A DNA stretch of 64,000 nt. Origin: an uncultured Roseicyclus sp. (GTDB taxonomy: Bacteria; Pseudomonadota; Alphaproteobacteria; Rhodobacterales; Rhodobacteraceae). The notes under the pieces were generated by a model, which was not told the origin of the DNA, ran no database searches, and worked only from the letters and a program-made list of their open reading frames with translations. A program made the position numbers and the translations under genes. The stretch covers positions 62,001 to 126,000 of the forward strand of contig CANMRT010000001.1 of NCBI GenBank assembly GCA_947500415.1, given 5' to 3'. Shown here piece after piece: positions 1-64,000 of the stretch (position 1 is the first letter of the stretch; every line of letters starts with the position of its first letter).

Positions 1-378
1 GTTCACGATCAGCAGGACACAAAAGATCACGAGCCCCATGACGACCGAGCCGCCGATCACGAACATCGCGAAGCCTTCGATCACGCCGCCGGCGGCATCG
101 GTTCCAGTGTGGCCTTGGCCGATAATCAGCTTGGTCGAAGAAACGTTGAGCGACAGGCGAAGCATGAGAGACGCAAGCAGAACAGTCGGAAAAGCAGAGA
201 AATCCAGTGGCCGCTCGATAAACAGCGTCACCGTGAAAATCAGAATGGCCAAACCGAATGAGGCAGCAAGGCCGAGGTCGAGGATGAAGGATGGGACGGG
301 CAGGATCATCATTATGATCACTGCCATCAGTGCTAAGGCGAACAGGATTGTGGGTTGGAACAACGCTTTTGCCGACAT
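1..378 (-). CDS. flhA: Flagellar export gate protein FlhA, N-terminal part (cut by window edge)
   Basis: The first 126 codons of FlhA, read leftward off the window. FlhA is the large membrane component of the flagellar type III export gate. The translation begins MSAKALFQPTILFALALMAV and continues with a second hydrophobic segment (ILDLGLAASFGLAILIFTV) and the family's LMLRLSLNVSSTKLIL-like stretch (here LRLSLNVSSTKLIIGQGH), then a third membrane segment at the edge. ATG at 378 is the only start that gives the normal FlhA N-terminus. It lies 106 bp downstream of the preceding leftward gene, with no terminator seen between, so it probably belongs to the same fliL-motA transcription unit. The cytoplasmic domain lies outside the window. 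Confidence 0.93.
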   Translation of the reverse strand, partial: MSAKALFQPTILFALALMAVIIMMILPVPSFILDLGLAASFGLAILIFTVTLFIERPLDFSAFPTVLLASLMLRLSLNVSSTKLIIGQGHTGTDAAGGVIEGFAMFVIGGSVVMGLVIFCVLLIVN

Positions 379-484
379 CAGAACGTCGCCTCCACGCGAG
401 CGAATACTGCGCAGTCATTTGTCGCTTGGAGCAATTGGGTGGAATTGGGTCCGAAACGCATTCTGCGGTTTCCGATCATTAAAG

Positions 485-2623
485 TTATTGTGGCGTGGGT
501 CGTGCGAGCAGCTCAGTTACGGTTTGGCGCAGATTTCGGCTGTCTGTTACGACCGCATCCAATGCAGCGAGGTCTTGCGGCGGGGATGCACTTTCCTCGC
601 CGCCGCGTTCCAGCATGCGCGTTGCAATGTCTCCATGGGGTCCATTGTGCAATTCGGCCAGTTCCGGCCAATTCCCATTTTCCCACGCTTGCAACAGTTG
701 GTCGGGTTCTTCGCCCTCAGCGTCTTGTGGTGCTGGAAGAATGAGAGGACGACGTACGTCACGAAGGATCTGGGCGGCTTCGTAGAGACCGGCCTCGCGC
801 AGTAGGGCAATCGCCGAAACCTGTGCACGTCCCGCATCCGATCCTTGTGGGCGCCATTCGCGACCATAGGAATGAGCCAAAACCAGTAAGCCTGCGGTAT
901 CTCGCACGGCCACCCGTTCCGAGATCAAAGCGGTCAGTGCTGTTTCTCGCGCGGTGCCATCGCGTTCTGGATTGCCGATCATCGCGAGTGCTGTGTCCAG
1001 CGATCCAAGTGATGCGTGACCAAGAAGGATTTCTTGCCAAAGGCGATCGGTCTCTGGCCCATCGCCAGTTTCCCGCAGCAAGGCCTCTGCCGCTGTCAGC
1101 CTTGTGAGTGTGGGCCGGACGCCCGCTTGTCTGTCGAACGCCAGGGCTTGGGCCATGGTTGCGACAGGATCACTTTCGTTGGTCATGAGCATGTCGGTCA
1201 GCGCGTTGCGCGTCTCACCGGAGGAGCCCGCAGGGGACAGACCAAGATCCAGATCAAGTAGTTGTAAGACTGCATCCGACACCCGCCCACCGCGAGCAAG
1301 AATGTCGCGGATGTTTCGCGCGGCTGGGCCGTGCCTGTCATCATGAAGCGTTCGTGCCAGACGCGGTCCGATGAGGTCGCGTAAATGGGTGGGCAATTCG
1401 GCATAGGCTCTTTGAATGGCGGCAAGATCATCGTTGGTTAGATCGACCATGATTGCCCCGCCGTAGTAACGCCACAATAGCTCCCCCTGTGAGCAATCCG
1501 CAGGGGACTCCACTTCCAAAAAGCGGGCAGTTTGGGCGCCGTCCACAAGTGAGGCGACATGTAGAACGTCTTCAGGGGGTTCGCGCAATTGGTTCAGCCA
1601 ATGGCGCGCTTCAGCGCCGAAACCGTGGTACAAATAGTAGAGCGCCAGGTCCTGCGCGGCTTCCTCGGAAAGCTCGTCACGGTCGTCGTAGAGTGCCAAG
1701 CGTAAAGCCCCCAAGTCTTGTTCGAAGCTAGTGGTATCTGCCCAATCGCGCGCGTCGAATGGCGTGTTTTGGCAAGCCTCTTCCGGTCCAGCAGGTGTGA
1801 GAGGCAGGTCAATAACCAGCCTTGGATCGATTGCTGTTTGTGTTCGGATCGGAAGGTCTGCCGGAGAATCCGTCGGTTCTGGAGGTGTTGGAGCTGTTAC
1901 GAGTTCAGGTGTTGGAGGCTCGGGCGTATCCAACTGGTTCGCATTGTGCGGAAGCTCTTCAGGGCGTTCTGGGATTGGATCTCCGAAGGCGTAAGACTCA
2001 CCTAGAGAGGAGTCCAATAGACCTGAAGCTGCGGCGCGCGCCAGCTGTTCAGCCATGATTTCGGCGGCTTCCTCTAGTCGTGGGTTGGGAGCCGCTTCGG
2101 GAGCGAGTTCAGGCTCGTCGATAGCGGGCAATTCGGGTGTAACTTCCGACAAGAGTGGCAGTTGAGCCGGCGCGCCCAAGAGTGCGGCGAGGTTCGGCAA
2201 AGCATCTGCAGAGCGTTGCCGTGCATCCGTTGTTTCCACTGTTTCTGGCTCGTCAGCCAATGGCGCCTCAGGGTCGGGGTCGGCAATATCGATCACGAGG
2301 TATTGGCCTTGATGGCGGAAGCTGGAGATCGCGCAGTCGCATGCGAGCTCTAGTGTCAGGCTTTCGCTGGCAACCAATCCTTCTAGCCGGTTGCGTTGGA
2401 TCAGCTCGAATGCGCCCGAGGTGTCGAATCCGTCAACGGATGGCGACAGGCTCAGTAACCAGTCGTTGTTTTCCTGCTGTTCAATCGACCATTCGCGATC
2501 GGTGCCGATTGGCAAAACTAGTCGTGTAAATCCGACGTGGTCCCCGGATTGTACGCGGAGTGTTTGTGCGACGGCCCCAGTTGCACCCAACATAAAGATG
2601 GCAATGATCGCTAGAAGCTTCAT
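485..2623 (-). CDS. Large exported protein of unknown function in the flagellar operon
   Basis: A 712-residue protein with a clear Sec signal peptide (MKLLAIIAIFMLGATGAVAQ), so probably periplasmic. Residues about 20-120 look like a beta-rich domain. A long Pro/Glu/Ala-rich linker follows (roughly 120-280), and the rest is an alanine/leucine-rich helical region that could be TPR- or Sel1-like repeats, though I cannot assign individual repeats with confidence. Its ATG overlaps the motA stop by 4 nt, so it is translationally coupled to the stator gene. Position suggests a role with the motor, perhaps in the periplasm around the stator, but that is inference from neighbours only. I do not recognise a named family. 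Confidence 0.85.
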   Translation of the reverse strand: MKLLAIIAIFMLGATGAVAQTLRVQSGDHVGFTRLVLPIGTDREWSIEQQENNDWLLSLSPSVDGFDTSGAFELIQRNRLEGLVASESLTLELACDCAISSFRHQGQYLVIDIADPDPEAPLADEPETVETTDARQRSADALPNLAALLGAPAQLPLLSEVTPELPAIDEPELAPEAAPNPRLEEAAEIMAEQLARAAASGLLDSSLGESYAFGDPIPERPEELPHNANQLDTPEPPTPELVTAPTPPEPTDSPADLPIRTQTAIDPRLVIDLPLTPAGPEEACQNTPFDARDWADTTSFEQDLGALRLALYDDRDELSEEAAQDLALYYLYHGFGAEARHWLNQLREPPEDVLHVASLVDGAQTARFLEVESPADCSQGELLWRYYGGAIMVDLTNDDLAAIQRAYAELPTHLRDLIGPRLARTLHDDRHGPAARNIRDILARGGRVSDAVLQLLDLDLGLSPAGSSGETRNALTDMLMTNESDPVATMAQALAFDRQAGVRPTLTRLTAAEALLRETGDGPETDRLWQEILLGHASLGSLDTALAMIGNPERDGTARETALTALISERVAVRDTAGLLVLAHSYGREWRPQGSDAGRAQVSAIALLREAGLYEAAQILRDVRRPLILPAPQDAEGEEPDQLLQAWENGNWPELAELHNGPHGDIATRMLERGGEESASPPQDLAALDAVVTDSRNLRQTVTELLARPTPQ

Positions 2624-3486
2624 GCTGCTTGCTTGAGGCCACGCAACGCCTCTTCCAGTGTATTGAAATTCGGGCGCATGTGGTGCGGCGCGTTCTGGCG
2701 GCCCACTTCGATGCAGATGTTGGTCGCATGATTGTGCAGGTTCGCAATCAGCACTTCGCGGATCATGAGGTAGAACTGATGATCCTCCTCAATGGCGCCC
2801 TTCATCTTTGCAGCAAACGGGCCGACAAACCCGTAAGCCAGAAATACGCCAAGGAATGTGCCAACCAGTGCACCACCGATCAACCCGCCTAGAACTTCAG
2901 GCGGTTGATCGATGGACGCCATAGTTTTGATGACGCCCAAAACGGCGGCGACAATACCAAGGGCTGGAAGTCCATCGGCTACGGTTTGCATCGCGTGGCT
3001 GCCGTGCATCTGGTGGTGCACGTTTTGGTCCAATCGCTTGTCCAAAACCTCTTCGACTTGGTGCGGATCGTTGTAGTTCATTGCAGCGGCCCGCAGCGTA
3101 TCGCAGATCAGGTCAACGGCTTCGTGGTCGCCAAGCACTTTGGGATACCGATTGAATATCTCAGATTCTTCGGGGTTTTCGATATGCTCTTCAACGGCAA
3201 CCGCATTCTGGCGTTGAAGGCGTATTAATTCGTACAGCAGGCAAAGCAGATCGTGGTAATCTTCGTCCTTCCACTTCGGACCTTTGAATACCTTTTTGAG
3301 CCCATCGAGCGTCGCCTTGATCGTCCCTTTATCGTTCGAAATCAGAAAGGCGCCCAATGCGGCACCCAGGATCATCATCATCTCAAACGGCAACGCTTTG
3401 ATGATGATGCCAAACTTTCCGCCGGCCAGCTTGTAGCCCCCGAAGACCATCGCAAATACAACGACGATTCCAATGATTCCGAGCAT
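2620..3486 (-). CDS. motA: Flagellar motor stator protein MotA
   Basis: 288 residues, the normal MotA length. MotA with MotB forms the proton channel that turns the flagellum. Features seen: N-terminal membrane helix MLGIIGIVVVFAMVFGGYKL, the second helix (FEMMMILGAALGAFLIS), a cytoplasmic loop with charged residues (LLCLLYELIRLQRQ, RLDQNVHHQM) and the paired C-terminal helices containing GLPALGIVAAVLGVIKTM and GGALVGTFLGVFLAYGFVGP. The gene lies between a MotE-like gene and the 712-residue exported protein, all leftward. motB is not adjacent but lies at 14512-15345, at the end of the flg block. Confidence 0.96.
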   Translation of the reverse strand: MLGIIGIVVVFAMVFGGYKLAGGKFGIIIKALPFEMMMILGAALGAFLISNDKGTIKATLDGLKKVFKGPKWKDEDYHDLLCLLYELIRLQRQNAVAVEEHIENPEESEIFNRYPKVLGDHEAVDLICDTLRAAAMNYNDPHQVEEVLDKRLDQNVHHQMHGSHAMQTVADGLPALGIVAAVLGVIKTMASIDQPPEVLGGLIGGALVGTFLGVFLAYGFVGPFAAKMKGAIEEDHQFYLMIREVLIANLHNHATNICIEVGRQNAPHHMRPNFNTLEEALRGLKQAA

Positions 3487-3528
3487 TGCGGGTTCTCCTG
3501 CAGTTACCCTTGGCTTGGCAGCCAGGAC

Positions 3529-4146
3529 TTAAGATTCGGTGTCTGGGCTCGATCCGGCTTCGGGATGTTCCAAGGTCGGCGCGGCCGCGTTGCGCGTAGC
3601 GATGACCACAGAGACTGCGTAGGCGTAGGTTGGATCTAGCTCGGCCATGATCGCGGCGCTTGCTGCGGGTGACATGCGGGTCAAGAAGCCCGCTGCAAAG
3701 TTCGGATCCATTTGAGCGAAGAGCGCCGCAGTCTGGTCGGGGCCCATCGTTTCGTAAACTTCTGTAAGACGAGCAAGATCACTTTCTGCGGCTGTGTCCG
3801 AGACTTGAATCAGTGCTTCGAGACGAAGCTCTGCCGCTTCCAATTCGCTCAACCGTTCTTCGATAAGAACTTGTGCTGCTTCGACCGCGCGTTCGCGATT
3901 GTCGAGCTCGGCCTCGCGTGCGATTAGCCGGTCACGCAGCGCAACGACTTCATCCATTGCGGCGCGAATTGGAGATGTTGGGCCGATACCCGAAACTTCC
4001 ATCTCTGGGTCTGACGCAGAGGCAGCTGAAACAATTTCAAATTCCATCGTGCCAAGCCGCAACAGGACAGATGCCGCAAAGAGCGTGCCCAAAGTCAGCA
4101 AGATGCTGCCACGTTTCCACCGCTTCGATTTCCTTGGTTTGGCCAT
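3529..4146 (-). CDS. MotE-like flagellar chaperone/stator-associated protein
   Basis: 205 residues: a basic N-terminus (MAKPRKSKRWKRG), one membrane anchor (about 14-32), a coiled-coil stretch (about 70-120, MDEVVALRDRLIAREAELDN onward) and a C-terminal MgtE-N-like segment (MGPDQTAALFAQMDPNFAAG). This matches MotE-family proteins, which occur next to motor genes in alphaproteobacteria and, in Sinorhizobium, act as a periplasmic chaperone for MotC. No MotC is visible here. The gene runs in the same direction as its DUF6468-like and MotA neighbours, with 2 bp to the former and 42 bp to the latter. Confidence 0.75.
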   Translation of the reverse strand: MAKPRKSKRWKRGSILLTLGTLFAASVLLRLGTMEFEIVSAASASDPEMEVSGIGPTSPIRAAMDEVVALRDRLIAREAELDNRERAVEAAQVLIEERLSELEAAELRLEALIQVSDTAAESDLARLTEVYETMGPDQTAALFAQMDPNFAAGFLTRMSPAASAAIMAELDPTYAYAVSVVIATRNAAAPTLEHPEAGSSPDTES

Positions 4147-4148
4147 GG

Positions 4149-4652
4149 CTAACCTCCAGCGAGCTTGCGATGCCGGAACAGCGGCGTTGCCACGGAGCCA
4201 GGGGGCGTGGTTTGCTCATGCGGCACGCGACGCGTTCCGAAGATTGGGGTCACCTCGCCATCTTCTGGTAGTTCCAGTTCATCCACTTCTGGCATAGGAG
4301 CGCTGTCCGATGGCCCTGAGCTAATTTCTTGTGGGATTTGGGTCGAGATCGCCTCTTCAGCGAAGTCGTGGCAGGCAGCGATCATCATCTCCAACTCAGT
4401 TGATATTTCTTTTGCCTGATGGACCAATTCGTTGAGTTGTTGACCTGCTCCGTCGGAGCCTGCCTTGGCTTCGCGTAGGGCTGCTTTCATCTCATCAACT
4501 TGGCTGGACATGACAGCGATTGCGCCACCGAGCCCCTTGTCGAAACTGGTCAATCGGCTGAGGCGGCGCGACAAAACCATGCAATAGCCCATGGCCCCCA
4601 GGCTTGCGACGATCACCAGAATGTCGGCTCCATAATTGATCAAGAAAGTCAT
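4149..4652 (-). CDS. DUF6468-like membrane protein of flagellar operon
   Basis: 167 residues with one N-terminal membrane helix (YGADILVIVASLGAMGYCMVL), then SRRLSRL and a helical segment up to about residue 95, followed by an acidic, low-complexity tail. The N-terminal pattern (helix, then Y/C-x-V-L-x-R-R-L) is that of DUF6468 proteins found in alphaproteobacterial flagellar operons. The gene abuts fliL (end to start within 1 nt) and the MotE-like gene, so it should be co-translated with them. The function is not known. Confidence 0.7.
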   Translation of the reverse strand: MTFLINYGADILVIVASLGAMGYCMVLSRRLSRLTSFDKGLGGAIAVMSSQVDEMKAALREAKAGSDGAGQQLNELVHQAKEISTELEMMIAACHDFAEEAISTQIPQEISSGPSDSAPMPEVDELELPEDGEVTPIFGTRRVPHEQTTPPGSVATPLFRHRKLAGG

Positions 4653-5153
4653 TCAGTTCACCAGAAATTGTGTGACGAGAAGATCCCGCACCCGACCGGT
4701 GCCGGTAACGACTTGAATCCGGCGAAGCATTTGAGCGCGCAGGCGTGCAAGGCTAGTCGGTTCGCTGAGTTCCGAGACTGAAATCACACGCAGGTATGAA
4801 TTTAGGACATCCATTACCCTTGGACTAAGCTGCGTCACTTCTTCAAGATGGCTTGGCTCGACTTCCAGCGCGGCGGTGAAGATCAGGTTCTGGCCGGCCT
4901 CTTCCGCCCCAAGTGAAACAACCAACGTCTCCAACTCAACGAAGGCGACCTCAACGGTGGCAACACTATCTTCTTCATGGTCGCCACTGTTTTCGGCATT
5001 GGATTCTTCATCGGGCGCGCCACTGAGAGGGCCCTGGGTTGCGGCCCAAAAACCGCCGCCGCCACCGCCCGCTGCCAATAGCAAACCCACAATGAGCGGA
5101 ACCAGTAAGCCCTTCTTCTTCTTGGGTTCTTCGATTTCATCGGTATCGGCCAT
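4653..5153 (-). CDS. fliL: Flagellar basal-body-associated protein FliL
   Basis: About 166 residues. FliL is a single-pass membrane protein that surrounds the stator and supports motor torque. Seen here: basic cytoplasmic start (EEPKKKKGLL), a membrane helix (VPLIVGLLLAAGGGGGGFWA), an acidic linker and the FliL domain ending RRIQVVTGTGRVRDLLVTQF. The ATG at 5153 is preferred; a GTG at 5162 in the same frame would add three residues. fliL is the first gene of the leftward transcription unit. A CtrA-type box lies 48 bp upstream, shared with the divergent fliF. Confidence 0.92.
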   Translation of the reverse strand: MADTDEIEEPKKKKGLLVPLIVGLLLAAGGGGGGFWAATQGPLSGAPDEESNAENSGDHEEDSVATVEVAFVELETLVVSLGAEEAGQNLIFTAALEVEPSHLEEVTQLSPRVMDVLNSYLRVISVSELSEPTSLARLRAQMLRRIQVVTGTGRVRDLLVTQFLVN

Positions 5154-5200
5154 GATTCTCACGATCTCGTTTCGTTCTTCAACGTTTTAGCCGCAAGGCA

Positions 5201-5215
5201 CTAACCGATTGTTAA
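5201..5215. promoter_or_regulatory. CtrA-type box between fliL and fliF
   Basis: CTAACCGATTGTTAA reads CTAA-N7-TTAA, or TTAA-N7-TTAG on the other strand. It is one mismatch from the consensus TTAA-N7-TTAA bound by the cell-cycle regulator CtrA. It is centred almost equally from the fliL start (5153) and the fliF start (5262). CtrA control of flagellar genes is well known in Caulobacter and in roseobacters; its action here is inference from the site. Confidence 0.55.
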
Positions 5216-5261
5216 GCCTGCGGCGGCTAAGAGAGACGCCAACGGGCCAGAACGGGTCGAT

Positions 5262-6992
5262 ATGAATGGTGATGCGGTGAACACGCTGCTTGAAGTTTGG
5301 AACGGCATGGACGGGCGTCGTCGCGGGTTGCTGATCGGTGGCATCGCAGCGCTTCTGATCGTCCTTGTGATCTTGACGCGGATCGCCTCCCAGCCGTCGT
5401 ACACTTTGCTCTATAGTGGACTTGATCCCGCCGCTGCCGGAGAGGTGGTTGAAGCCGTTTCCGCTAGGGGCGTTGCGCATCGTGTTGAAGGCGATTCGAT
5501 CCTTGTGGACAGCGCGGAAAGAGATGCGTTGAGGTTGGCGTTGGCGAGCGAAGGGCTGCCCGCGAATGGCCCGCAAGGCTACGAATTGCTGGACTCGTTG
5601 TCAGGTTTTGGGACGACGTCGCAAATGTTCGATGCGGCCTATTGGCGAGCTAAGGAGGGGGAGTTGTCGCGAACCATCATCGCGTCGCCAGCCATCCGTG
5701 CCGCTCGGGTTCATATCGCAAATCCATCGTCTGACCCTTTCCAGCCCGCACGCGAAGTTACAGCCTCCGTTGCAATTAGACCAGCTGCTGGAGGGTTGGC
5801 GCCAGGCCACGCTCAGGCGTTGCGTTATCTTGTTGCATCCTCAGTCCCCGGTTTGAGCCCTGAGAACGTAACGGTCGTCGACGCGGATTCTGGTCAGATC
5901 ATGGGGGCTCAAGATCAGATGACCCCTGCCGCAGACGCCGCCAGCCGGGCCGAACAACTTCGCACCAACATCGAGCGACTGCTGGCCGCGCGGGTCGGAC
6001 CCGGGAATGCCGTCGTGCAAGTAGCGGTCGAGTTGGAAATGGCGCGCGAAACCGTTCTTGAACGCGTGATCGATCCCGATAGCCGCGTGATCGTCGCCAC
6101 CGAAACGGAAGAACTCGACAACACGAGCCGTGATGGCGCAAACGCAGGTGTTACCGTCGCATCGAACCTGCCGGAAGGTGAAGGCGCTTCAGGCGAAGGA
6201 TCCTCCGCGCAAACCACGGAGTCTCGTGAGCGAGTCACCTTTGATTTGTCCGAATTGCAGCGGGAAACTGAGCGCGAACCTGGCGCTATTCGCAGGATTA
6301 CGGTTGCTGTCCTCCTCAATGGGATTGAGGAGACTGGCGCTAATGGTGTCACTGAGACGGTTCCAAGACCCGAAACGGAGGTGTCCGCACTAACCGATCT
6401 TGTTCGGTCTGCCGTTGGTTATGACGAATCCCGAGGCGACGTCGTCACTGTTCAATCCATGGCATTTGATGCCAACGCAATAACAGATCTGACTGAGCCC
6501 GGACTTGCAGATCGCTTCAATATTGACGTGGGCCGCATCGTACAAACAGTGCTTCTCGCGGCTGTTGCTTTGGGAATTGTGTTCGGGTTGCTTCGCCCGA
6601 TGTTGGCCGGCGCGCAGCAACCGTCAGATGACCCGCTCAATTTGCCGCCGCTTGAGTCGAGTGCCGGCCTTCCTGCCCCGATTGCGGACTCTCCGTTCGA
6701 TCCCAGTGAAATCCCGATGGCAATCGATCCCACCTTTGCCAGTGCGCCGGAAGTCATTCCCGAAATGGGCAGCATTGAAGCCGCCGGCCCAAGGGCACCG
6801 GAGAACATCGGCGACGCCTTTGATCGGGCCCTGCCAATGATGATGGCAGGAGCCGTTTCAGAAGAGACAGCGCAAAACCTCAATTCGATGGATCCGGTGG
6901 AACGCCTTCGATTGCTCATTCAAGAGCGAGAAGAAGAGACGGTCCAAATCTTGCGAAATTGGATGAACGAAGAAGATGAGGCCCCGCAATGA
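5262..6992 (+). CDS. fliF: Flagellar MS-ring protein FliF
   Basis: 576 residues. FliF forms the MS ring in the inner membrane, the base on which rotor and export apparatus assemble. The first membrane helix lies at about 20-42 (GLLIGGIAALLIVLVILTRI). The YscJ/FliF ring-building domain follows (QPSYTLLYSGLDPAAAGEVV, EGLPANGPQGYELLD, REVTASVAIRP). A second membrane helix lies near 425-450 (IVQTVLLAAVALGIVFGLLR), and the cytoplasmic C-terminus has the FliG-binding pattern (ERLRLLIQEREEETVQILRNW). The C-terminal FliG-binding tail is intact although fliG is not the next gene. The stop overlaps the fliH-like start by 4 nt. Confidence 0.97.
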   Translation: MNGDAVNTLLEVWNGMDGRRRGLLIGGIAALLIVLVILTRIASQPSYTLLYSGLDPAAAGEVVEAVSARGVAHRVEGDSILVDSAERDALRLALASEGLPANGPQGYELLDSLSGFGTTSQMFDAAYWRAKEGELSRTIIASPAIRAARVHIANPSSDPFQPAREVTASVAIRPAAGGLAPGHAQALRYLVASSVPGLSPENVTVVDADSGQIMGAQDQMTPAADAASRAEQLRTNIERLLAARVGPGNAVVQVAVELEMARETVLERVIDPDSRVIVATETEELDNTSRDGANAGVTVASNLPEGEGASGEGSSAQTTESRERVTFDLSELQRETEREPGAIRRITVAVLLNGIEETGANGVTETVPRPETEVSALTDLVRSAVGYDESRGDVVTVQSMAFDANAITDLTEPGLADRFNIDVGRIVQTVLLAAVALGIVFGLLRPMLAGAQQPSDDPLNLPPLESSAGLPAPIADSPFDPSEIPMAIDPTFASAPEVIPEMGSIEAAGPRAPENIGDAFDRALPMMMAGAVSEETAQNLNSMDPVERLRLLIQEREEETVQILRNWMNEEDEAPQ

Positions 6993-7606
6993 ATCGTCTC
7001 TTGATGCTTGAGGACTTCGCGGCTGGGGCGCCACAGCTTTCAACCGAGCCGTTGCAACCGGCTCCTTTGCAGGCGGCCGATGAAAGCGCCTCGTTGCAGG
7101 CATATGAAACTGGGTACAAAAACGGGTGGGCAGATTGCGCCGTTGCCGAAGCAGAAGAGCGAAAATCTGTTGGTGCAGACCTCGCCAAGCGTCTTCGGGA
7201 AGTTGAACTGACGCATGCCTCCGCCCGTAAAGAGGTCTTTGCGTCCCTTGCCCCCTTTTTTGAGGAACTTGTCGCGACCATGCTGCCGCGTCTTGCTGCA
7301 GAAGCGGTGGCGCCCGTCGCAGTTGCAGAACTGAATTCGCTGCTGGAAGGGAATGCATCCGCAGACGTACAAATCCTGGCAGCCCCCGGATCCTGCGAAA
7401 CGCTGCAGCGGCTAATCGATTCAGAGGGCCTCGAAAACGTATCTATCCATGCGGAACCGGCTTTTACCGATAGTCAGGTGTCCGTTCGTGTCGACGGAGA
7501 ACGCCGAGAAATCGATTTGTCCGAGGTGACCGGCAAAATCACGCAGGCGGTCCGTGCCTTCCAATCACAATCCAACGAATACGCTTTGGCGCAAGGAGTT
7601 GCCTGA
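6989..7606 (+). CDS. FliH/FlbE-like flagellar export regulator
   Basis: 205 residues, beginning MNRLLMLEDFAAGAP and containing the Y-x3-GYKNGWADC pattern typical of FliH/FlbE near residues 40-50, then a long helical region and a small C-terminal domain. FliH proteins hold the export ATPase FliI near the gate; FlbE is the Caulobacter equivalent encoded between fliG and fliN. The gene sits exactly in the flbE place, overlapping fliF upstream (4 nt) and fliN downstream (TGATG overlap). The assignment rests on position and this short pattern, so the family call is good but the exact role is inferred. Confidence 0.75.
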   Translation: MNRLLMLEDFAAGAPQLSTEPLQPAPLQAADESASLQAYETGYKNGWADCAVAEAEERKSVGADLAKRLREVELTHASARKEVFASLAPFFEELVATMLPRLAAEAVAPVAVAELNSLLEGNASADVQILAAPGSCETLQRLIDSEGLENVSIHAEPAFTDSQVSVRVDGERREIDLSEVTGKITQAVRAFQSQSNEYALAQGVA

Positions 7607-7887
7607 TGACCGATAGAGCCGCGCAAGGACGTGCATCTGCCCTGCATTCTGTACCCATTGAGATCCGAGTGTGTGTCGGCAAAGCGCGTCCGCGGCTGTC
7701 AGACATGCTCGAGATGGACCCTGAAACTGTCCTTCCGCTCGATAGCCGGATTGACGACAAGGTTGGTCTTTGGGTTGGCGACAAAATGATCGCTGAAGGC
7801 GAATTGGTGGAGCTAGACGGCGAACGAGAAGGGCAACTGGCAGTACGTGTCACTGAATTGATGGACCGCGGTGATGCTGCGAGCTGA
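7606..7887 (+). CDS. fliN: Flagellar motor switch protein FliN
   Basis: 93 residues comprising one SpoA domain, as expected for a short FliN. FliN forms the bottom of the C ring with FliM and FliG and also helps export. Diagnostic stretches: VPIEIRVCVGKARPRLSDML, then ETVLPLDSRIDDKVGLWVGD and ARAEL-like GEGELVELD region (here IAEGELVELDGEREGQLAVR). Its ATG overlaps the stop of the fliH-like gene by one base, and its 3' end overlaps the start of fliP. Confidence 0.93.
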   Translation: MTDRAAQGRASALHSVPIEIRVCVGKARPRLSDMLEMDPETVLPLDSRIDDKVGLWVGDKMIAEGELVELDGEREGQLAVRVTELMDRGDAAS

Positions 7888-8602
7888 ACGCTTCACGCTT
7901 CTTGCCACCTTACTTTTAGCAATGGTGTTACCAGGAACGCTCTGGGCGCAAGAGGTCACGCTAGATCTCGGTGATGAAGGAAGCCTGACCGCGCGCACAT
8001 TCCAATTGATCGCCCTGATCACTTTGCTGAGCCTCGCACCCGGCTTGGCGATCATGGTCACTTGTTTCCCGTTCGTGGTGACAGTGCTTTCCATTCTTCG
8101 ACAGGCCATTGGGTTGCAACAATCGCCACCCAATATGCTGATCGTTAGCCTGGCATTGTTTCTTACATACTTCGTGATGGCCCCGGTTTTTGAAGAAGCT
8201 TACCGCTCTGGCATTGAGCCCTTGGTTGCCGGCGATCTGACGGTCGAGCAGGCGATTCCAATGATTTATGAACCATTTCGTGGATTCATGATGAACCGTG
8301 TCGACGACTCGACATTAGTCAGCCTCGCGGAACTGCGGCCCGGGACGGCGATAGATGATCCTGAAGCCTCAGTCCTGATCCCGTCGTTTATGCTCAGCGA
8401 AGTTGAGCGTGCGTTCCAGATCGGCTTCCTGATATTTCTGCCGTTTCTTGTCATCGACCTCGTGGTGGCCGCAATTTTGATGTCCATGGGGATGATGATG
8501 GTGCCGCCGGCAATCGTATCACTGCCCTTCAAGCTCGCCTTCTTTGTTGTCGCAGACGGGTGGGCTCTTATCACCGGCGCATTGGTGCGCAGCTATTTTT
8601 GA
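7874..8602 (+). CDS. fliP: Flagellar export gate protein FliP
   Basis: About 242 residues. FliP is a core subunit of the export gate and is made with a signal peptide, seen here (RAERFTLLATLLLAMVLPGT followed by LWAQ). Family signatures present: LSLAPGLAIMVTCFPFVVTV, ILRQAIGLQQSPPNMLIVSL, FMLSEVERAFQIGFLIFLPF and SMGMMMVPPAIVSLPFKLAF. The gene overlaps the end of fliN; ATG 7874 or the GTG directly before it at 7871 are both possible starts. fliQ and fliR are not next to it, which differs from the enterobacterial order. Confidence 0.96.
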   Translation: MLRAERFTLLATLLLAMVLPGTLWAQEVTLDLGDEGSLTARTFQLIALITLLSLAPGLAIMVTCFPFVVTVLSILRQAIGLQQSPPNMLIVSLALFLTYFVMAPVFEEAYRSGIEPLVAGDLTVEQAIPMIYEPFRGFMMNRVDDSTLVSLAELRPGTAIDDPEASVLIPSFMLSEVERAFQIGFLIFLPFLVIDLVVAAILMSMGMMMVPPAIVSLPFKLAFFVVADGWALITGALVRSYF

Positions 8603-8626
8603 CCCTCCAGGCTTAGAGGAAATTTC

Positions 8627-9100
8627 ATGGTTCAGATCCCACTAACACAACCCAAGAACAGAACGTCCCGCGAAGAGAAATTGAGCGTCTTGTCGGCAAT
8701 TCTTGGCCCGGAGGCCTTCGCGAAGTTAGGTGCCCGGCACCCTGTCGAAGGAACAAGCCAGGATGCGCTGGCCAGTGAAGGGAGCACCCAGCGGGCGGAA
8801 TGGCATCGCAATCGGTTGTTGGAACGTTTCCGCACCCAGTCTCAAAGCGACGCCTTAAGCGATGTCGCGGACAAGAGAGTTGAAAGCGACCAGGCTGGGA
8901 AGGCACGGGTTATTATTCCGCAAGCACGTACAACAATTGATCAACAGCTTTCGCGGCTTGTGTCTCTATCTGAGCTTTCAAATGAGCATCCTGCAGTAAT
9001 CGCGCGTGTTGTTTCACGGATGCCGCGCGAGGATCGAGTAACAACGCTAAAGGCGCTGCCCGGCCCAGTCGCTCGTTCGGTGGTAAAGCGATTGCGGTGA
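8627..9100 (+). CDS. Small flagellar-locus protein with FliG middle-domain-like EHP segment
   Basis: 157 residues; ATG 8627 is preceded by AGAGGA at a good distance. The N-terminal part (EEKLSVLSAILGPEAFAKLG) is a predicted helix pair. The C-terminal 40 residues (ELSNEHPAVIARVVSRMPRE then LKALPGPVARSVVKRLR) resemble the EHPQ segment of FliG, whose usual form is EHPQTIALILSHL...LPEELRADVVRRI. Full FliG is about 330-360 residues, so this cannot be a complete one; in particular the C-terminal torque-generating domain is missing. The gene lies 24 bp after fliP, and fliG is absent from its normal place after fliF. It could be a FliG-derived accessory protein or an unrelated helical protein. Confidence 0.6.
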   Translation: MVQIPLTQPKNRTSREEKLSVLSAILGPEAFAKLGARHPVEGTSQDALASEGSTQRAEWHRNRLLERFRTQSQSDALSDVADKRVESDQAGKARVIIPQARTTIDQQLSRLVSLSELSNEHPAVIARVVSRMPREDRVTTLKALPGPVARSVVKRLR

Positions 9101-9190
9101 TGTCAAACGCAACACCGGGTCGACCGACGTATGAGTGAGCGGTGCTCCATGCAGTGTTTTCAGACCGGTTGGCTCGGTTATGAAACCAAT

Positions 9191-9418
9191 TCAGGCCAAA
9201 AATCTTTTTCGTTGTGCCGGATTGGGCTTCGGTCGCGGCGTCACTAATTCCTCTGGAATTGCAGCGCCGAATATTCGCACTGCAATATCACGCTTGGCTT
9301 CTTCGTGTGTAAAGCCGGGCGTGAAGCAGCAACCACGAGTTCGAGTAGTTTTCCTTGGATACTGGTTTCGTGAGAATCTTTCGAAACCGTTTTCCAGGTA
9401 GCAGCCAACGGCGAATGC
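9191..9418 (-). other. Open frame without a clear start in the 396-bp gap between the two flagellar blocks
   Basis: The gap 9101-9496 holds no convincing gene. On the minus strand one frame is open for 75 codons and gives a plausible-looking end (FTHEEAKRDIAVRIFGAAIP followed by EELVTPRPKPNPAQRKRF), but it has no ATG or GTG start and no ribosome site, and other frames in the stretch are also open. It may be a gene remnant downstream of flgI or chance. No hairpin-plus-T terminator was seen between the convergent fliP-block and flgI. Confidence 0.2.
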
Positions 9419-9496
9419 TCAACTGGGTTAGAGGACAAACTATGAGTATGCACTCGCCGCTTTGCCGAGACGTTTTCGAGCAAACGGGTCCGCTGA

Positions 9497-10600
9497 TTAC
9501 CTGACAATAAATTCGGCATGAAGGGCTCCAGCGGCTTCGATGCTCGACAAGATGTCAATCATATCCCTGGGCGATACACCCAGAGCATTCAACGCCCCAA
9601 CAACTTCGGAAAGTGAAGTGCCGCCAGGCAGTTCCGCAAGGCCCGTTCCGGGCTCTTCGATCAGCTCCGCATCGGTGCGAGGCAATATGACCGTCTCGCC
9701 TTCTGCGAAGGGGTTGGGCTGAACAGCAATGGGATTCTCTTGGATCCGGAGAGTGAGATTTCCTTGTGCGACAGCGACGCGGCTGATGCGAACGTCTTCA
9801 CCCATCACAATAGTACCGGACCTTTGGTCAACGACTACTCGGGCGCGGGTTTCTGGCTCTACCAAAATGTTCTCGACGCGCGTTATCGCGTGGGCCGGGG
9901 AGGGTGCTCTCGTTCGTTCAATGTCAACGAGCACCGTTCCGGCGTCCAACATGGCAGCGACAGACCGTCCAAATTCCACGTTGATGGCAGCCTCGATCCT
10001 GGCGGCAGTCGTGAAGTCTGGTGATCGAAGTGCTAGCCTGATTTGCCCCAGCGAAGTGAAGTCAAATTCTACTTCCCTCTCGACGCGGGCACCTGTCGGT
10101 ATCACACCTGCCGTTGGCACGCCTTGTGTCACTTGCGCTCCGTCACCTTCGGCGGTCGCCCCACCCGCGATTACGGCGCCTTGGGCGACCGCGTAGATCT
10201 CACCATCCGCAGCAGTAAGTGGTGTCATTACCAAAGTGCCGCCAAGAAGGCTGTCGGCGTCGCCAATCGCCGAAACTGTCACATCAATTTGCCCACCCTG
10301 ACGCGCAAACGGAGGTAGGGTGGAAGTTACGATAACCGCCGCCACGTTTTGCGGTCTGAATTGCTCGCCCGTGACATTTACGCCCAACCGTTCGAGTATG
10401 TTCACCATGATCTCTTCAGTGAAAGGCGCATTGCGCAACCCGTCTCCTGTACCGTTCAGTCCGACCACAAGGCCGTAGCCGACCAAATCGTTACCACGCA
10501 CACCATCGAATTCGACAAGGTCCTTGATGCGAATTGGAGTCGCGGCCACGGCATATGTGACGAGCATTGCGCCACAAAAGCTAAGAAAAAAGCGGATCAC
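9497..10600 (-). CDS. flgI: Flagellar P-ring protein FlgI
   Basis: 367 residues with a signal peptide (MIRFFLSFCGAMLVTYAVAA). FlgI builds the P ring in the peptidoglycan layer around the rod. Clear family stretches: RIKDLVEFDGVRGNDLVGYG, LVVGLNGTGDGLRNAPFTEE, PPFARQGGQIDVTVSAIGDA, GTLVMTPLTAADGEIYAVAQ and the C-terminal ALGVSPRDMIDILSSIEAAG. The start overlaps the end of flgL by 4 nt, and it is the last gene of the leftward flgE-K-L-I string. Confidence 0.97.
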   Translation of the reverse strand: MIRFFLSFCGAMLVTYAVAATPIRIKDLVEFDGVRGNDLVGYGLVVGLNGTGDGLRNAPFTEEIMVNILERLGVNVTGEQFRPQNVAAVIVTSTLPPFARQGGQIDVTVSAIGDADSLLGGTLVMTPLTAADGEIYAVAQGAVIAGGATAEGDGAQVTQGVPTAGVIPTGARVEREVEFDFTSLGQIRLALRSPDFTTAARIEAAINVEFGRSVAAMLDAGTVLVDIERTRAPSPAHAITRVENILVEPETRARVVVDQRSGTIVMGEDVRISRVAVAQGNLTLRIQENPIAVQPNPFAEGETVILPRTDAELIEEPGTGLAELPGGTSLSEVVGALNALGVSPRDMIDILSSIEAAGALHAEFIVR

Positions 10601-11607
10601 CTAAGGAACTCCGTCAGGCTAAGGCGCGACATGCGCGCGGTCAGAATATAGAGGCTTTCCAACTGTAGATTGACCGCTTCCAACTCGGTCGCCGTCCGGT
10701 ATGGATCGGCATCAAGCAATCGCCCGTATTCAAGCTCAAGCGCTCCACGTGCTGTCTCGGCTGATACCTTGGCATCTTCGATGCGCGCTTCTTCACTGCC
10801 AAGGCGCGCGCGCAATTCGATCAAACTAGCCTCGCTTGACAGAACCTGTTGCCCGGCACGGGCAACGAGGGCTCCTCGTTGTTCAGATGAGAGGCCAAGC
10901 GCTCTATCCGCAGCCAATGCGGCGATAGCCAATCCGGCCAAAGTCTCGCGAATGGCTGGATCAAGAGCCGTCACACCGGAATTTGCGATATTCCCTTCGC
11001 CGAGGAGGACGCTCTCAGCTGGCCCATCGCCGCCACGCCAGGCAAAGGTTTCGTATCCACCGCCGCTATCGTTGAACCAAGAGACTATAGCTGCTTCGAT
11101 ACTGGCCGCGTCAGTCATGCCAGACGTCACGGTTTCGAGCTCTGAGAGAATGTCAGTGGCTTGCGCAAGCGGGGCGGCTTCAAGCGCGTCGGCGGCAAAC
11201 ACACTTCGACCAGACAGGCGTGTGTTCAGTGCGTTGACGGCTTGTTCGAAGCGATCAGTCGCGTTGGTCAATGTGAGCTGCGCATCCGAAGTGTTTCCGG
11301 TACCAGACATCGCGAGCAACGAAGTCCCAAATCCTTCCAATTCGACGGCCACACGTCCGAGCGCGGACTGCCGGCCTGCCGCGGAAATGGCCGCGTTGGA
11401 GATCGAGGCCTTAAAGGCTTCGTTCAACCGCAGGCCACGAGTAATGTCAGCCAAAGTCGAGAAATCGCCAGCAACTGCGCGCCCCTTATCGGAGGCCTGT
11501 CCAGAGGCCAGTTCTGACGTCAGGCGTGCAAGATCGGATCTCAGACCAGCGCCTTGCCTGCGCAGAGTATTAAATTGCGCCATGTCTCCGAATGTGAAGG
11601 AACTCAT
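10597..11607 (-). CDS. flgL: Flagellar hook-filament junction protein FlgL
   Basis: 336 residues. FlgL is the second junction protein between hook and filament. The N-terminal flagellin-like helices (FGDMAQFNTLRRQGAGLRSD, LTSELASGQASDKGRAVAGD) and the C-terminal helix (DPYRTATELEAVNLQLESLY) match the flagellin/FlgL fold. Position directly after flgK, overlapping it by 4 nt, makes FlgL the natural choice over flagellin. The middle domain is short, as is common in alphaproteobacteria. Confidence 0.9.
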   Translation of the reverse strand: MSSFTFGDMAQFNTLRRQGAGLRSDLARLTSELASGQASDKGRAVAGDFSTLADITRGLRLNEAFKASISNAAISAAGRQSALGRVAVELEGFGTSLLAMSGTGNTSDAQLTLTNATDRFEQAVNALNTRLSGRSVFAADALEAAPLAQATDILSELETVTSGMTDAASIEAAIVSWFNDSGGGYETFAWRGGDGPAESVLLGEGNIANSGVTALDPAIRETLAGLAIAALAADRALGLSSEQRGALVARAGQQVLSSEASLIELRARLGSEEARIEDAKVSAETARGALELEYGRLLDADPYRTATELEAVNLQLESLYILTARMSRLSLTEFLR

Positions 11608-13067
11608 TGTGCGATCCTCATCAATTCGTCCATCAATTCCTCGGCCACGTTTATCACTCGGGCATTGGCTGCGTAATTCTGTTCGATCTTTAGCAGGCGT
11701 TGTAGTTCGTCATCTGTATCAACGCCGCTCGCAAATTCGGCGGTTTGCAGCACATTATGAAGGCTGGCCGAATGGCTAAGAGACGTTTCAGCGGTGATGC
11801 GAGAGAGGCCGGTCAGTGATAGAGTCTCAGCCGCAAGTACAGACAACGAACGGTTTGTCGCTGTGAACCCTCCTGATGCGGTGGGACGCTTCGCTGCGAG
11901 CGCATCAATCTGTGAGAAGAGAAGTGTTGCATTGCCAGTAGGACCCTCGGCAACGGCCTCCATCCCATCGCGCAAACGCCACACTGCGCCGCCCTGGTCT
12001 GGCAAAACGGCTGAGTTTACTTGCAATCGCCCGGCCAAGCCAACTTCGTTCAACGCATCTGCCGCGTTCCCGGAATCCGTAAATAGACCGGGGTTGCCGG
12101 CGGTAACTGTCGGATCCAGGCCTGCCTGATCGAACCGTTCTGTCAAATCGCGTGCCACTGCATCGATACGTGCCTGAGCTTCGGGGCCAAATGTGTCCCG
12201 AACCTGAAACAGGGCGCTTAGTTGGCCACCCTCAAATGCCGGGTAGGACCCATCCAGGCGCAGTGAACGGCCATCAATCGTAAGGCCAGAGATATTGCCG
12301 TTTGCAAGTGAAAGATGGGGATCCATGCCGGGTGCGGGATCGAACCCAAGTTCTACTGCTCGGTGGCTCAGGAGCACGTGGCCATCATCGCTATAAAGCT
12401 GGAGGGTTCCGTTATTTTCTCGGCGAGATTGAAGTGGAATGTACGGTGCGATCTGCTCGATCAATTGCGCCTGTGCGTCATATAGGGCGGCGATCTCGCC
12501 ACCATTGGCTTGAGTCGACAAAATCCGTTTGTTGAGGTCCGCTAGCCCTTTAAGTGCGGTATTTATTCCGGAAACGGCGCGCCCTATCTCGGTGTCCGCG
12601 CGGTGACGTTCATCCTGAATGCCCGTGCTGATCTGGTTGATCGTCTCAACCATGCTTTGTGCCGATTGCACCGCTCCAGTCAGATTGGTGAGATTCCACG
12701 GCGCGTTTGCGGCTGAGACGAGTTTCGCTTCGAATTCAGCGACCCGGCCGGACAGACTGCCAGGCTGATCTGGCGTGCCAAACAAAGCCTCAAGCCGAGT
12801 TGCAAAATCCACGTTCGTTTGGCCAGCACCGAGAGCTGCCGTGGCCAAGCGCCGTTGCCCGACCAAAATGGCATCTTCCTGGCGCGATACGCCCAATACC
12901 CGCACGCCAGATCCTTCGTTTCCGATGACCCGACTGCTCGTTTCCAGCCGGCGCGCACCGTACCCTTCCGTCAGCGCATTCGCGATGTTGGAGGACACAA
13001 TGTCGGCGCGACGGGCTGTTGTGGTAAGCCCGCTCAGCGCATTGGACAGAGCTGAAGAGATGCTCAT
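11604..13067 (-). CDS. flgK: Flagellar hook-associated protein FlgK
   Basis: 487 residues. FlgK is the first hook-filament junction protein. It starts MSISSALSNALSGLTTTARR and has the rod/hook N-terminal pattern with SNIANALTEGYGARR, which departs slightly from the common N-T-x-G-Y form. FlgK-specific stretches include LNKRILSTQANGGEIAALYD and AQLIEQIAPYIPLQSRREN. The C-terminal helix ends EQNYAANARVINVAEELMDE. It is 34 bp downstream of flgE and overlaps flgL. Confidence 0.94.
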   Translation of the reverse strand: MSISSALSNALSGLTTTARRADIVSSNIANALTEGYGARRLETSSRVIGNEGSGVRVLGVSRQEDAILVGQRRLATAALGAGQTNVDFATRLEALFGTPDQPGSLSGRVAEFEAKLVSAANAPWNLTNLTGAVQSAQSMVETINQISTGIQDERHRADTEIGRAVSGINTALKGLADLNKRILSTQANGGEIAALYDAQAQLIEQIAPYIPLQSRRENNGTLQLYSDDGHVLLSHRAVELGFDPAPGMDPHLSLANGNISGLTIDGRSLRLDGSYPAFEGGQLSALFQVRDTFGPEAQARIDAVARDLTERFDQAGLDPTVTAGNPGLFTDSGNAADALNEVGLAGRLQVNSAVLPDQGGAVWRLRDGMEAVAEGPTGNATLLFSQIDALAAKRPTASGGFTATNRSLSVLAAETLSLTGLSRITAETSLSHSASLHNVLQTAEFASGVDTDDELQRLLKIEQNYAANARVINVAEELMDELMRIAQ

Positions 13068-13101
13068 GGTGAGGTGTCAGCCAAAGGTTGTTCGAACATC
13101 A

Positions 13102-14421
13102 TCAGCGGATGATGTTCGTGGTTTCTTGAAGCATTTCATCCACGGTCTGAATAATCTTTGCGTTGGATGAATAGGCGCGCTGAGTTTGGATCAGTTGGGT
13201 CAATTCAGCGGCCACGTCCGTTGCAGATTCCTCAAGAGCGTAGGAAACAACATCGCCTGTTGGACCGTCACCGGCATCCCATAGGAAGAACGACCCACTT
13301 TCGGCGGAAGTCGAATAAAGCTGGTTGTCGTGGGACAACAATCCATTGGGATTGGGTAAATCGATCAACGGGATCTGGTAGACCGTCCGCGTGATACCGA
13401 CATCAAAATTGGCATGTACATAGCCATTGGCATCAACCTCCACCGAGACAAGGTTTCCAACAGGAGACCCGTCTTTCGAAATCGCGGTCGGTGCAAAGTT
13501 GTCGGACAGTTGGGTTAAGCCGGATCCCGTTCCCTGCGCGCCGATATCGATCTCGATGGGGCCGCCGAGCACATCTACGGTAAACGCCCCAGTTGTAGAG
13601 TTCCACCCACCGCCAACGGGGGGGACGCCCTGGATAACGTTCTGGATCGTGCCGCCGCCGTTCCGGCTGTCGTCGAATTCGACTGTGTACTCGCCAATGA
13701 CGGCTCCGTTTTGCGCGGAGTCACTTAGAACCATCGTCCACGTGTTTGATGCAGGATCGCCGCTTGGCGGAACGGTTGGCGTGAAGGCCACGTCAATCGA
13801 TTGCGATGTTCCGAGGTTGTCGAAGTATTCGATCGAGAGTTGCCGTGTGTCACCCGCAGAGCCCGAGGTCGTGTCGGTGCCGGGCAAGTTCACACCCATG
13901 GAAATACGGGTCGTCGGCTCGGACGTGAATTGGTTCACATTGACCTGCACCGGCTCCAGTCCAGCCCCTGTGTCACGAGGAAAGGACGGAACTGTACCGT
14001 CAGCATTCGCGGGCCATCCCATCAGGGTTACCCCGGTAGACGTGCGTAAGTATCCTTCTGCATCTGTTCGGAATGACCCGGTGGTGGCCAAGAAAAGCGG
14101 TAAGTCACCAGCTCCATCCACGCCAACCGCAGCACCAGTCGTAACCGGGAGGAAGCCACGACCACGCACCGCCAGATCCGTTGGATTATTGGTGGTTGCC
14201 AACGCACCAGGCTGATCAATCAACCGTTGCGTCGTGACACGCACGCCGCCTGCGGAATAGATCCCGCTGCCGGACTCGATAACCATAGAGTGGAAATCCG
14301 CAACGGCACGTTTGTAGCCGTTGGTTCCGGAGTTTGCGATATTGTCGGCAATGGTAGCCAAACGGCTGGCATTGACCGAAAGGCCCGCCACGCCCGCATT
14401 AAGCGAAGAAGAAATTGTCAT
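13102..14421 (-). CDS. flgE: Flagellar hook protein FlgE
   Basis: 439 residues from the ATG at 14421, which follows AGAAAGGTG and gives the standard N-terminus MTISSSLNAGVAGLSVNASR. An upstream ATG at 14472 in the same frame would add 17 residues without family support. The N-terminal motif LATIADNIANSGTNGYKRA, the VRGRGFLPV stretch, the central FlgE domains (LSIEYFDNLGTSQSIDVAFT) and the C-terminal LIQTQRAYSSNAKIIQTVDE identify the hook protein. A CtrA-type box lies 55 bp upstream, so flgE probably opens the flgE-K-L-I unit. Confidence 0.93.
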   Translation of the reverse strand: MTISSSLNAGVAGLSVNASRLATIADNIANSGTNGYKRAVADFHSMVIESGSGIYSAGGVRVTTQRLIDQPGALATTNNPTDLAVRGRGFLPVTTGAAVGVDGAGDLPLFLATTGSFRTDAEGYLRTSTGVTLMGWPANADGTVPSFPRDTGAGLEPVQVNVNQFTSEPTTRISMGVNLPGTDTTSGSAGDTRQLSIEYFDNLGTSQSIDVAFTPTVPPSGDPASNTWTMVLSDSAQNGAVIGEYTVEFDDSRNGGGTIQNVIQGVPPVGGGWNSTTGAFTVDVLGGPIEIDIGAQGTGSGLTQLSDNFAPTAISKDGSPVGNLVSVEVDANGYVHANFDVGITRTVYQIPLIDLPNPNGLLSHDNQLYSTSAESGSFFLWDAGDGPTGDVVSYALEESATDVAAELTQLIQTQRAYSSNAKIIQTVDEMLQETTNIIR

Positions 14422-14475
14422 CACATGCACCTTTCTGCTGCATCTGGGATTTGCACCAAGTTTGGCGATCAACGC

Positions 14476-14491
14476 TTAAGGTCGCCCTAAC
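14476..14491. promoter_or_regulatory. CtrA-type box upstream of flgE
   Basis: TTAAGGTCGCCCTAAC reads TTAA-N7-CTAAC, one mismatch from the full CtrA consensus TTAA-N7-TTAAC. It lies in the short gap between the motB stop (14512) and the flgE start (14421). This suggests flgE has its own promoter rather than relying only on read-through from motB. Confidence 0.55.
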
Positions 14492-14511
14492 AGATAAAAT
14501 GCGAAGTGTTT

Positions 14512-15345
14512 TCAGTAGGAATTCCGCAGCAAGATAATCTCTAAGCGATCGTTTCGTGGGGCAATCCCGGGTTCAACAATTGGCTCGCGATCTGAATGTC
14601 CGGTTACGCGGGAAACACGAAGGGGATTTAGCCCTCCCGCCTCAAGCAACGCGCGCATCATCTGGGCGCGGTCTGTAGTGCGTTGCCAACCACTGACGCT
14701 GGCGCGGACGAGTGGTTCAGCGGCGATGTGCGCTTCAATCGCCACGCCGTTGCTGACTGTACCAAACAGATCCGCCATCGTGATCGCTAATTCTGGCAAC
14801 CAAGGTTGCGGCATTGCGGTTTCAGGATCGAAGATTGGCGCACCTGGGCGTGAGAAAATTTCGATCAACAAGCCTTCGTCGGTAAGACGAGTTTCGATAT
14901 GTGGACGCGCCAGTTCACTGACGACGCTATCTCCACCTTCCCCGGTGAGAGAGCTTTCAATTTCGGCAAGATCTGCGGTTTCCCGTTCAGCGTCGTGGTC
15001 GGTTCCCTGCAGGCCGAGGGCTTGCCGGCCTTCGGTCGGTTGCAAGCTAGACGCTCCGGTCCCGTTTTGCGTCAGAACTTCTTCCGAAAACGGACTATCG
15101 CCACCGAACGCCCCGTCACCACCGCCGGACACACGGGCCACCGGAACGTTCGGACTGAAGTAATCCGCCAACCCCTTGCGCTGGTTTTCGGTCGTTGCGT
15201 TGAGAAGCCACATCAACATGAAAAAAGCCATCATGGCCGTCACAAAATCCGCATAGGCAACTTTCCATGCACCGCCATGATGCCCGCCATCGCCGGACAC
15301 CTTCTTTCGCTTGATGATAAGGGGGCGAAGCTCGTTCCCAGCCAT
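14512..15345 (-). CDS. motB: Flagellar motor stator protein MotB
   Basis: 277 residues. MotB anchors the stator to peptidoglycan and carries the proton-binding aspartate. The N-terminal tail (LIIKRKKVSGDGGHHGGAWK) is followed by VAYADFVTAMMAFFMLMWLL, in which the Asp of YADF is the expected proton site. The plug-linker region includes LADYFSP. The C-terminal OmpA-like domain has TDRAQMMRALLEAGGL and a GHSDREP segment. The gene lies between the acyltransferase gene and flgE, away from motA. Its ribosome site sits inside a small hairpin (15351-15370). Confidence 0.93.
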   Translation of the reverse strand: MAGNELRPLIIKRKKVSGDGGHHGGAWKVAYADFVTAMMAFFMLMWLLNATTENQRKGLADYFSPNVPVARVSGGGDGAFGGDSPFSEEVLTQNGTGASSLQPTEGRQALGLQGTDHDAERETADLAEIESSLTGEGGDSVVSELARPHIETRLTDEGLLIEIFSRPGAPIFDPETAMPQPWLPELAITMADLFGTVSNGVAIEAHIAAEPLVRASVSGWQRTTDRAQMMRALLEAGGLNPLRVSRVTGHSDREPIVEPGIAPRNDRLEIILLRNSY

Positions 15346-15350
15346 CCGAC

Positions 15351-15370
15351 AACTCCTGAAAATCAGAGTT
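15351..15370 (-). promoter_or_regulatory. Hairpin covering the motB ribosome-binding site
   Basis: On the transcribed strand AACTCTGATTTTCAGGAGTT can fold as AACTC/GAGTT plus TGA/TCA with one bulged G and a TTT loop. The AGGAG inside the 3' arm is the likely Shine-Dalgarno of motB. The hairpin could lower motB translation; it has no T-tract and is not a terminator. Confidence 0.35.
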
Positions 15371-15403
15371 GGGTCTACAGAAAAGCCGTGAACAGAGGCT
15401 TAA

Positions 15404-16381
15404 TCAGCGCCATCTGTTGCGACGAATACGTTCCTCAAAGGACATCCGTGCCGCGTAGGCATCCAGATCGAGTACCATCGGAACCGAAAGACCATTTTCG
15501 TAGTGCACGAAGTCGGGGGCTGTCCGTTCAAACCCCATTGTTGCGTAGAAGCGCGCGAGCTTCGGGACGCAATCGATAAAGATCGCTTTCACGCCTGAGG
15601 AGTGCACAAAGCCGGCGATGGCTGCGAATAGGCGAATATAGGCGGAGCCGCCGCGGTATGCCTCACGGATCGCGTATTTCGTAATGATAGATGCGTCCTG
15701 CACGGCAAACGCGGTGTCGTTTACCCCGTATATCTCAATCATCGGCCCGAAATCGCTATCTCGGCCCAAGTTGACTCGCACAGTCCCGATCGGCTGACCT
15801 TCATGAAGGGCTAGAAAGCTTGTGCCGGATTTGTCGAGGTCGTCGATAATTGTCCCCTCTTCGGTATCCGCGTAGGGCGACGTGCGCCCGAATTCGAGGC
15901 AGTAGACGTCATATCGGACCTTCTGAGCCGTGCGCTGCTGATCGAGGGTTGAGCAGCGCAGGATTTCGAATGTTCCAGCATCTTCCGTATCCACGTCAGA
16001 AAGAAGATCAACATTCTCTTCGGTCCGGTGGCGCATCAGCCCCGCGAGGTGGCGCAGCACTTGTGCAGCCTCCGCAGGGGACTCTTGTTGAAGCCGACCT
16101 AAGGCTGCACCATCTATAGACAACGCAGAAACTGGACCGACGGCGCGGAGCGTTGCATTGGCACCTTTGCCTGTCAGAAACCCGATCTCGCCAACGATGT
16201 CACCGGGGCCAACTTGAAGGCGGATGTCATTTCCCTCAGACAGAATGCAATCAACGTCACCTTCGGTGATAAGCAGGATGTCCGACGCAAAGACACCCTT
16301 CAGCCGAAGGGGAGTGCCGTCGTCGAATTGCACCCTGCGCGCTACGCCTTCTAGCGCCTCCATCATCGCAGCATCCATCAC
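15404..16381 (-). CDS. Cyclic-nucleotide-binding domain fused to FeeM/LuxI-like N-acyltransferase
   Basis: 325 residues in two domains. Residues about 10-115 form a cNMP-binding beta roll (LITEGDVDCILSEGNDIRLQ, then GPGDIVGEIGFLTGKGANAT, the usual cassette shape). Residues about 140-300 have the autoinducer-synthase/FeeM GNAT pattern: AQKVRYDVYCLEFGR, a PIGTVRVN core strand, and the C-terminal FYATMGFERTAPDFVHYENG followed by LSVPMVLDL. FeeM-type enzymes join acyl chains from acyl-ACP to amino acids; related GNATs make ornithine lipids. Its start overlaps the stop of the upstream hydroxylase-like gene by 4 nt, so the pair is co-translated. Product and ligand are unknown; cNMP gating of acyl transfer is inference from the domain order. 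Confidence 0.75.
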   Translation of the reverse strand: MMDAAMMEALEGVARRVQFDDGTPLRLKGVFASDILLITEGDVDCILSEGNDIRLQVGPGDIVGEIGFLTGKGANATLRAVGPVSALSIDGAALGRLQQESPAEAAQVLRHLAGLMRHRTEENVDLLSDVDTEDAGTFEILRCSTLDQQRTAQKVRYDVYCLEFGRTSPYADTEEGTIIDDLDKSGTSFLALHEGQPIGTVRVNLGRDSDFGPMIEIYGVNDTAFAVQDASIITKYAIREAYRGGSAYIRLFAAIAGFVHSSGVKAIFIDCVPKLARFYATMGFERTAPDFVHYENGLSVPMVLDLDAYAARMSFEERIRRNRWR

Positions 16382-17145
16382 TGGCTTCCTTCCGTTTCGA
16401 TACGTTCCCTTAAGCCAGTGAGGGGTGATTTCTCCGCTACGACGCGGTCGAAGACGGCCTCGCTATCCGGCCATTCAGTGCCCAGGATGCGGTCGAGCAC
16501 GCGTGTGCCAAGGCCATAGTTTCCTGTGTAACGGCTGTGGTGAAGGGCATGGTAGACTGTTGAAGTCAGCACAGTGCCCTTCAGTTGCATGAAGGCTTCG
16601 CTTCGGATTTCGTAATTCGCGTGACCGTAGGAATTGATGATCAGATAGATCACGAACCAAGCCGCGACGCCAAAGAAGTTCAAAGGCAACAACAAGCCTA
16701 GAATGGCCATCCCACCGATCATCCCAATGTCGAAAATCAGCTTTTCCGCGAACGAGAACGACAGGGCTGTGAACGGGCTGGAAAGACGGCTTTTGTGGTG
16801 CTCCGCGTGGATCCAGTGAAGCGATTTCACATGGAACGCCCGGTGGGATGCGTAGTGCCATATCTCAGCCCACAATGCGGTCAGCAAAAGGGTGTAGATA
16901 GCGGACCAGACACTGCGCGCATCGAATAATCCCAAGAGCAACGCTGCCAATAGCATGATCGCGTGCATAGGTGTGTGAAGCGAGTTCTTCAGCTCGCGCC
17001 GCACCTGCGGATCTTTGATTGGCAAATCGTAGATGCGGTCGCGCGACAGATCGACTTCGTATTCTTCTACACAAAGCCAGAACAGCGCCATGAGGTGGCC
17101 TATGACGGCCACCAAACAAAGTACCGTAGCTTCAAGCGCAGTCAT
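16378..17145 (-). CDS. Fatty acid hydroxylase/sterol desaturase superfamily membrane protein
   Basis: 255 residues with several membrane helices and the eight-histidine di-iron signature of the family: HYASHR, then HAEHH, and near the C-terminus HALHH with nearby YGHANYE. Such enzymes use O2 and a di-iron centre to hydroxylate or desaturate lipids; OlsE of ornithine lipids belongs here. It is the first gene of a two-gene unit with the cNMP-acyltransferase fusion (4-nt overlap). The natural hypothesis is that one gene makes an acylated amino acid or lipid and this one modifies it, but the substrate cannot be read from the sequence. Confidence 0.82.
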   Translation of the reverse strand: MTALEATVLCLVAVIGHLMALFWLCVEEYEVDLSRDRIYDLPIKDPQVRRELKNSLHTPMHAIMLLAALLLGLFDARSVWSAIYTLLLTALWAEIWHYASHRAFHVKSLHWIHAEHHKSRLSSPFTALSFSFAEKLIFDIGMIGGMAILGLLLPLNFFGVAAWFVIYLIINSYGHANYEIRSEAFMQLKGTVLTSTVYHALHHSRYTGNYGLGTRVLDRILGTEWPDSEAVFDRVVAEKSPLTGLRERIETEGSQ

Positions 17146-17210
17146 GTCGTCCCCAGTTCAACTATCAGATAGCTGGGCACAATCTGCGCGATTCGATCAA
17201 GTCTGATGGA

Positions 17211-19451
17211 TCAAACGAAGTCGATGTGGTTCCAGAACGGCATTTCACGAAGGCGCTGGCCTGTCGCCGCGAAAATGGCGTTTGCCAGTGCTGGAGCGGC
17301 GGGTGGCACGGGAGGTTCGCCGATGCCGCGGATCGCTCCGTTTTCCAGCCCGCGGACTGTGACCTCTGGAGCTTGGTACATCCTCATGCCTTCGGCTGAA
17401 TGGTAGTTCGTCTGGTCCGCGATCCCGTCCGTATAAGTGATTTCGGAGTTGATTGCGTGGCCCAAGCCCCAAATGACGCCGCCCTGTACGATGTTCTCAA
17501 AGTTCACGGGATCGACGACACGCCCCACATCCGCAGCAACCCAGACCCGGTCCAGTCTGATCGCACCATCCACATCAGTGACTTCGACAATCTGCGCGCA
17601 TGGCACGCCAAAGGAATGTACCAAGGCCACCCCACGCCCGGTGCCTTGTGGCAGGCTCTCACCCCAATTTGCCATCTCCCCGACCGCTTCTAGCGTCAGG
17701 CGACTGACCTCATCCAACGTGCAAAGCCGGATGCGTTCTTCCAACGGATCGGCGCCGGCTTCATGAATCAATTCGTCTAGAAACCCTTCGGCGAGGAATC
17801 CGCCCACGGACGCGCCCACTGATCGCCAGGAAGAGACCGGTGAAAGCCCTGGCACAGCGTAGGTCCGCACACGATTGTTTTGGAACGCGTAGGGCTGCTG
17901 CCAAACGCCCGCTGGCAATTGCGTGTCCGGCCCCATCGCGCCAAACCCGATGCGCCCCATTTGGGAACCAAGCACCGAAGGGGCTGCGATCTGAATGTCA
18001 AATGAAGTTACACGCCCGTCCCGCACCGCACCCCTGCTGCGGGCAAATGTGATCTGTCGCGGGAAATCCTGTGCGAAATCCTCTTCGCGGCTGTATGTCA
18101 GTTTGACTGGGCGCCCTCTGAGTTGGAGTGCGATCTCAGCGGCCTGTTTGACATATTCGAATTCGAGACGGTGGCCGAAGGACCCTCCCGAATATTGGTT
18201 GTGCAGGATGACATCGTCAGCACTGTGTCCGGTTATCGCGGCAACCTGCTGTTGAAGAATGCGGGGAATTTGGTGTCCGGTCCAAACCTGCACGGTGTCG
18301 TCTTCAACGAGAACGATGGCATTGAGTGGCTCAAGCGGTTGGTGGGCGACATAAGGCGCGCGGTATTCGGCCGATACTTCGACGGCATCAGCCGGGATCG
18401 CATCAACGTCACCGTCATTGATCCACTCGCTGTCCAACGTCTCATCAGAAATGCCACTTTCGAGCGCTGCCCAATGGTCGGCTTGCTCGGCGGGGTAAGG
18501 GGCCTCTCCCCAATCAAAATCAATCGCGTCGAGCGCTTGGATCGCGTACCACGTGTTGGAGGCGACGACGGCAACGCCGCCGGTGATTTCCACGATTTGT
18601 TCTACGCCCGGCATACCCTCGGCCGTACTCGCATCAAACCCGTTGAGGGCACCGCCCTTGCGGGGGTTCATCCGAACCGAGGCACGCGCCATGTCGGGCA
18701 GGTCAATGTCCAGGCCGTAGGTCTGCGTACCAGTTGATTTTGCCAGGATGTCTAAGCGTGGCATCTGCTGGCCGATCAGTCGCCATTCCGACGGTTCACG
18801 TAGCGGAGTGCCATGCACGGGCTCAATTCCAGCCGCCTCCGCGGCAAGTTCTGTGTAAGAAATTTCTGTTCCATCAGGCAGATGAACTGCGCCGCCTTCT
18901 GTCCGCAGATCAGCTACCGAAATTCCTGTCCGTGCGCTGGCCGCAGCTTTCAGAGTTTCCCGCGCCATGGCGCCTGCTTCGCGCAGTTTGACAAAGCTAT
19001 CGGGCACAGAGGTTGAGCCGCCGGTGCCCTGTAGGCCCACAACCTTGATGACGGACTCCATTGTGGCCCGCATCGCGCGTGCACCAAATCCTTCATCCCA
19101 TGGCAGAACAGGCGCGGCGTCACCGGCCATTGCCGTATTCCAATAGGCAGCAGCCGGCCTGCCAAAGTCTGTTCGGAAATCACCCCAGTTCAGGTCCATC
19201 TCTTCCGCAATCAAGGCCGCCTGCATCGAGGCAGCCCCTTGGCCGATATCGGCATGTGGCGTGATCAGCGTGATGCCACTTGCATCAATCCGGACCCACG
19301 GATTGAATGTGGCTTCACCTTCCGCGAGATCTGCGAGGTTAGGGTTTTCCGGTGTCCGTGCGACGAGGTAGGCCCCGAAGGCGACGCCACCGGCAACGGC
19401 AGCGGACCCTACGAGGAAGGCACGACGCGTGTAGGTTTTTAGCTTTCCCAT
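17211..19451 (-). CDS. Molybdenum hydroxylase large subunit (IorB-like, xanthine dehydrogenase family)
   Basis: 746 residues. The N-terminus is a Tat-type signal (TRRAFLVGSAAVAGGVAFGA), as in IorB-type enzymes that act in or at the periplasm. Molybdopterin-binding signatures include HADIGQGAASMQAALIAEEM, LDIDLPDMARASVRMNP, YRAPYVAHQPLEPLNAIV, QYSGGSFGHRLEFEYVKQAA and the C-terminal AIRGIGEPPVPPAAPALANA with the conserved E. Together with the [2Fe-2S] subunit encoded 3 bp upstream it would oxidise an aldehyde or N-heterocycle and pass electrons out through the iron-sulfur clusters. The substrate is not determined. The length fits IorB-like proteins. Confidence 0.88.
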   Translation of the reverse strand: MGKLKTYTRRAFLVGSAAVAGGVAFGAYLVARTPENPNLADLAEGEATFNPWVRIDASGITLITPHADIGQGAASMQAALIAEEMDLNWGDFRTDFGRPAAAYWNTAMAGDAAPVLPWDEGFGARAMRATMESVIKVVGLQGTGGSTSVPDSFVKLREAGAMARETLKAAASARTGISVADLRTEGGAVHLPDGTEISYTELAAEAAGIEPVHGTPLREPSEWRLIGQQMPRLDILAKSTGTQTYGLDIDLPDMARASVRMNPRKGGALNGFDASTAEGMPGVEQIVEITGGVAVVASNTWYAIQALDAIDFDWGEAPYPAEQADHWAALESGISDETLDSEWINDGDVDAIPADAVEVSAEYRAPYVAHQPLEPLNAIVLVEDDTVQVWTGHQIPRILQQQVAAITGHSADDVILHNQYSGGSFGHRLEFEYVKQAAEIALQLRGRPVKLTYSREEDFAQDFPRQITFARSRGAVRDGRVTSFDIQIAAPSVLGSQMGRIGFGAMGPDTQLPAGVWQQPYAFQNNRVRTYAVPGLSPVSSWRSVGASVGGFLAEGFLDELIHEAGADPLEERIRLCTLDEVSRLTLEAVGEMANWGESLPQGTGRGVALVHSFGVPCAQIVEVTDVDGAIRLDRVWVAADVGRVVDPVNFENIVQGGVIWGLGHAINSEITYTDGIADQTNYHSAEGMRMYQAPEVTVRGLENGAIRGIGEPPVPPAAPALANAIFAATGQRLREMPFWNHIDFV

Positions 19452-19454
19452 GCT

Positions 19455-19913
19455 TCAGCCCCCCATATTGCGCGCTGCAGTGTGGATCGCGGCACGAATG
19501 CGTGGATAGGTTCCACAGCGGCACAGATTACCCGACATCGCGAAATCGATGTCTTCATCCGAAGGCTCTGGAGTTTCAGACAAAAGTGATGCTGCTTGCA
19601 TGATCTGACCGGATTGGCAGTAGCCGCATTGAGCGACTTGATGCTCGACCCAGGCAGCTTGTACCGCGTGCAAAGCCGCTGGATTCCCAAGGCCCTCGAT
19701 GGTCGTGATCTGTGTGCCTTCAAGATCCCCAACTCGCGCCTGACAAGAGCGTTCTGCATAGCCGTCGATGTGCACCGTGCAAGCACCGCATTGGGCCACA
19801 CCGCAACCGTATTTCGTGCCAGTAAGCCCGAGTTCTTCGCGCAATACCCAAAGCAGGGGCATGTCGGGTTCTACATCAACCTCGCGCGCCTCACCGTTGA
19901 TATTCAGTTGCAC
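19455..19913 (-). CDS. [2Fe-2S] subunit of molybdenum hydroxylase (IorA-like)
   Basis: 152 residues with both iron-sulfur cluster motifs: plant-type ferredoxin C-x4-C-x2-C ([16 protein letters not shown]) followed by the distal Cys, and the second cluster [15 protein letters not shown] plus [11 protein letters not shown]. It begins [20 protein letters not shown], the usual start of this subunit. It is encoded just before the IorB-like large subunit, with 3 bp between. It moves electrons from the molybdenum centre to an outside acceptor, in many relatives a cytochrome c; no cytochrome gene is adjacent here. Confidence 0.92.
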
Positions 19914-19959
19914 CGGACAGCTCCCTTGATTGGTTCATTTCCGGAGAGGATAAGTCCAT

Positions 19960-19984
19960 TAGACAGATAGTCAATATTTGTCTA
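19960..19984. promoter_or_regulatory. Probable TetR operator upstream of the molybdenum hydroxylase genes
   Basis: TAGACA at 19960-19965 and its inverse TGTCTA at 19979-19984 flank an AT-rich centre, in the gap between the TetR-family gene and the IorA-like gene. The spacing of arms suits a TetR dimer. That the neighbouring TetR protein binds here is inference. Confidence 0.4.
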
Positions 19985-20548
19985 TTTATCTTGTGCTGTG
20001 GCCTGAAGGGCAACGGCTTTGAGCGTTCCGATGAGGCCCACAAGTGTCTCTCGATCCGTTGCTTCGTGCTTCAAGCTCGTCATGGTGGACTGCACAAAGG
20101 CGGCCACGGATTGAGTGGAATGACCATTCGTTTTCAGAGCCGATTCAAACGGACTGAACAGTCCCTCGAGGCTCTGCTGCATCAGAGCACCGGCTGAGGA
20201 AATAGCGTCTTTTCCCGCATCGTGGTCCGCTTGTGCCACGTCGCTGGCATCCGGCATGGCTGCGATATGGTCCCACGGCTCGAAGACATTGAATTCGAAA
20301 AGGGCGTCCAGCTTCTCCGAAAGACTGTTCATTTCGGCCCAAGCCGCTTCAGTCTTTTCGCGCTGACCTTCCATATAGAACAAGACTGTACCGTGGATGA
20401 CCTCATTCTTGTTTGCAAAGACGTTGTAGAGTGTCTGACGGACGACACCGGCTTCTTCGGCAATATCTGCCATAGTGGCACGCTTGATCCCGTATCGCGC
20501 AAAGACACGTACGGCCGCCTCGGCAATTTGTTTTTCGCGATCCGTCAT
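19982..20548 (-). CDS. TetR/AcrR family transcriptional regulator
   Basis: 188 residues. The N-terminal helix-turn-helix is typical (EKQIAEAAVRVFARYGIKRA then TMADIAEEAGVVRQTLYNVF). The ligand-binding half is variable and gives no hint of the ligand. It lies upstream of, and in the same direction as, the IorA/IorB-like genes, with a palindrome (19960-19984) between, so it probably represses them. It may also affect the aromatic genes on its other side. Confidence 0.85.
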   Translation of the reverse strand: MTDREKQIAEAAVRVFARYGIKRATMADIAEEAGVVRQTLYNVFANKNEVIHGTVLFYMEGQREKTEAAWAEMNSLSEKLDALFEFNVFEPWDHIAAMPDASDVAQADHDAGKDAISSAGALMQQSLEGLFSPFESALKTNGHSTQSVAAFVQSTMTSLKHEATDRETLVGLIGTLKAVALQATAQDK

Positions 20549-20600
20549 TGGGCGACAGTTTTACGGGAAAGGTTGATCTGTCAATGGAGCGCGGTTGCGG

Positions 20601-20981
20601 CTATGTCGCCGCGTCCATCTCCGCAAAGGTTGCTTTGGCAAGTTTGATGGCGTGGTTCGCCTTTGGAACACCGGCATAAATTGCCACGTGGAGGAAGGCT
20701 TGCATGATTTCCTCCCGTGTCGCGCCGGTCTGCGCCGTGGCTCGGACGTGCATAGGAATCTCTTCGAAGTTCCCGCACGCCGCCAAAAGTGCAAGCGTTA
20801 GCAGCGAGCGGTCACGCCGCGTGATTGTTTCATCCGCCCAGACCGAACCCCATGCGCCCTCGGTAATGAGCTGCTGGAAGGGTTCATCAAATGCGGACTT
20901 CGCGGCCTCCGCACGATCCACATGGGCGTCACCCAGTACGGCACGCCGCACGTCCATTCCTTTGTCGAACCGGTCCGTCAT
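20601..20981 (-). CDS. pcaC: 4-carboxymuconolactone decarboxylase-like protein
   Basis: 126 residues, the PcaC length. PcaC removes CO2 from 4-carboxymuconolactone in the protocatechuate branch of the beta-ketoadipate pathway. Seen: the N-terminal RRAVLGDAHVDRAEAAKSAF, the central ITRRDRSLLTLALLAACGNF and the carboxymuconolactone decarboxylase pattern HVRATAQTGATREEIMQAFL followed by HVAIYAGVPKANHAIK. It lies 14 bp downstream of pobA in the same direction, which supports the pathway role. No other pca genes are in the window. Confidence 0.85.
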   Translation of the reverse strand: MTDRFDKGMDVRRAVLGDAHVDRAEAAKSAFDEPFQQLITEGAWGSVWADETITRRDRSLLTLALLAACGNFEEIPMHVRATAQTGATREEIMQAFLHVAIYAGVPKANHAIKLAKATFAEMDAAT

Positions 20982-20995
20982 TGTCGCTACTTTCC

Positions 20996-22165
20996 TTAGT
21001 AGGGCAGGCCCACATAGTTCTCGGCCATAGCTTTTTGTGCCGCAGCACTTGAGCGCAAGAACTCAAGATCGGCAATTTGCATCTTCAGGTCGAATTCCGA
21101 TTGCTCTGGGAATTGGTGCATCATGGTCGTGAACCACCATGAGAACCGTTCAGCCTTCCAAACCCGCGACAGAGCTTTGGCCGAATACGATTCAAGCCCG
21201 TCGGAGGAACCGTCCTGATAGAAATCGACCAGCGCGTTGAACAGATAGTTCACGTCAGAGGCTGCGGTGTTCAGGCCCTTCGCCCCAGTTGGCGGGACGA
21301 TATGAGCCGCGTCGCCGCACAGAAATAAGCGCCCCCATTGCATCGGTTCTGTCACGAAGGACCGAAGTGGAGCGATGGATTTTTCGATAGACGGGCCTGT
21401 CACCAACGTCTCAGCCTGGTCTGCGGGAATGCGGCGCTTAAGTTCTTCCCAGAAAGCGTCATCGCTCCAGTTGGCTGGGCTGTCATCAAGGCTGCACTGA
21501 ATGTAGTAGCGACTCAGGTTTGCATTCCGCATGGAACACAGCGCGAAACCGCGCGGCGAGTTCGCGTAGATCAATTCGTGGTTCACTGGCGGTGTTTCGG
21601 ATAGGACTCCTAGCCAACCGAACGGATAGATTTTCTCGAAATCCTGACGAACCGCATCTGGTATTGTTTTGCGGCTAATGCCGTGGAATCCATCGCACCC
21701 GGCCACGAAATCGCAATCGATACGCTGCATCTCGCCGGCCACTTCGAAGGTCAAAAATGGAGCGTCCGACTTGGCATCGTGGATGACAACGTTCTCAACA
21801 TTGTGAATCACTTGTCCACCGGAAGCATCGCTTGCGTCGTACAAGTCACGCGTAACCTCGGTCTGGCCATAGACGACCACGGGCTTCCCAACAAGTTCAG
21901 TGAAATCGACACGGAACATCTGATCACCATATGAGATCAGCGTGCCATCATGGGTAAAACCCTCTGCATGAAGTCGGCCAGCACATCCGGCCTGCTCCAA
22001 CAGTCCGACAAGACCCTGCTCTAGGACGCCCGCGCGAATGCGTCCCAACACGTGCTCTCGTGTTTGCCGTTCGATGACGATGGAAGAAATGCCCTGCCTA
22101 TGCAGCAGTTGGGACAAGAGCAGCCCAGATGGACCGCCACCAATAATTGCAACCTGTGTCCGCAC
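20996..22165 (-). CDS. pobA: 4-hydroxybenzoate 3-monooxygenase
   Basis: 389 residues from the GTG at 22165, which gives VRTQVAIIGGGPSGLLLSQL; the frame is open further upstream but without family match. PobA is a FAD enzyme that uses NAD(P)H and O2 to turn 4-hydroxybenzoate into protocatechuate. Features: the GxGxxG dinucleotide fold, IVIERQTREHVLGRIRAGVL with the following EQG, the central FVAGCDGFHGISR (DG motif), and LFLCGDAAHIVPPTGAKGLN. Length is the family norm. It is followed directly by pcaC. Confidence 0.94.
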   Translation of the reverse strand: MRTQVAIIGGGPSGLLLSQLLHRQGISSIVIERQTREHVLGRIRAGVLEQGLVGLLEQAGCAGRLHAEGFTHDGTLISYGDQMFRVDFTELVGKPVVVYGQTEVTRDLYDASDASGGQVIHNVENVVIHDAKSDAPFLTFEVAGEMQRIDCDFVAGCDGFHGISRKTIPDAVRQDFEKIYPFGWLGVLSETPPVNHELIYANSPRGFALCSMRNANLSRYYIQCSLDDSPANWSDDAFWEELKRRIPADQAETLVTGPSIEKSIAPLRSFVTEPMQWGRLFLCGDAAHIVPPTGAKGLNTAASDVNYLFNALVDFYQDGSSDGLESYSAKALSRVWKAERFSWWFTTMMHQFPEQSEFDLKMQIADLEFLRSSAAAQKAMAENYVGLPY

Positions 22166-22240
22166 GTTTGGCCTCCCTATCGGGGACGATAACGCACCGC
22201 TTTGGGACGGCAATAGAAATTAGAGTGCCCCAAATGCTCT

Positions 22241-22585
22241 TCAGCCCTGTTTCGGCAGGAAAGCTTCTACGGCGGCGGAGGCGATAACGAGGGTTTTGCC
22301 GGTGTCGGGGTTGGTCACATCCAGCCCACCAAAAACCGCCTTAACCTTTGCGCGTCCACGCGGAAGACGTTCTGCTAGCGCTGCGCAATCGACCTGTTCC
22401 GGGTCTTGTACGCCTATGGTCACTAGCACGCGCATTTGGTCGTGGGACACGCCGGTGGCCTCAAACAAGGGGATCGCGGAATGGCGGATGGCATCCTCAA
22501 TCGCGCGCGCGGCAGCCTTGGTATAGTCCATGCCATACTGGTCGTTGCCCATTCCCATCTCGATGATGAAACGTTGATCGTTCAT
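22241..22585 (-). CDS. Lin0512 family protein, second of a tandem pair
   Basis: 114 residues, no signal peptide or membrane segment. It begins NDQRFIIEMGMGNDQYGMDY and has the Lin0512-type pattern of E-x-G-x-G followed by AIEDAIRHSAIP and a conserved VTIGVQDPEQVD. It is a paralogue of the gene just upstream, with which it overlaps by 4 nt. The two share the alignment E-[MF]-GMG / A-x-x-DA[IL]-H-[NS]-[AS]-I / [VT]-x-[VI]-GVQDPE. No function has been shown for the family. Confidence 0.7.
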   Translation of the reverse strand: MNDQRFIIEMGMGNDQYGMDYTKAAARAIEDAIRHSAIPLFEATGVSHDQMRVLVTIGVQDPEQVDCAALAERLPRGRAKVKAVFGGLDVTNPDTGKTLVIASAAVEAFLPKQG

Positions 22586-22932
22586 GCCACGCCCTCCACG
22601 TCCAGCGCGACGGAGATAGCGACATTGGCGATGACAGTGGGATTTCCACCATCGTTGCGCGGTACGTCCAGCCCGCCCTTGCGCGGTACGACAGTAATCT
22701 GACCGTACGGGAAGATCGCTGCGATTTTGTCGGCGTTGAGCGCCTCTGGGTCCTGCACACCGACTTCGACGGTGATCTGCATCTCGGTCTTATCTTTGCC
22801 GAAAAGCTCAGCCAGGTTGATGGAGTTATGCCAAAGTGCGTCTTTCACGGCTCGTGTCGCTGCTTCAGTATAGTCCTGTCGACGCAGCGAACTGCCCATC
22901 CCGAATTCTGTCAGCAATCGTTTGGCGGCCAT
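22582..22932 (-). CDS. Lin0512 family protein, first of a tandem pair
   Basis: 116 residues from ATG 22932, preceded by GGAGGA; the longer open frame upstream runs through the terminator hairpin and is not coding. It begins MAAKRLLTEFGMGSSLRRQD and contains VKDALWHNSINLAELFG and TVEVGVQDPEALN, matching its downstream paralogue. The tandem arrangement suggests the two proteins form a hetero-oligomer. Neighbours (pobA downstream, a phosphodiesterase upstream) do not indicate the role. Confidence 0.72.
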   Translation of the reverse strand: MAAKRLLTEFGMGSSLRRQDYTEAATRAVKDALWHNSINLAELFGKDKTEMQITVEVGVQDPEALNADKIAAIFPYGQITVVPRKGGLDVPRNDGGNPTVIANVAISVALDVEGVA

Positions 22933-22979
22933 GGAGTCCTCCGTTTCCTGAGCCTCTAGCCTATCAAGCCCGGACAGAC

Positions 22980-23004
22980 AAACGCCGCCCCGAAGGCGGC
23001 GTTT
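22980..23004 (-). terminator. Hairpin terminator of the cyclic nucleotide phosphodiesterase gene
   Basis: AAACGCCGCC and GGCGGCGTTT form a perfect 10-bp stem around a 5-nt loop, 20 bp after the stop at 23024 and 48 bp before the Lin0512 start. On the minus strand the stem ends in GTTT and is followed by GTCTGTCC, so the T-run is short but usable. Confidence 0.75.
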
Positions 23005-23023
23005 GCAGCGTGGTGTGAACCAA

Positions 23024-24979
23024 TTAAGGCGAAATACGGAACCGTGCAAAACCATCCGGACCGTCACCGGCAGGTTCGATGCTGACACCTTCCACGCCAT
23101 CGGCATAACCCGCGCCCGCAGGTCCAGTGTCGAACAGGACGGTGGTGCCTTCCATAGGTGCGAAGGTCCAGTTTGCATCGGCGGACGGGCTGACTGTCCC
23201 TTGTTCCACGATGTAGCGAACGATCACGTCGCGGTTGGTATCCGGTCCCTCAAATACGGTCGTCTCTGGCGATGCACCGGGGAAATTGCCGCCGCCGCCT
23301 GCACGGTAGTTGTTGGTGGCCACGATGAATTCCTGGGCGTCGTCGATAGGTTCGCCATTGTAGGCTAGGTCAACGATGCGGTGCGTGTCTGATACGATCT
23401 CACCGTCATTGTCGTATCGCGAAGCCTGGCTCAGATCGATGCGGTAGGTCACGCCGTCGATGACGTCGAAGTTGTAGGACGGGAAGTCGGGGTTCAGCAG
23501 AACCTGATCCTCAACGCCCGGTTCGATCTGGTTGAACATGCCTGCGCTACGTTCCAGCCATTCACGAACCTCGGCCCCGGTAATCCGGACCGCACGAACC
23601 GTGTTCGGATAGAGATAAAGATCCGCCACGTTTCGAATGGCAACGTCGCCCGCCGGAACGTCTGTGAAATACTCCGGACCACCGCGCCCACCGGCTTTGA
23701 ACGGAGCGGCGGCGGATAAGATCGGAAGCCCCTCATGCTCCGTCCCTTCCATCATCTGTTCAATGTACCAGACCTGCGCGTTTGAAACGATCTGGACGGA
23801 GGGATCATCGGCGACCAGCGCAAAGTAGGAATGCAGCGGGGCATCGGTGCTGCCCACAGCGCGACGCACGTAGGCAAGTGTTGCGTCATGCTCTTCCTGC
23901 ACGGCCGCAAGGACAGTTTCATCACTTTCAACCAGCGCGGTAACAGACCGATCTTCCTCACGCCGTGAGATTGGGCGTGCCTCTGACATGTGTGTTCCAA
24001 CACGCCAGCCAGAGCCATCGCGCTCCAGCATAAGGTCGATCAGCCCCATATGGCTGCCCCAATAGCCACCCATCGCAGCCGGGGTGCCCATGATCGTTCC
24101 AGCCTCAATATCCACACCGGGCACGTCCGCGTAGTCCGGCCCCGGGAACACGCGGTGGTGATGACCGGTCAGGATTGCGTCGACGCCTTCAACCGCTGCA
24201 AGCGGGATGGATGCGTTTTCCATCAGGTCCACCGCCTCGGCCCCACCGATGCCGGAATGGCTGAGCGCGATGATGATGTCCGCACCCTCTTCGCGCATCT
24301 GTGGGATCCAGGCCTCAGCCGCCTGGACTATGTCGCGCGTTTGAACGTTGCCTTCCAAATGGCGACGGTCCCAAACCATGATCTGCGGAGGCACGAAGCC
24401 TATCAGGCCGATGCGGATCGGATGGGTCTCGCCTGCTCCATCGGTGATCTCACGTTCGAGGATCGTGTAAGGCTCAAACAGCAGGCTGTCTTCCGTGGGT
24501 GTCGCACCCAATTCGCGGGCGACATTGGCCAACACAACTGGGAAGTTCGCGCCCTGCATCGAGTTCATCAGGAAATCGAGGCCGTAGTTGAATTCATGGT
24601 TTCCGATTGTCGCGCCATCGAAGCCAACGGCGTTCATAGCGGTGATGATCGGGTGCGCATCACCCTCAGACATGCCGCGCTCGTAGGCCATGTAGTCGCC
24701 CATCGGATTGCCCTGCAGGAAATCTCCGTTGTCCAGCAGCAGCGAATTCGCCGACTCCGCACGGACGTCGTTGATCAGTGAAGCGGTGCGGGCCAGACCA
24801 ACGGTATCGACTTCCCGGTCGCCGTAGTAGTCGTACGGAAAGATGTGGACGTGCAGGTCAGTGGTTTCCATGATCCGCAAATGCGCCTGACCGGCTTGTG
24901 CGCGGACCGAGAAAGGGTGAAGCGCGATGAAGCCAGCGGTTGAGGCAAGAAATGCGCGGCGGTCTATGAGCAATGGCAT
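23024..24979 (-). CDS. cpdB: 2',3'-cyclic-nucleotide 2'-phosphodiesterase / 3'-nucleotidase
   Basis: 651 residues with a twin-arginine-like export signal (DRRAFLASTAGFIALHPFSV). CpdB works in the periplasm on 2',3'-cyclic nucleotides and 3'-nucleotides to scavenge phosphate and nucleosides. The metallophosphoesterase motifs are all seen: TTDLHVHIFPYDYYGD, LLLDNGDFLQGNP, ATIGNHEFNYGLDF, IIALSHSGIGG and ILTGHHHRVFPG. The C-terminal 5'-nucleotidase domain includes ADLYLYPNTVRAVRITGAEV and NNYRAGGGGNFPG. It appears to be a single-gene unit ended by the hairpin at 22980-23004. Confidence 0.94.
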   Translation of the reverse strand: MPLLIDRRAFLASTAGFIALHPFSVRAQAGQAHLRIMETTDLHVHIFPYDYYGDREVDTVGLARTASLINDVRAESANSLLLDNGDFLQGNPMGDYMAYERGMSEGDAHPIITAMNAVGFDGATIGNHEFNYGLDFLMNSMQGANFPVVLANVARELGATPTEDSLLFEPYTILEREITDGAGETHPIRIGLIGFVPPQIMVWDRRHLEGNVQTRDIVQAAEAWIPQMREEGADIIIALSHSGIGGAEAVDLMENASIPLAAVEGVDAILTGHHHRVFPGPDYADVPGVDIEAGTIMGTPAAMGGYWGSHMGLIDLMLERDGSGWRVGTHMSEARPISRREEDRSVTALVESDETVLAAVQEEHDATLAYVRRAVGSTDAPLHSYFALVADDPSVQIVSNAQVWYIEQMMEGTEHEGLPILSAAAPFKAGGRGGPEYFTDVPAGDVAIRNVADLYLYPNTVRAVRITGAEVREWLERSAGMFNQIEPGVEDQVLLNPDFPSYNFDVIDGVTYRIDLSQASRYDNDGEIVSDTHRIVDLAYNGEPIDDAQEFIVATNNYRAGGGGNFPGASPETTVFEGPDTNRDVIVRYIVEQGTVSPSADANWTFAPMEGTTVLFDTGPAGAGYADGVEGVSIEPAGDGPDGFARFRISP

Positions 24980-25148
24980 GAATATCTCCCGTGTGTGTCG
25001 CTCCCCGTTTTGAACGGGTTCGATGACGGTTGAGTGTCAGCCAGACGAAGCTGTGGCTGGCGATCCCCAACGCCAGACTCAGGAGACTACCACGAATTTC
25101 TCCGCGCGCGGATCGAATGAAATCCGTCGGCGAAAACGGGCCGATACT

Positions 25149-27125
25149 TCAGACCAATTCAGCGTCCGACATCACTTCAACCAATGCAGGGCCATCCACG
25201 GCAAGCGCCTCGGCGATGGCGCTTTCCAGATCGCCCCTTTCCGTCACTTTGGTTCCGTGCGCGCCGCAGAGCCGTGCAAAGGCGGCAAAAGACGGGTTGA
25301 CCAAGGACGTCTCCCAAACTGGCCATTCGCCTGCGCGTTGTTCCTTGGAGATTTTCCCAAGCTCATCGTTGTGAAGAAGGATATGAGTAATATCCATCCC
25401 GTACTTCACGGCAGTCGTCAGCTCCATCGCGTATTGGCCAAAGCCGCCATCGCCAGAGATTGATATCACTTTACGTCCACGGAATTCCTCGAAATCCTGC
25501 GTCGCGGCCCATGCACCCATGGCAGCGGGAAGCGAGAACCCGATCGAGCCCAGATAGCCGGACATCATCACCCGCTGACCCTTGGTCTCGAAATAGCGCC
25601 CGAAGGAATAGGTGTTGTTACCCACATCCACGGCAATCAATGCGTCTTCAGGTACTAGCTTGGAAAGCGCATCAAAGATCGCCACAGAATGCACACCCTT
25701 TGCGCCTTCTTCCTTCAGTCGGTTCCTTTTCTCGTCACGCCACATCTGCCACCGTTCGGCCAGATCGCTAAGCTGATCCTCCGCATCCGCAGGCCGGGTT
25801 ATGCGTGGTGATATGGCCTCACAGAAGGCACCGATCTCACCCCAGACGGGCAGGGTGACAGGGTGAAACTTGCCCAACTGCATCCGTTCAAAGTCAACCT
25901 GGATCGTGGGTTTGCTGCGCTCGATCCCGGTGTGGTTTGAGAACGAAGCGCCGAGCACAATCTGCAAGTCGCACTCGTTCATGAACCAGCTGGCAATCGG
26001 CGTGCCGGAGCGGCCGAGGACACCTGCAGCGTTAGGATGGCTATCGGGGATCAGGCCCTTACCCTTGAACGTCGTCACCACAGGCGCACCCAAAGCTTCT
26101 GCCAAAGCGATAATCTGATCGTGCGCCTCCCATGCCCCGTGGCCAATGATGACCATTGGTCGTTTGGCTTGGCCAATCAGGTCCAGCGCCGCATCAACAT
26201 CCGCGTCCGACGGTTTGACAACCGGTCCGCTGATGCGCCCCTCCGGGCTCCCCGCATCGGCGTCGCTTGGCTGGGTTTGAACGTCGTCTGGGAAGATCAA
26301 GTTTGCCACATCACGTTCGATCAGCGCGGTCTTCATGGCGAGGGACACAAGTTCTGTATGATTGGACGTGGACAGCACGGGTTGCGAGAACTTGCTGACC
26401 GCTTCGAAAGCCGATTTCAAATCAATGTCCTGAAATGCCCCGGGCCCGAACACCTGCGTCTGAACCTGCCCCGTCAGCGCCAGCACCGGCGCACGGTCCA
26501 CCTTGGCGTCCCACATTCCGGTCAGAAGGTTTGTCGCCCCCGGTCCAGCAATCGCAAGGCAGGCCGCCGGCTTCCCGGTCAGCTTTCCGTATGCCGACGC
26601 CGCGAACGCCGCGGCGCCTTCATGGCGAATGCCGATATAGGACATCTCCCCATCGACCGTCCGTCGCCGGATCGCATCCGCCAGCCCGAGGTTGGAATGT
26701 CCCACCATTCCGAACACGCGCTTCAGGCCCCAGTTCACCATCGTCTCGGCCATCGCATCGGTGACCGTGCGCTCATGCTCGGGCTCTGGTTCAAGACCAA
26801 CAAAAACCTCACCATCTCGCACTTCCACAGGGTAGGTCGTCTGCCCGGTATCCTCATGCCCACCCGGAGGTGCCCCGGTAAGTGGGTCGAAGTCCCATCC
26901 ATGCCACGGGCAACGGATCCAACACTGGCCCTCTACACCCTTCTCAATAGTGCCCTCGCCCAATGGCCCGCCTTGATGCGGGCATCGGTTGTCCATCGCG
27001 GCCCATTGGCCGTCGAAGTGGGATAGGCACAGCGTCGTTGTCCGCGCGGTTACAGTCTTCACGCGCCCTTCAGGTAAGTCCGCAACCTGCCCAACCGAGA
27101 TCCAGTCCAGTGTTTCATCCGTCAT
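25149..27125 (-). CDS. Rieske [2Fe-2S] domain fused to a ThDP-dependent (pyruvate oxidase/acetolactate synthase-like) enzyme
   Basis: 658 residues. The N-terminal 110 residues are a Rieske domain with intact ligands: C48-P-H50 and C72-PW-H75 (RCPHQGGPLGEG, RCPWHGWDFDPLTG). The rest is a full three-domain ThDP enzyme: GIRHEGAAAFAASAYGKLTG with the catalytic Glu near 169, CLAIAGPGATNLLTGMWDA, a central domain, and the ThDP/Mg motif ISGDGGFGQYAMELTTAVKY with the later HN. Usual relatives have no Rieske part. Such enzymes decarboxylate 2-oxo acids; the Rieske cluster suggests electrons are passed to or from another protein. It is the last gene of a six-gene unit and overlaps the gene before it by 11 nt. 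Substrate unknown. Confidence 0.88.
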   Translation of the reverse strand: MTDETLDWISVGQVADLPEGRVKTVTARTTTLCLSHFDGQWAAMDNRCPHQGGPLGEGTIEKGVEGQCWIRCPWHGWDFDPLTGAPPGGHEDTGQTTYPVEVRDGEVFVGLEPEPEHERTVTDAMAETMVNWGLKRVFGMVGHSNLGLADAIRRRTVDGEMSYIGIRHEGAAAFAASAYGKLTGKPAACLAIAGPGATNLLTGMWDAKVDRAPVLALTGQVQTQVFGPGAFQDIDLKSAFEAVSKFSQPVLSTSNHTELVSLAMKTALIERDVANLIFPDDVQTQPSDADAGSPEGRISGPVVKPSDADVDAALDLIGQAKRPMVIIGHGAWEAHDQIIALAEALGAPVVTTFKGKGLIPDSHPNAAGVLGRSGTPIASWFMNECDLQIVLGASFSNHTGIERSKPTIQVDFERMQLGKFHPVTLPVWGEIGAFCEAISPRITRPADAEDQLSDLAERWQMWRDEKRNRLKEEGAKGVHSVAIFDALSKLVPEDALIAVDVGNNTYSFGRYFETKGQRVMMSGYLGSIGFSLPAAMGAWAATQDFEEFRGRKVISISGDGGFGQYAMELTTAVKYGMDITHILLHNDELGKISKEQRAGEWPVWETSLVNPSFAAFARLCGAHGTKVTERGDLESAIAEALAVDGPALVEVMSDAELV

Positions 27126-27396
27126 CGTGCGGCTCCTCGGTTGGGGTGAGTAGGTCGAAGATCTTTTGCAGGATCGTCAACGAAAGGAAGAAGGCGACAA
27201 CCCAGATCAGCAGCTCGTAAGGCGCGAAATCCGTTCCTCGCAGCCAGCGTGCCAAGAGCCCACCCTGTGGGCGCAATGCTTCAATACCGAATAGGCCGTC
27301 ACGATCCCAAAGGCGGAAATCCCAAAAGCGCGAGATGTAGTAGAACCATAGGCTGAGCACTGTCGTCAGTCCAAGGAACACGACGCGCCGGATCAT
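27115..27396 (-). CDS. Small two-helix membrane protein of the Rieske operon
   Basis: 93 residues with a membrane helix at each end: VVFLGLTTVLSLWFYYISRF (about 5-24) and LLIWVVAFFLSLTILQKIFD (about 62-81), with a charged middle (DFRLWDRDGLFGIEALRPQG). It overlaps the upstream gene by 4 nt and the Rieske-ThDP gene by 11 nt, so translation is coupled on both sides. No family recognised. It could anchor the soluble Rieske-ThDP protein to the membrane; that is inference from order. Confidence 0.75.
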   Translation of the reverse strand: MIRRVVFLGLTTVLSLWFYYISRFWDFRLWDRDGLFGIEALRPQGGLLARWLRGTDFAPYELLIWVVAFFLSLTILQKIFDLLTPTEEPHDDG

Positions 27397-28160
27397 TCCA
27401 CCACCGTTACAGTATCGGCGTCGACCGTCAGCACCAGCAAGTCACCATGGCGGGTGACGTCACCCTCAAGCGTTACGTAGAGGCCGACGTAATCCAACAG
27501 GGCAGGGGGCATCGTCTCGTCACCTACGCCCGCGATCATCAGAAACTCTGCCCCTTCCACGGGCTGAGTCGTCACGAAGACGGGCGGCACCCCACCCAGC
27601 AGACAGAGGTTCGCACAGGCCCGGTGGGAAATGCCGCGACCGGGACGCATGGCACCTGCTTCGCACTTTCCATCGCAAATCTCGCCCGTGATTTCCCATC
27701 GCCCTAGTGGTTCCGGTTCCGGAACATCGGGGATCACGCTTTGATCGTCTGCCGCGCGGAAGTTATTTCCGCCGTTCAGCTGCATCATATCCAGATCGCC
27801 CCGCTGAAGCAGGATGCCGGTCGCCTGCACGAGCTGACCTTCCAAAGCGAGCGCTCGGTCGACTGCGCCGTTCTTGCCTTGACCCGACAGCATCAACGTA
27901 TGGCCGACGGGGATTGCCTCCGTGCCTTGCGTCACGTGCAGAACTGGCGATGGTGTCATCTCCAGAACGCCGATAACGGTTTGCGGTCCAAAGTCGAACC
28001 GCAGCCGACCGTCACCCGGATCATCCTGGGTCGAGGCGATGGCATAGCCAAGCACACCAGCCCCGGCGAACAAAACCAGACAGGCGGCCAAAAGAAATAG
28101 TCGCAAGCCGGGCGGCACCGGCAAGTAGCCCACAAAGAACGGCTCATCGCGATTGCTCAT
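27393..28160 (-). CDS. Membrane-anchored protein of unknown function in the Rieske operon
   Basis: 255 residues: a short cytoplasmic start, one membrane helix (LFLLAACLVLFAGAGVLGYA, about 21-40) and a large beta-rich part likely outside the membrane. It contains four cysteines in a group (GEICDGKCEAGAMRPG and SHRACANLCLLGG) that could bind metal or form disulfides. Stretches such as HTLMLSGQGKNGAVDRALAL and LVQATGILLQRGDLDMMQLN look like repeated OB- or beta-barrel-type segments. Overlaps of 4 nt on both sides tie it to the operon. No family recognised. Confidence 0.78.
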   Translation of the reverse strand: MSNRDEPFFVGYLPVPPGLRLFLLAACLVLFAGAGVLGYAIASTQDDPGDGRLRFDFGPQTVIGVLEMTPSPVLHVTQGTEAIPVGHTLMLSGQGKNGAVDRALALEGQLVQATGILLQRGDLDMMQLNGGNNFRAADDQSVIPDVPEPEPLGRWEITGEICDGKCEAGAMRPGRGISHRACANLCLLGGVPPVFVTTQPVEGAEFLMIAGVGDETMPPALLDYVGLYVTLEGDVTRHGDLLVLTVDADTVTVVE

Positions 28161-29212
28161 GTCGTCGCCTCTTGTGGCGCAGGGGCAGGATCAACAGGTG
28201 TTCCAGGCGCGTTCGGCTCGGGATCAACGAAGATATCATCGCCCTCTAACTTCAGTCTATAGGTCGGAACCTTCTCGGTGAACGGAGCAGGCGAGCAGCC
28301 TGTGCGCACGTCGTATTGGAAGCCGTGCCAAGGGCAGGTCACGAGACAATCGATAATCCGACCCTCTCCCAATGGCCCGTTCTGATGTGCGCATGCGTTT
28401 GAGATCGCACTCAACTGCCCTTCATGCCGGAACACAGCCACGCGCTTTCCACTCGGCAATCGCACAACAAGCGCACGCCCCTCCTCAATGCTAGAGGCCT
28501 TGCCCACGTTCACCCAATCGAGGCCAACACCATTCGTGTCCACGCCTCGCTCTTTCAAAGCAGCCACAATGTGAAGTCCGGCGACCAGCAATGCACCGGC
28601 GCTGAAAATCACTGCCACCGTGTCGTTCTCACGCGATTGGAATGCCCCCAGCGCCACATGCCCCACCACTGCCGCATAGGCCGGGTAGATCAGGAAATGG
28701 ATCGCCTTCCACACCGGAGGCGTCAGGAACTTCAACCAAAAGTCGTGGCTTGTCGCGGCTAGGATCAGCAAGCAAAGCAACGCGAAAATGCCCAGTACTT
28801 CGAACGGGAACCCAAGCGCCTGGCCATAACTCGTGTTGGCGAACAGCACAGTCTCCCAACGCTCCGCCCCCTGGAAAAAGGCAAAGTACCAGCCGAGTAC
28901 AAAATACGCGTGGGTCAGCGCAACCGCCGCTGTCATCACCCCGAAGTGGCGCCTGTTATAGAGAAGCGCTAAGAAGCGTCGATCAAGGCGCGCGAGCGGT
29001 CCGATACATAGTATCACGGTCAGCATGACGAACGCACAGGTCCCGAAAGCACGCGCGTTGGCGATCGGTGGGTTCACAGGAAATTCGTGGTTCAGCGCGC
29101 CGGGTGCGACAGAGATAAAGAGCCAAAGAAACAATGCGACCCCCGCGAGCATGACCGCGTCATAGACCCACTTGCTATTATTCCACTGGACGGGGGTGTA
29201 CTTGACGCTCAT
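28157..29212 (-). CDS. Ferric-reductase-like haem membrane domain fused to a Rieske [2Fe-2S] domain
   Basis: 351 residues. The first 220 residues hold about six membrane helices in the ferric reductase/YedZ (MsrQ) pattern, with paired histidines H89 and H101 (NRRHFGVMTAAVALTHAYFV) and H172 and H185 (AIHFLIYPAYAAVVGHVALG), suited to bind two haems b. Residues 230-330 form a Rieske domain with C274-A-H276 and C293-PW-H296 (NACAHQNGPLGEG, TCPWHGFQYDVRTG). The protein therefore could carry electrons between a soluble iron-sulfur partner and the membrane quinone or periplasm. It lies in the middle of the six-gene operon with 4-nt overlaps on both sides. The fused arrangement is uncommon. Confidence 0.85.
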   Translation of the reverse strand: MSVKYTPVQWNNSKWVYDAVMLAGVALFLWLFISVAPGALNHEFPVNPPIANARAFGTCAFVMLTVILCIGPLARLDRRFLALLYNRRHFGVMTAAVALTHAYFVLGWYFAFFQGAERWETVLFANTSYGQALGFPFEVLGIFALLCLLILAATSHDFWLKFLTPPVWKAIHFLIYPAYAAVVGHVALGAFQSRENDTVAVIFSAGALLVAGLHIVAALKERGVDTNGVGLDWVNVGKASSIEEGRALVVRLPSGKRVAVFRHEGQLSAISNACAHQNGPLGEGRIIDCLVTCPWHGFQYDVRTGCSPAPFTEKVPTYRLKLEGDDIFVDPEPNAPGTPVDPAPAPQEATT

Positions 29213-29586
29213 TCGCTTGCCTCCACTGGCGGTGACAGGCGGGTTGGCGCGGCATCAGCGGGCCAAGTTTGACGGATGGTGAAAGCCGTCAACAACGTGA
29301 CCACCACGATCGCTGCCATCAAAACGGCGGCCACACCATGCGCGCGGCGGGGCGGGGCATAGCGCGCGGCATGATCGGCTTGGCCCGTTTCTTCTCGCAT
29401 CCAGCGCCACAGCACCAATGGCCAGATCAACAGGATGGCCGGGATCAACAGCGGGCGGAACGCATATGCTCCCCTTGCATCTTCATCAATCCGGTCCATG
29501 CCGATTGTGAGGAACGCTAACGCCACGAAGGCCCCGATCAAGCAATAGGTTTGCGCAATCGATATGAGAGCCGCGGCTGCGCTCAT
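29209..29586 (-). CDS. Small three-helix membrane protein of the Rieske operon
   Basis: 125 residues from ATG 29586, which forms an ATGA overlap with the stop of the upstream gene; a longer frame exists but lies inside that gene. Three membrane helices are seen: AQTYCLIGAFVALAFLTIGM, PLLIPAILLIWPLVLWRWMR and HGVAAVLMAAIVVVTLLTAF. The WPLVLWRWM stretch recalls small membrane proteins next to cytochrome or ferric-reductase genes, but no family is assigned. It probably partners the haem-Rieske membrane protein encoded next. Confidence 0.75.
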   Translation of the reverse strand: MSAAAALISIAQTYCLIGAFVALAFLTIGMDRIDEDARGAYAFRPLLIPAILLIWPLVLWRWMREETGQADHAARYAPPRRAHGVAAVLMAAIVVVTLLTAFTIRQTWPADAAPTRLSPPVEASE

Positions 29587-31193
29587 GTCATCCCGCCGTA
29601 GGCCACGCCCGACAAGTCGGCCATTTCGCGCTTCCACGTGGTCAGGTCATCCTGGTTGAATTGCGACAGATGATCATGCCCGCAGGCCCGCGCCATCACT
29701 TGCATCAACTCAACAGACGCATCGAAGAAGTTCGCCAAGCGCTGGGCAGATTTCTCAACCACCAAACGGCTTACAAGGTTCGGTTTCTGGGTGGCGATTC
29801 CGACAGGGCAATTGTTGGTGTGACACGCGCGCATGGCGAGGCACCCAATCGCTTGCATAGCCGAGTTTGAAACGGCAATCGCATCAGCCCCCAACGCCAT
29901 CGCTTTGATGAAATCGACTGGCTTTCGCAGGCCGCCGGTGATCACCAGCGAAACGTCACCGCGCCCAGACCTGTCCAGATGCCGCCGTGCCCGAGCCAGC
30001 GCTGGGATCGTCGGCACGCTAATATTGTCGCGGAACAGGATCGGAGCTGCGCCGGTGCCGCCACCACGTCCGTCGAGGATGATGTAATCGACGCCAACCT
30101 CCAGCGCCGCGTCGATATCCTTCTCTATATGTTGCGCGCTAAGTTTGTAGCCGATGGGGATGCCGCCTGTCCGGTCGCGCACTTCATCCGCGAAGTCCTT
30201 GATCTGCGACGGATCAGTCCATTCCGGGAACCGCGCCGGTGAGATTGCGTCTTCACCAGCCTCAATCCCGCGCACCTCGGCGATCTTGCCCTTGTTCTTG
30301 GCGCCAGGCAGGTGGCCGCCCGTGCCGGTCTTCGCGCCTTGCCCGCCTTTGAAGTGGAACGCTTGCACCCGGTCGAGTTTGTCCCAATCGAACCCGAACC
30401 GAGCCGAGGCGAGCTCATAGAAGTACCGTGAATTGGCTTCTTGCTCTTCGGGCAACATACCACCTTCGCCAGAACAGATACCTGTTCCAGCCATCTCGGC
30501 TCCACGGGCCAGTGCGATTTTTGCAGGCTCTGAAAGCGCCCCAAACGACATGTCGGATACAAACAGCGGGATTTTTAACCGTAGTGGCTTCTGCGCGTTT
30601 GGGCCGATCACCACGTCCGTGCCAACCGGATCGTCGTCGAGCAACGGCGGCTTATGCAACTGCGCAGTCAGCATCTGGATGTCATCCCAACTGGGAAGCT
30701 CATCGCGTGGTACACCCATCGAGTCGACGACGCCGTGATGACCCGTCTTGGACAGACCGTCCCGTGCATATTGTTGGATTAACCCGTTGTGCGGCTCTTC
30801 GGCCGTTCCGTGGGAAGTATCGGCATAGAGGCCTAGATACGCGTCTCGGTTGAATGGCTGAGGATTGTCCTTTGCCCAAGCGGCGATCTCATCCGCATCA
30901 ACAAGTACCTTGTCACCGTCCAACCAGGACTTGAACTTAGGCAGCTTTTCTTCATTCGCGTATTCGGACACGCCGGTATCCAGCCGATAGTCCCAATCAT
31001 GCACGCCACAAATCAGGTTTTTGCCTCGCACGAACCCGTCGGACATCAGCGCCCCACGATGCAGGCACCGTCCGTAAAACACCGCTACTTCGTCGTCGAA
31101 ACGCACGACGACCAGATCGACCTCTCCAACCAAGGCATATTGTGGTTCGCGGTCTGGCAACTCGCTAAGGCGGGCCACGGTGGTGTTGGTCAT
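29583..31193 (-). CDS. Rieske [2Fe-2S] domain fused to FMN-binding glutamate-synthase-like domain
   Basis: 536 residues from ATG 31193 (AAGGGA upstream). Residues about 1-100 are a Rieske domain with C43-L-H45 and C62-GV-H65 (YGRCLHRGALMSDG, ICGVHDWDYRLDTG). The rest is the FMN/[3Fe-4S] barrel of glutamate synthase: FVSDMSFGALSEPAKIALAR, FHFKGGQGAKTGTGGHLPGA, DGRGGGTGAAP and the cysteine cluster ACHTNNCPVGIATQKP. The glutaminase domain of true GltB is missing, so it is an FMN oxidoreductase of unknown reaction rather than glutamate synthase. It is the first gene of the six-gene operon. The 128-bp gap upstream should hold the promoter. Confidence 0.88.
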   Translation of the reverse strand: MTNTTVARLSELPDREPQYALVGEVDLVVVRFDDEVAVFYGRCLHRGALMSDGFVRGKNLICGVHDWDYRLDTGVSEYANEEKLPKFKSWLDGDKVLVDADEIAAWAKDNPQPFNRDAYLGLYADTSHGTAEEPHNGLIQQYARDGLSKTGHHGVVDSMGVPRDELPSWDDIQMLTAQLHKPPLLDDDPVGTDVVIGPNAQKPLRLKIPLFVSDMSFGALSEPAKIALARGAEMAGTGICSGEGGMLPEEQEANSRYFYELASARFGFDWDKLDRVQAFHFKGGQGAKTGTGGHLPGAKNKGKIAEVRGIEAGEDAISPARFPEWTDPSQIKDFADEVRDRTGGIPIGYKLSAQHIEKDIDAALEVGVDYIILDGRGGGTGAAPILFRDNISVPTIPALARARRHLDRSGRGDVSLVITGGLRKPVDFIKAMALGADAIAVSNSAMQAIGCLAMRACHTNNCPVGIATQKPNLVSRLVVEKSAQRLANFFDASVELMQVMARACGHDHLSQFNQDDLTTWKREMADLSGVAYGGMT

Positions 31194-31257
31194 GCTGGTT
31201 CCCTTCGGTGAACTGGCGAAAGGACGTGCGGTGCAATCCTTGCCTGCATCCTGCATG

Positions 31258-31271
31258 GCCCGCGCGCGGGC
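31258..31271. repeat. GC palindrome between the TRAP permease gene and the Rieske operon
   Basis: GCCCGCGCGCGGGC is a perfect 14-bp palindrome in the 128-bp gap. It has no T-run on either side, so it is at best a weak pause or attenuation element. It could also be an operator. No regulator is assigned. Confidence 0.3.
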
Positions 31272-31321
31272 GTCTACGGTTTAGCGCGCGGATTTTGTTC
31301 ACATCTTTCCGTTACGGGCCC

Positions 31322-32719
31322 TCACGCGAGGCTGGGCAGCCAAAGAACAATCGCAGGGAAGGCCACCAAAAGGGCGATTGTGATTGCGTCGGCGATGAAG
31401 AACGGGGTCACGCCACGGAACACGTCCTGCACGCTGAGGTCATCGCGCACACCGGCCACAACAAAGCAGTTCAAGCCTATGGGCGGTGTGATCAGACAGA
31501 ACTCGGCCATTTTCACTACCAAGATCCCGAACCACACGGCGCACATAGGACCTGACATGCCAAAGGTGCTGTCGGCGGCGGATACATCCAGCCCACCGTT
31601 GAGCGCCATGACCGCCGGGAAGACAACCGGCAAGGTAAGAAGCAACATCCCGATGGCGTCCATGAACATGCCCAAAACGGCATAGGCCAGAAGGATGCAC
31701 ACAAGGATCAACATTGGTGACATCTCGAGTGCGGTGATCCAATCGGAGAACACGCCCGGCAGATCGGCAAATCCCAGGAAGCGGACGTAAATGAGGACAC
31801 CCCAGATAATCGAGAAGATCATCACCGAAAGCTTCGCTGTTTCGATCAATGCATCCTTTAATTCAGGCCAACGCATGCCACGGTAAAGTGCCATGCAGAA
31901 GACGATAAATGCACCGATGGCTCCACCTTCAGTCGGTGTGCCCCAGGCATCACCGAAAGGATTGTAGACAAAGAAGATGATGATCACGACGACGGCCACG
32001 ATGGGCAATGCAGGTGGTAGCGACGCAAAACGCTCCCGCCAGGTAAAGCCAGTAACAGGCGGGCCGAACCCTTTGATCGTGAGTGCCATCACTACGATAA
32101 GAACGGCGTAGACGAAGGCCGAAAATACCCCGGGGATAAAGCCTGCCAACAGCAGCATGCCTACGTCCTGCTCCACAATGATTGCATAGATCACAAGGAT
32201 GGCGGATGGCGGGATCAGCGAGGCGAGAGTTCCGCCTGCAGCAACGACGCCCGCCGCAAAGCGCTTGTCGTAGCCGACCTTGAGCATTTCAGGAATCGCG
32301 ATGCGGGCGAAAACAGCGGCCGTGGCCACCGACGCCCCTGACACGGCCGCAAAACCTGCGGTCGAGAAAACCGTCGATACGGCAAGGCCGCCGGGAACCC
32401 AGGCGATCCAGCGTTTCGCGGCCTCAAACAGCGCGCGCGTTAGCCCCGCATGGTAAGCAAGGAAGCCAATAAGAATGAACGTCGGGATCAGGCTCAGCGC
32501 CTGATTTGCGACTTTTGCGTGGGGCACCTGACCGGCAGTTTTGACCGCCACTTCCAGTGCCCACCAAATGTCTTCAACGCCGAAATCGCGCCGAGCCCAA
32601 TTGATCAGAAACAGCCCGATTAGGCCGGCGATGGCCGTGGCATATGCCACGCGCATGCCAAGGAAGACCATCACCAGCATCCCGCCGGTAACCCAAAGGC
32701 CGATTGTGGTACTGTCCAT
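31322..32719 (-). CDS. dctM: TRAP transporter large permease (DctM family)
   Basis: 465 residues with about 12 membrane helices. DctM is the ion-coupled transport subunit of tripartite carboxylate transporters. Family stretches: GGMLVMVFLGMRVAYATAIA, VPGGLAVSTVFSTAGFAAVS with SGASVATAAVFARIAIPEM, GGTLASLIPPSAILVIYAII, and VVKMAEFCLITPPIGLNCFV. It directly follows dctQ (1-nt overlap) and dctP. The transported compound is not known; the Rieske operon 128 bp downstream in the same direction could act on it. Confidence 0.94.
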   Translation of the reverse strand: MDSTTIGLWVTGGMLVMVFLGMRVAYATAIAGLIGLFLINWARRDFGVEDIWWALEVAVKTAGQVPHAKVANQALSLIPTFILIGFLAYHAGLTRALFEAAKRWIAWVPGGLAVSTVFSTAGFAAVSGASVATAAVFARIAIPEMLKVGYDKRFAAGVVAAGGTLASLIPPSAILVIYAIIVEQDVGMLLLAGFIPGVFSAFVYAVLIVVMALTIKGFGPPVTGFTWRERFASLPPALPIVAVVVIIIFFVYNPFGDAWGTPTEGGAIGAFIVFCMALYRGMRWPELKDALIETAKLSVMIFSIIWGVLIYVRFLGFADLPGVFSDWITALEMSPMLILVCILLAYAVLGMFMDAIGMLLLTLPVVFPAVMALNGGLDVSAADSTFGMSGPMCAVWFGILVVKMAEFCLITPPIGLNCFVVAGVRDDLSVQDVFRGVTPFFIADAITIALLVAFPAIVLWLPSLA

Positions 32720-33348
32720 TAGTCCCGCCCCGCCAGTTGCTCAGCCTCAGCTGCAGCTTGTTCCTCAATGGATTGCGTAAGCGGAACCGCGGCGGGACGT
32801 TCCAATCCTAAGAACAGGGCGCGTGCATAGGCCCACACTTGCAGGGCGGCGCGCAGGACAAGCACCACGAAGGCCAGCACCACAGCAAGTTTGGCCGGCC
32901 AGATCGGCAGGTTGATGTCGATGGAGCTGTCGCGGCTCCAATTTGGGCGAGAGAAATCAAAGCTACGGTCGAAGTGTGCCCAAGCGCCCCAAAGCAGTAG
33001 CGCGATCAACAGGAAAATGAAGACGGTCATGACCAACTCCACTGCCCAAAGTGCGCGGCCCCGAAACAGACCTATGAAGATGTCCATACGGATGTGGCTG
33101 CCACTACGTTGCACATACGAGATGCCGAAGATCGCAATGAACGGCATCGCCATCTCAATCCAATCCACGTAGCCGCGCAGTGGCGATCCGAAGAATTCGC
33201 GCCCGCCAACCGAGAAGACGGCAAGAAACATAAGGCCGAAGGTGAAAAGCCCGCTGACAACTACCATCGCCGTTTCGACCGGCAAAAGCATGCGGTCAAA
33301 GCGGCTGACAAGGCTGTCATCCGCAAGCACCGAGGAGGCACTGGACAT
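32719..33348 (-). CDS. dctQ: TRAP transporter small permease (DctQ family)
   Basis: 209 residues with four membrane helices (VSGLFTFGLMFLAVFSVGGR, LWAVELVMTVFIFLLIALLL among them) and the DctQ sequence around MAMPFIAIFGISYVQRSGSH followed by IRMDIF. The extra length over the usual 160-180 residues is an N-terminal and a charged C-terminal tail. It lies between dctP (63 bp upstream) and dctM (overlapping). Confidence 0.9.
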   Translation of the reverse strand: MSSASSVLADDSLVSRFDRMLLPVETAMVVVSGLFTFGLMFLAVFSVGGREFFGSPLRGYVDWIEMAMPFIAIFGISYVQRSGSHIRMDIFIGLFRGRALWAVELVMTVFIFLLIALLLWGAWAHFDRSFDFSRPNWSRDSSIDINLPIWPAKLAVVLAFVVLVLRAALQVWAYARALFLGLERPAAVPLTQSIEEQAAAEAEQLAGRD

Positions 33349-33411
33349 AACGAATGTATCCCGAGGTTGATGAGACGGCTCCGACCCAGCTGGCCAGAGC
33401 CGTCGAAGGCT

Positions 33412-34422
33412 TTAGTTGCCCTGTGCTTCGGCGAGGGTTGTCAGCACCAGGTCGTAGAGTTCCTGAGCCGGCAGTCCCTGAGCCGCCATTTCCTCAATCC
33501 ACGCCGCATGGAGCGGGGTGGCAGCTTCGCGGAAGGCATCCAGTTCGGACTGCGCCATTTCGACCCGCTGAACGCTGTTCTCCTCAAGGACACTATCCCA
33601 CCGCTCGATCAATTCGGCGTAGTTTGCCAGATAGTGAGCAATGGACTCTTCTACCGCGCCATCAAGGGCCGCACGATGTTCGTCTGACAGATCTTCGTAG
33701 GCGTCGATGTTAACTACCACGGGGCAGTTCACGGTGCCGGGGTTGAGGTTCGCAGTCCACCAATCGGCTTCGTTGATCGTGCCGAAGGAAAGGTGTGCGT
33801 GCTGGGCGAAGGCGACCGTGTCGACCACGCCACCTTGCATCGCCTGATAGGCTTCGGTTGCGGTCACCGAGGTCGGCACGCCGCCCACGGTTTCAAACGC
33901 GCGGCCGAGGCCACCGGTGGCGCGCACCCGCATGCCGTCGAAATCGGCGAGCGTTGCTGGTGGTTCACCAGTACCGACAAGGTTGTATTGTGGCATTGGC
34001 GACGTCATCAGCAGCATCGCGTTCCACTGCGCCATTTCCTCTGCCACGGCGGGGTGGTTGTAGACGGCTGTGGCGACAGCGACTTCTTCCTCCAGCGTGT
34101 TCACGCCAAGGAACGGAAGCTCCAAAACGGTGATCGCGCGGTTCTTGTCGGCGTGGTAACCGGCGCAGAACTGAGCCATTTCAAACGCGCCAATGGAGAT
34201 GCCATCGAGGTTTTCGCGGTTCGAGCTGAGACCACCGTAAGAGATGTTCAGTGTGAATTCACCGCCGGTGCGCTCGTCGAGCAGTTCAGCCAGACGTTCC
34301 ACATGTTCGGTGAAGGCGCGACGCTGGCCCCAAAGCGAGACGTTCCATTCGACCGCGAAGGCCTCAGAACCGATTGTAATGGCAAGAGTTGCGAGAGCCG
34401 TACGGCTCAGAAGCTTTTGCAT
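33412..34422 (-). CDS. dctP: TRAP transporter substrate-binding protein (DctP family)
   Basis: 336 residues from ATG 34422, giving the signal peptide MQKLLSRTALATLAITIGSE; an in-frame ATG seven codons earlier is less likely. The periplasmic binding protein fold shows WNVSLWGQRRAFTEHVERLA, FEMAQFCAGYHADKNRA, FDGMRVRATGGLGRAFETVG and ATEAYQAMQGGVVDTVAFAQ; the Arg in MRVRATGG is the residue that usually pairs with a substrate carboxylate. It opens the dctP-Q-M string, with the DctDB regulators just upstream in the same direction. Confidence 0.92.
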   Translation of the reverse strand: MQKLLSRTALATLAITIGSEAFAVEWNVSLWGQRRAFTEHVERLAELLDERTGGEFTLNISYGGLSSNRENLDGISIGAFEMAQFCAGYHADKNRAITVLELPFLGVNTLEEEVAVATAVYNHPAVAEEMAQWNAMLLMTSPMPQYNLVGTGEPPATLADFDGMRVRATGGLGRAFETVGGVPTSVTATEAYQAMQGGVVDTVAFAQHAHLSFGTINEADWWTANLNPGTVNCPVVVNIDAYEDLSDEHRAALDGAVEESIAHYLANYAELIERWDSVLEENSVQRVEMAQSELDAFREAATPLHAAWIEEMAAQGLPAQELYDLVLTTLAEAQGN

Positions 34423-34542
34423 GATGTCCTCCCTAGATGTCATGCGATGTCATCGTGACGCGAAGTATTCGGCCAATTAAAGGCTCTGTTAATGAAGAAA
34501 TCCGCGCCGCGTCAGCAGATTGCCCTGCGGATTTACGCAGAC

Positions 34543-35883
34543 TTATAGCAGGGCGTCCTTATCAAGGCCAAGCTTAACGATCTTTTCGTTCAATGTACGT
34601 CGCCCAATCCCAAGGTCGTCTGCAACATCATCCATGCGTCCACCATGGGTCGTGATTGCGGTAGAAATCATCTCGCGTTCAAGTTCGGCAACGGCAGTGC
34701 GCAGGTTTTTGGACAGTGTTTCTTGCGCAGCGTTTGGTGCGATTGCCAGCGCGATGGAACCTCCGCCCTTTCGGGCTGCCAATAGGCTTCGTTCCGCTAC
34801 TGTTCGCAATTCACGAACGTTGCCCGGCCAGTCATGGGCCAAAGCTGCAGCAAGATCTGCGGTTGTAAGCTCAGGGGGCGCGATACCGTAGACTCGCGAT
34901 GAGGCATCCATGAAATGAGCAAGCAACGAGTGCAAATCATCGCGTCTTTCCCGAAGCGGGGGAAGGTCCAGCGTAAACGTATTCAGTCGGTACAGCAGGT
35001 CTTCTCGGAAACGCCCTTCTGCCACCGCAGCGTCAACGTCTTCATTGGTGGCAGAAATCACGCGTACCTGCACGGGAATTGGATCGCTCGCCCCCTCCTG
35101 CATGACCACGCCATCTTCCAATACTCTCAGAAACCTAGCTTGTACTTCAGGTGGGCAAGCACAGACTTCATCCAGAAACAATGTGCCGCCATTGGCCTGA
35201 AGCACACGCCCATCGGCTCCACCAAAAATACCAAACATATCGGCCACAAAGGTTTCAGCCGAGAGAAGCGCACAATTTACTGCCACATATGGACGGTCGG
35301 CCAATGGACCCAGGTCGTGTAGTGCCCGGGCCACCAGATCTTTACCGGTACCCGTTTCGCCAAGGATCAATACCGGTGCCGTGACGTCTGCAAGATCAAT
35401 TACGTCCGCACGCATCTTCCGCGCCGCATCGGAATTTCCTACAAGAACACGGTCCAATCCCGACATCTGCAAGAGGCGCAGTCGCAGCCGCTCATTACTT
35501 GCCCGCATGCGTGTGCGCTCCGCCGCATGGCGCAAAATGCGGAGAAGACGGCGCGGTTCGTAGGGTTTCTCGACAAAGGAATAGGCGCCGCCCTGCATGG
35601 CTTCGACCGCCATCGGGATGTCACCGTGGGCCGTTACCAAGACCATTGGAACCGCACGTTCGGGCGGCAAAGCTCTTAGCAATTCCAAACCCGTCATGCC
35701 CGGCATTCGCACGTCAGAAAGGATCACATCGGGATCAAACTCGGAAATCGCATCAAACGCTCGATCGGCCCGTGGGATGTCTTTGACCCGCCAACCGTCA
35801 ACTTCCAGCAAATCCACCACCGATTGACGCATAGCGCGGTCATCCTCAACCACGAGCACACGCAAAGGCGCGTCCGGCTTCAT
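34543..35883 (-). CDS. dctD: DctD-like response regulator with altered sigma-54 contact loop
   Basis: 446 residues: receiver domain (phosphorylation Asp57 in DVILSDVRMPG), AAA+ domain with Walker A GETGTGKD at 175-182 and Walker B LFLDE at 235-239, and a Fis-type helix-turn-helix at the end (ISTAITTHGGRMDDVADDLG). In active sigma-54 activators the loop before the AAA+ beta-strand reads GAFTGA. Here it is GIFGGA (218-223), and the preceding E-L-F-G-H-x-x-G segment is shortened to DMFG. Whether it can still open sigma-54 promoters is uncertain. It overlaps dctB by 4 nt and lies upstream of the TRAP genes it should regulate. Confidence 0.85.
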   Translation of the reverse strand: MKPDAPLRVLVVEDDRAMRQSVVDLLEVDGWRVKDIPRADRAFDAISEFDPDVILSDVRMPGMTGLELLRALPPERAVPMVLVTAHGDIPMAVEAMQGGAYSFVEKPYEPRRLLRILRHAAERTRMRASNERLRLRLLQMSGLDRVLVGNSDAARKMRADVIDLADVTAPVLILGETGTGKDLVARALHDLGPLADRPYVAVNCALLSAETFVADMFGIFGGADGRVLQANGGTLFLDEVCACPPEVQARFLRVLEDGVVMQEGASDPIPVQVRVISATNEDVDAAVAEGRFREDLLYRLNTFTLDLPPLRERRDDLHSLLAHFMDASSRVYGIAPPELTTADLAAALAHDWPGNVRELRTVAERSLLAARKGGGSIALAIAPNAAQETLSKNLRTAVAELEREMISTAITTHGGRMDDVADDLGIGRRTLNEKIVKLGLDKDALL

Positions 35884-37628
35884 TCGGCCGCTACCTTTTG
35901 TGAATTGTTGGCAGGCAGTACCATCCGGAAAATGGCACCCGAATTGCCATCTCCGTTTCGGGCCTCTAGCCGTCCACCATGGTCGTCCATGATGCCGGAT
36001 GAAATCGCCAGGCCTAACCCCATGCCTTGACCGCTAGCCCGAGTTGTTACGAAGGGTTCACGTAAATCCACCAGCGTCGCCTCCCCCAACCCGTGGCCAT
36101 TGTCGACAACCTCGATCCATACGTTGCCACTGTCTTCACCATAGCGAATGTCGAGCATGGGTACTTCAACCTCCTCCATCGCATCCACGGCGTTTCGCAT
36201 GACATTGGTTAGAACCTGTTCCAGGCGTAGGCGTGAGCCGCGCACCAAAAGCGGATGTCTTGGCGTTGAATGATTGACGTGCAGTTCGAGTGCTTCAAAA
36301 CTTGGAACCATCAACTCCAATACCGCTTCCACGCTCTTGCGCAGGTCAAGGTCTTCGAACGGCTCTTCGCGAGAGCGTGCGAAAAACTTCAGCTGCTTAG
36401 TAATTCCTTCCATCCGATCAACTAGGCCGCCGATCGTTCGGGTTAGCCCACTTTCGTCGTTCTTGATCTCATGAGCCGCCAGTTGGTTTCGCATTGCCGC
36501 AATAGGTTGGCCAAGCTCATGGGTGACCGATGCGGAAAGTTGGCCTAGCGCCGCCAAACGGCTCGCGCGTTCTAGTTCGCCGCGTGTTTCATCTAGCCGC
36601 TGTTCGGTACGCTGGCGCTCCTCAATTTCGCGGGCCAAGGCGAGGTTCGCGCGACGTAGTTGCGCCTCTTCTTCTTCTGATCGTTGAAGCGCGCGACCCA
36701 AACGTCGGCCGCGCTGGTATTGCGCCAGCAACAGCGCAAGAGCTGTGACAACGAAGAAGGCACCGGTTGCCAGCCAAGCCCTAAGAACTGCTGTGTCATT
36801 CCGCCCAAGATAGTGAAGCTGCCAAGCATGCGGCAAGTCCGCACCAACGACGTGCAAACGCCTGGCGCCATCAATGCGCGCCCATGCGGTGTTGGGATCT
36901 GCGTCCCAATCCAGCGGATCGAGCGGTTGCCCGGCAAACTGACGCGCCTCGTCGATCCGTAGCCGCTCTGGCTCAGTCAGAGCATCAAGCGTGCCGTAGC
37001 GCCAAGCCGGTTCCGAGGACAGCAACACGACATCGTGGTGGTCAGTCAAAAACACCTGCTCTCCCGCATCGCGCCAAGCTTGTTCGAATGTAGCCAGGTT
37101 CAGTTTCAAGGCCACGACGCCAAGCACATTGCCTGCTTCATCCCTCACAGGGTCCGCAATGAAATATCCAGGCAAGCCGGTCGTTGTGCCGATGCCGTAA
37201 AAGGTTCCGGTTTCGCCTTCTAGCGCACTCTGGAAGTATGGGCGGAAGTTATAGTTTTGCCCTACGAAGCTGCCAGCTTGTTCGGCGTTGGAAGCTGCAA
37301 TGGTAAGTCCGTCCGGCTGCATCAGGTATATTGCGTCCAGACCCGCTGCTTCTGCGAAATCCGCCAGCCGTGTATTCAGCGCGCCCAGCGTGCCGTCCTC
37401 CAACGCTTCAATCACGAACGGGTCGACGGCAAGCACTTGTGTGAGGTGTTCGAACCTTTCCAGCTCAGACAAAACGGTGTTGTGGTAAAGCGACATCCTC
37501 GCTTCGGCGCGCTGCAACTCCTGTGCCGTGAAATAGCGATATGTGGCGACCCAAGCAGCGGCCGCCACGCATAACGCAACGAATGCCGACACGAGTAGTG
37601 TTGTACGGCCCTTGCTGACTCTGGTCAT
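35880..37628 (-). CDS. dctB: DctB-like sensor histidine kinase
   Basis: About 582 residues from ATG 37628; the frame is open to 37712 but the extra 28 residues look non-coding. Layout: membrane helix (TTLLVSAFVALCVAAAAWVA), periplasmic double-PAS sensor region (AAGLDAIYLMQPDGLTIAAS, NYNFRPYFQSALEGETGTFY, as in DctB), second helix (ATGAFFVVTALALLLAQYQR), coiled coil, then kinase core with H-box SASVTHELGQPIAAMRNQLA, N-box LTNVMRNAVDAME and GMGLGLAISSGIMDDHGG. The ligand is probably the compound carried by the adjacent TRAP system. It is coupled to dctD by a 4-nt overlap. Confidence 0.9.
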   Translation of the reverse strand: MTRVSKGRTTLLVSAFVALCVAAAAWVATYRYFTAQELQRAEARMSLYHNTVLSELERFEHLTQVLAVDPFVIEALEDGTLGALNTRLADFAEAAGLDAIYLMQPDGLTIAASNAEQAGSFVGQNYNFRPYFQSALEGETGTFYGIGTTTGLPGYFIADPVRDEAGNVLGVVALKLNLATFEQAWRDAGEQVFLTDHHDVVLLSSEPAWRYGTLDALTEPERLRIDEARQFAGQPLDPLDWDADPNTAWARIDGARRLHVVGADLPHAWQLHYLGRNDTAVLRAWLATGAFFVVTALALLLAQYQRGRRLGRALQRSEEEEAQLRRANLALAREIEERQRTEQRLDETRGELERASRLAALGQLSASVTHELGQPIAAMRNQLAAHEIKNDESGLTRTIGGLVDRMEGITKQLKFFARSREEPFEDLDLRKSVEAVLELMVPSFEALELHVNHSTPRHPLLVRGSRLRLEQVLTNVMRNAVDAMEEVEVPMLDIRYGEDSGNVWIEVVDNGHGLGEATLVDLREPFVTTRASGQGMGLGLAISSGIMDDHGGRLEARNGDGNSGAIFRMVLPANNSQKVAAE

Positions 37629-37762
37629 TCCGCTGTTCGTCTGGTCCACTGTTGCGGCCCTTTGCTCCTGAATGTTTGGGGTAGCAAAATTGATTTGCAA
37701 AAGACACCGCATCGCGAGCCACTAGCCATGACGCTTGGTCAGTAAAGCACGGAGGGCACCGA

Positions 37763-38362
37763 ATGCGCGCGCTGTTGATCTATTGCCATCCTCAGCAGGG
37801 ATCTTACACCTCAGCCGTGCGCGACACGGTGGTTGCGCGTCTCGATGCTGCGCATTCAGAGGTGAGATTGCGCGATCTCTATGCGGAGGGGTTCAATCCC
37901 GTCCTCACGCCGGACGAGTGGGATAGTTACGGCGGGATCGAGAAACGCGACCCTTTGGTTCAAAGCCACGTAGACGACCTGCTTTGGTGCGACACGCTGA
38001 TCTTCATTTATCCGACTTGGTGGCATGGGCTGCCCGCTAACTTGAAAGGGTGGCTTGACCGCATCTTCCTTCCTGGCGTGGCTTTCCTGTTGCCGAAATC
38101 TGAAGGTGACAAGGTGCGCCCAGCCCTCGGTCACATTCATCGCCTGGGCGTGTTTACGACCTTTGGCACCAGCTGGTGGCTGAATTTACTACTCGGCATT
38201 CCAGGGCGGCGGACTCTCATGAGTGGGGTTGGTTCTCTACTATCGAAATCAGCGCGCAAAACCTTTGTCGCACGTTACCAGGTTGATGCTGCAAGCCCTG
38301 AGGATTTGACGAAGCATCTGCGCCGCGTTGAGGCCCAGACGGACCGTCTGATCAGATCATAA
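37763..38362 (+). CDS. Flavodoxin-fold NAD(P)H quinone reductase-like protein
   Basis: 199 residues. The start LLIYCHPQQGSYTSAVRDTV and the central FIYPTWWHGLPANLKGWLDR are the FMN/FAD-binding and active-site patterns of the KefF/NQO1 (MdaB) family, which reduce quinones by two electrons. The gene stands alone, divergent from dctB and convergent with the DUF2147 gene. No partner, such as a KefC potassium channel, is visible. Confidence 0.87.
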   Translation: MRALLIYCHPQQGSYTSAVRDTVVARLDAAHSEVRLRDLYAEGFNPVLTPDEWDSYGGIEKRDPLVQSHVDDLLWCDTLIFIYPTWWHGLPANLKGWLDRIFLPGVAFLLPKSEGDKVRPALGHIHRLGVFTTFGTSWWLNLLLGIPGRRTLMSGVGSLLSKSARKTFVARYQVDAASPEDLTKHLRRVEAQTDRLIRS

Positions 38363-38368
38363 CCTTAA

Positions 38369-38770
38369 TTATTCGACGCGCGCCCAAGTTTGCCCGCCGC
38401 AGATCACGCCGCCCAAGACGCATCCTGATACACGCAAGGCATTCGGCCCACGAAACCGCAGTCGCGCTTGATACACACGCCCGGTTTCCACGTCCAAAAG
38501 AGTGCCGCCAGAAAATTCAGAGCCATCCCAACGCATGTCCCTGACCAAAACCGTGCCGAAATACTGGGGGTTCACATTCTGTCCTCCGCCACCGGTCAGC
38601 GTGCCGCAAAACGAGTCACCACAGGGCGCAAACTGGACAATTCCCCATGATCCGTTCCTCGCCCCTGTTTGCCAAACACCCAATAGGGCGTCGGGAGACA
38701 TAGCAGTTTGCGCATTGGCCGATAATGGCAGAACGAACAAGGCAAAGAGCATTGCAAACCTTCGCTTCAT
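38369..38770 (-). CDS. DUF2147 family secreted protein
   Basis: 133 residues with a signal peptide (MKRRFAMLFALFVLPLSANA). The mature part has the DUF2147 pattern: LLGVWQTGARNGSWGIVQFA near the N-terminus, a Cys pair (PCGDSFCGTLTG), VLVRDMRWDGSEFSGGTLLD, GRVYQARLRFRGPNALRVSG and a final GGQTWARVE. Proteins of this family are small secreted beta-barrels of unknown function. It overlaps the stop of the upstream histidine kinase by 4 nt, so it is made with the kinase and may be part of the same signalling unit. Confidence 0.85.
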   Translation of the reverse strand: MKRRFAMLFALFVLPLSANAQTAMSPDALLGVWQTGARNGSWGIVQFAPCGDSFCGTLTGGGGQNVNPQYFGTVLVRDMRWDGSEFSGGTLLDVETGRVYQARLRFRGPNALRVSGCVLGGVICGGQTWARVE

Positions 38771-40287
38771 GGCGTGGGCTCCCCAGCATGTTTCGGCACC
38801 GTAATGCTGACACAGGTCGTGCTGTCATCACTCTTCGCGGTAGACACCTCAAAACCTCCACGGTCCGCTTGCTCTTGCACGATGGCAAGCCCAAGACCTG
38901 ATCCTCCAGACGCTTTTCCCTTGGACCATTCTTCAAAGGAAAGCTCTGACGCGCCCGGATTTCGGATGTTGAATACGTAGCCTCTGTCTGTCATTCGGCC
39001 GTCCAGATGCAATGTGCCAGGCGATCCGTGCGCTATGGCATTCGACATAACGTTACAAAGCACCCGCATCAAAGCGAGCGGTTCAGTCCGCAGCGGCGCG
39101 GGCGATACGTCTGCTTTCACAACCAATCCGCGCCCCTCCGCGTCTTCGGTAAACATCCTGACCAGAGTTTCCCCGATCTGTTCAGCGCGCACTTCGCTTT
39201 CGTCTGTCTCAACACGCTCTTGTATGGCTAAGGATTCAGCGTCCGCCGCAGCCTCCGAGATATAGCTCGAGGCCAGTTCATCCAGATAATCCAACGAATG
39301 CTTGAGGTGATTCCGCGCGTCCTCCGGCATCTCCCGCGACAGGGCCGCAAATGACGTCCGAAGCGATGAAAGTGGCTGTCGAATATCGTGCGATGCAGTA
39401 GCAAGGCGCAAGTTTCTGTCCCGTGCAACCTCGACTGCGGCCCTATGACTTTCCTGTGCGGCCAGAAGCTCCTCACTGATGCGGGCCTTTTCAATGGCCC
39501 GGTCCAGCGCTTCCTGCACGGCCAGCTCACGATCCGACTTCAAGATGAAGATGTTGCGAATGAACAGCGCCCCGAACCCAATGGTAATTGCAGCGATCAG
39601 GATCCTATTGATGGTAACGGTCAGGGTCTGCCCCCCATATGCAGCCCCTATCGCGATCGTGCCGCCGATCAAAACGGCTGTCAGCAATATCCAAATCAGG
39701 TTGCGGATGATCGTATCGTATCCGCCGCGCAGCTTGGAAAAGGTGGAGACCGGAAAGAAATGCGCAATCGCGACCGTGCACCCAGCCACGCTGAACAGGA
39801 GGTGCGCAAACTCTAGAGAGCCTGTGCGCCCTAAGGCCCACATTCCCCACAACGCAACTGCGGCAATGCAGAATGGCCCCTTCATCCAAGCCCATGTGTG
39901 GTCGTGCGGAAGTGTCTGCGCAGCAACCAGGTAATTGATCGAAAGCATCCCGTAGCCCAAAGTCACCAAACCTTGCGCGCTGATGTCCACGCCGGACCAG
40001 ACGATCCCGGTGATGTTTTGTTCGAAGAACGCGATGTAGAGCAAACCTAACAACACAAGCATCGTGTAGAGCGCCCAGGTCCATTGCCTAAGGGACACGG
40101 CAATCGCCAAGAGTACGGCCACGACAGTCAGGTTGCCGAGGAAGAAAGCAGCAGCAGCGACTGCTCCGGCGGCTACGTCGCCCAGCGGTTGTTGCGGTAC
40201 GTCGAACGTCACCGCGAAACCCGCAGGTGCCAAGAAAGTTGCGACCCCTGCGACAAGCAAACAAACAGCGATAAACGTCTTTGTCAC
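38767..40287 (-). CDS. Multi-pass membrane sensor histidine kinase
   Basis: 506 residues from GTG 40287 (GAGG upstream); the frame is open to 40554 but that part overlaps the divergent regulator gene and its promoter. The N-terminal half has about seven membrane helices (for example FLGNLTVVAVLLAIAVSLRQ, MLSINYLVAAQTLPHDHTWA). A coiled coil then leads to the H-box TASHDIRQPLSSLRTSFAAL, whose HDIRQPL form is common in hybrid kinases, N-box LCNVMSNAIAHGS and GGSGLGLAIVQEQADRGGFE. No receiver domain is attached. The partner is likely the response regulator encoded divergently at 40350. It overlaps the DUF2147 gene. Confidence 0.88.
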   Translation of the reverse strand: MTKTFIAVCLLVAGVATFLAPAGFAVTFDVPQQPLGDVAAGAVAAAAFFLGNLTVVAVLLAIAVSLRQWTWALYTMLVLLGLLYIAFFEQNITGIVWSGVDISAQGLVTLGYGMLSINYLVAAQTLPHDHTWAWMKGPFCIAAVALWGMWALGRTGSLEFAHLLFSVAGCTVAIAHFFPVSTFSKLRGGYDTIIRNLIWILLTAVLIGGTIAIGAAYGGQTLTVTINRILIAAITIGFGALFIRNIFILKSDRELAVQEALDRAIEKARISEELLAAQESHRAAVEVARDRNLRLATASHDIRQPLSSLRTSFAALSREMPEDARNHLKHSLDYLDELASSYISEAAADAESLAIQERVETDESEVRAEQIGETLVRMFTEDAEGRGLVVKADVSPAPLRTEPLALMRVLCNVMSNAIAHGSPGTLHLDGRMTDRGYVFNIRNPGASELSFEEWSKGKASGGSGLGLAIVQEQADRGGFEVSTAKSDDSTTCVSITVPKHAGEPTP

Positions 40288-40349
40288 AACGACCTCGTCC
40301 GATACGCTCTCACCGGCGTCTGTAAGAACGCGGGAAATCGAGTGGCATA

Positions 40350-41000
40350 ATGATGAAACGTTACACCGGAATGCTTGCCGACGATCATAAGATTGTTCGT
40401 ATGGGTTTGAAGACCGCTTTGGAGCAGGGCGAAACCATGCAGGACACGCCCTTGGAAATTGTGGCCGAAGCTGATGATGGTTTGCAAACCATCGAGGCGG
40501 TGAAAGCGCATCGGCCAGATCTTTTGATCCTGGACGTTTCCATGCCCGTGGCATCCGGTGCCGAGATTGTCGTCGATATTCAGCGTTGGAGCCCGGACAC
40601 CAAGATCGTCATCTACTCTGCGGTCACGTCGCCCGGCCTTCTGGCGCATCTGATCGAAGCAGGTGTCCATGGCGTTTTCGCGAAAGGCTCTGACGCCAGC
40701 AACATGCTTGACGCGCTCCCTCTCATTCTGCGCGGTGGTCGCAAGGTCGACCCAGCGATCTTGGAGCTTGTGCGGGGCGCGTCTGAGCCTGTGCCATTGA
40801 CCGCGCGAGAACGCCAAACCCTCAACATGGTGCTTGCGGGACGCACGAATGCCGAGATTGCGGACCTTATGGGTATCAGTCCGAAAACCGCAGAAAAGCA
40901 TCGCGCCAGCATGATGGCCAAACTCGAAGTCCGAACACTGGCTGAGTTGATGGCGAAAGCCTTGCAGGACGGCCTGATTGAGCAGCACGGGTTGGTGTGA
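40350..41000 (+). CDS. NarL/FixJ-type response regulator
   Basis: 216 residues: receiver domain with the acidic pocket LADDHKIVRMGL and Asp62 in LLILDVSMPVASGAE, then a LuxR-type helix-turn-helix (LTARERQTLNMVLAGRTNAE followed by IADLMGISPKTAEKHRASMM). It is divergent from the membrane kinase with a 62-bp shared promoter gap, the usual cognate arrangement. The second Met (40353) is an equal start. The downstream secreted protein gene (41178) is in the same direction and could be its target. Confidence 0.92.
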   Translation: MMKRYTGMLADDHKIVRMGLKTALEQGETMQDTPLEIVAEADDGLQTIEAVKAHRPDLLILDVSMPVASGAEIVVDIQRWSPDTKIVIYSAVTSPGLLAHLIEAGVHGVFAKGSDASNMLDALPLILRGGRKVDPAILELVRGASEPVPLTARERQTLNMVLAGRTNAEIADLMGISPKTAEKHRASMMAKLEVRTLAELMAKALQDGLIEQHGLV

Positions 41001-41177
41001 ACGCATAGCGTCCTCCATTGGATTGTGTCTCGAACCTACGGAAATACCAGATCGCACCATATGGGGACTCACCCCCATATAGCCGGTGATGCACGCCCTG
41101 TACGTTTGGTTCATCGGTCACTCAAGGTGGCCACAACTGAACCCAAACCAAACAAGTTTTCCATAGGACCAAATCAA

Positions 41178-41609
41178 ATGACCCCTTCGTTCACCAAAGC
41201 TTTTCGTCTCGCCACAGCAGCCGCTGTCCTCGCAGCTGCGGGCCTGTCTGCCGCCACGGCCGCCGCTCAGACCTTCCAGCCCGGCTACATTCAGACCTTG
41301 ACCGTTTCCTCCACCCGCGGTGGCAGCGAGATGGATCAATTCTACAATCCCAACACCGGCTCCAGCGCCGCAATCACTCGGGTGTGTGTCGTCAACCTTG
41401 GCGGTGTCCCGCGTGCCTTCACGCACACTGTTGCAGGCATCAATGCACTGGTCGCCCAACCCGGCAGCCAAAGCTGCGCGAACTTTTCCGCCGAAAGCCG
41501 TGTCGCTTATGGCATGGTCGACGGGACCGAACCCGCACAGGCCAACCGTGCCATGGTCATGAACCTTGGCGCCTTCGCCGGGGGCACAGTCACATTCGTT
41601 TGGCGTTAA
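41178..41609 (+). CDS. Small secreted protein of unknown function
   Basis: 143 residues from ATG 41178 (AGGA upstream); the longer open frame before it is non-coding. A signal peptide of about 32 residues (MTPSFTKAFRLATAAAVLAA, then AGLSAATAAAQ) is followed by a 111-residue mature part rich in Gly, Ser, Ala and Asn, with two cysteines (VCVVNLG and SQSCANF) that could form a disulfide. The pattern suggests a beta-sandwich. It stands alone between the response regulator gene and a strong terminator, so it should be well expressed. No family recognised. Confidence 0.75.
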   Translation: MTPSFTKAFRLATAAAVLAAAGLSAATAAAQTFQPGYIQTLTVSSTRGGSEMDQFYNPNTGSSAAITRVCVVNLGGVPRAFTHTVAGINALVAQPGSQSCANFSAESRVAYGMVDGTEPAQANRAMVMNLGAFAGGTVTFVWR

Positions 41610-41658
41610 GAAGGGCAGGCCTTTCTGTCGCCTGCTCCGGGGCGACTAGGGCCGAAGG

Positions 41659-41687
41659 GGCGCGCAATTATGCGCGCCTCTTTTTTT
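41659..41687 (+). terminator. Rho-independent terminator after the small secreted protein gene
   Basis: GGCGCGCA and TGCGCGCC form a perfect 8-bp stem with an ATTA loop, followed by TCTTTTTTT. It lies 50 bp after the stop at 41609 and just before the convergent racemase-like gene end at 41689. Confidence 0.92.
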
Positions 41688-41688
41688 G

Positions 41689-42441
41689 TTAGCGCCAGTC
41701 ATCCAGATCACTTGAGAAACGGCGCGGCATGAGCCCGGACTGAAACCAACTGATGAAGCTATGAATGGAATAAACAGGCCGCCCAATGTGGCGGCGAATA
41801 TCGGCTGCAAAAGGCACCATGTTTGTGCATTCCAATAGCACCGCACCGGTTTTCGGATGCTTCGTGACAAGCTGCTCCGCGGCCTCCAGCAGATCGCCCC
41901 GGCAGGCATCAAAGTCTATTTCGACCTCATCCCCCAAGACTGCGCGTGTGAACTCTCTGCCCGCATCTGTCCCCATGACCGGCGTGCCTTGGGGAACACG
42001 TGCGGCGTCAAGATGTTGCGCGGTCAATGTGCGCTCAGAAATCGTTAGGATCGAAACATGCTGATCCCGCGGCAAGGTCGCCGCAATCATTGGCGCTTGC
42101 ATCAGGGATGAGGTTGCAACCGGAACCCCCAAAGCCTCCGCCAGTTCGTCCTGTAACAACGCAAGAAACCCGCAGTTCGTGGCAATCCCGTCGCAGCCCA
42201 TTTCGACCAATTCGCGACCGGCAGCTATGAAATCCTCCAGCCGCGCCGTCGGATCACCGCGCACCACGTTGTCTGGGGTCGCCCCGCGTACCACGCGATA
42301 ATGAACTGGAAATGGCCAGCTAAGTGCGTTGCCGATGTCGCCCGGGATGCGCGGAAATTGGGTTTCCAGCATCAGGATGCCGACGCTGGACCCGAACACC
42401 GTCTTTCCACCGCGCGTCTTCGTGCCGCCAGAACCTGCCAT
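41689..42441 (-). CDS. Aspartate/glutamate racemase superfamily protein
   Basis: 250 residues. The two half-sites of the superfamily each show a candidate catalytic cysteine: CDGIATNCGFLALLQDELAE and AVLLECTNMVPFAADIRRHI. Members include Asp/Glu racemase, hydantoin racemase and maleate isomerase. The remaining sequence, beginning SSVGILMLETQFPRIPGDIG, fits a subgroup annotated only as Asp/Glu racemase family. It is the second gene after a GntR regulator (1 bp gap), and so is probably controlled with it. The substrate should be a compound of the catabolic block, such as an amino or hydroxy acid. Confidence 0.82.
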   Translation of the reverse strand: MAGSGGTKTRGGKTVFGSSVGILMLETQFPRIPGDIGNALSWPFPVHYRVVRGATPDNVVRGDPTARLEDFIAAGRELVEMGCDGIATNCGFLALLQDELAEALGVPVATSSLMQAPMIAATLPRDQHVSILTISERTLTAQHLDAARVPQGTPVMGTDAGREFTRAVLGDEVEIDFDACRGDLLEAAEQLVTKHPKTGAVLLECTNMVPFAADIRRHIGRPVYSIHSFISWFQSGLMPRRFSSDLDDWR

Positions 42442-42442
42442 C

Positions 42443-43135
42443 TCAGCCCGCCTTCACATAGATCTGTGAGAAGGCGTCCCGAACCGCCTGGATCGCATCT
42501 TCTTTTCTCAAAGTGATATGGCCACGCAACGCTTCCAGACCTGTTTCGATTTCCTTTCTGGCAAGGGTCTGAAGGATCGTTCTGTGCGCCTGCATCCGCC
42601 CTTTTGAGGTACCGGTTTCGCGATCCATGTTCAGCCCGATCATCCGAACATAGCGAATGCGACCGTTGATGTTGTCCAGCATCCGCTCCAGCTCAGCGTT
42701 TTTTGAAAGCCGGATCAGCGACATGTGGAATGCCTCATCCATCTCAAGCAGCGTAAGCCGATCCCTGGTTTGCTCGTAGAGTGGTTCAGAGCCGTCCAAC
42801 CGCGCGATCAATTCCTGAATGTCCGACGGCGCAGCTCTCTCCATGGCAAGGCGCAACCCCTCGCATTCGACCGCCGTACGAGCCTCGTAAAGGTCGAGGA
42901 TCTGTTCAGGCGTGAGCGCCCTGCAAAAAAAACCCTGTCCGGCGGTGAAGGTCATGTATCCTTCTGAGACCAAGCGGTTCAACGCCTCCCGCAATGGCGT
43001 TCGACTGACCGATAGTGTCTTCGCCATAGCACCTTCGCGGATGCGCTCTTCTGGCCGGATTTCAAAGTCCGCGGCCATGCGCCTGAGCTGCGCCGTCAGG
43101 CGATCCACATTGTTGTCAGTCATTAGCGCGCTCAT
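42443..43135 (-). CDS. GntR family regulator (FadR/FCD subgroup)
   Basis: 230 residues. The winged helix shows RIREGAMAKTLSVSRTPLRE and ALNRLVSEGYMTFTAGQGFF. The FCD effector domain has ILDLYEARTAVECEGLRLAM, LLEMDEAFHMSLIRLSKNAE (metal-site Asp and His) and a later AHRTIL His. Such regulators bind organic acids. A perfect palindrome CTGTATACAG lies 57 bp upstream in the shared promoter with the ThDP enzyme gene. It should control both that gene and the racemase-like gene. Confidence 0.9.
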   Translation of the reverse strand: MSALMTDNNVDRLTAQLRRMAADFEIRPEERIREGAMAKTLSVSRTPLREALNRLVSEGYMTFTAGQGFFCRALTPEQILDLYEARTAVECEGLRLAMERAAPSDIQELIARLDGSEPLYEQTRDRLTLLEMDEAFHMSLIRLSKNAELERMLDNINGRIRYVRMIGLNMDRETGTSKGRMQAHRTILQTLARKEIETGLEALRGHITLRKEDAIQAVRDAFSQIYVKAG

Positions 43136-43192
43136 CCCTTCGTCATCGTCTCACCATGAAAACCAGTATTGCATAACGCAAGGTATTTTAGT

Positions 43193-43202
43193 CTGTATAC
43201 AG
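43193..43202. promoter_or_regulatory. GntR-type operator between regulator and ThDP enzyme gene
   Basis: CTGTATACAG is a perfect 10-bp palindrome with the GTATAC core common to FCD-type GntR operators. It lies in the 99-bp gap between divergent genes, 32 bp before the ATG at 43235. Confidence 0.6.
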
Positions 43203-43234
43203 GCCTGAACGCAGTTTGATCTGGGAACGATGAT

Positions 43235-44926
43235 ATGTCTAACGCAATGAATGGAGCCGATGCCTTGGTAGCCATGCTCAAAGCACACGGCGTTCGGCAT
43301 ATCTTCGGTCTTTGCGGTGACACCTCGCTTCCGTTTTATGATTCCATGCGATCCCACGGCAGCGACATAACGCATGTCCTGACTCGAGATGAACGATCTG
43401 CCACCTACATGGCCGATGCCTACGCCCGCGTGACCGGGCGGCCCGGCGTTGCAGAGGGCCCGTCGGGAGGAGGTGCCACATACATCCTGCCGGGGCTGAT
43501 CGAGGCCAGTGAATCGAGTTATGCGGTGTTAGGGATCACAACCGACATCTCGGTCGGAACCTATGGCAAATACCCCCTGACCGAAGTCGACCAAAATGCG
43601 TTGATGGCGCCGGTGACCAAATGGAATCAGGTCATCGTGCAAGCCGCGCACATCCCCCGCATGGTGCGCACGGCCTTCCGCGCGATGACGACGGGGCGTT
43701 CTGGCGCGGCGCATCTCGGCCTGCCTTACGACATTCAATACGACCCCGTGGATCCATCAGACATTTGGGCCGATCCCAAGCATCAGTCCTTTCCAGCCTA
43801 CCGTCAGGCCCCGGAACCCGGTGCCGCCGAGGCAGCGGTTGAGGCGATCCTGTCCGCGAATTCGCCTCTGATTGTTTGCGGCGGCGGCGTGGTGATTGCT
43901 GGTGCCATGGACGAATTGGCCCGTATGGCAGAACGGTTGGACATTCCTGTTGCAACCTCGATATCTGGCCAAGGGTCACTTGCCGATACGCACCCCCAAT
44001 CGCTTGGCGTCGTCGGGTCAAACGGTGGCACCGACCAGACTTGGGAAGCGATGGAGGCCGCTGATCTGGTGATCTTCATGGGGTGTCGGGCAGGTTCCAC
44101 CACCACGGCGCGGTGGGAGGCTCCGAAGCCCGGCGCTCGCATCGCTCATTTTGACAGCGACCCAATGGTTATTGGGGCGAATTATCCCACCGAAGTGGGT
44201 GTTGTTGGCGATCTGCGGCTGTCGTTAGCTGCGGTGAACGCAGTGCTAGACGCGCAGGGGCAGGGCGCATCAACGTTTGGCGGTGCGAAAGCCGTGGCCG
44301 ACATCAAGGCGCGCAAGTTTGAGCGTTTCGAATGCCTCGCCCAAAGCGATGAAGCTCCGATCCGCCCCGAGCGCGTCGTCGCCACCCTCAACCGTATCCT
44401 CCCCGAGGGCGCCACGGTTGTCTCGGACCCCGGCACAAGTTGCCCGTACTTCTCAGCTTACTATCAACAGACACAGCCGGGTCGTTTCTTCATCACAAAC
44501 CGAGCTCATGGCGCGCTAGGATATTCCCTCTCCGCCTCGCTGGGCGCGTGGTTTGGGCGACCGGGATCAAAGGTTGTGGGGCTTATGGGCGACGGGTCAT
44601 TCGGGTTCACATGTGGCGAACTTGAAACCGTTTCTCGCGCGGGGGCCGACATCACCTATGTCGTGTTCTCCAACAGCAATTTCGGATGGATCAAGGCCAG
44701 CCAAATGGCCGACAAAGGCGCGCGCTACTACAACGTCGATTTCAACCGCGTCGACCATGCGGCCGTTGCCACCGCCTATGGCGTCAAGTCTTGGAAGGTT
44801 GAGGACCCGCAGATGCTGGAGCGGACGTTGGCCGAAGCGATCGCAACGAACGGCCCAACCCTTGTTGATGTTGTCACTCAACCGCTGGAAGAAGCTGCAG
44901 CCCCCGTGCGCCGCTGGATGGGCTAA
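43235..44926 (+). CDS. ThDP-dependent acetolactate synthase-like enzyme
   Basis: 563 residues with the usual three domains. Pyr domain: GADALVAMLKAHGVRHIFGL and VLTRDERSATYMADAYARVT with the catalytic Glu. Central domain: PLIVCGGGVVIAGAMDELAR. PP domain: GLMGDGSFGFTCGELETVSR and FSNSNFGWIKA as the ThDP/Mg motif. It is not IlvB of branched-chain synthesis by context: it is controlled by a GntR regulator in a catabolic block and has no small-subunit gene. It probably decarboxylates a 2-oxo acid formed in this pathway. Its end overlaps the LysR gene's end by 4 nt, tail to tail. Confidence 0.87.
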   Translation: MSNAMNGADALVAMLKAHGVRHIFGLCGDTSLPFYDSMRSHGSDITHVLTRDERSATYMADAYARVTGRPGVAEGPSGGGATYILPGLIEASESSYAVLGITTDISVGTYGKYPLTEVDQNALMAPVTKWNQVIVQAAHIPRMVRTAFRAMTTGRSGAAHLGLPYDIQYDPVDPSDIWADPKHQSFPAYRQAPEPGAAEAAVEAILSANSPLIVCGGGVVIAGAMDELARMAERLDIPVATSISGQGSLADTHPQSLGVVGSNGGTDQTWEAMEAADLVIFMGCRAGSTTTARWEAPKPGARIAHFDSDPMVIGANYPTEVGVVGDLRLSLAAVNAVLDAQGQGASTFGGAKAVADIKARKFERFECLAQSDEAPIRPERVVATLNRILPEGATVVSDPGTSCPYFSAYYQQTQPGRFFITNRAHGALGYSLSASLGAWFGRPGSKVVGLMGDGSFGFTCGELETVSRAGADITYVVFSNSNFGWIKASQMADKGARYYNVDFNRVDHAAVATAYGVKSWKVEDPQMLERTLAEAIATNGPTLVDVVTQPLEEAAAPVRRWMG

Positions 44927-45840
44927 CCGTCGGTCAGCGCCACGCCATCCGATTGCGTCTGGGCAATTTCATCCAGCAACAAATCCAGAAAAGATTGGCC
45001 AAGCGCGGAAATCGGTCGTTCGCGAGACGTAACCACCACCATGTCCATCATGATCTTGGGCTGAAACGGGCGGGTCACGAACCCGCCAACTTCATCATAC
45101 TGCGGCAACAGCGGATCAAGCAGCGCCACGCCCATCCCTTCTTTAACGAAGCTGAGGATGTTTTTGAACAGATGCGAATGCACGCGCACCGACCACGGTA
45201 CGCCCGCTTGGTCAAAGGCTTCGCGTGTGCGTCGATGGCTCATATGATCTGGCCCCATGGCGATAAATGGCTCCCCCGCCAAAAGCTCCGGCGTCAGAAT
45301 TTCGTGCTGCGCCAAGGGGTGTTCAGGTCGCATCGCTATGACCATTTCCAAACTGAACGGACGTGCCTGCAGCGCGTCGTAGAGCAGGGGGATTTCGCAA
45401 ATCCCAATCTCGAACAGACCGGCGACCACCCATTCCTGAATTTTCGGCGAATACTGCGATTGAAATGAGATCGACATATTCGGGCGGTCTTTGGCGAAAT
45501 GTGCGATGAGCCGCGGGATGAACCCGAAGGACAGCGCGTGTTGCGAGGCAACCTGAAGCTGCCCGCCCTGCTTGTTCTGCAAATCAGTCACCGCTTGGTT
45601 GACGTGATCCAGACCGCGCACAACAGTGTCGACTTCCTGATAGAGTACGCCTGCCTCGGGCGTCGGGATCAGTCGTCCGCGAACCCGTTCGAACAATTTG
45701 AAACGGGTTTCCCGCTCCAACTGTGCAATCAAATTGGACGTGCCCGGTTGCGAGATCCCAAGGACCTTCGCAGCCCCCGTCACGGTGCCGGTGTCGTAAA
45801 TCGCGTGAAACGCCTGAAGCTGTCGGAATCGGATCGCCAT
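44923..45840 (-). CDS. LysR family transcriptional regulator
   Basis: 305 residues from ATG 45840. The N-terminal helix-turn-helix is clear (RFRQLQAFHAIYDTGTVTGA then AKVLGISQPGTSNLIAQLER). The effector domain includes LQVASQHALSFGFIPRLIAH and VKEGMGVALLDPLLPQYDEV. It is divergent from the enolase-superfamily gene and so likely activates it. The effector domain resembles regulators of amino acid or opine catabolism (NocR/OccR-like) in general form, but this is a weak impression. Confidence 0.9.
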   Translation of the reverse strand: MAIRFRQLQAFHAIYDTGTVTGAAKVLGISQPGTSNLIAQLERETRFKLFERVRGRLIPTPEAGVLYQEVDTVVRGLDHVNQAVTDLQNKQGGQLQVASQHALSFGFIPRLIAHFAKDRPNMSISFQSQYSPKIQEWVVAGLFEIGICEIPLLYDALQARPFSLEMVIAMRPEHPLAQHEILTPELLAGEPFIAMGPDHMSHRRTREAFDQAGVPWSVRVHSHLFKNILSFVKEGMGVALLDPLLPQYDEVGGFVTRPFQPKIMMDMVVVTSRERPISALGQSFLDLLLDEIAQTQSDGVALTDG

Positions 45841-45956
45841 AATCCATATTATCACTTTTCCTGATGCCTATGCCACAATCCGGTATTTGAAATGATGCAA
45901 TCCGATTGGCAGAGTTTCGTGTGCGCCGCGAGATGCAGCGCGCTCGGGGGAACTGC

Positions 45957-47078
45957 ATGTCAAACGATGATCCCAAAATCACGGGAATGAAGCTGTGGCA
46001 CCTGTCGCTGCCCGTGAACGCACGGCGGGATCACGGCATCGGGTCAGTGGAACATGCAGTGGAAATTGTCGTCGTCCGATTGACAACGGAAGATGGGATT
46101 GTTGGCTTTGGCGAAGCCTCGCCCTGGGTCGTGTTCACCGGTTCCGTCGAAGCCACTTATGCGGCACTCGACCGCTACATTCGCCCTATGGTTATCGGAC
46201 AAAACTTGGCCGATCACGCGGCGATCATGGAACGGGCCCAATACGCCGTCGCCCATTGCACCGAAGCCAAGGCGGCCCTCGACACGGCACTTTTTGATCT
46301 ACGGGGTCGCTTGACCGGGCGACCCGTCTGGGCGCTGCTCGGCGGGCAATACCGCGACCGCATTCCATTGTCATGCTCGATCGCGGATCCCTATTTCGAC
46401 AAGGATCTGGCGCTCATGGCGCGGCTTCGCGCCGACGGAGTGCGTATCATCAAGCTGAAAACCGGCTTTAAAGACCACGCCTTCGACATGATGCGGTTGG
46501 AGCACCTGCGGGCTGACTTCCCCGAGTTCGACATAAGGGTCGACTACAACCAAGGCCTGCACCACGACGTGGCCATGTCATGTGTCAGGGACGTGGCCAG
46601 TTTCGCGCCGACCTTTATCGAACAGCCCGTGAAGGCGCATCTGCACGATCTCATGGCCCGGCTGCGCGACAGCATTGATGTCCCGCTTCTGGCGGATGAG
46701 AGCATCTTCGGACCGGAGGATTTGAGGCGCCTCGACCACATCGCCGATGGTGTCTCCATCAAGATCATGAAGGCCGGTGGCCTGACACGCGCCCAAACCG
46801 TCGCCCGCATGGCGGCCGCGAAAGGCCTGTCTGCTTATGGTGGCGACATGTTCGAGGCGGGCTTGGCGCATCTCGCCGGGACCCACATGATCGCAGCCAC
46901 TCCGGAAATCACTTTGGGATGTGAATTCTATCAGGCGAGTTACTTCCTGCGCGAAGACATCTTGGCCACCCCGTTCCCAGTCGAAGACGGGAAAGTCGTC
47001 GTGCCGGAGGGACCCGGCCTGGGAATAGACGTCAACGAAGATCTTCTCGACAAATATGCCGTGAGGGCCAGCGAATGA
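45957..47078 (+). CDS. Mandelate racemase / muconate lactonizing enzyme family protein
   Basis: 373 residues from ATG 45957, which follows GGGGGA at the right distance; an in-frame ATG at 45906 lacks one. Enolase-superfamily residues are present in order: IIKLKTG (KxK catalytic lysines), DIRVDYNQ (first metal Asp), FIEQPVKAH (Glu), [10 protein letters not shown] (third metal ligand) and [10 protein letters not shown] (second catalytic Lys). The Lys-x-Lys plus later Lys set is the muconate lactonizing enzyme subgroup, which includes epimerases for dipeptides and proline betaines. The neighbouring FAD amine oxidase and racemase-like protein suggest an amino-acid-derived substrate, but this is inference. 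Confidence 0.88.
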
Positions 47079-47083
47079 GTACT

Positions 47084-47599
47084 CTAGTACGTCGCCGCTG
47101 CCCGCGCGGCCTGATCGTATTGCCCAGCCATCAGGCGAAGAATGCGGCTCAGACGACTGACCTGATCGCGCTCGATTCCAAGCTCGTCCAGCGCTTCCAA
47201 CAAAAGAGAGTTCCGAATGTCGCGATATCGCGCGCAAACGTCTGCGCCCGCCTCCGTCGTTTGAACCGTCTTTTCTTTCCCTTGCCGTCCCTCGGCAACC
47301 AGCCCCGCCTTGCGCAGCTTTTTCACCGAATAATTCACAGTGTGCGTGTCTTCGATATTGAGGACAAGGCAGATGTCGGCGAGCGTTTTGGGTCGCCCAC
47401 GGTGGTGCGTGGAATGCAGCACCAACACGTCCAACCCCGACAGATCCGGATGCCCCGCCAGGGCAATCGCCCGCATCATCCAGCGATGGAATCCGTGGTT
47501 CGCCAGGGTCAGGCCGAATTCAAATTCGGAGACTTCGGGAAAGCCGCTGTCTGCGAGGTGCGCGGAAGAAACGACGTGGCTGAGATTTGTGTCTGTCAT
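47084..47599 (-). CDS. MarR-like winged-helix transcriptional regulator
   Basis: 171 residues from ATG 47599. It contains a MarR-type core: LSGLDVLVLHSTHHRGRPKT, LADICLVLNIEDTHTVNYSV, KKLRKAGLVAEGRQGKEKTV and a C-terminal dimer helix. The gene points away from the FAD oxidase gene, with a perfect 17-bp palindrome between the two (47630-47646), so it most likely controls its own gene and the oxidase-TRAP operon. It is convergent with the enolase-family gene. Confidence 0.85.
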   Translation of the reverse strand: MTDTNLSHVVSSAHLADSGFPEVSEFEFGLTLANHGFHRWMMRAIALAGHPDLSGLDVLVLHSTHHRGRPKTLADICLVLNIEDTHTVNYSVKKLRKAGLVAEGRQGKEKTVQTTEAGADVCARYRDIRNSLLLEALDELGIERDQVSRLSRILRLMAGQYDQAARAAATY

Positions 47600-47629
47600 G
47601 GGGACGATCCTGAGCAACGCGAAGATAAT

Positions 47630-47646
47630 GTCAACAAATTGTTGAC
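47630..47646. promoter_or_regulatory. MarR-type operator: perfect inverted repeat
   Basis: GTCAACAAATTGTTGAC has two perfect 8-bp arms around a single A, 31 bp upstream of the MarR start. The length and centre fit MarR-family operators. Confidence 0.7.
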
Positions 47647-47733
47647 GAAATGTGATTCACGGCCAAGGATGCGAGTCGAAACGATGGAGGGCGGCGTCAT
47701 GCGGCCAAAGATCAGAACGCGAGGAGGGCGGGC

Positions 47734-48981
47734 ATGAGTGCCGTGCACCCCACCGTTGTGATCGGCGCCGGGATTGTCGGGGTGTCGAGTGCCATTTGGC
47801 TCAGGCGTTCAGGCGTCGAAGTCACCTTGGTGGATCGCGGCGCGCCGGGGCAGGGGACGTCTTATGGCAACGCTGGCGTCATAGCGAACTGCTCAATGGT
47901 TCCGGTCACGTCTCCCGGGTTGGCCTTGAAAGGGCCCAAACTGGCCCTGGATCCGAACTTCCCGCTCTTTGTCCGCTGGTCCTATTTGCCAAAGATGCTG
48001 CCGTGGTTGGTGATGTACCTCGGCAATGCCAATGACGCTGACACCCGGCGCATTGCCCGTGGCTTGACGGATATCGTAGGCGACGGCGTGGAACAGCACC
48101 ATGCTTTGTCCGATCGAACCCGGGCCGCACAATGGGTGACGGATAGCGACTACACTTTCGGTTACGCTGATCGCGCAGCGTTCGAAGCTGACTCTTACGT
48201 CTGGGGCTTGCGACGCGATGCTGGCTTCGACCCGGAGGTGCTAGAAGGCGTAGAAGTGCGTGACTACGAGCCGAACCTCGGCTCGCAGGTCCAATGCCTC
48301 GCCGTGATGCGCGACCATGGCCATATCCGTGATCCGGGTGGATACGTGGCCGCCTTGGCTGAAGAATTCCAAAGCCTTGGCGGCAACTGGCGACAGGCGG
48401 ATGTGAAAGACTTCCGTTTTGAGGGCGACAAGGTCGTAGCAATTGAAACCACCGATGGCCCAATCCATTGCTCGGACGTCGTGCTCGCCACGGGCGTCTG
48501 GTCCAAGTCTTTGATGAAGCGTCTGGGCCTGACCATCCCGATCGAAAGCGAAAGGGGCTATCACATTGTCTTTGAGGGTGCCGAAGGCGGCCCTTCGATG
48601 CCGATCATGGTCGCGTCTGGCAAATTCGTTGCGACCCCGATGGAAGCCGGATTGCGCTGCGCCGGGGTTGTGGAATTTGGTGGGCTAGAAGCAGGCCCCT
48701 CGCGCGCGCCCTTCGCACTCCTGCGCAAACAGATCGCGCAGGCTTTCCCGAACCTCAAGGCCGCCAAAGAAGTCGAATGGCAGGGCCACCGCCCAGCACC
48801 GTCCGACAGTTTGCCACTGATCGGTCAGGTCGGCCAAACCGGCGTCTATGTGGGCTTCGGCCATCATCATATCGGCCTGACAGGTGGGCCTAAAACCGGT
48901 CGCTTACTTGCGCAAATGATGACCGGGCAAACCCCCAACATGGACATGAGCCCTTATGATCCCGCACGTTTCGCGGGCTGA
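47734..48981 (+). CDS. FAD-dependent amine/amino acid oxidoreductase (DadA-like)
   Basis: 415 residues. The FAD fold starts PTVVIGAGIVGVSSAIWLRR and continues GQGTSYGNAGVIANCSMVPV, the pattern of D-amino acid dehydrogenase DadA. Later stretches ALAEEFQSLGGNW, VVLATGVWSKSLMKRLGLTI and the C-terminal PLIGQVGQTGVYVGFGHHHI agree. DadA-type enzymes oxidise D-amino or N-methyl amino acids and pass electrons to the respiratory chain. It is the first gene of a run with the TRAP transporter (52 bp to dctP), so the substrate is probably what that transporter brings in. Confidence 0.88.
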   Translation: MSAVHPTVVIGAGIVGVSSAIWLRRSGVEVTLVDRGAPGQGTSYGNAGVIANCSMVPVTSPGLALKGPKLALDPNFPLFVRWSYLPKMLPWLVMYLGNANDADTRRIARGLTDIVGDGVEQHHALSDRTRAAQWVTDSDYTFGYADRAAFEADSYVWGLRRDAGFDPEVLEGVEVRDYEPNLGSQVQCLAVMRDHGHIRDPGGYVAALAEEFQSLGGNWRQADVKDFRFEGDKVVAIETTDGPIHCSDVVLATGVWSKSLMKRLGLTIPIESERGYHIVFEGAEGGPSMPIMVASGKFVATPMEAGLRCAGVVEFGGLEAGPSRAPFALLRKQIAQAFPNLKAAKEVEWQGHRPAPSDSLPLIGQVGQTGVYVGFGHHHIGLTGGPKTGRLLAQMMTGQTPNMDMSPYDPARFAG

Positions 48982-49033
48982 AAGATAACAACAAGAGCAA
49001 ATCAAAACAGCACTTCAACAAGGAGAGAGAACA

Positions 49034-50023
49034 ATGAAAACCACACACATCGCGGTCTGCATGGCCGCCGCAATGGTCGCCTTCCCGGCCGCTGCCGAGA
49101 CCTGGGATATGCCGATGGCCTACTCAGGCTCCAACTTCCACTCGGTCACAGGTGCCGAGTTTGCACAATGCGTGACAACCGGTACGGGTGGCGAGATCGA
49201 GATCACGACGCACCCGGGCGGCTCGCTCTTTGCCGGCGCGGACATCAAACGCGCGATCCAGACTGGTCAGGTTCAGATTGGTGAGCGTCTGCTATCGGGT
49301 CACCAGAACGAAGACGCGCTGTTTGGCTTTGACTCGATCCCTTTCCTCGTAGGCTCTTTCGATGAGCACGACATGTTGTGGCAGGCCGCCGAAGGTCCGA
49401 TCCGTGAGCTTCTTGAGGGCCAGAATCTGCACCTTCTGTATTCCGTGCCATGGCCGCCACAGGGGCTTTACTTCAATCAGGAAGTGAACTCCGTGGCCGA
49501 CATGGAAGGCATCCGTTTCCGGTCCTACAACAACGCGACCAACCGTCTGGCCGAGCTGACGGGCATGTTGCCCGTCCAGATCGAAGCGGCTGAGATTTCG
49601 CAGGCATTTGCCACAGGTGTTGCCTCGTCGATGGTGTCGTCCGGTGCCACGGGCTATGACCGTCGCGTCTGGGAAAGCCTGAGCCACTTCTATGAGGTCG
49701 ATGCCTGGTTGCCGCGCAACTACATCATGGTGAACGGTGACGTCTGGGAAGGCACATCCGAGGCCAACCAGAACGTCATCAACGCCTGCGCAGAATTGGC
49801 GGAATATGCCGGCACGTGGCGTGCCCGGGAATATACTGGCTTCACGCTGGCAGGCCTTGCTGCCGGCGGAATGACCGTTCAGCCCGCAGGTGAGGATCTG
49901 ATGAACGAGCTTCGCGCCATCGGTGAAACCATGACAGCCGAATGGCTGGAAGCCGCAGGTCCCGAAGGTCAAGCGATCATCGACGCCTACCGCGAAGCCG
50001 CAGCTGCTGCTGCGTCTGAGTAA
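49034..50023 (+). CDS. dctP: TRAP transporter substrate-binding protein (second system)
   Basis: 329 residues with a signal peptide (MKTTHIAVCMAAAMVAFPAA). The DctP fold is seen in HPGGSLFAGADIKRAIQTGQ, LYFNQEVNSVADMEGIRFRS with the carboxylate-binding Arg, AAEISQAFATGVASSMVSSG and a C-terminal helix with a poly-Ala end. AGGAGAGAG lies just before the start. It is only distantly like the protein at 33412-34422, so the two systems should carry different compounds. It follows the FAD oxidase gene. Confidence 0.93.
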   Translation: MKTTHIAVCMAAAMVAFPAAAETWDMPMAYSGSNFHSVTGAEFAQCVTTGTGGEIEITTHPGGSLFAGADIKRAIQTGQVQIGERLLSGHQNEDALFGFDSIPFLVGSFDEHDMLWQAAEGPIRELLEGQNLHLLYSVPWPPQGLYFNQEVNSVADMEGIRFRSYNNATNRLAELTGMLPVQIEAAEISQAFATGVASSMVSSGATGYDRRVWESLSHFYEVDAWLPRNYIMVNGDVWEGTSEANQNVINACAELAEYAGTWRAREYTGFTLAGLAAGGMTVQPAGEDLMNELRAIGETMTAEWLEAAGPEGQAIIDAYREAAAAAASE

Positions 50024-50100
50024 GGCCTACACAAAAGATCGGGGCAGGCCGGACCACCCGGCGTGTCTCCACCAGCATTCCTCACACGGGTTCTTCTGCC

Positions 50101-50625
50101 ATGGGCGTCCTTCGCACCTCTCTTGACTGGCTTTACCGCATCTCTGGCGTGATGGCCGCCTTGTGCCTCATCGGCATCCTGCTGATGATCGTGGCCCAAA
50201 TGGTGGCCCGCTGGATCGGCGATATCTTCCCCGGCGCCCCGCAATATGCGGGCTACCTGATGGCCGCCGCCAGTTTCCTTGCTTTTGCCAACGCGCTGAA
50301 TGGTGGCGCGCACATCCGTGTATCGATCCTGCTGAACGCGGTTCCGCCCAAGATCAAATGGGTGCTTGAGGTCTGGTGTTTCGGCATCGCAACCGCGGTA
50401 GTCGCCTACTTCGTCTACTACGCTTATTGGTTCGTTTACTGGTCGTGGCGCTTCAACGAAGTCAGCCAAGCACAAGACGCGAGCCCTTTGTGGATCCCCC
50501 AATCGGTCATGGTCATCGGTGGCGTGATCCTTTTGATCGCCTTCGTCGACAACCTCATCTCGGTCCTCTTCAAAGGCGACCACCGCCTCGGCAGCAATGT
50601 CGTCGACCAAAGCTTTGGGGAGTAG
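50101..50625 (+). CDS. dctQ: TRAP transporter small permease (second system)
   Basis: 174 residues with four membrane helices (SGVMAALCLIGILLMIVAQM, IATAVVAYFVYYAYWFVYWS, QSVMVIGGVILLIAFVDNLI). The sequence AASFLAFANALNGGAHIRVS and the C-terminal helix are typical DctQ. No strong ribosome site is seen before ATG 50101. The stop lies 4 bp before the dctM start. Confidence 0.88.
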   Translation: MGVLRTSLDWLYRISGVMAALCLIGILLMIVAQMVARWIGDIFPGAPQYAGYLMAAASFLAFANALNGGAHIRVSILLNAVPPKIKWVLEVWCFGIATAVVAYFVYYAYWFVYWSWRFNEVSQAQDASPLWIPQSVMVIGGVILLIAFVDNLISVLFKGDHRLGSNVVDQSFGE

Positions 50626-50629
50626 GGCG

Positions 50630-51940
50630 ATGACCGAACTTTACGCAATCATCCTATTCCTTTTCATCCTGTTCCTGCTGCTCGGCACCGGGGTCTGGGT
50701 TGGCGTTGCGCTTATGGGCGTGGCCTGGGTGGGCATGGAGTTGTTCACGACCCGTCCCGTGGGCGACACGATGGTCACAACCATCTGGGCCACGTCTTCA
50801 AGCTGGACGATCACGGCCCTGCCGCTGTTCATATGGATGGGAGAGATCCTGTATCGAACCCGACTGTCGGAGGACATGTTTCGTGGCCTCTCCCCATGGC
50901 TCGCTCGGTTGCCAGGCGGGTTGGTCCACACGAACATCGTTGGCTGCACAGTCTTTGCGGCAGTCTCGGGGTCTTCTGCCGCGACGCTCACAACGGTTGG
51001 CAAGATGTCGATTCCAGAACTTCGCGCTCGGAACTACCCAGAGCACATCGTTATTGGCACACTCGCCGGCGCGGCGACCCTTGGCCTGATGATCCCGCCT
51101 TCATTGGCGCTGATCGTTTATGGCGTGGCGGTAAACCAATCCATCACTGAGCTGTTCTTTGCAGGCGTCTTCCCGGGCCTCGTGTTGGCGCTGATGTTCA
51201 TGGGCTACGTGGCCATGTATTCCGTTCTGTCGAAAGGTTGGCAGCCCACGATCGAACAGGTCATGAGCATTGGGGAGAAGTTGAAAAACTCCGTCTTCTT
51301 GATTCCGGTGATGCTTCTGATCCTGATCGTCATCGGCTCAATGTACACAGGTTGGGCCACTGCAACCGAAGCCGCGGCAATCGGCGTGATCGGCGCACTG
51401 GTCCTTGCCGCAGTCCAGGGGTCTCTCAACTGGGCCAGCTTCCGCGAAAGCCTGATGGGGGCCACGCGCACGTCTGCCATGATCATGCTTATCCTTGCCG
51501 GTGCCGCCTTCCTGAAACTCTCGATGGGTTTCACTGGCCTGCCGCGCGCACTGGCGGACGGCATCGCCGCGATGGAATTGACGCGGTTTGAACTCCTGAT
51601 GATGCTCCTCGTTTTCTACATTGTCTTGGGCATGTTCCTCGATGGTATCTCGTCGGTCGTCCTGACGATGGCTGTTGTGGAGCCCATGGTGGTGGAAGCC
51701 GGGATCGACCTGATCTGGTTCGGCATCTTCGTGATTGTTGTGGTCGAGATGGCCCAAATCACGCCACCCATCGGCTTCAACCTGTTCGTCCTGCAAGGGA
51801 TGACGGGGCATGAGATGGGCTACATCGCCAAGGCCGCTTTGCCGATGTTCCTCATCATGGTCCTGATGTGCTTCATCCTGATTTGGGTGCCCGATCTAGC
51901 GATGTGGCTGCCTGAGACGATGCGGTCCGGCCCGTCATGA
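50630..51940 (+). CDS. dctM: TRAP transporter large permease (second system)
   Basis: 436 residues from ATG 50630, which follows GGGGAGTAGGG; 11 more codons upstream are open but unlikely. About 12 membrane helices, with GGLVHTNIVGCTVFAAVSGS followed by SAATLTTVGKMSIPEL, LAGAATLGLMIPPSLALIVY and VEMAQITPPIGFNLFVLQGM. It overlaps the following carrier gene by 4 nt. Confidence 0.94.
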   Translation: MTELYAIILFLFILFLLLGTGVWVGVALMGVAWVGMELFTTRPVGDTMVTTIWATSSSWTITALPLFIWMGEILYRTRLSEDMFRGLSPWLARLPGGLVHTNIVGCTVFAAVSGSSAATLTTVGKMSIPELRARNYPEHIVIGTLAGAATLGLMIPPSLALIVYGVAVNQSITELFFAGVFPGLVLALMFMGYVAMYSVLSKGWQPTIEQVMSIGEKLKNSVFLIPVMLLILIVIGSMYTGWATATEAAAIGVIGALVLAAVQGSLNWASFRESLMGATRTSAMIMLILAGAAFLKLSMGFTGLPRALADGIAAMELTRFELLMMLLVFYIVLGMFLDGISSVVLTMAVVEPMVVEAGIDLIWFGIFVIVVVEMAQITPPIGFNLFVLQGMTGHEMGYIAKAALPMFLIMVLMCFILIWVPDLAMWLPETMRSGPS

Positions 51941-52872
51941 CGCTGATTATCCGGGCGCTGCAATTTTGCGCCCGGCATGGCCGATGGGGTTTGGTAGTTG
52001 GGCTGGTTTGCGGACTGGCATTGCCTGGGCTGGCAACTGCGATGCGGCCATGGCTTCCGCATATGGTGGCGGGTCTTCTGGTCGTTACGGCCTTCCGGAT
52101 CGGATACCGCGCCTCGGTGGGCCAAGTCCGCTCTCTGCCACGTGTCCTGTCCGAGGTTTTGGTCCTGCAGTTTGGCCTTCCGCTATTGGCCTACGGGATT
52201 GTGCTGGCCTTCGGACTAACGGGCAGCATTGCAGCGCTCGCTATCGTCCTCATGCTTTCCGCCCCATCGATCAGCGGAAGCCCCAATTTTGCAATCTTGA
52301 TGGGTCATGACCCAGCGCCAGCAATGCAAATTCTGGTCGTGGGCACGGGTTTGTTTCCGCTCACGAGCATCGCAGTCCTCTTTCTGATCGGCCCGGACTT
52401 GGGGATCGAGGACGGTGCGCTTTCAACGGGGGTGGGATTGATCATTGTGATCTTGGCCGCGACGAGTGTTGGTTTTGCGTTGCGGGCCCTTTTGCTTCCC
52501 GATCCCAGCGACACTCAATTGCAAAGCCTCGACGGCCTTGGCGTGCTTGCGTTGGCCGTGATCGTTGTGGGGTTGATGGCGGGCATCAGGCCCGTCCTCG
52601 ATAAATCGCCACTTGCGTTGGCGGGATGGGTCGTTCTGGTGTTTGTCGCGAACTTTGGTTTGCAACTGGTGGCTTACTTGGCGACCCGCAATATTGTGCC
52701 AGATAAGCGAGCCCCGCCGCTCAGCATCATTGCTGGCAACCGAAACGTCGCGTTGTTCCTGCTGGCGCTTCCGGCCGACGTGACCGATTTATTGTTGGTG
52801 TTCATCGGCTGCTATCAACTGCCTATGTATCTCACCCCACTCCTAATGCGCCGGGTTTTGAAAGATTGCTAA
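51937..52872 (+). CDS. SBF/BASS-like membrane carrier
   Basis: 311 residues with about nine to ten membrane helices. The start RHGRWGLVVGLVCGLALPGL, the central IAALAIVLMLSAPSISGSPN and the later APPLSIIAGNRNVALFLLAL agree with the sodium:bile-acid symporter (SBF/BASS) superfamily, in which G-N-R-N near the C-terminus is common. The match is by pattern only. The gene is translationally coupled to dctM, so it may export or import a compound of the same pathway. About 275 bp without a gene follow, up to the next operon. Confidence 0.6.
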   Translation: MTLIIRALQFCARHGRWGLVVGLVCGLALPGLATAMRPWLPHMVAGLLVVTAFRIGYRASVGQVRSLPRVLSEVLVLQFGLPLLAYGIVLAFGLTGSIAALAIVLMLSAPSISGSPNFAILMGHDPAPAMQILVVGTGLFPLTSIAVLFLIGPDLGIEDGALSTGVGLIIVILAATSVGFALRALLLPDPSDTQLQSLDGLGVLALAVIVVGLMAGIRPVLDKSPLALAGWVVLVFVANFGLQLVAYLATRNIVPDKRAPPLSIIAGNRNVALFLLALPADVTDLLLVFIGCYQLPMYLTPLLMRRVLKDC

Positions 52873-53147
52873 GCCACACGGTCAAAGCTCTTTCGACGAT
52901 CTGACAAGACGCTCGCAGCAATTCGCAAGACGACCTCCGGCATCCGCGGACGCCTTTTATTGCTTCGACCTGCGACTGCTGCCAACCACTACACAAGATC
53001 ATGCCTGAAAAGCGGACGATTGTGCGGCATGAAGGGACGACCAACTCCCCGAGCCTTCCATCACCGCCTTGTCGGAAAAGGCTTAAAATTACACGGAAAG
53101 TCATTATATCTATCAAAACAAGAAGAAATTTACCGAAGGGACATTTG
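52873..53147 (+). promoter_or_regulatory. Gene-free region holding the promoter of the AAA+/coiled-coil cluster
   Basis: This 275-bp gap separates the TRAP/SBF unit from the cluster. The last 70 bp turn AT-rich (AAAATTACACGGAAAGTCAT then TATATC), the likely promoter, about 35 bp before the ribosome site CGAAGGGA. Near 52939-52958 a weak imperfect GC hairpin followed by TTTT might end the upstream unit. No clear operator palindrome was found. Confidence 0.4.
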
Positions 53148-54224
53148 ATGGCTGATCTGGATGCGCAGGTGAAGGAATCGCAGGCTCAAGTGAGCGAGGC
53201 GCAGGCCAAGATCGCGGAGCTGACCGGCAGGATCGAAGCCGCGCGCAGCAAGATCAAGGATGGCGAAGATGCCTCTTTGGACATCGAGAATGCGTCGCTT
53301 GAGGATGTTCACGCCCACACCAAGGTGATGGATGCGAATATCGCCGAACTGATCATGGGTCTTGATGACATCACGTCGGAATTCTCCAAGGATTTCGACG
53401 AGATGCGGTCCAAGACCGGTTGGGAAAGCTTTGTCGGTATTTTCAGCAGCGCCAAGGCCGACAACATGCGGCAGGAGCGCGTGCGCACGGCCAGCATCGA
53501 CGACAAGTTGCAGGACCTCATCAGCAAGTCCGACGTGATTGTTCAGCTGCTGCAAAGCCAGTTGGCCACGTTGGAAGAGCACAAGGCGAAGGTTGGCGAC
53601 AACCTGACCGAGACTTTGGATGAGCGCGAGTTCACGGTTGGCGAATTGGAAGCCGTGCGCGCCGAGATTCAGGGCATGGACCCGGCCATCATCACGATGG
53701 AAAACAAGATTGCCAATGAGACGGACGCCGCCGCGCGGACCAAGCTGGAAACCGAGCTTGCGGACCTCAACTCCAAATACAACGAGTTGGTGCAGCAGGA
53801 GCAGGTGAAGCTGGCGAAGTCGCAAACGCTGGAACGCTATATCGACAAGGGCAAAACCTGGGTCGACTCGCTGCAGAACCAGGCGGCGACGCAGATGGTG
53901 CTGATCAACAAGTTGCAGACAGACACCAAGCAGCGCGTGGTCCTGTATGACGCGCTGACCAAGTCGTTGAAGACAGCGCAGCAGCAGGACGTCGCCCACC
54001 GTATCAACGAGATCGGGGTAAAGACGGACCAGGAAGCGCAATCTGCTATGGCGGGGATTGGCGCGGCCACGAACCAGAAGATGGCCGATATGCTGGAATC
54101 GCATGAGGATCACATGGTCTTTGCCCGCGATGTGCTGGAGGCCAAGGCGAAGGCGGACGAACGCTTTGCCCGTCGCTTTGCGCAGATCGTCGAAAAGCAC
54201 GACAAGAACCTTTACGGGGGCTAA
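53148..54224 (+). CDS. Long coiled-coil cytoplasmic protein (TelA-like in form) of the AAA+ cluster
   Basis: 358 residues from ATG 53148 (CGAAGGGA upstream); the frame is open further upstream without coding character. Nearly all helical: heptad coiled coil at about 1-60 (VKESQAQVSEAQAKIAELTG), a short non-coil part (MRSKTGWESFVGIFSSAKAD), then coils to the end, including IDKGKTWVDSLQNQAATQMV and DALTKSLKTAQQQDVAHRIN. No signal peptide or membrane helix. The last part resembles TelA-type toxic-anion-resistance proteins in general form, not clearly in sequence. It is the first gene of six in one direction, so it may be a scaffold or filament former for the ATPase. Function unknown. Confidence 0.82.
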   Translation: MADLDAQVKESQAQVSEAQAKIAELTGRIEAARSKIKDGEDASLDIENASLEDVHAHTKVMDANIAELIMGLDDITSEFSKDFDEMRSKTGWESFVGIFSSAKADNMRQERVRTASIDDKLQDLISKSDVIVQLLQSQLATLEEHKAKVGDNLTETLDEREFTVGELEAVRAEIQGMDPAIITMENKIANETDAAARTKLETELADLNSKYNELVQQEQVKLAKSQTLERYIDKGKTWVDSLQNQAATQMVLINKLQTDTKQRVVLYDALTKSLKTAQQQDVAHRINEIGVKTDQEAQSAMAGIGAATNQKMADMLESHEDHMVFARDVLEAKAKADERFARRFAQIVEKHDKNLYGG

Positions 54225-54309
54225 GCGCCACGGCGCGGTCGCCTGTCCCGGACCCGCGCGCTGGAATGCCTGCGCGCGTCCCCATCCCATCCTGACAAGG
54301 AGTTAGAAT

Positions 54310-55431
54310 TTGGCTGTTGATCCGTCGCGCACCCATGTCGGCCTGTCCGACCTGTTCGCGTCCCGACGGTATTTTGCCAAGTTCGAGAAGATTATCTCCT
54401 ACCTGCCGCGGGTGGCTGCGGTAATGAAGGCGGACGGGGCGCTGAAGGACGAGGAATTGGATATTCTGTCGGCCTATGTGCAGAGCATCGCCTATTCGTT
54501 CCACGCCCTATCGATGAAATATCTTCTAGTGGGTCGCGACACGGGGCAGTTTCTTGGCGCGTTGGAAATGGACACGGTCGAAAGTGGCTTTCCGGTGTTC
54601 AACGAGTTGATGATCATGGCCAGCGACGCACAGCAGGCGGACCGGCGACTGGCAAATATGCCAAGCACCAAACGCCTGAAAGCGCAGATGGTGGAGCATA
54701 TTGTGGGGGAGCGGCAGATCCCCACGAAGCTTCAATTCGCGCTGTCGCAGCGGCTTTATTACGAAGAATTGCAATCAGGTCAGCTGTTCTGGGCGCAGAA
54801 CGATCCCGTCGCCATCTGGCAGGGCGGGGAAGGCGGGCGCGCGCGCTATCTGGTGCATTGGGCGGTCTATGACAGTCAGGTCAATCTGCCGACGATCTAC
54901 CTTATGGAGTTGGAAGATACCGGGCGCACGGCGCTGCCCCGCGATGAACGTCGGTGGCCCGAGGTTCAGGCGCATCTGATGGGTCAGGCCTTGGGTGGGT
55001 TGAAGCTTCTGACGATTGCCAAGGGGTTTGACGAGACCTTCGATGATCTGCACCCCAAGCGTCTGCGCCGTCTGCACGTGGGGCCAATGTACAGCCATGC
55101 CTATACCAAGCAATCGGGGCCCATCCGCGACGTGCTGGCAGACGCCAAGGCACCCGAGGGTCAGGATTGGACGCTCGCATGGACCGATGAGGTGCTGGAA
55201 AGCGAAAGCGTTGTGACGGAAAAGTCGGGCTGGTTTGGTCGCGTGGAGCGCGAGATTTTCGCACTTGATCCCTTTGCGGGTCGTGGTGGCGACACCGGAG
55301 CGACGCGAACGGAACGCAGTATTGTTTTGCCGGAGCGACCGTTTCAGGTTCTCGCTGAAAAGAACCCAGCCGGTTTTGGAAGCGTCACGAAATACGTCGT
55401 GAACGCCAATGGACGGGTCTTTAAGAACTAG
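54310..55431 (+). CDS. Unknown protein of the AAA+ cluster, TTG start
   Basis: 373 residues. The start is TTG 54310, supported by AAGGAG eight bases before it; no ATG or GTG fits as well. The N-terminal region (YFAKFEKIISYLPRVAAVMK, ALKDEELDILSAYVQSIAYS) is helical, and a mixed alpha/beta part follows (ARYLVHWAVYDSQVNLPTIY then LMELEDTG). The C-terminus ends FGSVTKYVVNANGRVFKN. No membrane segment, signal peptide or known active-site motif was found. It lies between the coiled-coil gene and the AAA+ gene, 85 bp and 45 bp away. I do not recognise the family. Confidence 0.82.
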   Translation: MAVDPSRTHVGLSDLFASRRYFAKFEKIISYLPRVAAVMKADGALKDEELDILSAYVQSIAYSFHALSMKYLLVGRDTGQFLGALEMDTVESGFPVFNELMIMASDAQQADRRLANMPSTKRLKAQMVEHIVGERQIPTKLQFALSQRLYYEELQSGQLFWAQNDPVAIWQGGEGGRARYLVHWAVYDSQVNLPTIYLMELEDTGRTALPRDERRWPEVQAHLMGQALGGLKLLTIAKGFDETFDDLHPKRLRRLHVGPMYSHAYTKQSGPIRDVLADAKAPEGQDWTLAWTDEVLESESVVTEKSGWFGRVEREIFALDPFAGRGGDTGATRTERSIVLPERPFQVLAEKNPAGFGSVTKYVVNANGRVFKN

Positions 55432-55476
55432 AAGAAGCGGCGGGGTCTGCACGCCCGCGCGCCATGAGGAGGAAGC

Positions 55477-57414
55477 ATGAGCTTGACTGCCGATACGATG
55501 GAATTGAGCGAAGACGACATCGTCAAGCATTACGGTGCGGCGGTGGCCATGCTGGAAGGTTTCGACCACACGCCACGCATCGGCAAGGCGCGCGCGCAGG
55601 ACGCCAATTCTGAGCGATCCTCCGGCGTGGGCACACGGCGCCGCTTTCGCTCCACCACGCCCGGCCTGGTGACACGGTCCACCGCGCGGCCCGAAGGGGT
55701 GCAGTTGATCGAGAGCATCCGCGCGGCGGTCAGTGAGGATCCACTGGTCAGCCCCCTGCAGGCGACGCTTCTGCATCAGTTGCGCCGGGCGCTGGCGATC
55801 TCGCTGGCGGTGGGGGAGACCTTTGCGACCTCTACCGGGTTGGCCGATCTGCGGCGCGCCAATCTGGCGGGGTCCTTGCCTGCCGATCGCAAAATGGAAT
55901 TCACGGAACTGCTGGCGGCCGAGGCGCTCGCCGTCACCCATGTCTTTGCCAATGCAACGGCCTTCCTGCTTGGTCCCCACGCCAGTGAGGTCACTGTCGA
56001 AGTGGGTGAGGTCGAAGAGATCCTGACCGACAACGCGCAACTGGCGCTTCATGGATGTCTGTGGGAGTTGGATCAGGACGTGGCCGTTCACGCGGGCGAT
56101 GACCCGCAGCTTGTGGCCACGGTCATGGCGTTTGCGGAACAGGTGATGGAGAAAGTCGCGCTGCGAGCGCAGAATGCGGGCCGCCTGGCGCCGTTTACGG
56201 GCGCGAGTTGGCGGGTTGAGGCAGACAAGCTGACGATCCGCGGGTTTGAGCCGGCCAGCAGCGCCAAATCCACGACACTCACGATGACCTTCAAGCAGCC
56301 CCATGAGGTCGTCGGCAATCACATCGCGAAATATCAGGCGCTGAAGCTGTCGAAGATGCTGATGGCCTATGACTTCGACCGCCGCCTGAACCCCTTTGCA
56401 GAGCTGGGTGGCTTCATCTTTACCTTCATGGGCGACGGGAAACCTGGCACCGGTAAGACCACGCTGATCCAGATGATGGCAGGCCTTGTGCACGGCTATT
56501 GTGAGACGGCGGGCTATCCGTTTCGCTACCAGAACCTCAGCACCGACAATATCGACAGCTATCAGGGTAAGTCGGGCCAGAACGCCAAGGCCTTCATCAA
56601 CAACATCATCGATCCGTCGGCCATCGGGTTCGGCACGATTGATGATATCGACCAGTTGGCGGGCAAACGCGGCGACAGGCAGTCGTCGGCAGGGCAGTTG
56701 GAAATCACCGCCGTGCTGATGGAAAGCTTCGCCGGAGCTAACACGGTTGTGCGCGGTAATTGCACGTTTGGGATGTTCTCCAACTACCCCGAAAATGTGG
56801 ACGACGCCTTGCGGCAAAGGGCGGGGGCACGATTCCTTGTCGACGGGCCGATCACGCGGGATGATTACATCGACATCCTCAGCCTGCTGATGGGCAGGAA
56901 CCACGACATCCCCCTGGGCGACCATGAGGTCTTCGCGGCGCAGGAGATCAAGAAGGCTGTCGCGGCCTCCTTCGAGAGCCATTCGCGCCCCCACGAAGAG
57001 GGGCTGATGAAGGTCTTCGACAAGGTCGATCAGACGGTGGGCAAGCCCGATACGATTGCCAAGCTCGGCACCTATCTGAAGGCCATTCAGGAGGCCGATG
57101 AGCGGTTCACGGGACGGGCGATCAAGAACATCACCGATGCGGTGAAGGTCCGCGCGATGGATTTTGAATTGCCCGATGAGTGGATGGAAGAACCGGACCT
57201 GTTCCTGTTCATGGACTACGACACAAAGAAGGGCATGATCGAAGAGCTGCGCCAGCCTATCACCGTCGACATGGTGATCCAGGAGATCAACCGCTACGCC
57301 GACAGCGAATTCCGCTATGCCGACAAATCCGATGAGGTCGCGATTGCCAATGCCGTGCGTGACATGCAGCGGATGGAAGAGGCTAAGCGGCGGTATCTGG
57401 AGCAGCAGGGATGA
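55477..57414 (+). CDS. AAA+ ATPase of the uncharacterised cluster
   Basis: 645 residues; AGGAGGAAGC precedes ATG 55477. The first 300 residues are a family-specific domain, mostly helical, with no known motif. The AAA+ module follows: Walker A GDGKPGTGKTT at 319-329, Walker B FGTIDDID with D389 and D390 where most AAA+ proteins have D-E, sensor-1 region FGMFSNYPEN with N436, and arginines R446, R448 and R452 (ALRQRAGARFLVDG) as finger candidates. A helical lid and a C-terminal helix (DMQRMEEAKRRYLEQQ) end it. The catalytic Glu is thus replaced by Asp. It is probably a remodelling ATPase acting on its neighbours' products; target unknown. Confidence 0.9.
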   Translation: MSLTADTMELSEDDIVKHYGAAVAMLEGFDHTPRIGKARAQDANSERSSGVGTRRRFRSTTPGLVTRSTARPEGVQLIESIRAAVSEDPLVSPLQATLLHQLRRALAISLAVGETFATSTGLADLRRANLAGSLPADRKMEFTELLAAEALAVTHVFANATAFLLGPHASEVTVEVGEVEEILTDNAQLALHGCLWELDQDVAVHAGDDPQLVATVMAFAEQVMEKVALRAQNAGRLAPFTGASWRVEADKLTIRGFEPASSAKSTTLTMTFKQPHEVVGNHIAKYQALKLSKMLMAYDFDRRLNPFAELGGFIFTFMGDGKPGTGKTTLIQMMAGLVHGYCETAGYPFRYQNLSTDNIDSYQGKSGQNAKAFINNIIDPSAIGFGTIDDIDQLAGKRGDRQSSAGQLEITAVLMESFAGANTVVRGNCTFGMFSNYPENVDDALRQRAGARFLVDGPITRDDYIDILSLLMGRNHDIPLGDHEVFAAQEIKKAVAASFESHSRPHEEGLMKVFDKVDQTVGKPDTIAKLGTYLKAIQEADERFTGRAIKNITDAVKVRAMDFELPDEWMEEPDLFLFMDYDTKKGMIEELRQPITVDMVIQEINRYADSEFRYADKSDEVAIANAVRDMQRMEEAKRRYLEQQG

Positions 57415-57448
57415 TGAAGCCCTCTGACAACTTGCCAAGGGTGGCCGT

Positions 57449-58756
57449 ATGGAGCGTCTGATCTCCTCCGGCCTTATGTTTGGTAACCTGTTCCATGTGG
57501 CCTCACCCGCTTTGGTTGAGCGCTACAATCGTGCGCTGAAGCATCTGACGGGCAAGCAGACGAAGCTGACGGATTTCTATATCGACATCTCCGGCTATTC
57601 GCCCGAGGTCGGGTTTGAGTTGGAAGACCCCCTTTACCTGAACCACGACGGGGTGAACCGGCAGTTCATCATCCTGTCCACCGCCCAGAAATACGCGCCA
57701 TTGCTGGAGGCTAAATTCTCCACCTGCCGCGGTGTTCTGCGCCAGTTTTTTGCTGAGAATGAAGCAGCGCTGTTTGCGTTGACGACCCGTGACGCGGTGG
57801 CGGGTGAATTGCTCAATTCCGTCTACGACCTTTCAAATCCTGCGCGGCTACTGGATATCCGGCGCATCACGATTGAGGCCGATACGACCGGCGGGGCGAT
57901 CCGTCAGGCGACCAAGCTGGACGGAAAGATCAAGCGGTTCCTGAATGAGGAAGACGCGTGGTTTGATGATGTTCTGATCGCGGAGATGATCGGGCTGGCG
58001 GGCGAAACGGGCGACATTGTGCGCAACCCGGTCAAGCTTAAGGGGATGAGTTTCGAGCAGGGCAATTTCTGGACAGCGCACTTCGGCGGTGCGTTTATCT
58101 TTCAGGACGTCCCACACCCGGCAATCTTTGCCTCCAATGACAAATCCGTTTTCGAGCCGCTCGACATCCCTCACGCTTTCGACATGACGCAGCGCGCGCA
58201 AATCGCCAAGTTCCTTGAGTTGAATGGCCTGGTGGAGCCGATTGTGAAGGCACGTGGAGTCGATGCCAGCGCGGTCCTGCGCCAGAAGATGGACTTCATC
58301 CTTGTCGATGCGCTGGCCGATGCGGACGTAACCTTGAAAGGCCGGTCGCGCAGTGAAATGCGCAGGCTGGCGCGCGCCCATGTCGGGCAATTGCCGGAAG
58401 AGTTTCACGACCTCGCCGCGCTGCTGAATTGGGCGGAAAGCGGCGGGGCCTGGCCAAGCATCACCTCTGACAGTCCGGTCTATTTCTACACGCTGCGCGC
58501 GGCTGACCACAAAGACGTGGCCCTTGTGAACATGCTTCTGGCGGAGTTGACGACTCGGGATTTCCGGCAGCTGTTCATCTGCCACAAGGCGCTCTTCTAT
58601 GAGAAATTCGCCGACTTCTCGGATGCGAAGAAGGACTATGTGGTCGAATTTCTGCGTAACGAATACCAAACTGATAAGGTGGGCGCGCGCGAGGCATTGT
58701 TTGGTCACGAGCCCGCGATGGAGGAAGAGGTCAGACGTGTCGGACCGTGGGGCTAG
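57449..58756 (+). CDS. Unknown protein of the AAA+ cluster (DUF6638-like)
   Basis: 435 residues, starting MERLISSGLMFGNLFHVASP. Cytoplasmic by appearance: no signal or membrane helix. It has a beta-rich N-terminal half (LTDFYIDISGYSPEVGFELE, LYLNHDGVNRQFIILSTAQK) and a helical C-terminal half (CHKALFYEKFADFSDAKKDY). I believe this is the family recorded as DUF6638, found next to such AAA+ genes, but the name is from memory. It is 35 bp from the ATPase gene and 16 bp from the small membrane protein gene. Function unknown. Confidence 0.8.
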   Translation: MERLISSGLMFGNLFHVASPALVERYNRALKHLTGKQTKLTDFYIDISGYSPEVGFELEDPLYLNHDGVNRQFIILSTAQKYAPLLEAKFSTCRGVLRQFFAENEAALFALTTRDAVAGELLNSVYDLSNPARLLDIRRITIEADTTGGAIRQATKLDGKIKRFLNEEDAWFDDVLIAEMIGLAGETGDIVRNPVKLKGMSFEQGNFWTAHFGGAFIFQDVPHPAIFASNDKSVFEPLDIPHAFDMTQRAQIAKFLELNGLVEPIVKARGVDASAVLRQKMDFILVDALADADVTLKGRSRSEMRRLARAHVGQLPEEFHDLAALLNWAESGGAWPSITSDSPVYFYTLRAADHKDVALVNMLLAELTTRDFRQLFICHKALFYEKFADFSDAKKDYVVEFLRNEYQTDKVGAREALFGHEPAMEEEVRRVGPWG

Positions 58757-58771
58757 CGAAAGGAGCGTTCG

Positions 58772-59038
58772 ATGTTTGCTTTGATGCGTCTGGCTCTTGT
58801 CGGCTTTGTCGTTCTGACCGTGATCTACATTGGCTTGTCGATCTACTCCCGCTCGGTCCGGCGCAAACGGTTGATCCGCGAGTGGGAGGAAGAGCATCCG
58901 ACCGCTGACCGTGACAGCTTCGTGGATGAGGGGTTGGAGGATTACGACAGCTCACTCCGTCGCAAGCTGATCCTGGGCGTCTATATCGTGCCGGTCTGTG
59001 TCGTGATCTTCATCGTCTACGTGACCAATTTTCAGTAG
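58772..59038 (+). CDS. Small two-helix membrane protein of the AAA+ cluster
   Basis: 88 residues; GAAAGGAG lies before ATG 58772. Two membrane helices, MRLALVGFVVLTVIYIGLSI (about 5-24) and LILGVYIVPVCVVIFIVYVT (about 66-85), border a charged loop (SVRRKRLIREWEEEHPTADR). By the positive-inside rule the loop is cytoplasmic, with both ends outside. It may dock the soluble proteins of the cluster to the membrane. Conserved order with the DUF1523 gene 12 bp downstream supports that it is real. Confidence 0.75.
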   Translation: MFALMRLALVGFVVLTVIYIGLSIYSRSVRRKRLIREWEEEHPTADRDSFVDEGLEDYDSSLRRKLILGVYIVPVCVVIFIVYVTNFQ

Positions 59039-59049
59039 GGGCGGGTGCC

Positions 59050-59703
59050 ATGAAATACATCAAATGGTTTTTCGCGGTGCTCTTCTGGCTACTTGTCGCG
59101 GCCACGTTTCACTACACGCTTCCGCAAAACGACATCGTGCGCATCACCGGGACCGAGATCATCCGCAAGGATTTCTCGGGCCTGTCGCGGTTTTTCTATG
59201 CGCAGGCGGACAGTGGGGACAGCGAAGCCGTGAATCGCGATTTGCGCCTGATCAACACAACCCGCGCGAACGGGCGTGTGATGGTTTATCGCAATGAGGA
59301 TACGGGGTGGAATTGGCCGCCCTATTTCAAATTCGACAGCTCTAACCTTCAGGCCGAGGCGAGCGAATTTATCTCCACCATCGACACGCCGCGATGGGTG
59401 GCTGTGCGCCACTACGGTTGGCGCAACCCGTTTTTGTCGATCTACCCCAACGCCATCGGGATCAGGCCGGTGGATGGCCCCGATGCAAACCTTGGCCTGC
59501 CATGGTTAAACATCGCAATTCTGGCGACTTTTGTTGCGTTCGTCTTGGGTCTTCGCCTGTTGTGGCGGCGCTTCCGCATGTCACGTATCGACCCTCTTGT
59601 GGACAACGTTCAGGATGGGGTCAGTGCCACCGGAGAAGCCCTATCGCGCCGGCGTTCCGGGCTCCGACGCTGGCTGGATACGTGGAAAGAGAAGCAACGG
59701 TGA
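59050..59703 (+). CDS. DUF1523 family membrane protein
   Basis: 217 residues. An N-terminal membrane helix (WFFAVLFWLLVAATFHYTLP) leads to a probably periplasmic domain with the DUF1523 pattern: QNDIVRITGTEIIRKDFSGL, LINTTRANGRVMVYRNEDTG, WPPYFKFDSSNLQAEA and WVAVRHYGWRNPFLSIYPNA. A second helix (WLNIAILATFVAFVLGLRLL) and a basic tail follow. DUF1523 is known mainly from alphaproteobacteria and has no known role. It is the last gene of the cluster and would be the part exposed outside the inner membrane. Confidence 0.88.
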   Translation: MKYIKWFFAVLFWLLVAATFHYTLPQNDIVRITGTEIIRKDFSGLSRFFYAQADSGDSEAVNRDLRLINTTRANGRVMVYRNEDTGWNWPPYFKFDSSNLQAEASEFISTIDTPRWVAVRHYGWRNPFLSIYPNAIGIRPVDGPDANLGLPWLNIAILATFVAFVLGLRLLWRRFRMSRIDPLVDNVQDGVSATGEALSRRRSGLRRWLDTWKEKQR

Positions 59704-59838
59704 GTGGTGTCGCCGTTAGCTGACGCAAGAAGGCTCAGTCCGTCTTCTGCCCGACGCCTGGACCAAACTCACAGAAGGTTCGAAATAAAGCGGTCGACAA
59801 CTCTGCTATAGATCAGGTCCCATTGACCGCAGTAATCT

Positions 59839-60420
59839 TTAGAGCTTCTTCGGGCTCTGCGTCGACCCTCTGACAACGATCTCGGCATCCAACGCAAGGG
59901 GTTCAGCGCGTTGACTGGATTTGAGCCAGTCCACAATTGGGTCAGAGGCCTTCACGCCCATGTCCGCCGCAAGTAATTTGATGCTCGTCAGGCCCGGCGT
60001 ACTGACGGCGGACCATTCCAGATTGTCGAAACCCATGATCGACATATCCTTGGGCACCGAGATCCCCAATCGCATCAACTCGAATAGCGCGCCTAGCGCT
60101 TGGACGTCGGATAAGCACAAAGTTGCAATAGGCAGCTGCGATTGGGCGGCCATGTCTGTCACACCGTTTGCACCGCCCGCCACATCCATGGTGACCGGAT
60201 GAAAGAGAACGTCGCACTCTTCCGCTACAGACTTGATCGCATCAATCCGCGCGACAATTCTGTTGTTAACCACTCTAGGTCCATGGATTACCGCGATGCT
60301 TTCGTGCCTCAGGTTGGCAAGCTACCTGAAGGCATTGGCCGCAAGGGGGGCTTTGCCAGACACCAGGAGGCCTTCGACACCAAGATCAAGCAATCCGAAC
60401 GCTTTGTGTACCTCTTCCTT
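59839..60420 (-). pseudogene. Remnant of a LacI-family regulator (N-terminus lost, internal stop)
   Basis: The last 144 codons give a good LacI effector domain: LPIATLCLSDVQALGALFEL, MGFDNLEWSAVSTPGLTSIK. Upstream in the same frame EEVHKAFGLLDLGVEGLLVS continues the fold, then a TAG at 60322-60324 breaks it (ANAFR stop LANLRH). The frame ends near 60420, where a different, rightward gene fragment begins. The helix-turn-helix half is missing. Since a LacI regulator normally lies next to xylB, this is probably the former xylose regulator. It cannot bind DNA in this form. Confidence 0.75.
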
Positions 60421-61620
60421 TGGTTATATCCAGATCGGCATGGAGCCGTTCGGCGACCTCGGCTCTGGCGAGCAGGACCGGTCCGACAGCACCCAGGCCA
60501 CGCTGGACCTGCGCTACCAACAGATCGAGGCGGCCGAAACTGCGGGCAGTCAATCTACGGTCAACAGCCAAAGGCGGGCGGCGGAATCTCTGGAGACGGC
60601 GCTCACCAACTGGACTTTGGCGAAACAATTCGCGCGATGGCGGTCCGACAAGACCATGGCAAGCGGCTGGTCCATGCAGCGCGCGGTGCTTATCGCGATC
60701 ATGTTCGTGGCGTGCGTTGTGTTGTCCGCGATCCAATTCGCCCAACCTAACGCATTCGCGGTACTGGCGGAGTTCCCTACTGACGGCAACTGACGGCTGG
60801 CTTTGGACGACTGGATCAAAGACGGCTTCGATTGGCACCGCCGCGCGGGCCGAGGTGTGTTCGACACGATCACCGCAGGAATGCGCAACCTTCTGGACGT
60901 TATCGAAGTGGAGTTTGTGGATGCGCCGTGGCCGGTCGTGGCCTTTGTTGTCCTCATGCTCGCCTATCTGTCGGCAGGCCCGCGCGTGGCGATCTTCACC
61001 GCAGTGGCCTTGGCCTACGTCGGCCTCTTGGATTTCTGGGAAAAGGCCGTGACTACGGTGGCGCTTCTTGGCGTGGCGGTCTTGATCTCCATCACGCTCG
61101 GCATTCCCTTCGGCGTCTTCTGTGCGCGCCGGCCTCGGGTCTATTCCGTTCTCCGCCCGACCCTCGATTTCATGCAATAGATGCGGGGCTTCGTCTACCT
61201 GATCCCGGTTGTGGCCTTCATCGGCTCAGGCAAACCGGCGTGGGTCGTGGCGACCATGATCTTCGGCTCACCGCCGGTGATCCGCTTCACCGAGCTTGGC
61301 CTGCAACAAGTGCCTGAAACGGTGCGCGAGGCCGCTTTGGCGTTCGGTGCGACACCGCGCTATCTGCTGCGGCGGGTCGAGTTGCCTTTGGCGGCCAAGA
61401 CCATCATGGCAGGGGTGAACCAGACGATCCCGCTGTCCCTGGCAATGGTTGTCGTCGCGTCCCTGATCGGCGCGAAAGGCCTTGGCGAAGACGTGCTGGA
61501 GGCGTTGCAATTCGCCGATGCGGGCCAGGGTCTGCTTGCCGGTCTGGCAATCCTTTTCTGCACATTGATCTCGGACAGGATCGTCGCGGGGCCGTGGATA
61601 AGTTGTGCATCTACTTCATT
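60420..61620 (+). pseudogene. Remnant of a glycine betaine/proline ABC transporter permease (ProW/OpuAB type) with two in-frame stops
   Basis: A single frame runs through TGA at 60791-60793 and TAG at 61178-61180. The first part (FGYIQIGMEPFGDLGSG, RRAAESLETALTNWTLAKQF, then a membrane helix VLIAIMFVACVVLSAIQFAQ) is a probable N-terminal extension. The middle (PWPVVAFVVLMLAYLSAGPR) and last part (FVYLIPVVAFIGSGKPAWVV, REAALAFGATPRYLLRRVEL, the EAA loop) are a typical ProW permease. At the second stop relatives read L-D-x-M-Q-T-M-P; here T is a stop. After GLAILFCTLISDRIV the sequence leaves the family. No ATPase or binding-protein gene is adjacent, so it is decayed. Confidence 0.8.
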
Positions 61621-61850
61621 GGCGGTTGTCGTTCCCGCCAATGTGGATCCGTCCCTCCTTCGTAATCCAGACAGTAGCCAGATTGCCTTGGTCTAGACCT
61701 TGGCTGGCTGCGTCGACTGGCGCCATACCTTCAAAGAAGGTGATCTGCCGGGCCGTTCAGCACGCTGAGGTAGTGTCGCGCTGGCAGCTTCCTCAACGGA
61801 CCCACGCGCTTGGTGTAACGGATGCACTGGAATTAACCCTTCATCAGGGG
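61621..61850 (-). other. Non-coding stretch with frame fragments before the xylose operon
   Basis: No complete gene. On the minus strand two short frames look protein-like: one with RYTKRVGPLRKLPARHYLSV at about 61740-61840 and another with GLDQGNLATVWITKEGRIHI ending near 61625. They are in different frames and could be pieces of one broken gene. No family recognised. It continues the decayed region that begins at 59704. Confidence 0.25.
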
Positions 61851-61852
61851 GC

Positions 61853-61899
61853 TTGACACACACCCCGATTCCAAAGATTTATTTTTCGACAAAAAATAA
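61853..61899 (+). promoter_or_regulatory. Promoter and operator-like palindrome of xylBA
   Basis: TTGACA at 61853-61858 is a good -35 box. About 17-18 bp later the AT-rich GATTTAT serves as -10. TTATTTTT (61879-61886) and AAAAATAA (61892-61899) form a perfect 8-bp inverted repeat around CGACA, overlapping the -10/start region, where a repressor would act. GGGAGAA before ATG 61929 is the ribosome site. Confidence 0.55.
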
Positions 61900-61928
61900 T
61901 TAGCTGCTGATGGCGCGTTGGGAGAAAA

Positions 61929-63380
61929 ATGTACCTCGGAATTGATCTCGGGACATCGGGTTTGCGCCTATTGCTCAGCGATGATGCGGGCAGAACCGTC
62001 GATACGGCGTCTGCAGATTTCTCGGTGCAGAACCCGCACCAGGGATGGAGCGAACAGCACCCCGACGCCTGGGTTGACGGGCTGCGCGCAACCCTTGGCG
62101 TGTTAAAGCACCGATCCGCCGCTGATCTCGCGAAGGTGCGTGCGATTGGTCTGTCCGGTCAAATGCACGGAGCTGTTGTCCTTGATGCTGACGACCGTGT
62201 CCTGCGACCTTGTATCTTGTGGAACGACACGCGCTCCGCAGCGGAGGCCGCAGAAATGGATGCCTCAGCGGATGCGCGGCGGATCTCGGGGAACATCGTC
62301 TTCCCTGGCTTCACGGCGCCAAAGCTGATGTGGATGGCGAAACATGAACCTGATCTCTTCGCGCGCATCACCAAAGTCATGTTGCCAAAAGACTACCTGC
62401 GTCTTTTCCTGACAGGGCAGCACGCAACCGACCTTTCCGATGCGGCAGGCACCGCGTGGTGCGATGTGGGCGGCCGCGTTTGGTCTGACGATCTGTTGGC
62501 AGCCAGCGGAATGCGCGCAGACCAGATGCCACGCCTGGTCGAAGGGTCTGAACCGTCGGGCCAAGTCCGGGCGTCTATTTGTGAAGAATTCGGCTTGCCG
62601 AAAACGGCGATAGTCGTAGGCGGTGGTGCGGACAATGCCGCTGCGGCTTGCGGGTCGGGCTGCGTACAAGAAGGGCAGGCCTTCGTGTCGCTTGGTACAT
62701 CCGGCGTGATCCTTGCAGCCCGTGATCGTTATGCGCCGGACCCTGCCACAGGGGTGCATACGTTCTGTCATGCTTTACCGGATAGATGGTATCAGATGGG
62801 TGTGATCCTCGCGGCAACCGATGCCCTGAATTGGCTAAGCCGTTTGGTGGGTAAGGAAGCCGCTGATCTTGCCGGGCGCTTGCCCATGCGGCCTGAGCGC
62901 CCCAGTGCGGTTCAGTTCCTTCCCTACCTTTCCGGCGAGCGCACGCCCCATAACGACGCTGAGATACGCGCTGCATTGATCGGGCTCGATATCGCCCACG
63001 ACCGCACCGAAATGGTCGCGGCCGTGATGCAGGGCGTAGGTTTCGCACTGCGCGACTCGTTAGAGGCCTTGCGTGGCACAGGGGCCCGGATCGACACCTT
63101 ATTGGCGGTCGGCGGCGGCACGCAGTCGAATTACTGGCTCCATGCATTGGCCAGCATCCTCAATGTACCCCTCCAACGCCCTGCAGAGGGCGAGTTGGGC
63201 GCCGCGTTGGGCGCGGTTCGCCTGGCAATGGTCGGCGACGGGCACGGCGTGAGCGACACGATGATCAGACCTGAGGTCCAGCAAACAATCGACCCCGACA
63301 GCACTCTCTCTGCTGCATATGACGCATCTTACGCCCAATATCGGGCTCTCTATCCCAACATAAAGGCGGCCATTTCATGA
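61929..63380 (+). CDS. xylB: Xylulokinase
   Basis: 483 residues. XylB phosphorylates D-xylulose to xylulose 5-phosphate. FGGY-kinase signatures: [40 protein letters not shown] (the SGQMHG of xylulokinases), [22 protein letters not shown] and [20 protein letters not shown]. The active-site Asp is in [16 protein letters not shown]. Length is the family norm. It overlaps xylA by 4 nt, so the two are coupled. Its former regulator upstream appears broken. Confidence 0.95.
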
Positions 63381-64000
63381 GCTCTCGTTTCTTTGCCGGC
63401 ATCGATGATATCCCTTTCGAAGGCGCGGACAGCACCTCGGCTCTGGCGTTCCGGCACTACGATCCCGACGAGGTCGTTATGGGCAAGCGGATGGAAGACC
63501 ACCTGCGCGTCGCCGTGTGCTATTGGCACAACTTCGTCTGGCCGGGCACCGATCCCTTCGGTGGCCAAACCTTTGACAGGCCTTGGTTTCCCGGCGACAC
63601 GATGGACCTCTGCCGGTTGAAGGCCGACGCGGCCTTCGACATGTTCCGCCTGCTGAAAGCCCCTTACTTCTGCTTCCATGATTATGACGTGCGTCCCGAT
63701 CACGACAGCCACGCAGACAACCTTCGCGACCTGCAAGCCATCACCGATTACTTCGCAGGCAAGATGGAAGAGACGGGCACCAAACTTTTGTGGGGCACCG
63801 CGAACATGACGTCGAACCGCCGCTTCATGGGCGGCGCCTCGACCAACCCCGACCCGGAGGTTTTCGCCTTCGCCGCCGCCACAGTGAAGGCCTGCATGGA
63901 TGCCACCCATGCGCTAAATGGTGAAAACTACGTGCTCTGGGGCGGTCGTGAGGGGTATGAAACGCTGCTCAACACCGATCTGGGCCGCGAGGATGCGCAG
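63377..64000 (+). CDS. xylA: Xylose isomerase, N-terminal part (cut by window edge)
   Basis: The first 208 codons; the gene continues beyond the window. XylA turns D-xylose into D-xylulose for XylB. Diagnostic stretches: [49 protein letters not shown] with the ring-opening His, [19 protein letters not shown] and [22 protein letters not shown] 63377 forms ATGA with the xylB stop. Confidence 0.95.

What the first reader, a model, noticed from the sequence alone, without database searches (positions are those of the whole stretch)
25149..31193. Six-gene operon with three separate Rieske fusions
Seen: six leftward genes, each overlapping the next by 4 or 11 nt. Three encode Rieske domains with all four ligands intact, fused to an FMN glutamate-synthase-like barrel, a ferric-reductase-like dihaem membrane domain and a full ThDP enzyme. 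Three small membrane proteins lie between them. Known: Rieske domains carry electrons, YedZ/MsrQ-type domains connect to quinone, ThDP enzymes decarboxylate 2-oxo acids. Inference: this is one membrane-bound electron-transfer system linking oxidative decarboxylation or an FMN reaction to the quinone pool, with the Rieske domains as wires. I know of no described system with this composition.
Basis: partly seen in the sequence, partly recalled or inferred. Interest (0 to 1): 0.88.

Follow-up and report, generated by a model that had tools for sequence, protein, structure and literature searches.

The report
Modular three-Rieske redox gene set
Six tightly packed bacterial genes encode two enzymes and a membrane protein that each carry the same kind of iron-sulfur electron connector; relatives of the two enzymes also occur together in some salt-loving archaea, which points to an undescribed electron-transfer system whose substrates are still unknown.

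Summary
In detail: six overlapping genes (25149-31193, minus strand), three of them Rieske fusions with all ligands intact in every aligned relative. The genome has six Rieske domains; half are here.

It is not one fixed operon. A four-gene membrane core (B-C-D-E: a YedZ/MsrQ-type haem protein fused to a probably cytosolic Rieske domain, a periplasmic protein with an invariant Cys/Asp/His motif, two small membrane proteins) carries two attached enzymes: A (Rieske + glutamate-synthase-type FMN barrel) and F (Rieske + PoxB-like ThDP enzyme). In 195 genomes of the order A and C co-occur strongly, and F never occurs without A or A's sister. Full-length A and F also share plasmids in three haloarchaea, without the core nearby; a mycobacterial plasmid carries F. 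A's sister has two CDGSH motifs in place of the Rieske domain.

Best reading: a plug-in redox system in which Rieske domains are connectors, A is the hub, and the core ties it to the membrane in Alphaproteobacteria. Direction of flow, quinone use and substrates are inferred; neighbours point to carboxylates in some lineages, electrophile or metal stress in others. I found no description of the Rieske-ThDP fusion or of the set in nine searches of an open-licence library.

The parts
29583..31193 (-). Gene A, 536 aa: N-terminal Rieske [2Fe-2S] domain + glutamate-synthase-type FMN barrel with C-x5-C-x4-C cysteines (C451, C457, C462)
   Evidence: that these Cys hold a [3Fe-4S] cluster in glutamate synthase is recalled
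29209..29586 (-). Gene B, 125 aa, membrane protein with about three hydrophobic segments
   Evidence: a match in 80 of 80 genome-contig loci
28157..29212 (-). Gene C, 351 aa: YedZ/MsrQ-type haem membrane domain (invariant H101, H172, H185; R87/R88) + C-terminal Rieske domain, placed in the cytosol by the positive-inside pattern (by eye)
27393..28160 (-). Gene D, 255 aa: one N-terminal TM helix, then an extracytoplasmic part of two beta-rich halves (weakly OB-like); invariant C162, D163, C166, M171, H179, C182, C186
27115..27396 (-). Gene E, 93 aa, small membrane protein, conserved SRFW and WLRGT motifs
25149..27125 (-). Gene F, 658 aa: N-terminal Rieske domain + complete ThDP enzyme nearest to PoxB; H143, E169, K591, E595 invariant
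31322..34443 (-). Neighbour, not part of the conserved set: TRAP transporter DctM (31322-32719), DctQ (32719-33348), DctP (33412-34443)
34543..37712 (-). Neighbour: sigma-54-type response regulator (34543-35883) and sensor kinase with Cache domain (35880-37712), DctD/DctB-like; matches to both follow F in G241 (L148; 39% and 34%)

Best explanation
A modular redox system in which Rieske domains act as interchangeable plugs. A is the hub: a cytosolic FMN / [3Fe-4S] enzyme of the glutamate-synthase fold whose ferredoxin-like partner is fused on as a Rieske domain. F is a cytosolic 2-oxo-acid decarboxylase/oxidase of the PoxB type that passes its electrons out through its own Rieske domain instead of docking on the membrane with a tail. 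In Alphaproteobacteria B-C-D-E is added: the cytosolic Rieske domain of C collects from (or feeds) A and F and passes electrons through its membrane haem(s) to quinone and/or to the periplasmic Cys/His protein D. Shown here: domain content, intact ligands, gene overlap, co-occurrence, conservation of A and F in archaea, the Rieske/CDGSH swap. Inferred: that the three Rieske domains exchange electrons, the direction, the acceptor, the cofactors and the substrates (an acidic 2-oxo acid for F is my guess from the invariant Lys where PoxB has Phe465).
For: Co-occurrence in 195 genomes: A and C share 17 (A 22, C 21), Fisher p 1e-16; by genus 7 shared (A 8, C 11, of 87), p 4e-7; F 16 of 17 with A and 1 with CDGSH-A. 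A and F lie side by side away from the core in G030, G058 and G168 (G058 and G168 have C elsewhere, G030 has none). Full-length A (62-64%) and F (58-60%) share plasmids in Halorarius, Salinirubellus and Halorubrum with ligands and K591 kept. The Rieske domains of A, C and F each form one clade (0.998, 0.956, 0.903), so these are three old fusions. C keeps the MsrQ His pattern. F is nearest to PoxB in the PDB and ends 5 residues past the aligned part. D's motif is invariant in 62 of 62. CDGSH-A, which has no Rieske domain, is in 0 of the 21 C genomes, but this alone is not significant (p 0.37).
Against: No test of electron transfer, complex formation or cofactors was possible. The core has neither A nor F beside it in 34 of 86 loci; 4 of 21 C genomes have no Rieske-A and 6 of 21 no F. 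A occurs with neither F nor C in 4 of 195 genomes (G031, G110, G135, G150), and in family f38 of another class, where the D search on the phylum sample found nothing (C was not searched there). The haloarchaeal plasmids have A and F with no C, D, B or E match nearby beyond the Rieske part, so a membrane haem is not required for the pair. The co-occurrence tests are not corrected for phylogeny.
Confidence: 0.45

Rival explanations
1. A-F redox couple: F oxidises a 2-oxo acid and its low-potential electrons go straight to A, which uses them reductively, as ferredoxin-dependent glutamate synthase does. B-C-D-E is only an overflow or a back-up donor.
For: F never occurs without A or CDGSH-A in 195 genomes; A and F are adjacent away from the core in three genomes and share haloarchaeal plasmids; A keeps Q285 and K288 of QGAK and the three Cys.
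Against: A also occurs without F (6 of 22 genomes); A lacks the glutaminase domain, and a GltS stretch SPPPHHD is replaced by SPARFPEW (alignment).
Confidence: 0.25
2. Electrophile, quinone or metal stress module: A is a stress reductase and the rest supplies electrons and keeps ion balance.
For: Neighbours of A or CDGSH-A picked by eye and then scanned: GST-family proteins that I take for glutathionyl-hydroquinone reductase (L127, L128, L178, L186), pirin (L178, L186), nitroreductase (L178, L180, L186), an old-yellow-enzyme-type protein and MsrA (L178). Haloarchaeal stretches are annotated with merA (two), an arsenic gene (one), DsrE (three), pirin (one), peroxiredoxin (one). A Na+/H+ exchanger lies in 19 of 48 A-bearing and 0 of 47 A-less loci, and antiporters of other families lie next to F in Halorarius and near it in Mycobacteroides.
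Against: In the window and in many Roseobacter-group loci the neighbours are TRAP or TTT transporters and fumarase-type genes. The haloarchaeal antiporter is only about 30% identical over 88 aa to the alphaproteobacterial one, and no match to the latter was found in the window's genome.
Confidence: 0.2
3. Catabolic route for an acidic amino or 2-oxo acid: A oxidises an amino acid to the 2-oxo acid, F decarboxylates it, and both pay electrons into quinone through C.
For: TRAP plus DctB/DctD-like genes beside the operon in the window and in G241; a TctA match in 13 of 86 C loci, TctC in 12, a fumarase-type gene in 8; invariant K591 where PoxB has Phe465.
Against: Neighbours differ between lineages and most C loci have none of these; none of the 29 loci with A, C and F had the fumarase-type gene in the stretch held; 16 of 34 core-only loci have an O-acetylhomoserine-sulfhydrylase-like gene instead.
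Confidence: 0.2
4. Independently useful genes that travel together by chance or gene transfer.
For: Patchy distribution; plasmid copies; each module found alone.
Against: Genus-level co-occurrence p 4e-7 for A and C and 6e-8 for F and A (not corrected for phylogeny); the A-F link recurs in archaea.
Confidence: 0.1

Closest known systems
MsrPQ / YedYZ and MsrQ-like FRD systems (PF01794; PMC3591440 and PMC8238504, passages seen)
   Same: C's membrane domain: PF01794 match, Arg in place of the first haem His, three His aligned with MsrQ-type proteins
   Different: Rieske domain instead of an NAD(P)H or flavin module; no molybdopterin protein among the operon proteins; D has no family match. PMC3591440 names Rieske among domains fused to FRD proteins, so this fusion type is known as an architecture
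PoxB, ubiquinone-dependent pyruvate dehydrogenase (3EY9/3EYA)
   Same: F's ThDP part aligns over residues 119-653 (E 5e-67); Glu169 and the GDG motif are there
   Different: N-terminal Rieske domain; no C-terminal tail beyond the aligned part; Lys in place of Phe465 in 39 of 39 F and in five plasmid F; far below NCBIfam cut-offs (388 of 742 bits for pyruvate oxidase)
Glutamate synthase large subunit / ferredoxin-dependent GltS (1EA0, 2VDC, 7MFM, 1LLW)
   Same: FMN barrel and the C-x5-C-x4-C cysteines
   Different: no glutaminase domain; Rieske domain in front; NCBIfam 125 of 1047 bits
CDGSH protein with Glu_synthase domain (PMC5859297, passages seen)
   Same: catalytic part about 70% identical to A
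   Different: two CDGSH-type motifs instead of one Rieske domain; the two forms separate on the tree (0.999)

Membership tests
MsrQ/YedZ family | Ferric_reduct membrane domain | tested here: met
   E 4.7e-10, 40 bits against cut-off 28
MsrQ/YedZ family | Arg replacing the first haem His, plus the three remaining His | tested here: met
   alignment with two fetched FRD proteins, one of them next to an Oxidored_molyb gene; rule from PMC3591440
MsrQ/YedZ family | passes the NCBIfam MsrQ cut-off | tested here: not met
   33.8 of 130 bits
MsrQ/YedZ family | molybdoenzyme MsrP partner gene | tested here: not met
   no Oxidored_molyb hit in the six operon proteins and one flanking protein on each side
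MsrQ/YedZ family | quinone as redox partner | not testable with these tools
   needs biochemistry
PoxB | complete ThDP fold with catalytic Glu | tested here: met
PoxB | C-terminal membrane-binding peptide (recalled) | tested here: not met
   F ends DAELV, 5 residues past the aligned stretch
PoxB | active-site Phe465 (role recalled; position counted on the alignment) | tested here: not met
   Lys591 in 39 of 39 and in five plasmid F
PoxB | FAD | not testable with these tools
   no cofactor data
Glutamate synthase | FMN barrel with the three Cys | tested here: met
Glutamate synthase | N-terminal glutaminase domain | tested here: not met
   Rieske domain in its place
CDGSH-Glu_synthase family | CDGSH domain | tested here: not met
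   none in A; present in all eight sisters read in L122-L129
Rieske [2Fe-2S] proteins | two Cys and two His ligands in each | tested here: met
   37 of 37 A, 100 of 100 C, 39 of 39 F

The most novel reading that the evidence does not exclude
A new class of electron-wiring: soluble enzymes of unrelated fold (an FMN glutamate-synthase-type barrel and a ThDP decarboxylase) and a membrane haem protein recognise each other through matched Rieske domains, so that A and F form an electrically coupled pair that spread between Bacteria and Archaea, partly on plasmids, and in Alphaproteobacteria was hooked to the membrane and to a new periplasmic Cys/His redox protein (D).
Probability: 0.3. Interest if true: 0.85.

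Novelty: new variant of a known kind. Interest (0 to 1): 0.66.

Why it matters
It would add a ThDP enzyme that hands electrons to a built-in Rieske domain rather than to quinone, oxygen or ferredoxin, give a function to an orphan family (Rieske- or CDGSH-fused glutamate-synthase-like proteins) and show how nature swaps [2Fe-2S] modules on one catalytic core. Because the A-F pair is found in bacteria and haloarchaea, a biochemical test on one pair would inform many genomes.

Tried and rejected
Single fixed complex: rejected, modules separate in many loci. MsrPQ as partner of A: an Oxidored_molyb gene and an FRD gene lie beside A in L118, with a fasciclin gene between; L119 and L120, same genus, have the same gene clusters, so this may be one event; L122, also that genus, has an FRD gene near CDGSH-A and F. 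Not used. Glutaryl-CoA-dehydrogenase-like gene in two loci (L061, L116; a 28% match in L145 not counted): too few. Sigma-54 sites: 13 matches against 7 expected, none between A and the response-regulator gene (31194-34542). D in the PDB: sequence search gave nothing meaningful; fold search only weak OB-type hits, best E 1e-3 with TM 0.21. The second structure aligner was not available. Recent triplication of one Rieske domain: not supported, three separate clades, though C and F pair with 0.92 (short domain, one outgroup). Shared ancestry of the alphaproteobacterial and haloarchaeal antiporters: only weak similarity. Literature: searches listed no paper that I could recognise as being about a Rieske-ThDP fusion or this gene set; I saw passages of three papers and only listings of the rest, and the library holds only open-licence papers.
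Full report
OBSERVATION. Pfam finds Rieske + Glu_synthase in A, Ferric_reduct + Rieske in C and Rieske + three TPP_enzyme domains in F; D and E have no Pfam match, and B only a sub-threshold one to DUF2339 (18.8 bits against a cut-off of 33.6). All Rieske ligands are invariant in 37 A, 100 C and 39 F sequences (not all independent, since some genomes came in through two collections). Six Rieske domains reach E 0.001 in the genome; three are here.

THE PARTS. A: the FMN barrel is closest to glutamate synthase large subunits (E 6e-32) and keeps three Cys in C-x5-C-x4-C spacing. F: nearest solved relative is E. coli PoxB (E 5e-67); the alignment runs to F residue 653 of 658, so PoxB's C-terminal tail is absent. 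At the place of PoxB Phe465 F has K591, invariant in the 39 F and in four haloarchaeal and one mycobacterial F. C: invariant H101, H172 and H185 line up with the His of MsrQ-type proteins, and an RR pair stands near where NOX enzymes have the first haem His. PMC3591440 (passages) gives that Arg as the mark of YedZ/STEAP proteins, says most such short forms probably bind only one haem, and names Rieske among domains fused to FRD proteins. Charges of the loops, read by eye on the six-helix model, put the C-terminal Rieske domain in the cytosol (inference; the simple hydropathy scan found five of the six helices). D: one TM helix and two beta-rich extracytoplasmic halves, AF2 mean pLDDT 91; C162, D163, C166, M171, H179, C182 and C186 are invariant in 62 of 62 sequences under 85% identity to each other. 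A distant version of D's second half occurs as small proteins in G476 and G539 (E 1e-8 and 5e-7), in G539 next but one to a gene that I take for an SCO family member (by inspection).

DISTRIBUTION. In 195 genomes drawn from the order, full-length C occurs in 21, Rieske-A in 22, F in 17. A and C share 17, F and A 16, C and F 15; F without Rieske-A is one genome (G101), which has the CDGSH form of A next to F. Fisher p 1e-16 (A, C) and 1e-17 (F, A); by genus 4e-7 and 6e-8. These tests ignore phylogeny. In 398 genomes of the phylum D matches in 8, two of them weak, F in 4, and A, its CDGSH form or a more distant relative in 48; D and F only within the class, A also outside it, with full-length Rieske-type matches in family f38 (five of 25 loci taken, plus cut or split copies).

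ARRANGEMENT. Among 95 loci examined (the 80 kept out of 369 C relatives, plus 15 others chosen because they held A, C, D or F; a few are the same genome twice, for example L114 and L135 look alike), 29 have A, C and F, 11 A and C, 12 C and F, 34 C alone, 4 A and F, 4 A alone, 1 F alone; short contigs hide genes in some. In the 80 loci, B gave a match in 80, D in 79 (the exception is cut by the contig end) and E in 76. So B-C-D-E is the unit and A and F are attached modules. In G030, G058 and G168 A and F are adjacent away from the core; G058 and G168 have C elsewhere, G030 has no full-length C.

OUTSIDE ALPHAPROTEOBACTERIA. In the plasmid collection F has five full-length relatives at 54-60% identity (four haloarchaea, Mycobacteroides abscessus subsp. 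bolletii). With a looser limit 194 records match; the other 20 of the 25 rows listed are 34% identical or less and begin at residue 102 or later, except two that begin at 49 and 67. Three of the four haloarchaeal plasmids also carry full-length A at 62-64%: 1.4 kb from F in Salinirubellus, 4 kb in Halorarius with a Na+/H+ exchanger directly after F, 17 kb in Halorubrum. No B, C, D or E match beyond the Rieske domain was found in those stretches. On two Rhizobium plasmids B, C and D (50-52% for C) lie a few genes from a ThDP enzyme without a Rieske domain and an OpgC-domain gene; G539 has a ThDP gene near its D-like gene.

DOMAIN SWAP. All eight CDGSH-A proteins read (L122-L129) have two CDGSH-type motifs in place of the Rieske domain, on a catalytic part about 70% identical to A. 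On a tree of the catalytic part the two forms separate with support 0.999; two sequences whose N-termini my motif test did not recognise (L181, L185) fall on the Rieske side. The CDGSH-Glu_synthase architecture is in print (PMC5859297, passages); those passages do not mention the Rieske form.

NEIGHBOURS. TRAP transporter and a DctB/DctD-like pair in the window and, by similarity, in G241; a TctA match in 13 of 86 C loci (one at 31%), TctC in 12, a fumarase-type (tartrate-dehydratase-like) gene in 8. A Na+/H+ exchanger in 19 of 48 A-bearing loci and in none of 47 A-less loci; no match to it was found in the window's genome, a search without a control. Core-only loci: 16 of 34 have an O-acetylhomoserine-sulfhydrylase-like gene, 12 of the 16 titled Tateyamaria, so largely one lineage. 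Outside the operon A and CDGSH-A lie in some loci near pirin, nitroreductase, an old-yellow-enzyme-type gene, MsrA and GST-family genes (I picked these neighbours by eye), and the haloarchaeal stretches are annotated with merA, DsrE and an arsenic gene.

MECHANISM. The most economical reading is A as hub, F as electron source, B-C-D-E as the membrane connection. Glutamate-synthase-type barrels take electrons through [3Fe-4S] from a ferredoxin (recalled); a fused Rieske or double CDGSH domain would be a built-in ferredoxin. PoxB reaches quinone by its tail (recalled); F lacks the tail and has a Rieske domain. PMC8238504 (passages) calls MsrQ a quinone-binding subunit and its distant relatives transmembrane electron carriers. 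Each step is inference; direction is open, and the haloarchaeal pair suggests that A and F can do without C.

VERDICT. Real, conserved, patchily spread and, as far as nine literature searches in an open-licence library show, undescribed as a system. The fusion type of C and that of A's sister were already known as architectures. I rate it a new variant of a known kind (modular membrane-linked electron transfer), with a fair chance of being more.

Noticed in passing
L122-L129, L186-L191: CDGSH-fused sister of A: same FMN barrel with CDGSH motifs instead of Rieske, in some loci beside GST-family, pirin or nitroreductase genes.
   Followed up: partly
L146:7493-8032, L147:8770-9195: Small, probably secreted proteins with a D-x2-C ... 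H-x2-C-x3-C motif like the second half of D and no Pfam family; possibly an undescribed periplasmic metal or redox domain.
   Followed up: partly
L048, L052, L101, L136 and others: B-C-D-E without A or F, followed by a glycosyltransferase-like gene and an O-acetylhomoserine-sulfhydrylase-like gene, mostly in Tateyamaria.
   Followed up: no
L042, L050, L077, L133: In Roseobacter-group loci the set lies between a TTT transporter and an ABC transporter that looks tungstate-type; L077 and L133 also have fumarase-type genes.
   Followed up: no
L196:4054-5685, L147:10391-11998: A ThDP enzyme without Rieske domain lies near C-D on Rhizobium plasmids (beside an OpgC-domain gene) and near a D-like gene in G539.
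   Followed up: partly
window 43235-44926: Another ThDP enzyme, 28% identical to F, without a Rieske match.
   Followed up: no
G132:C1:2589310-2591136: Gene A appears as two matched pieces, perhaps a disrupted copy; described only.
   Followed up: no
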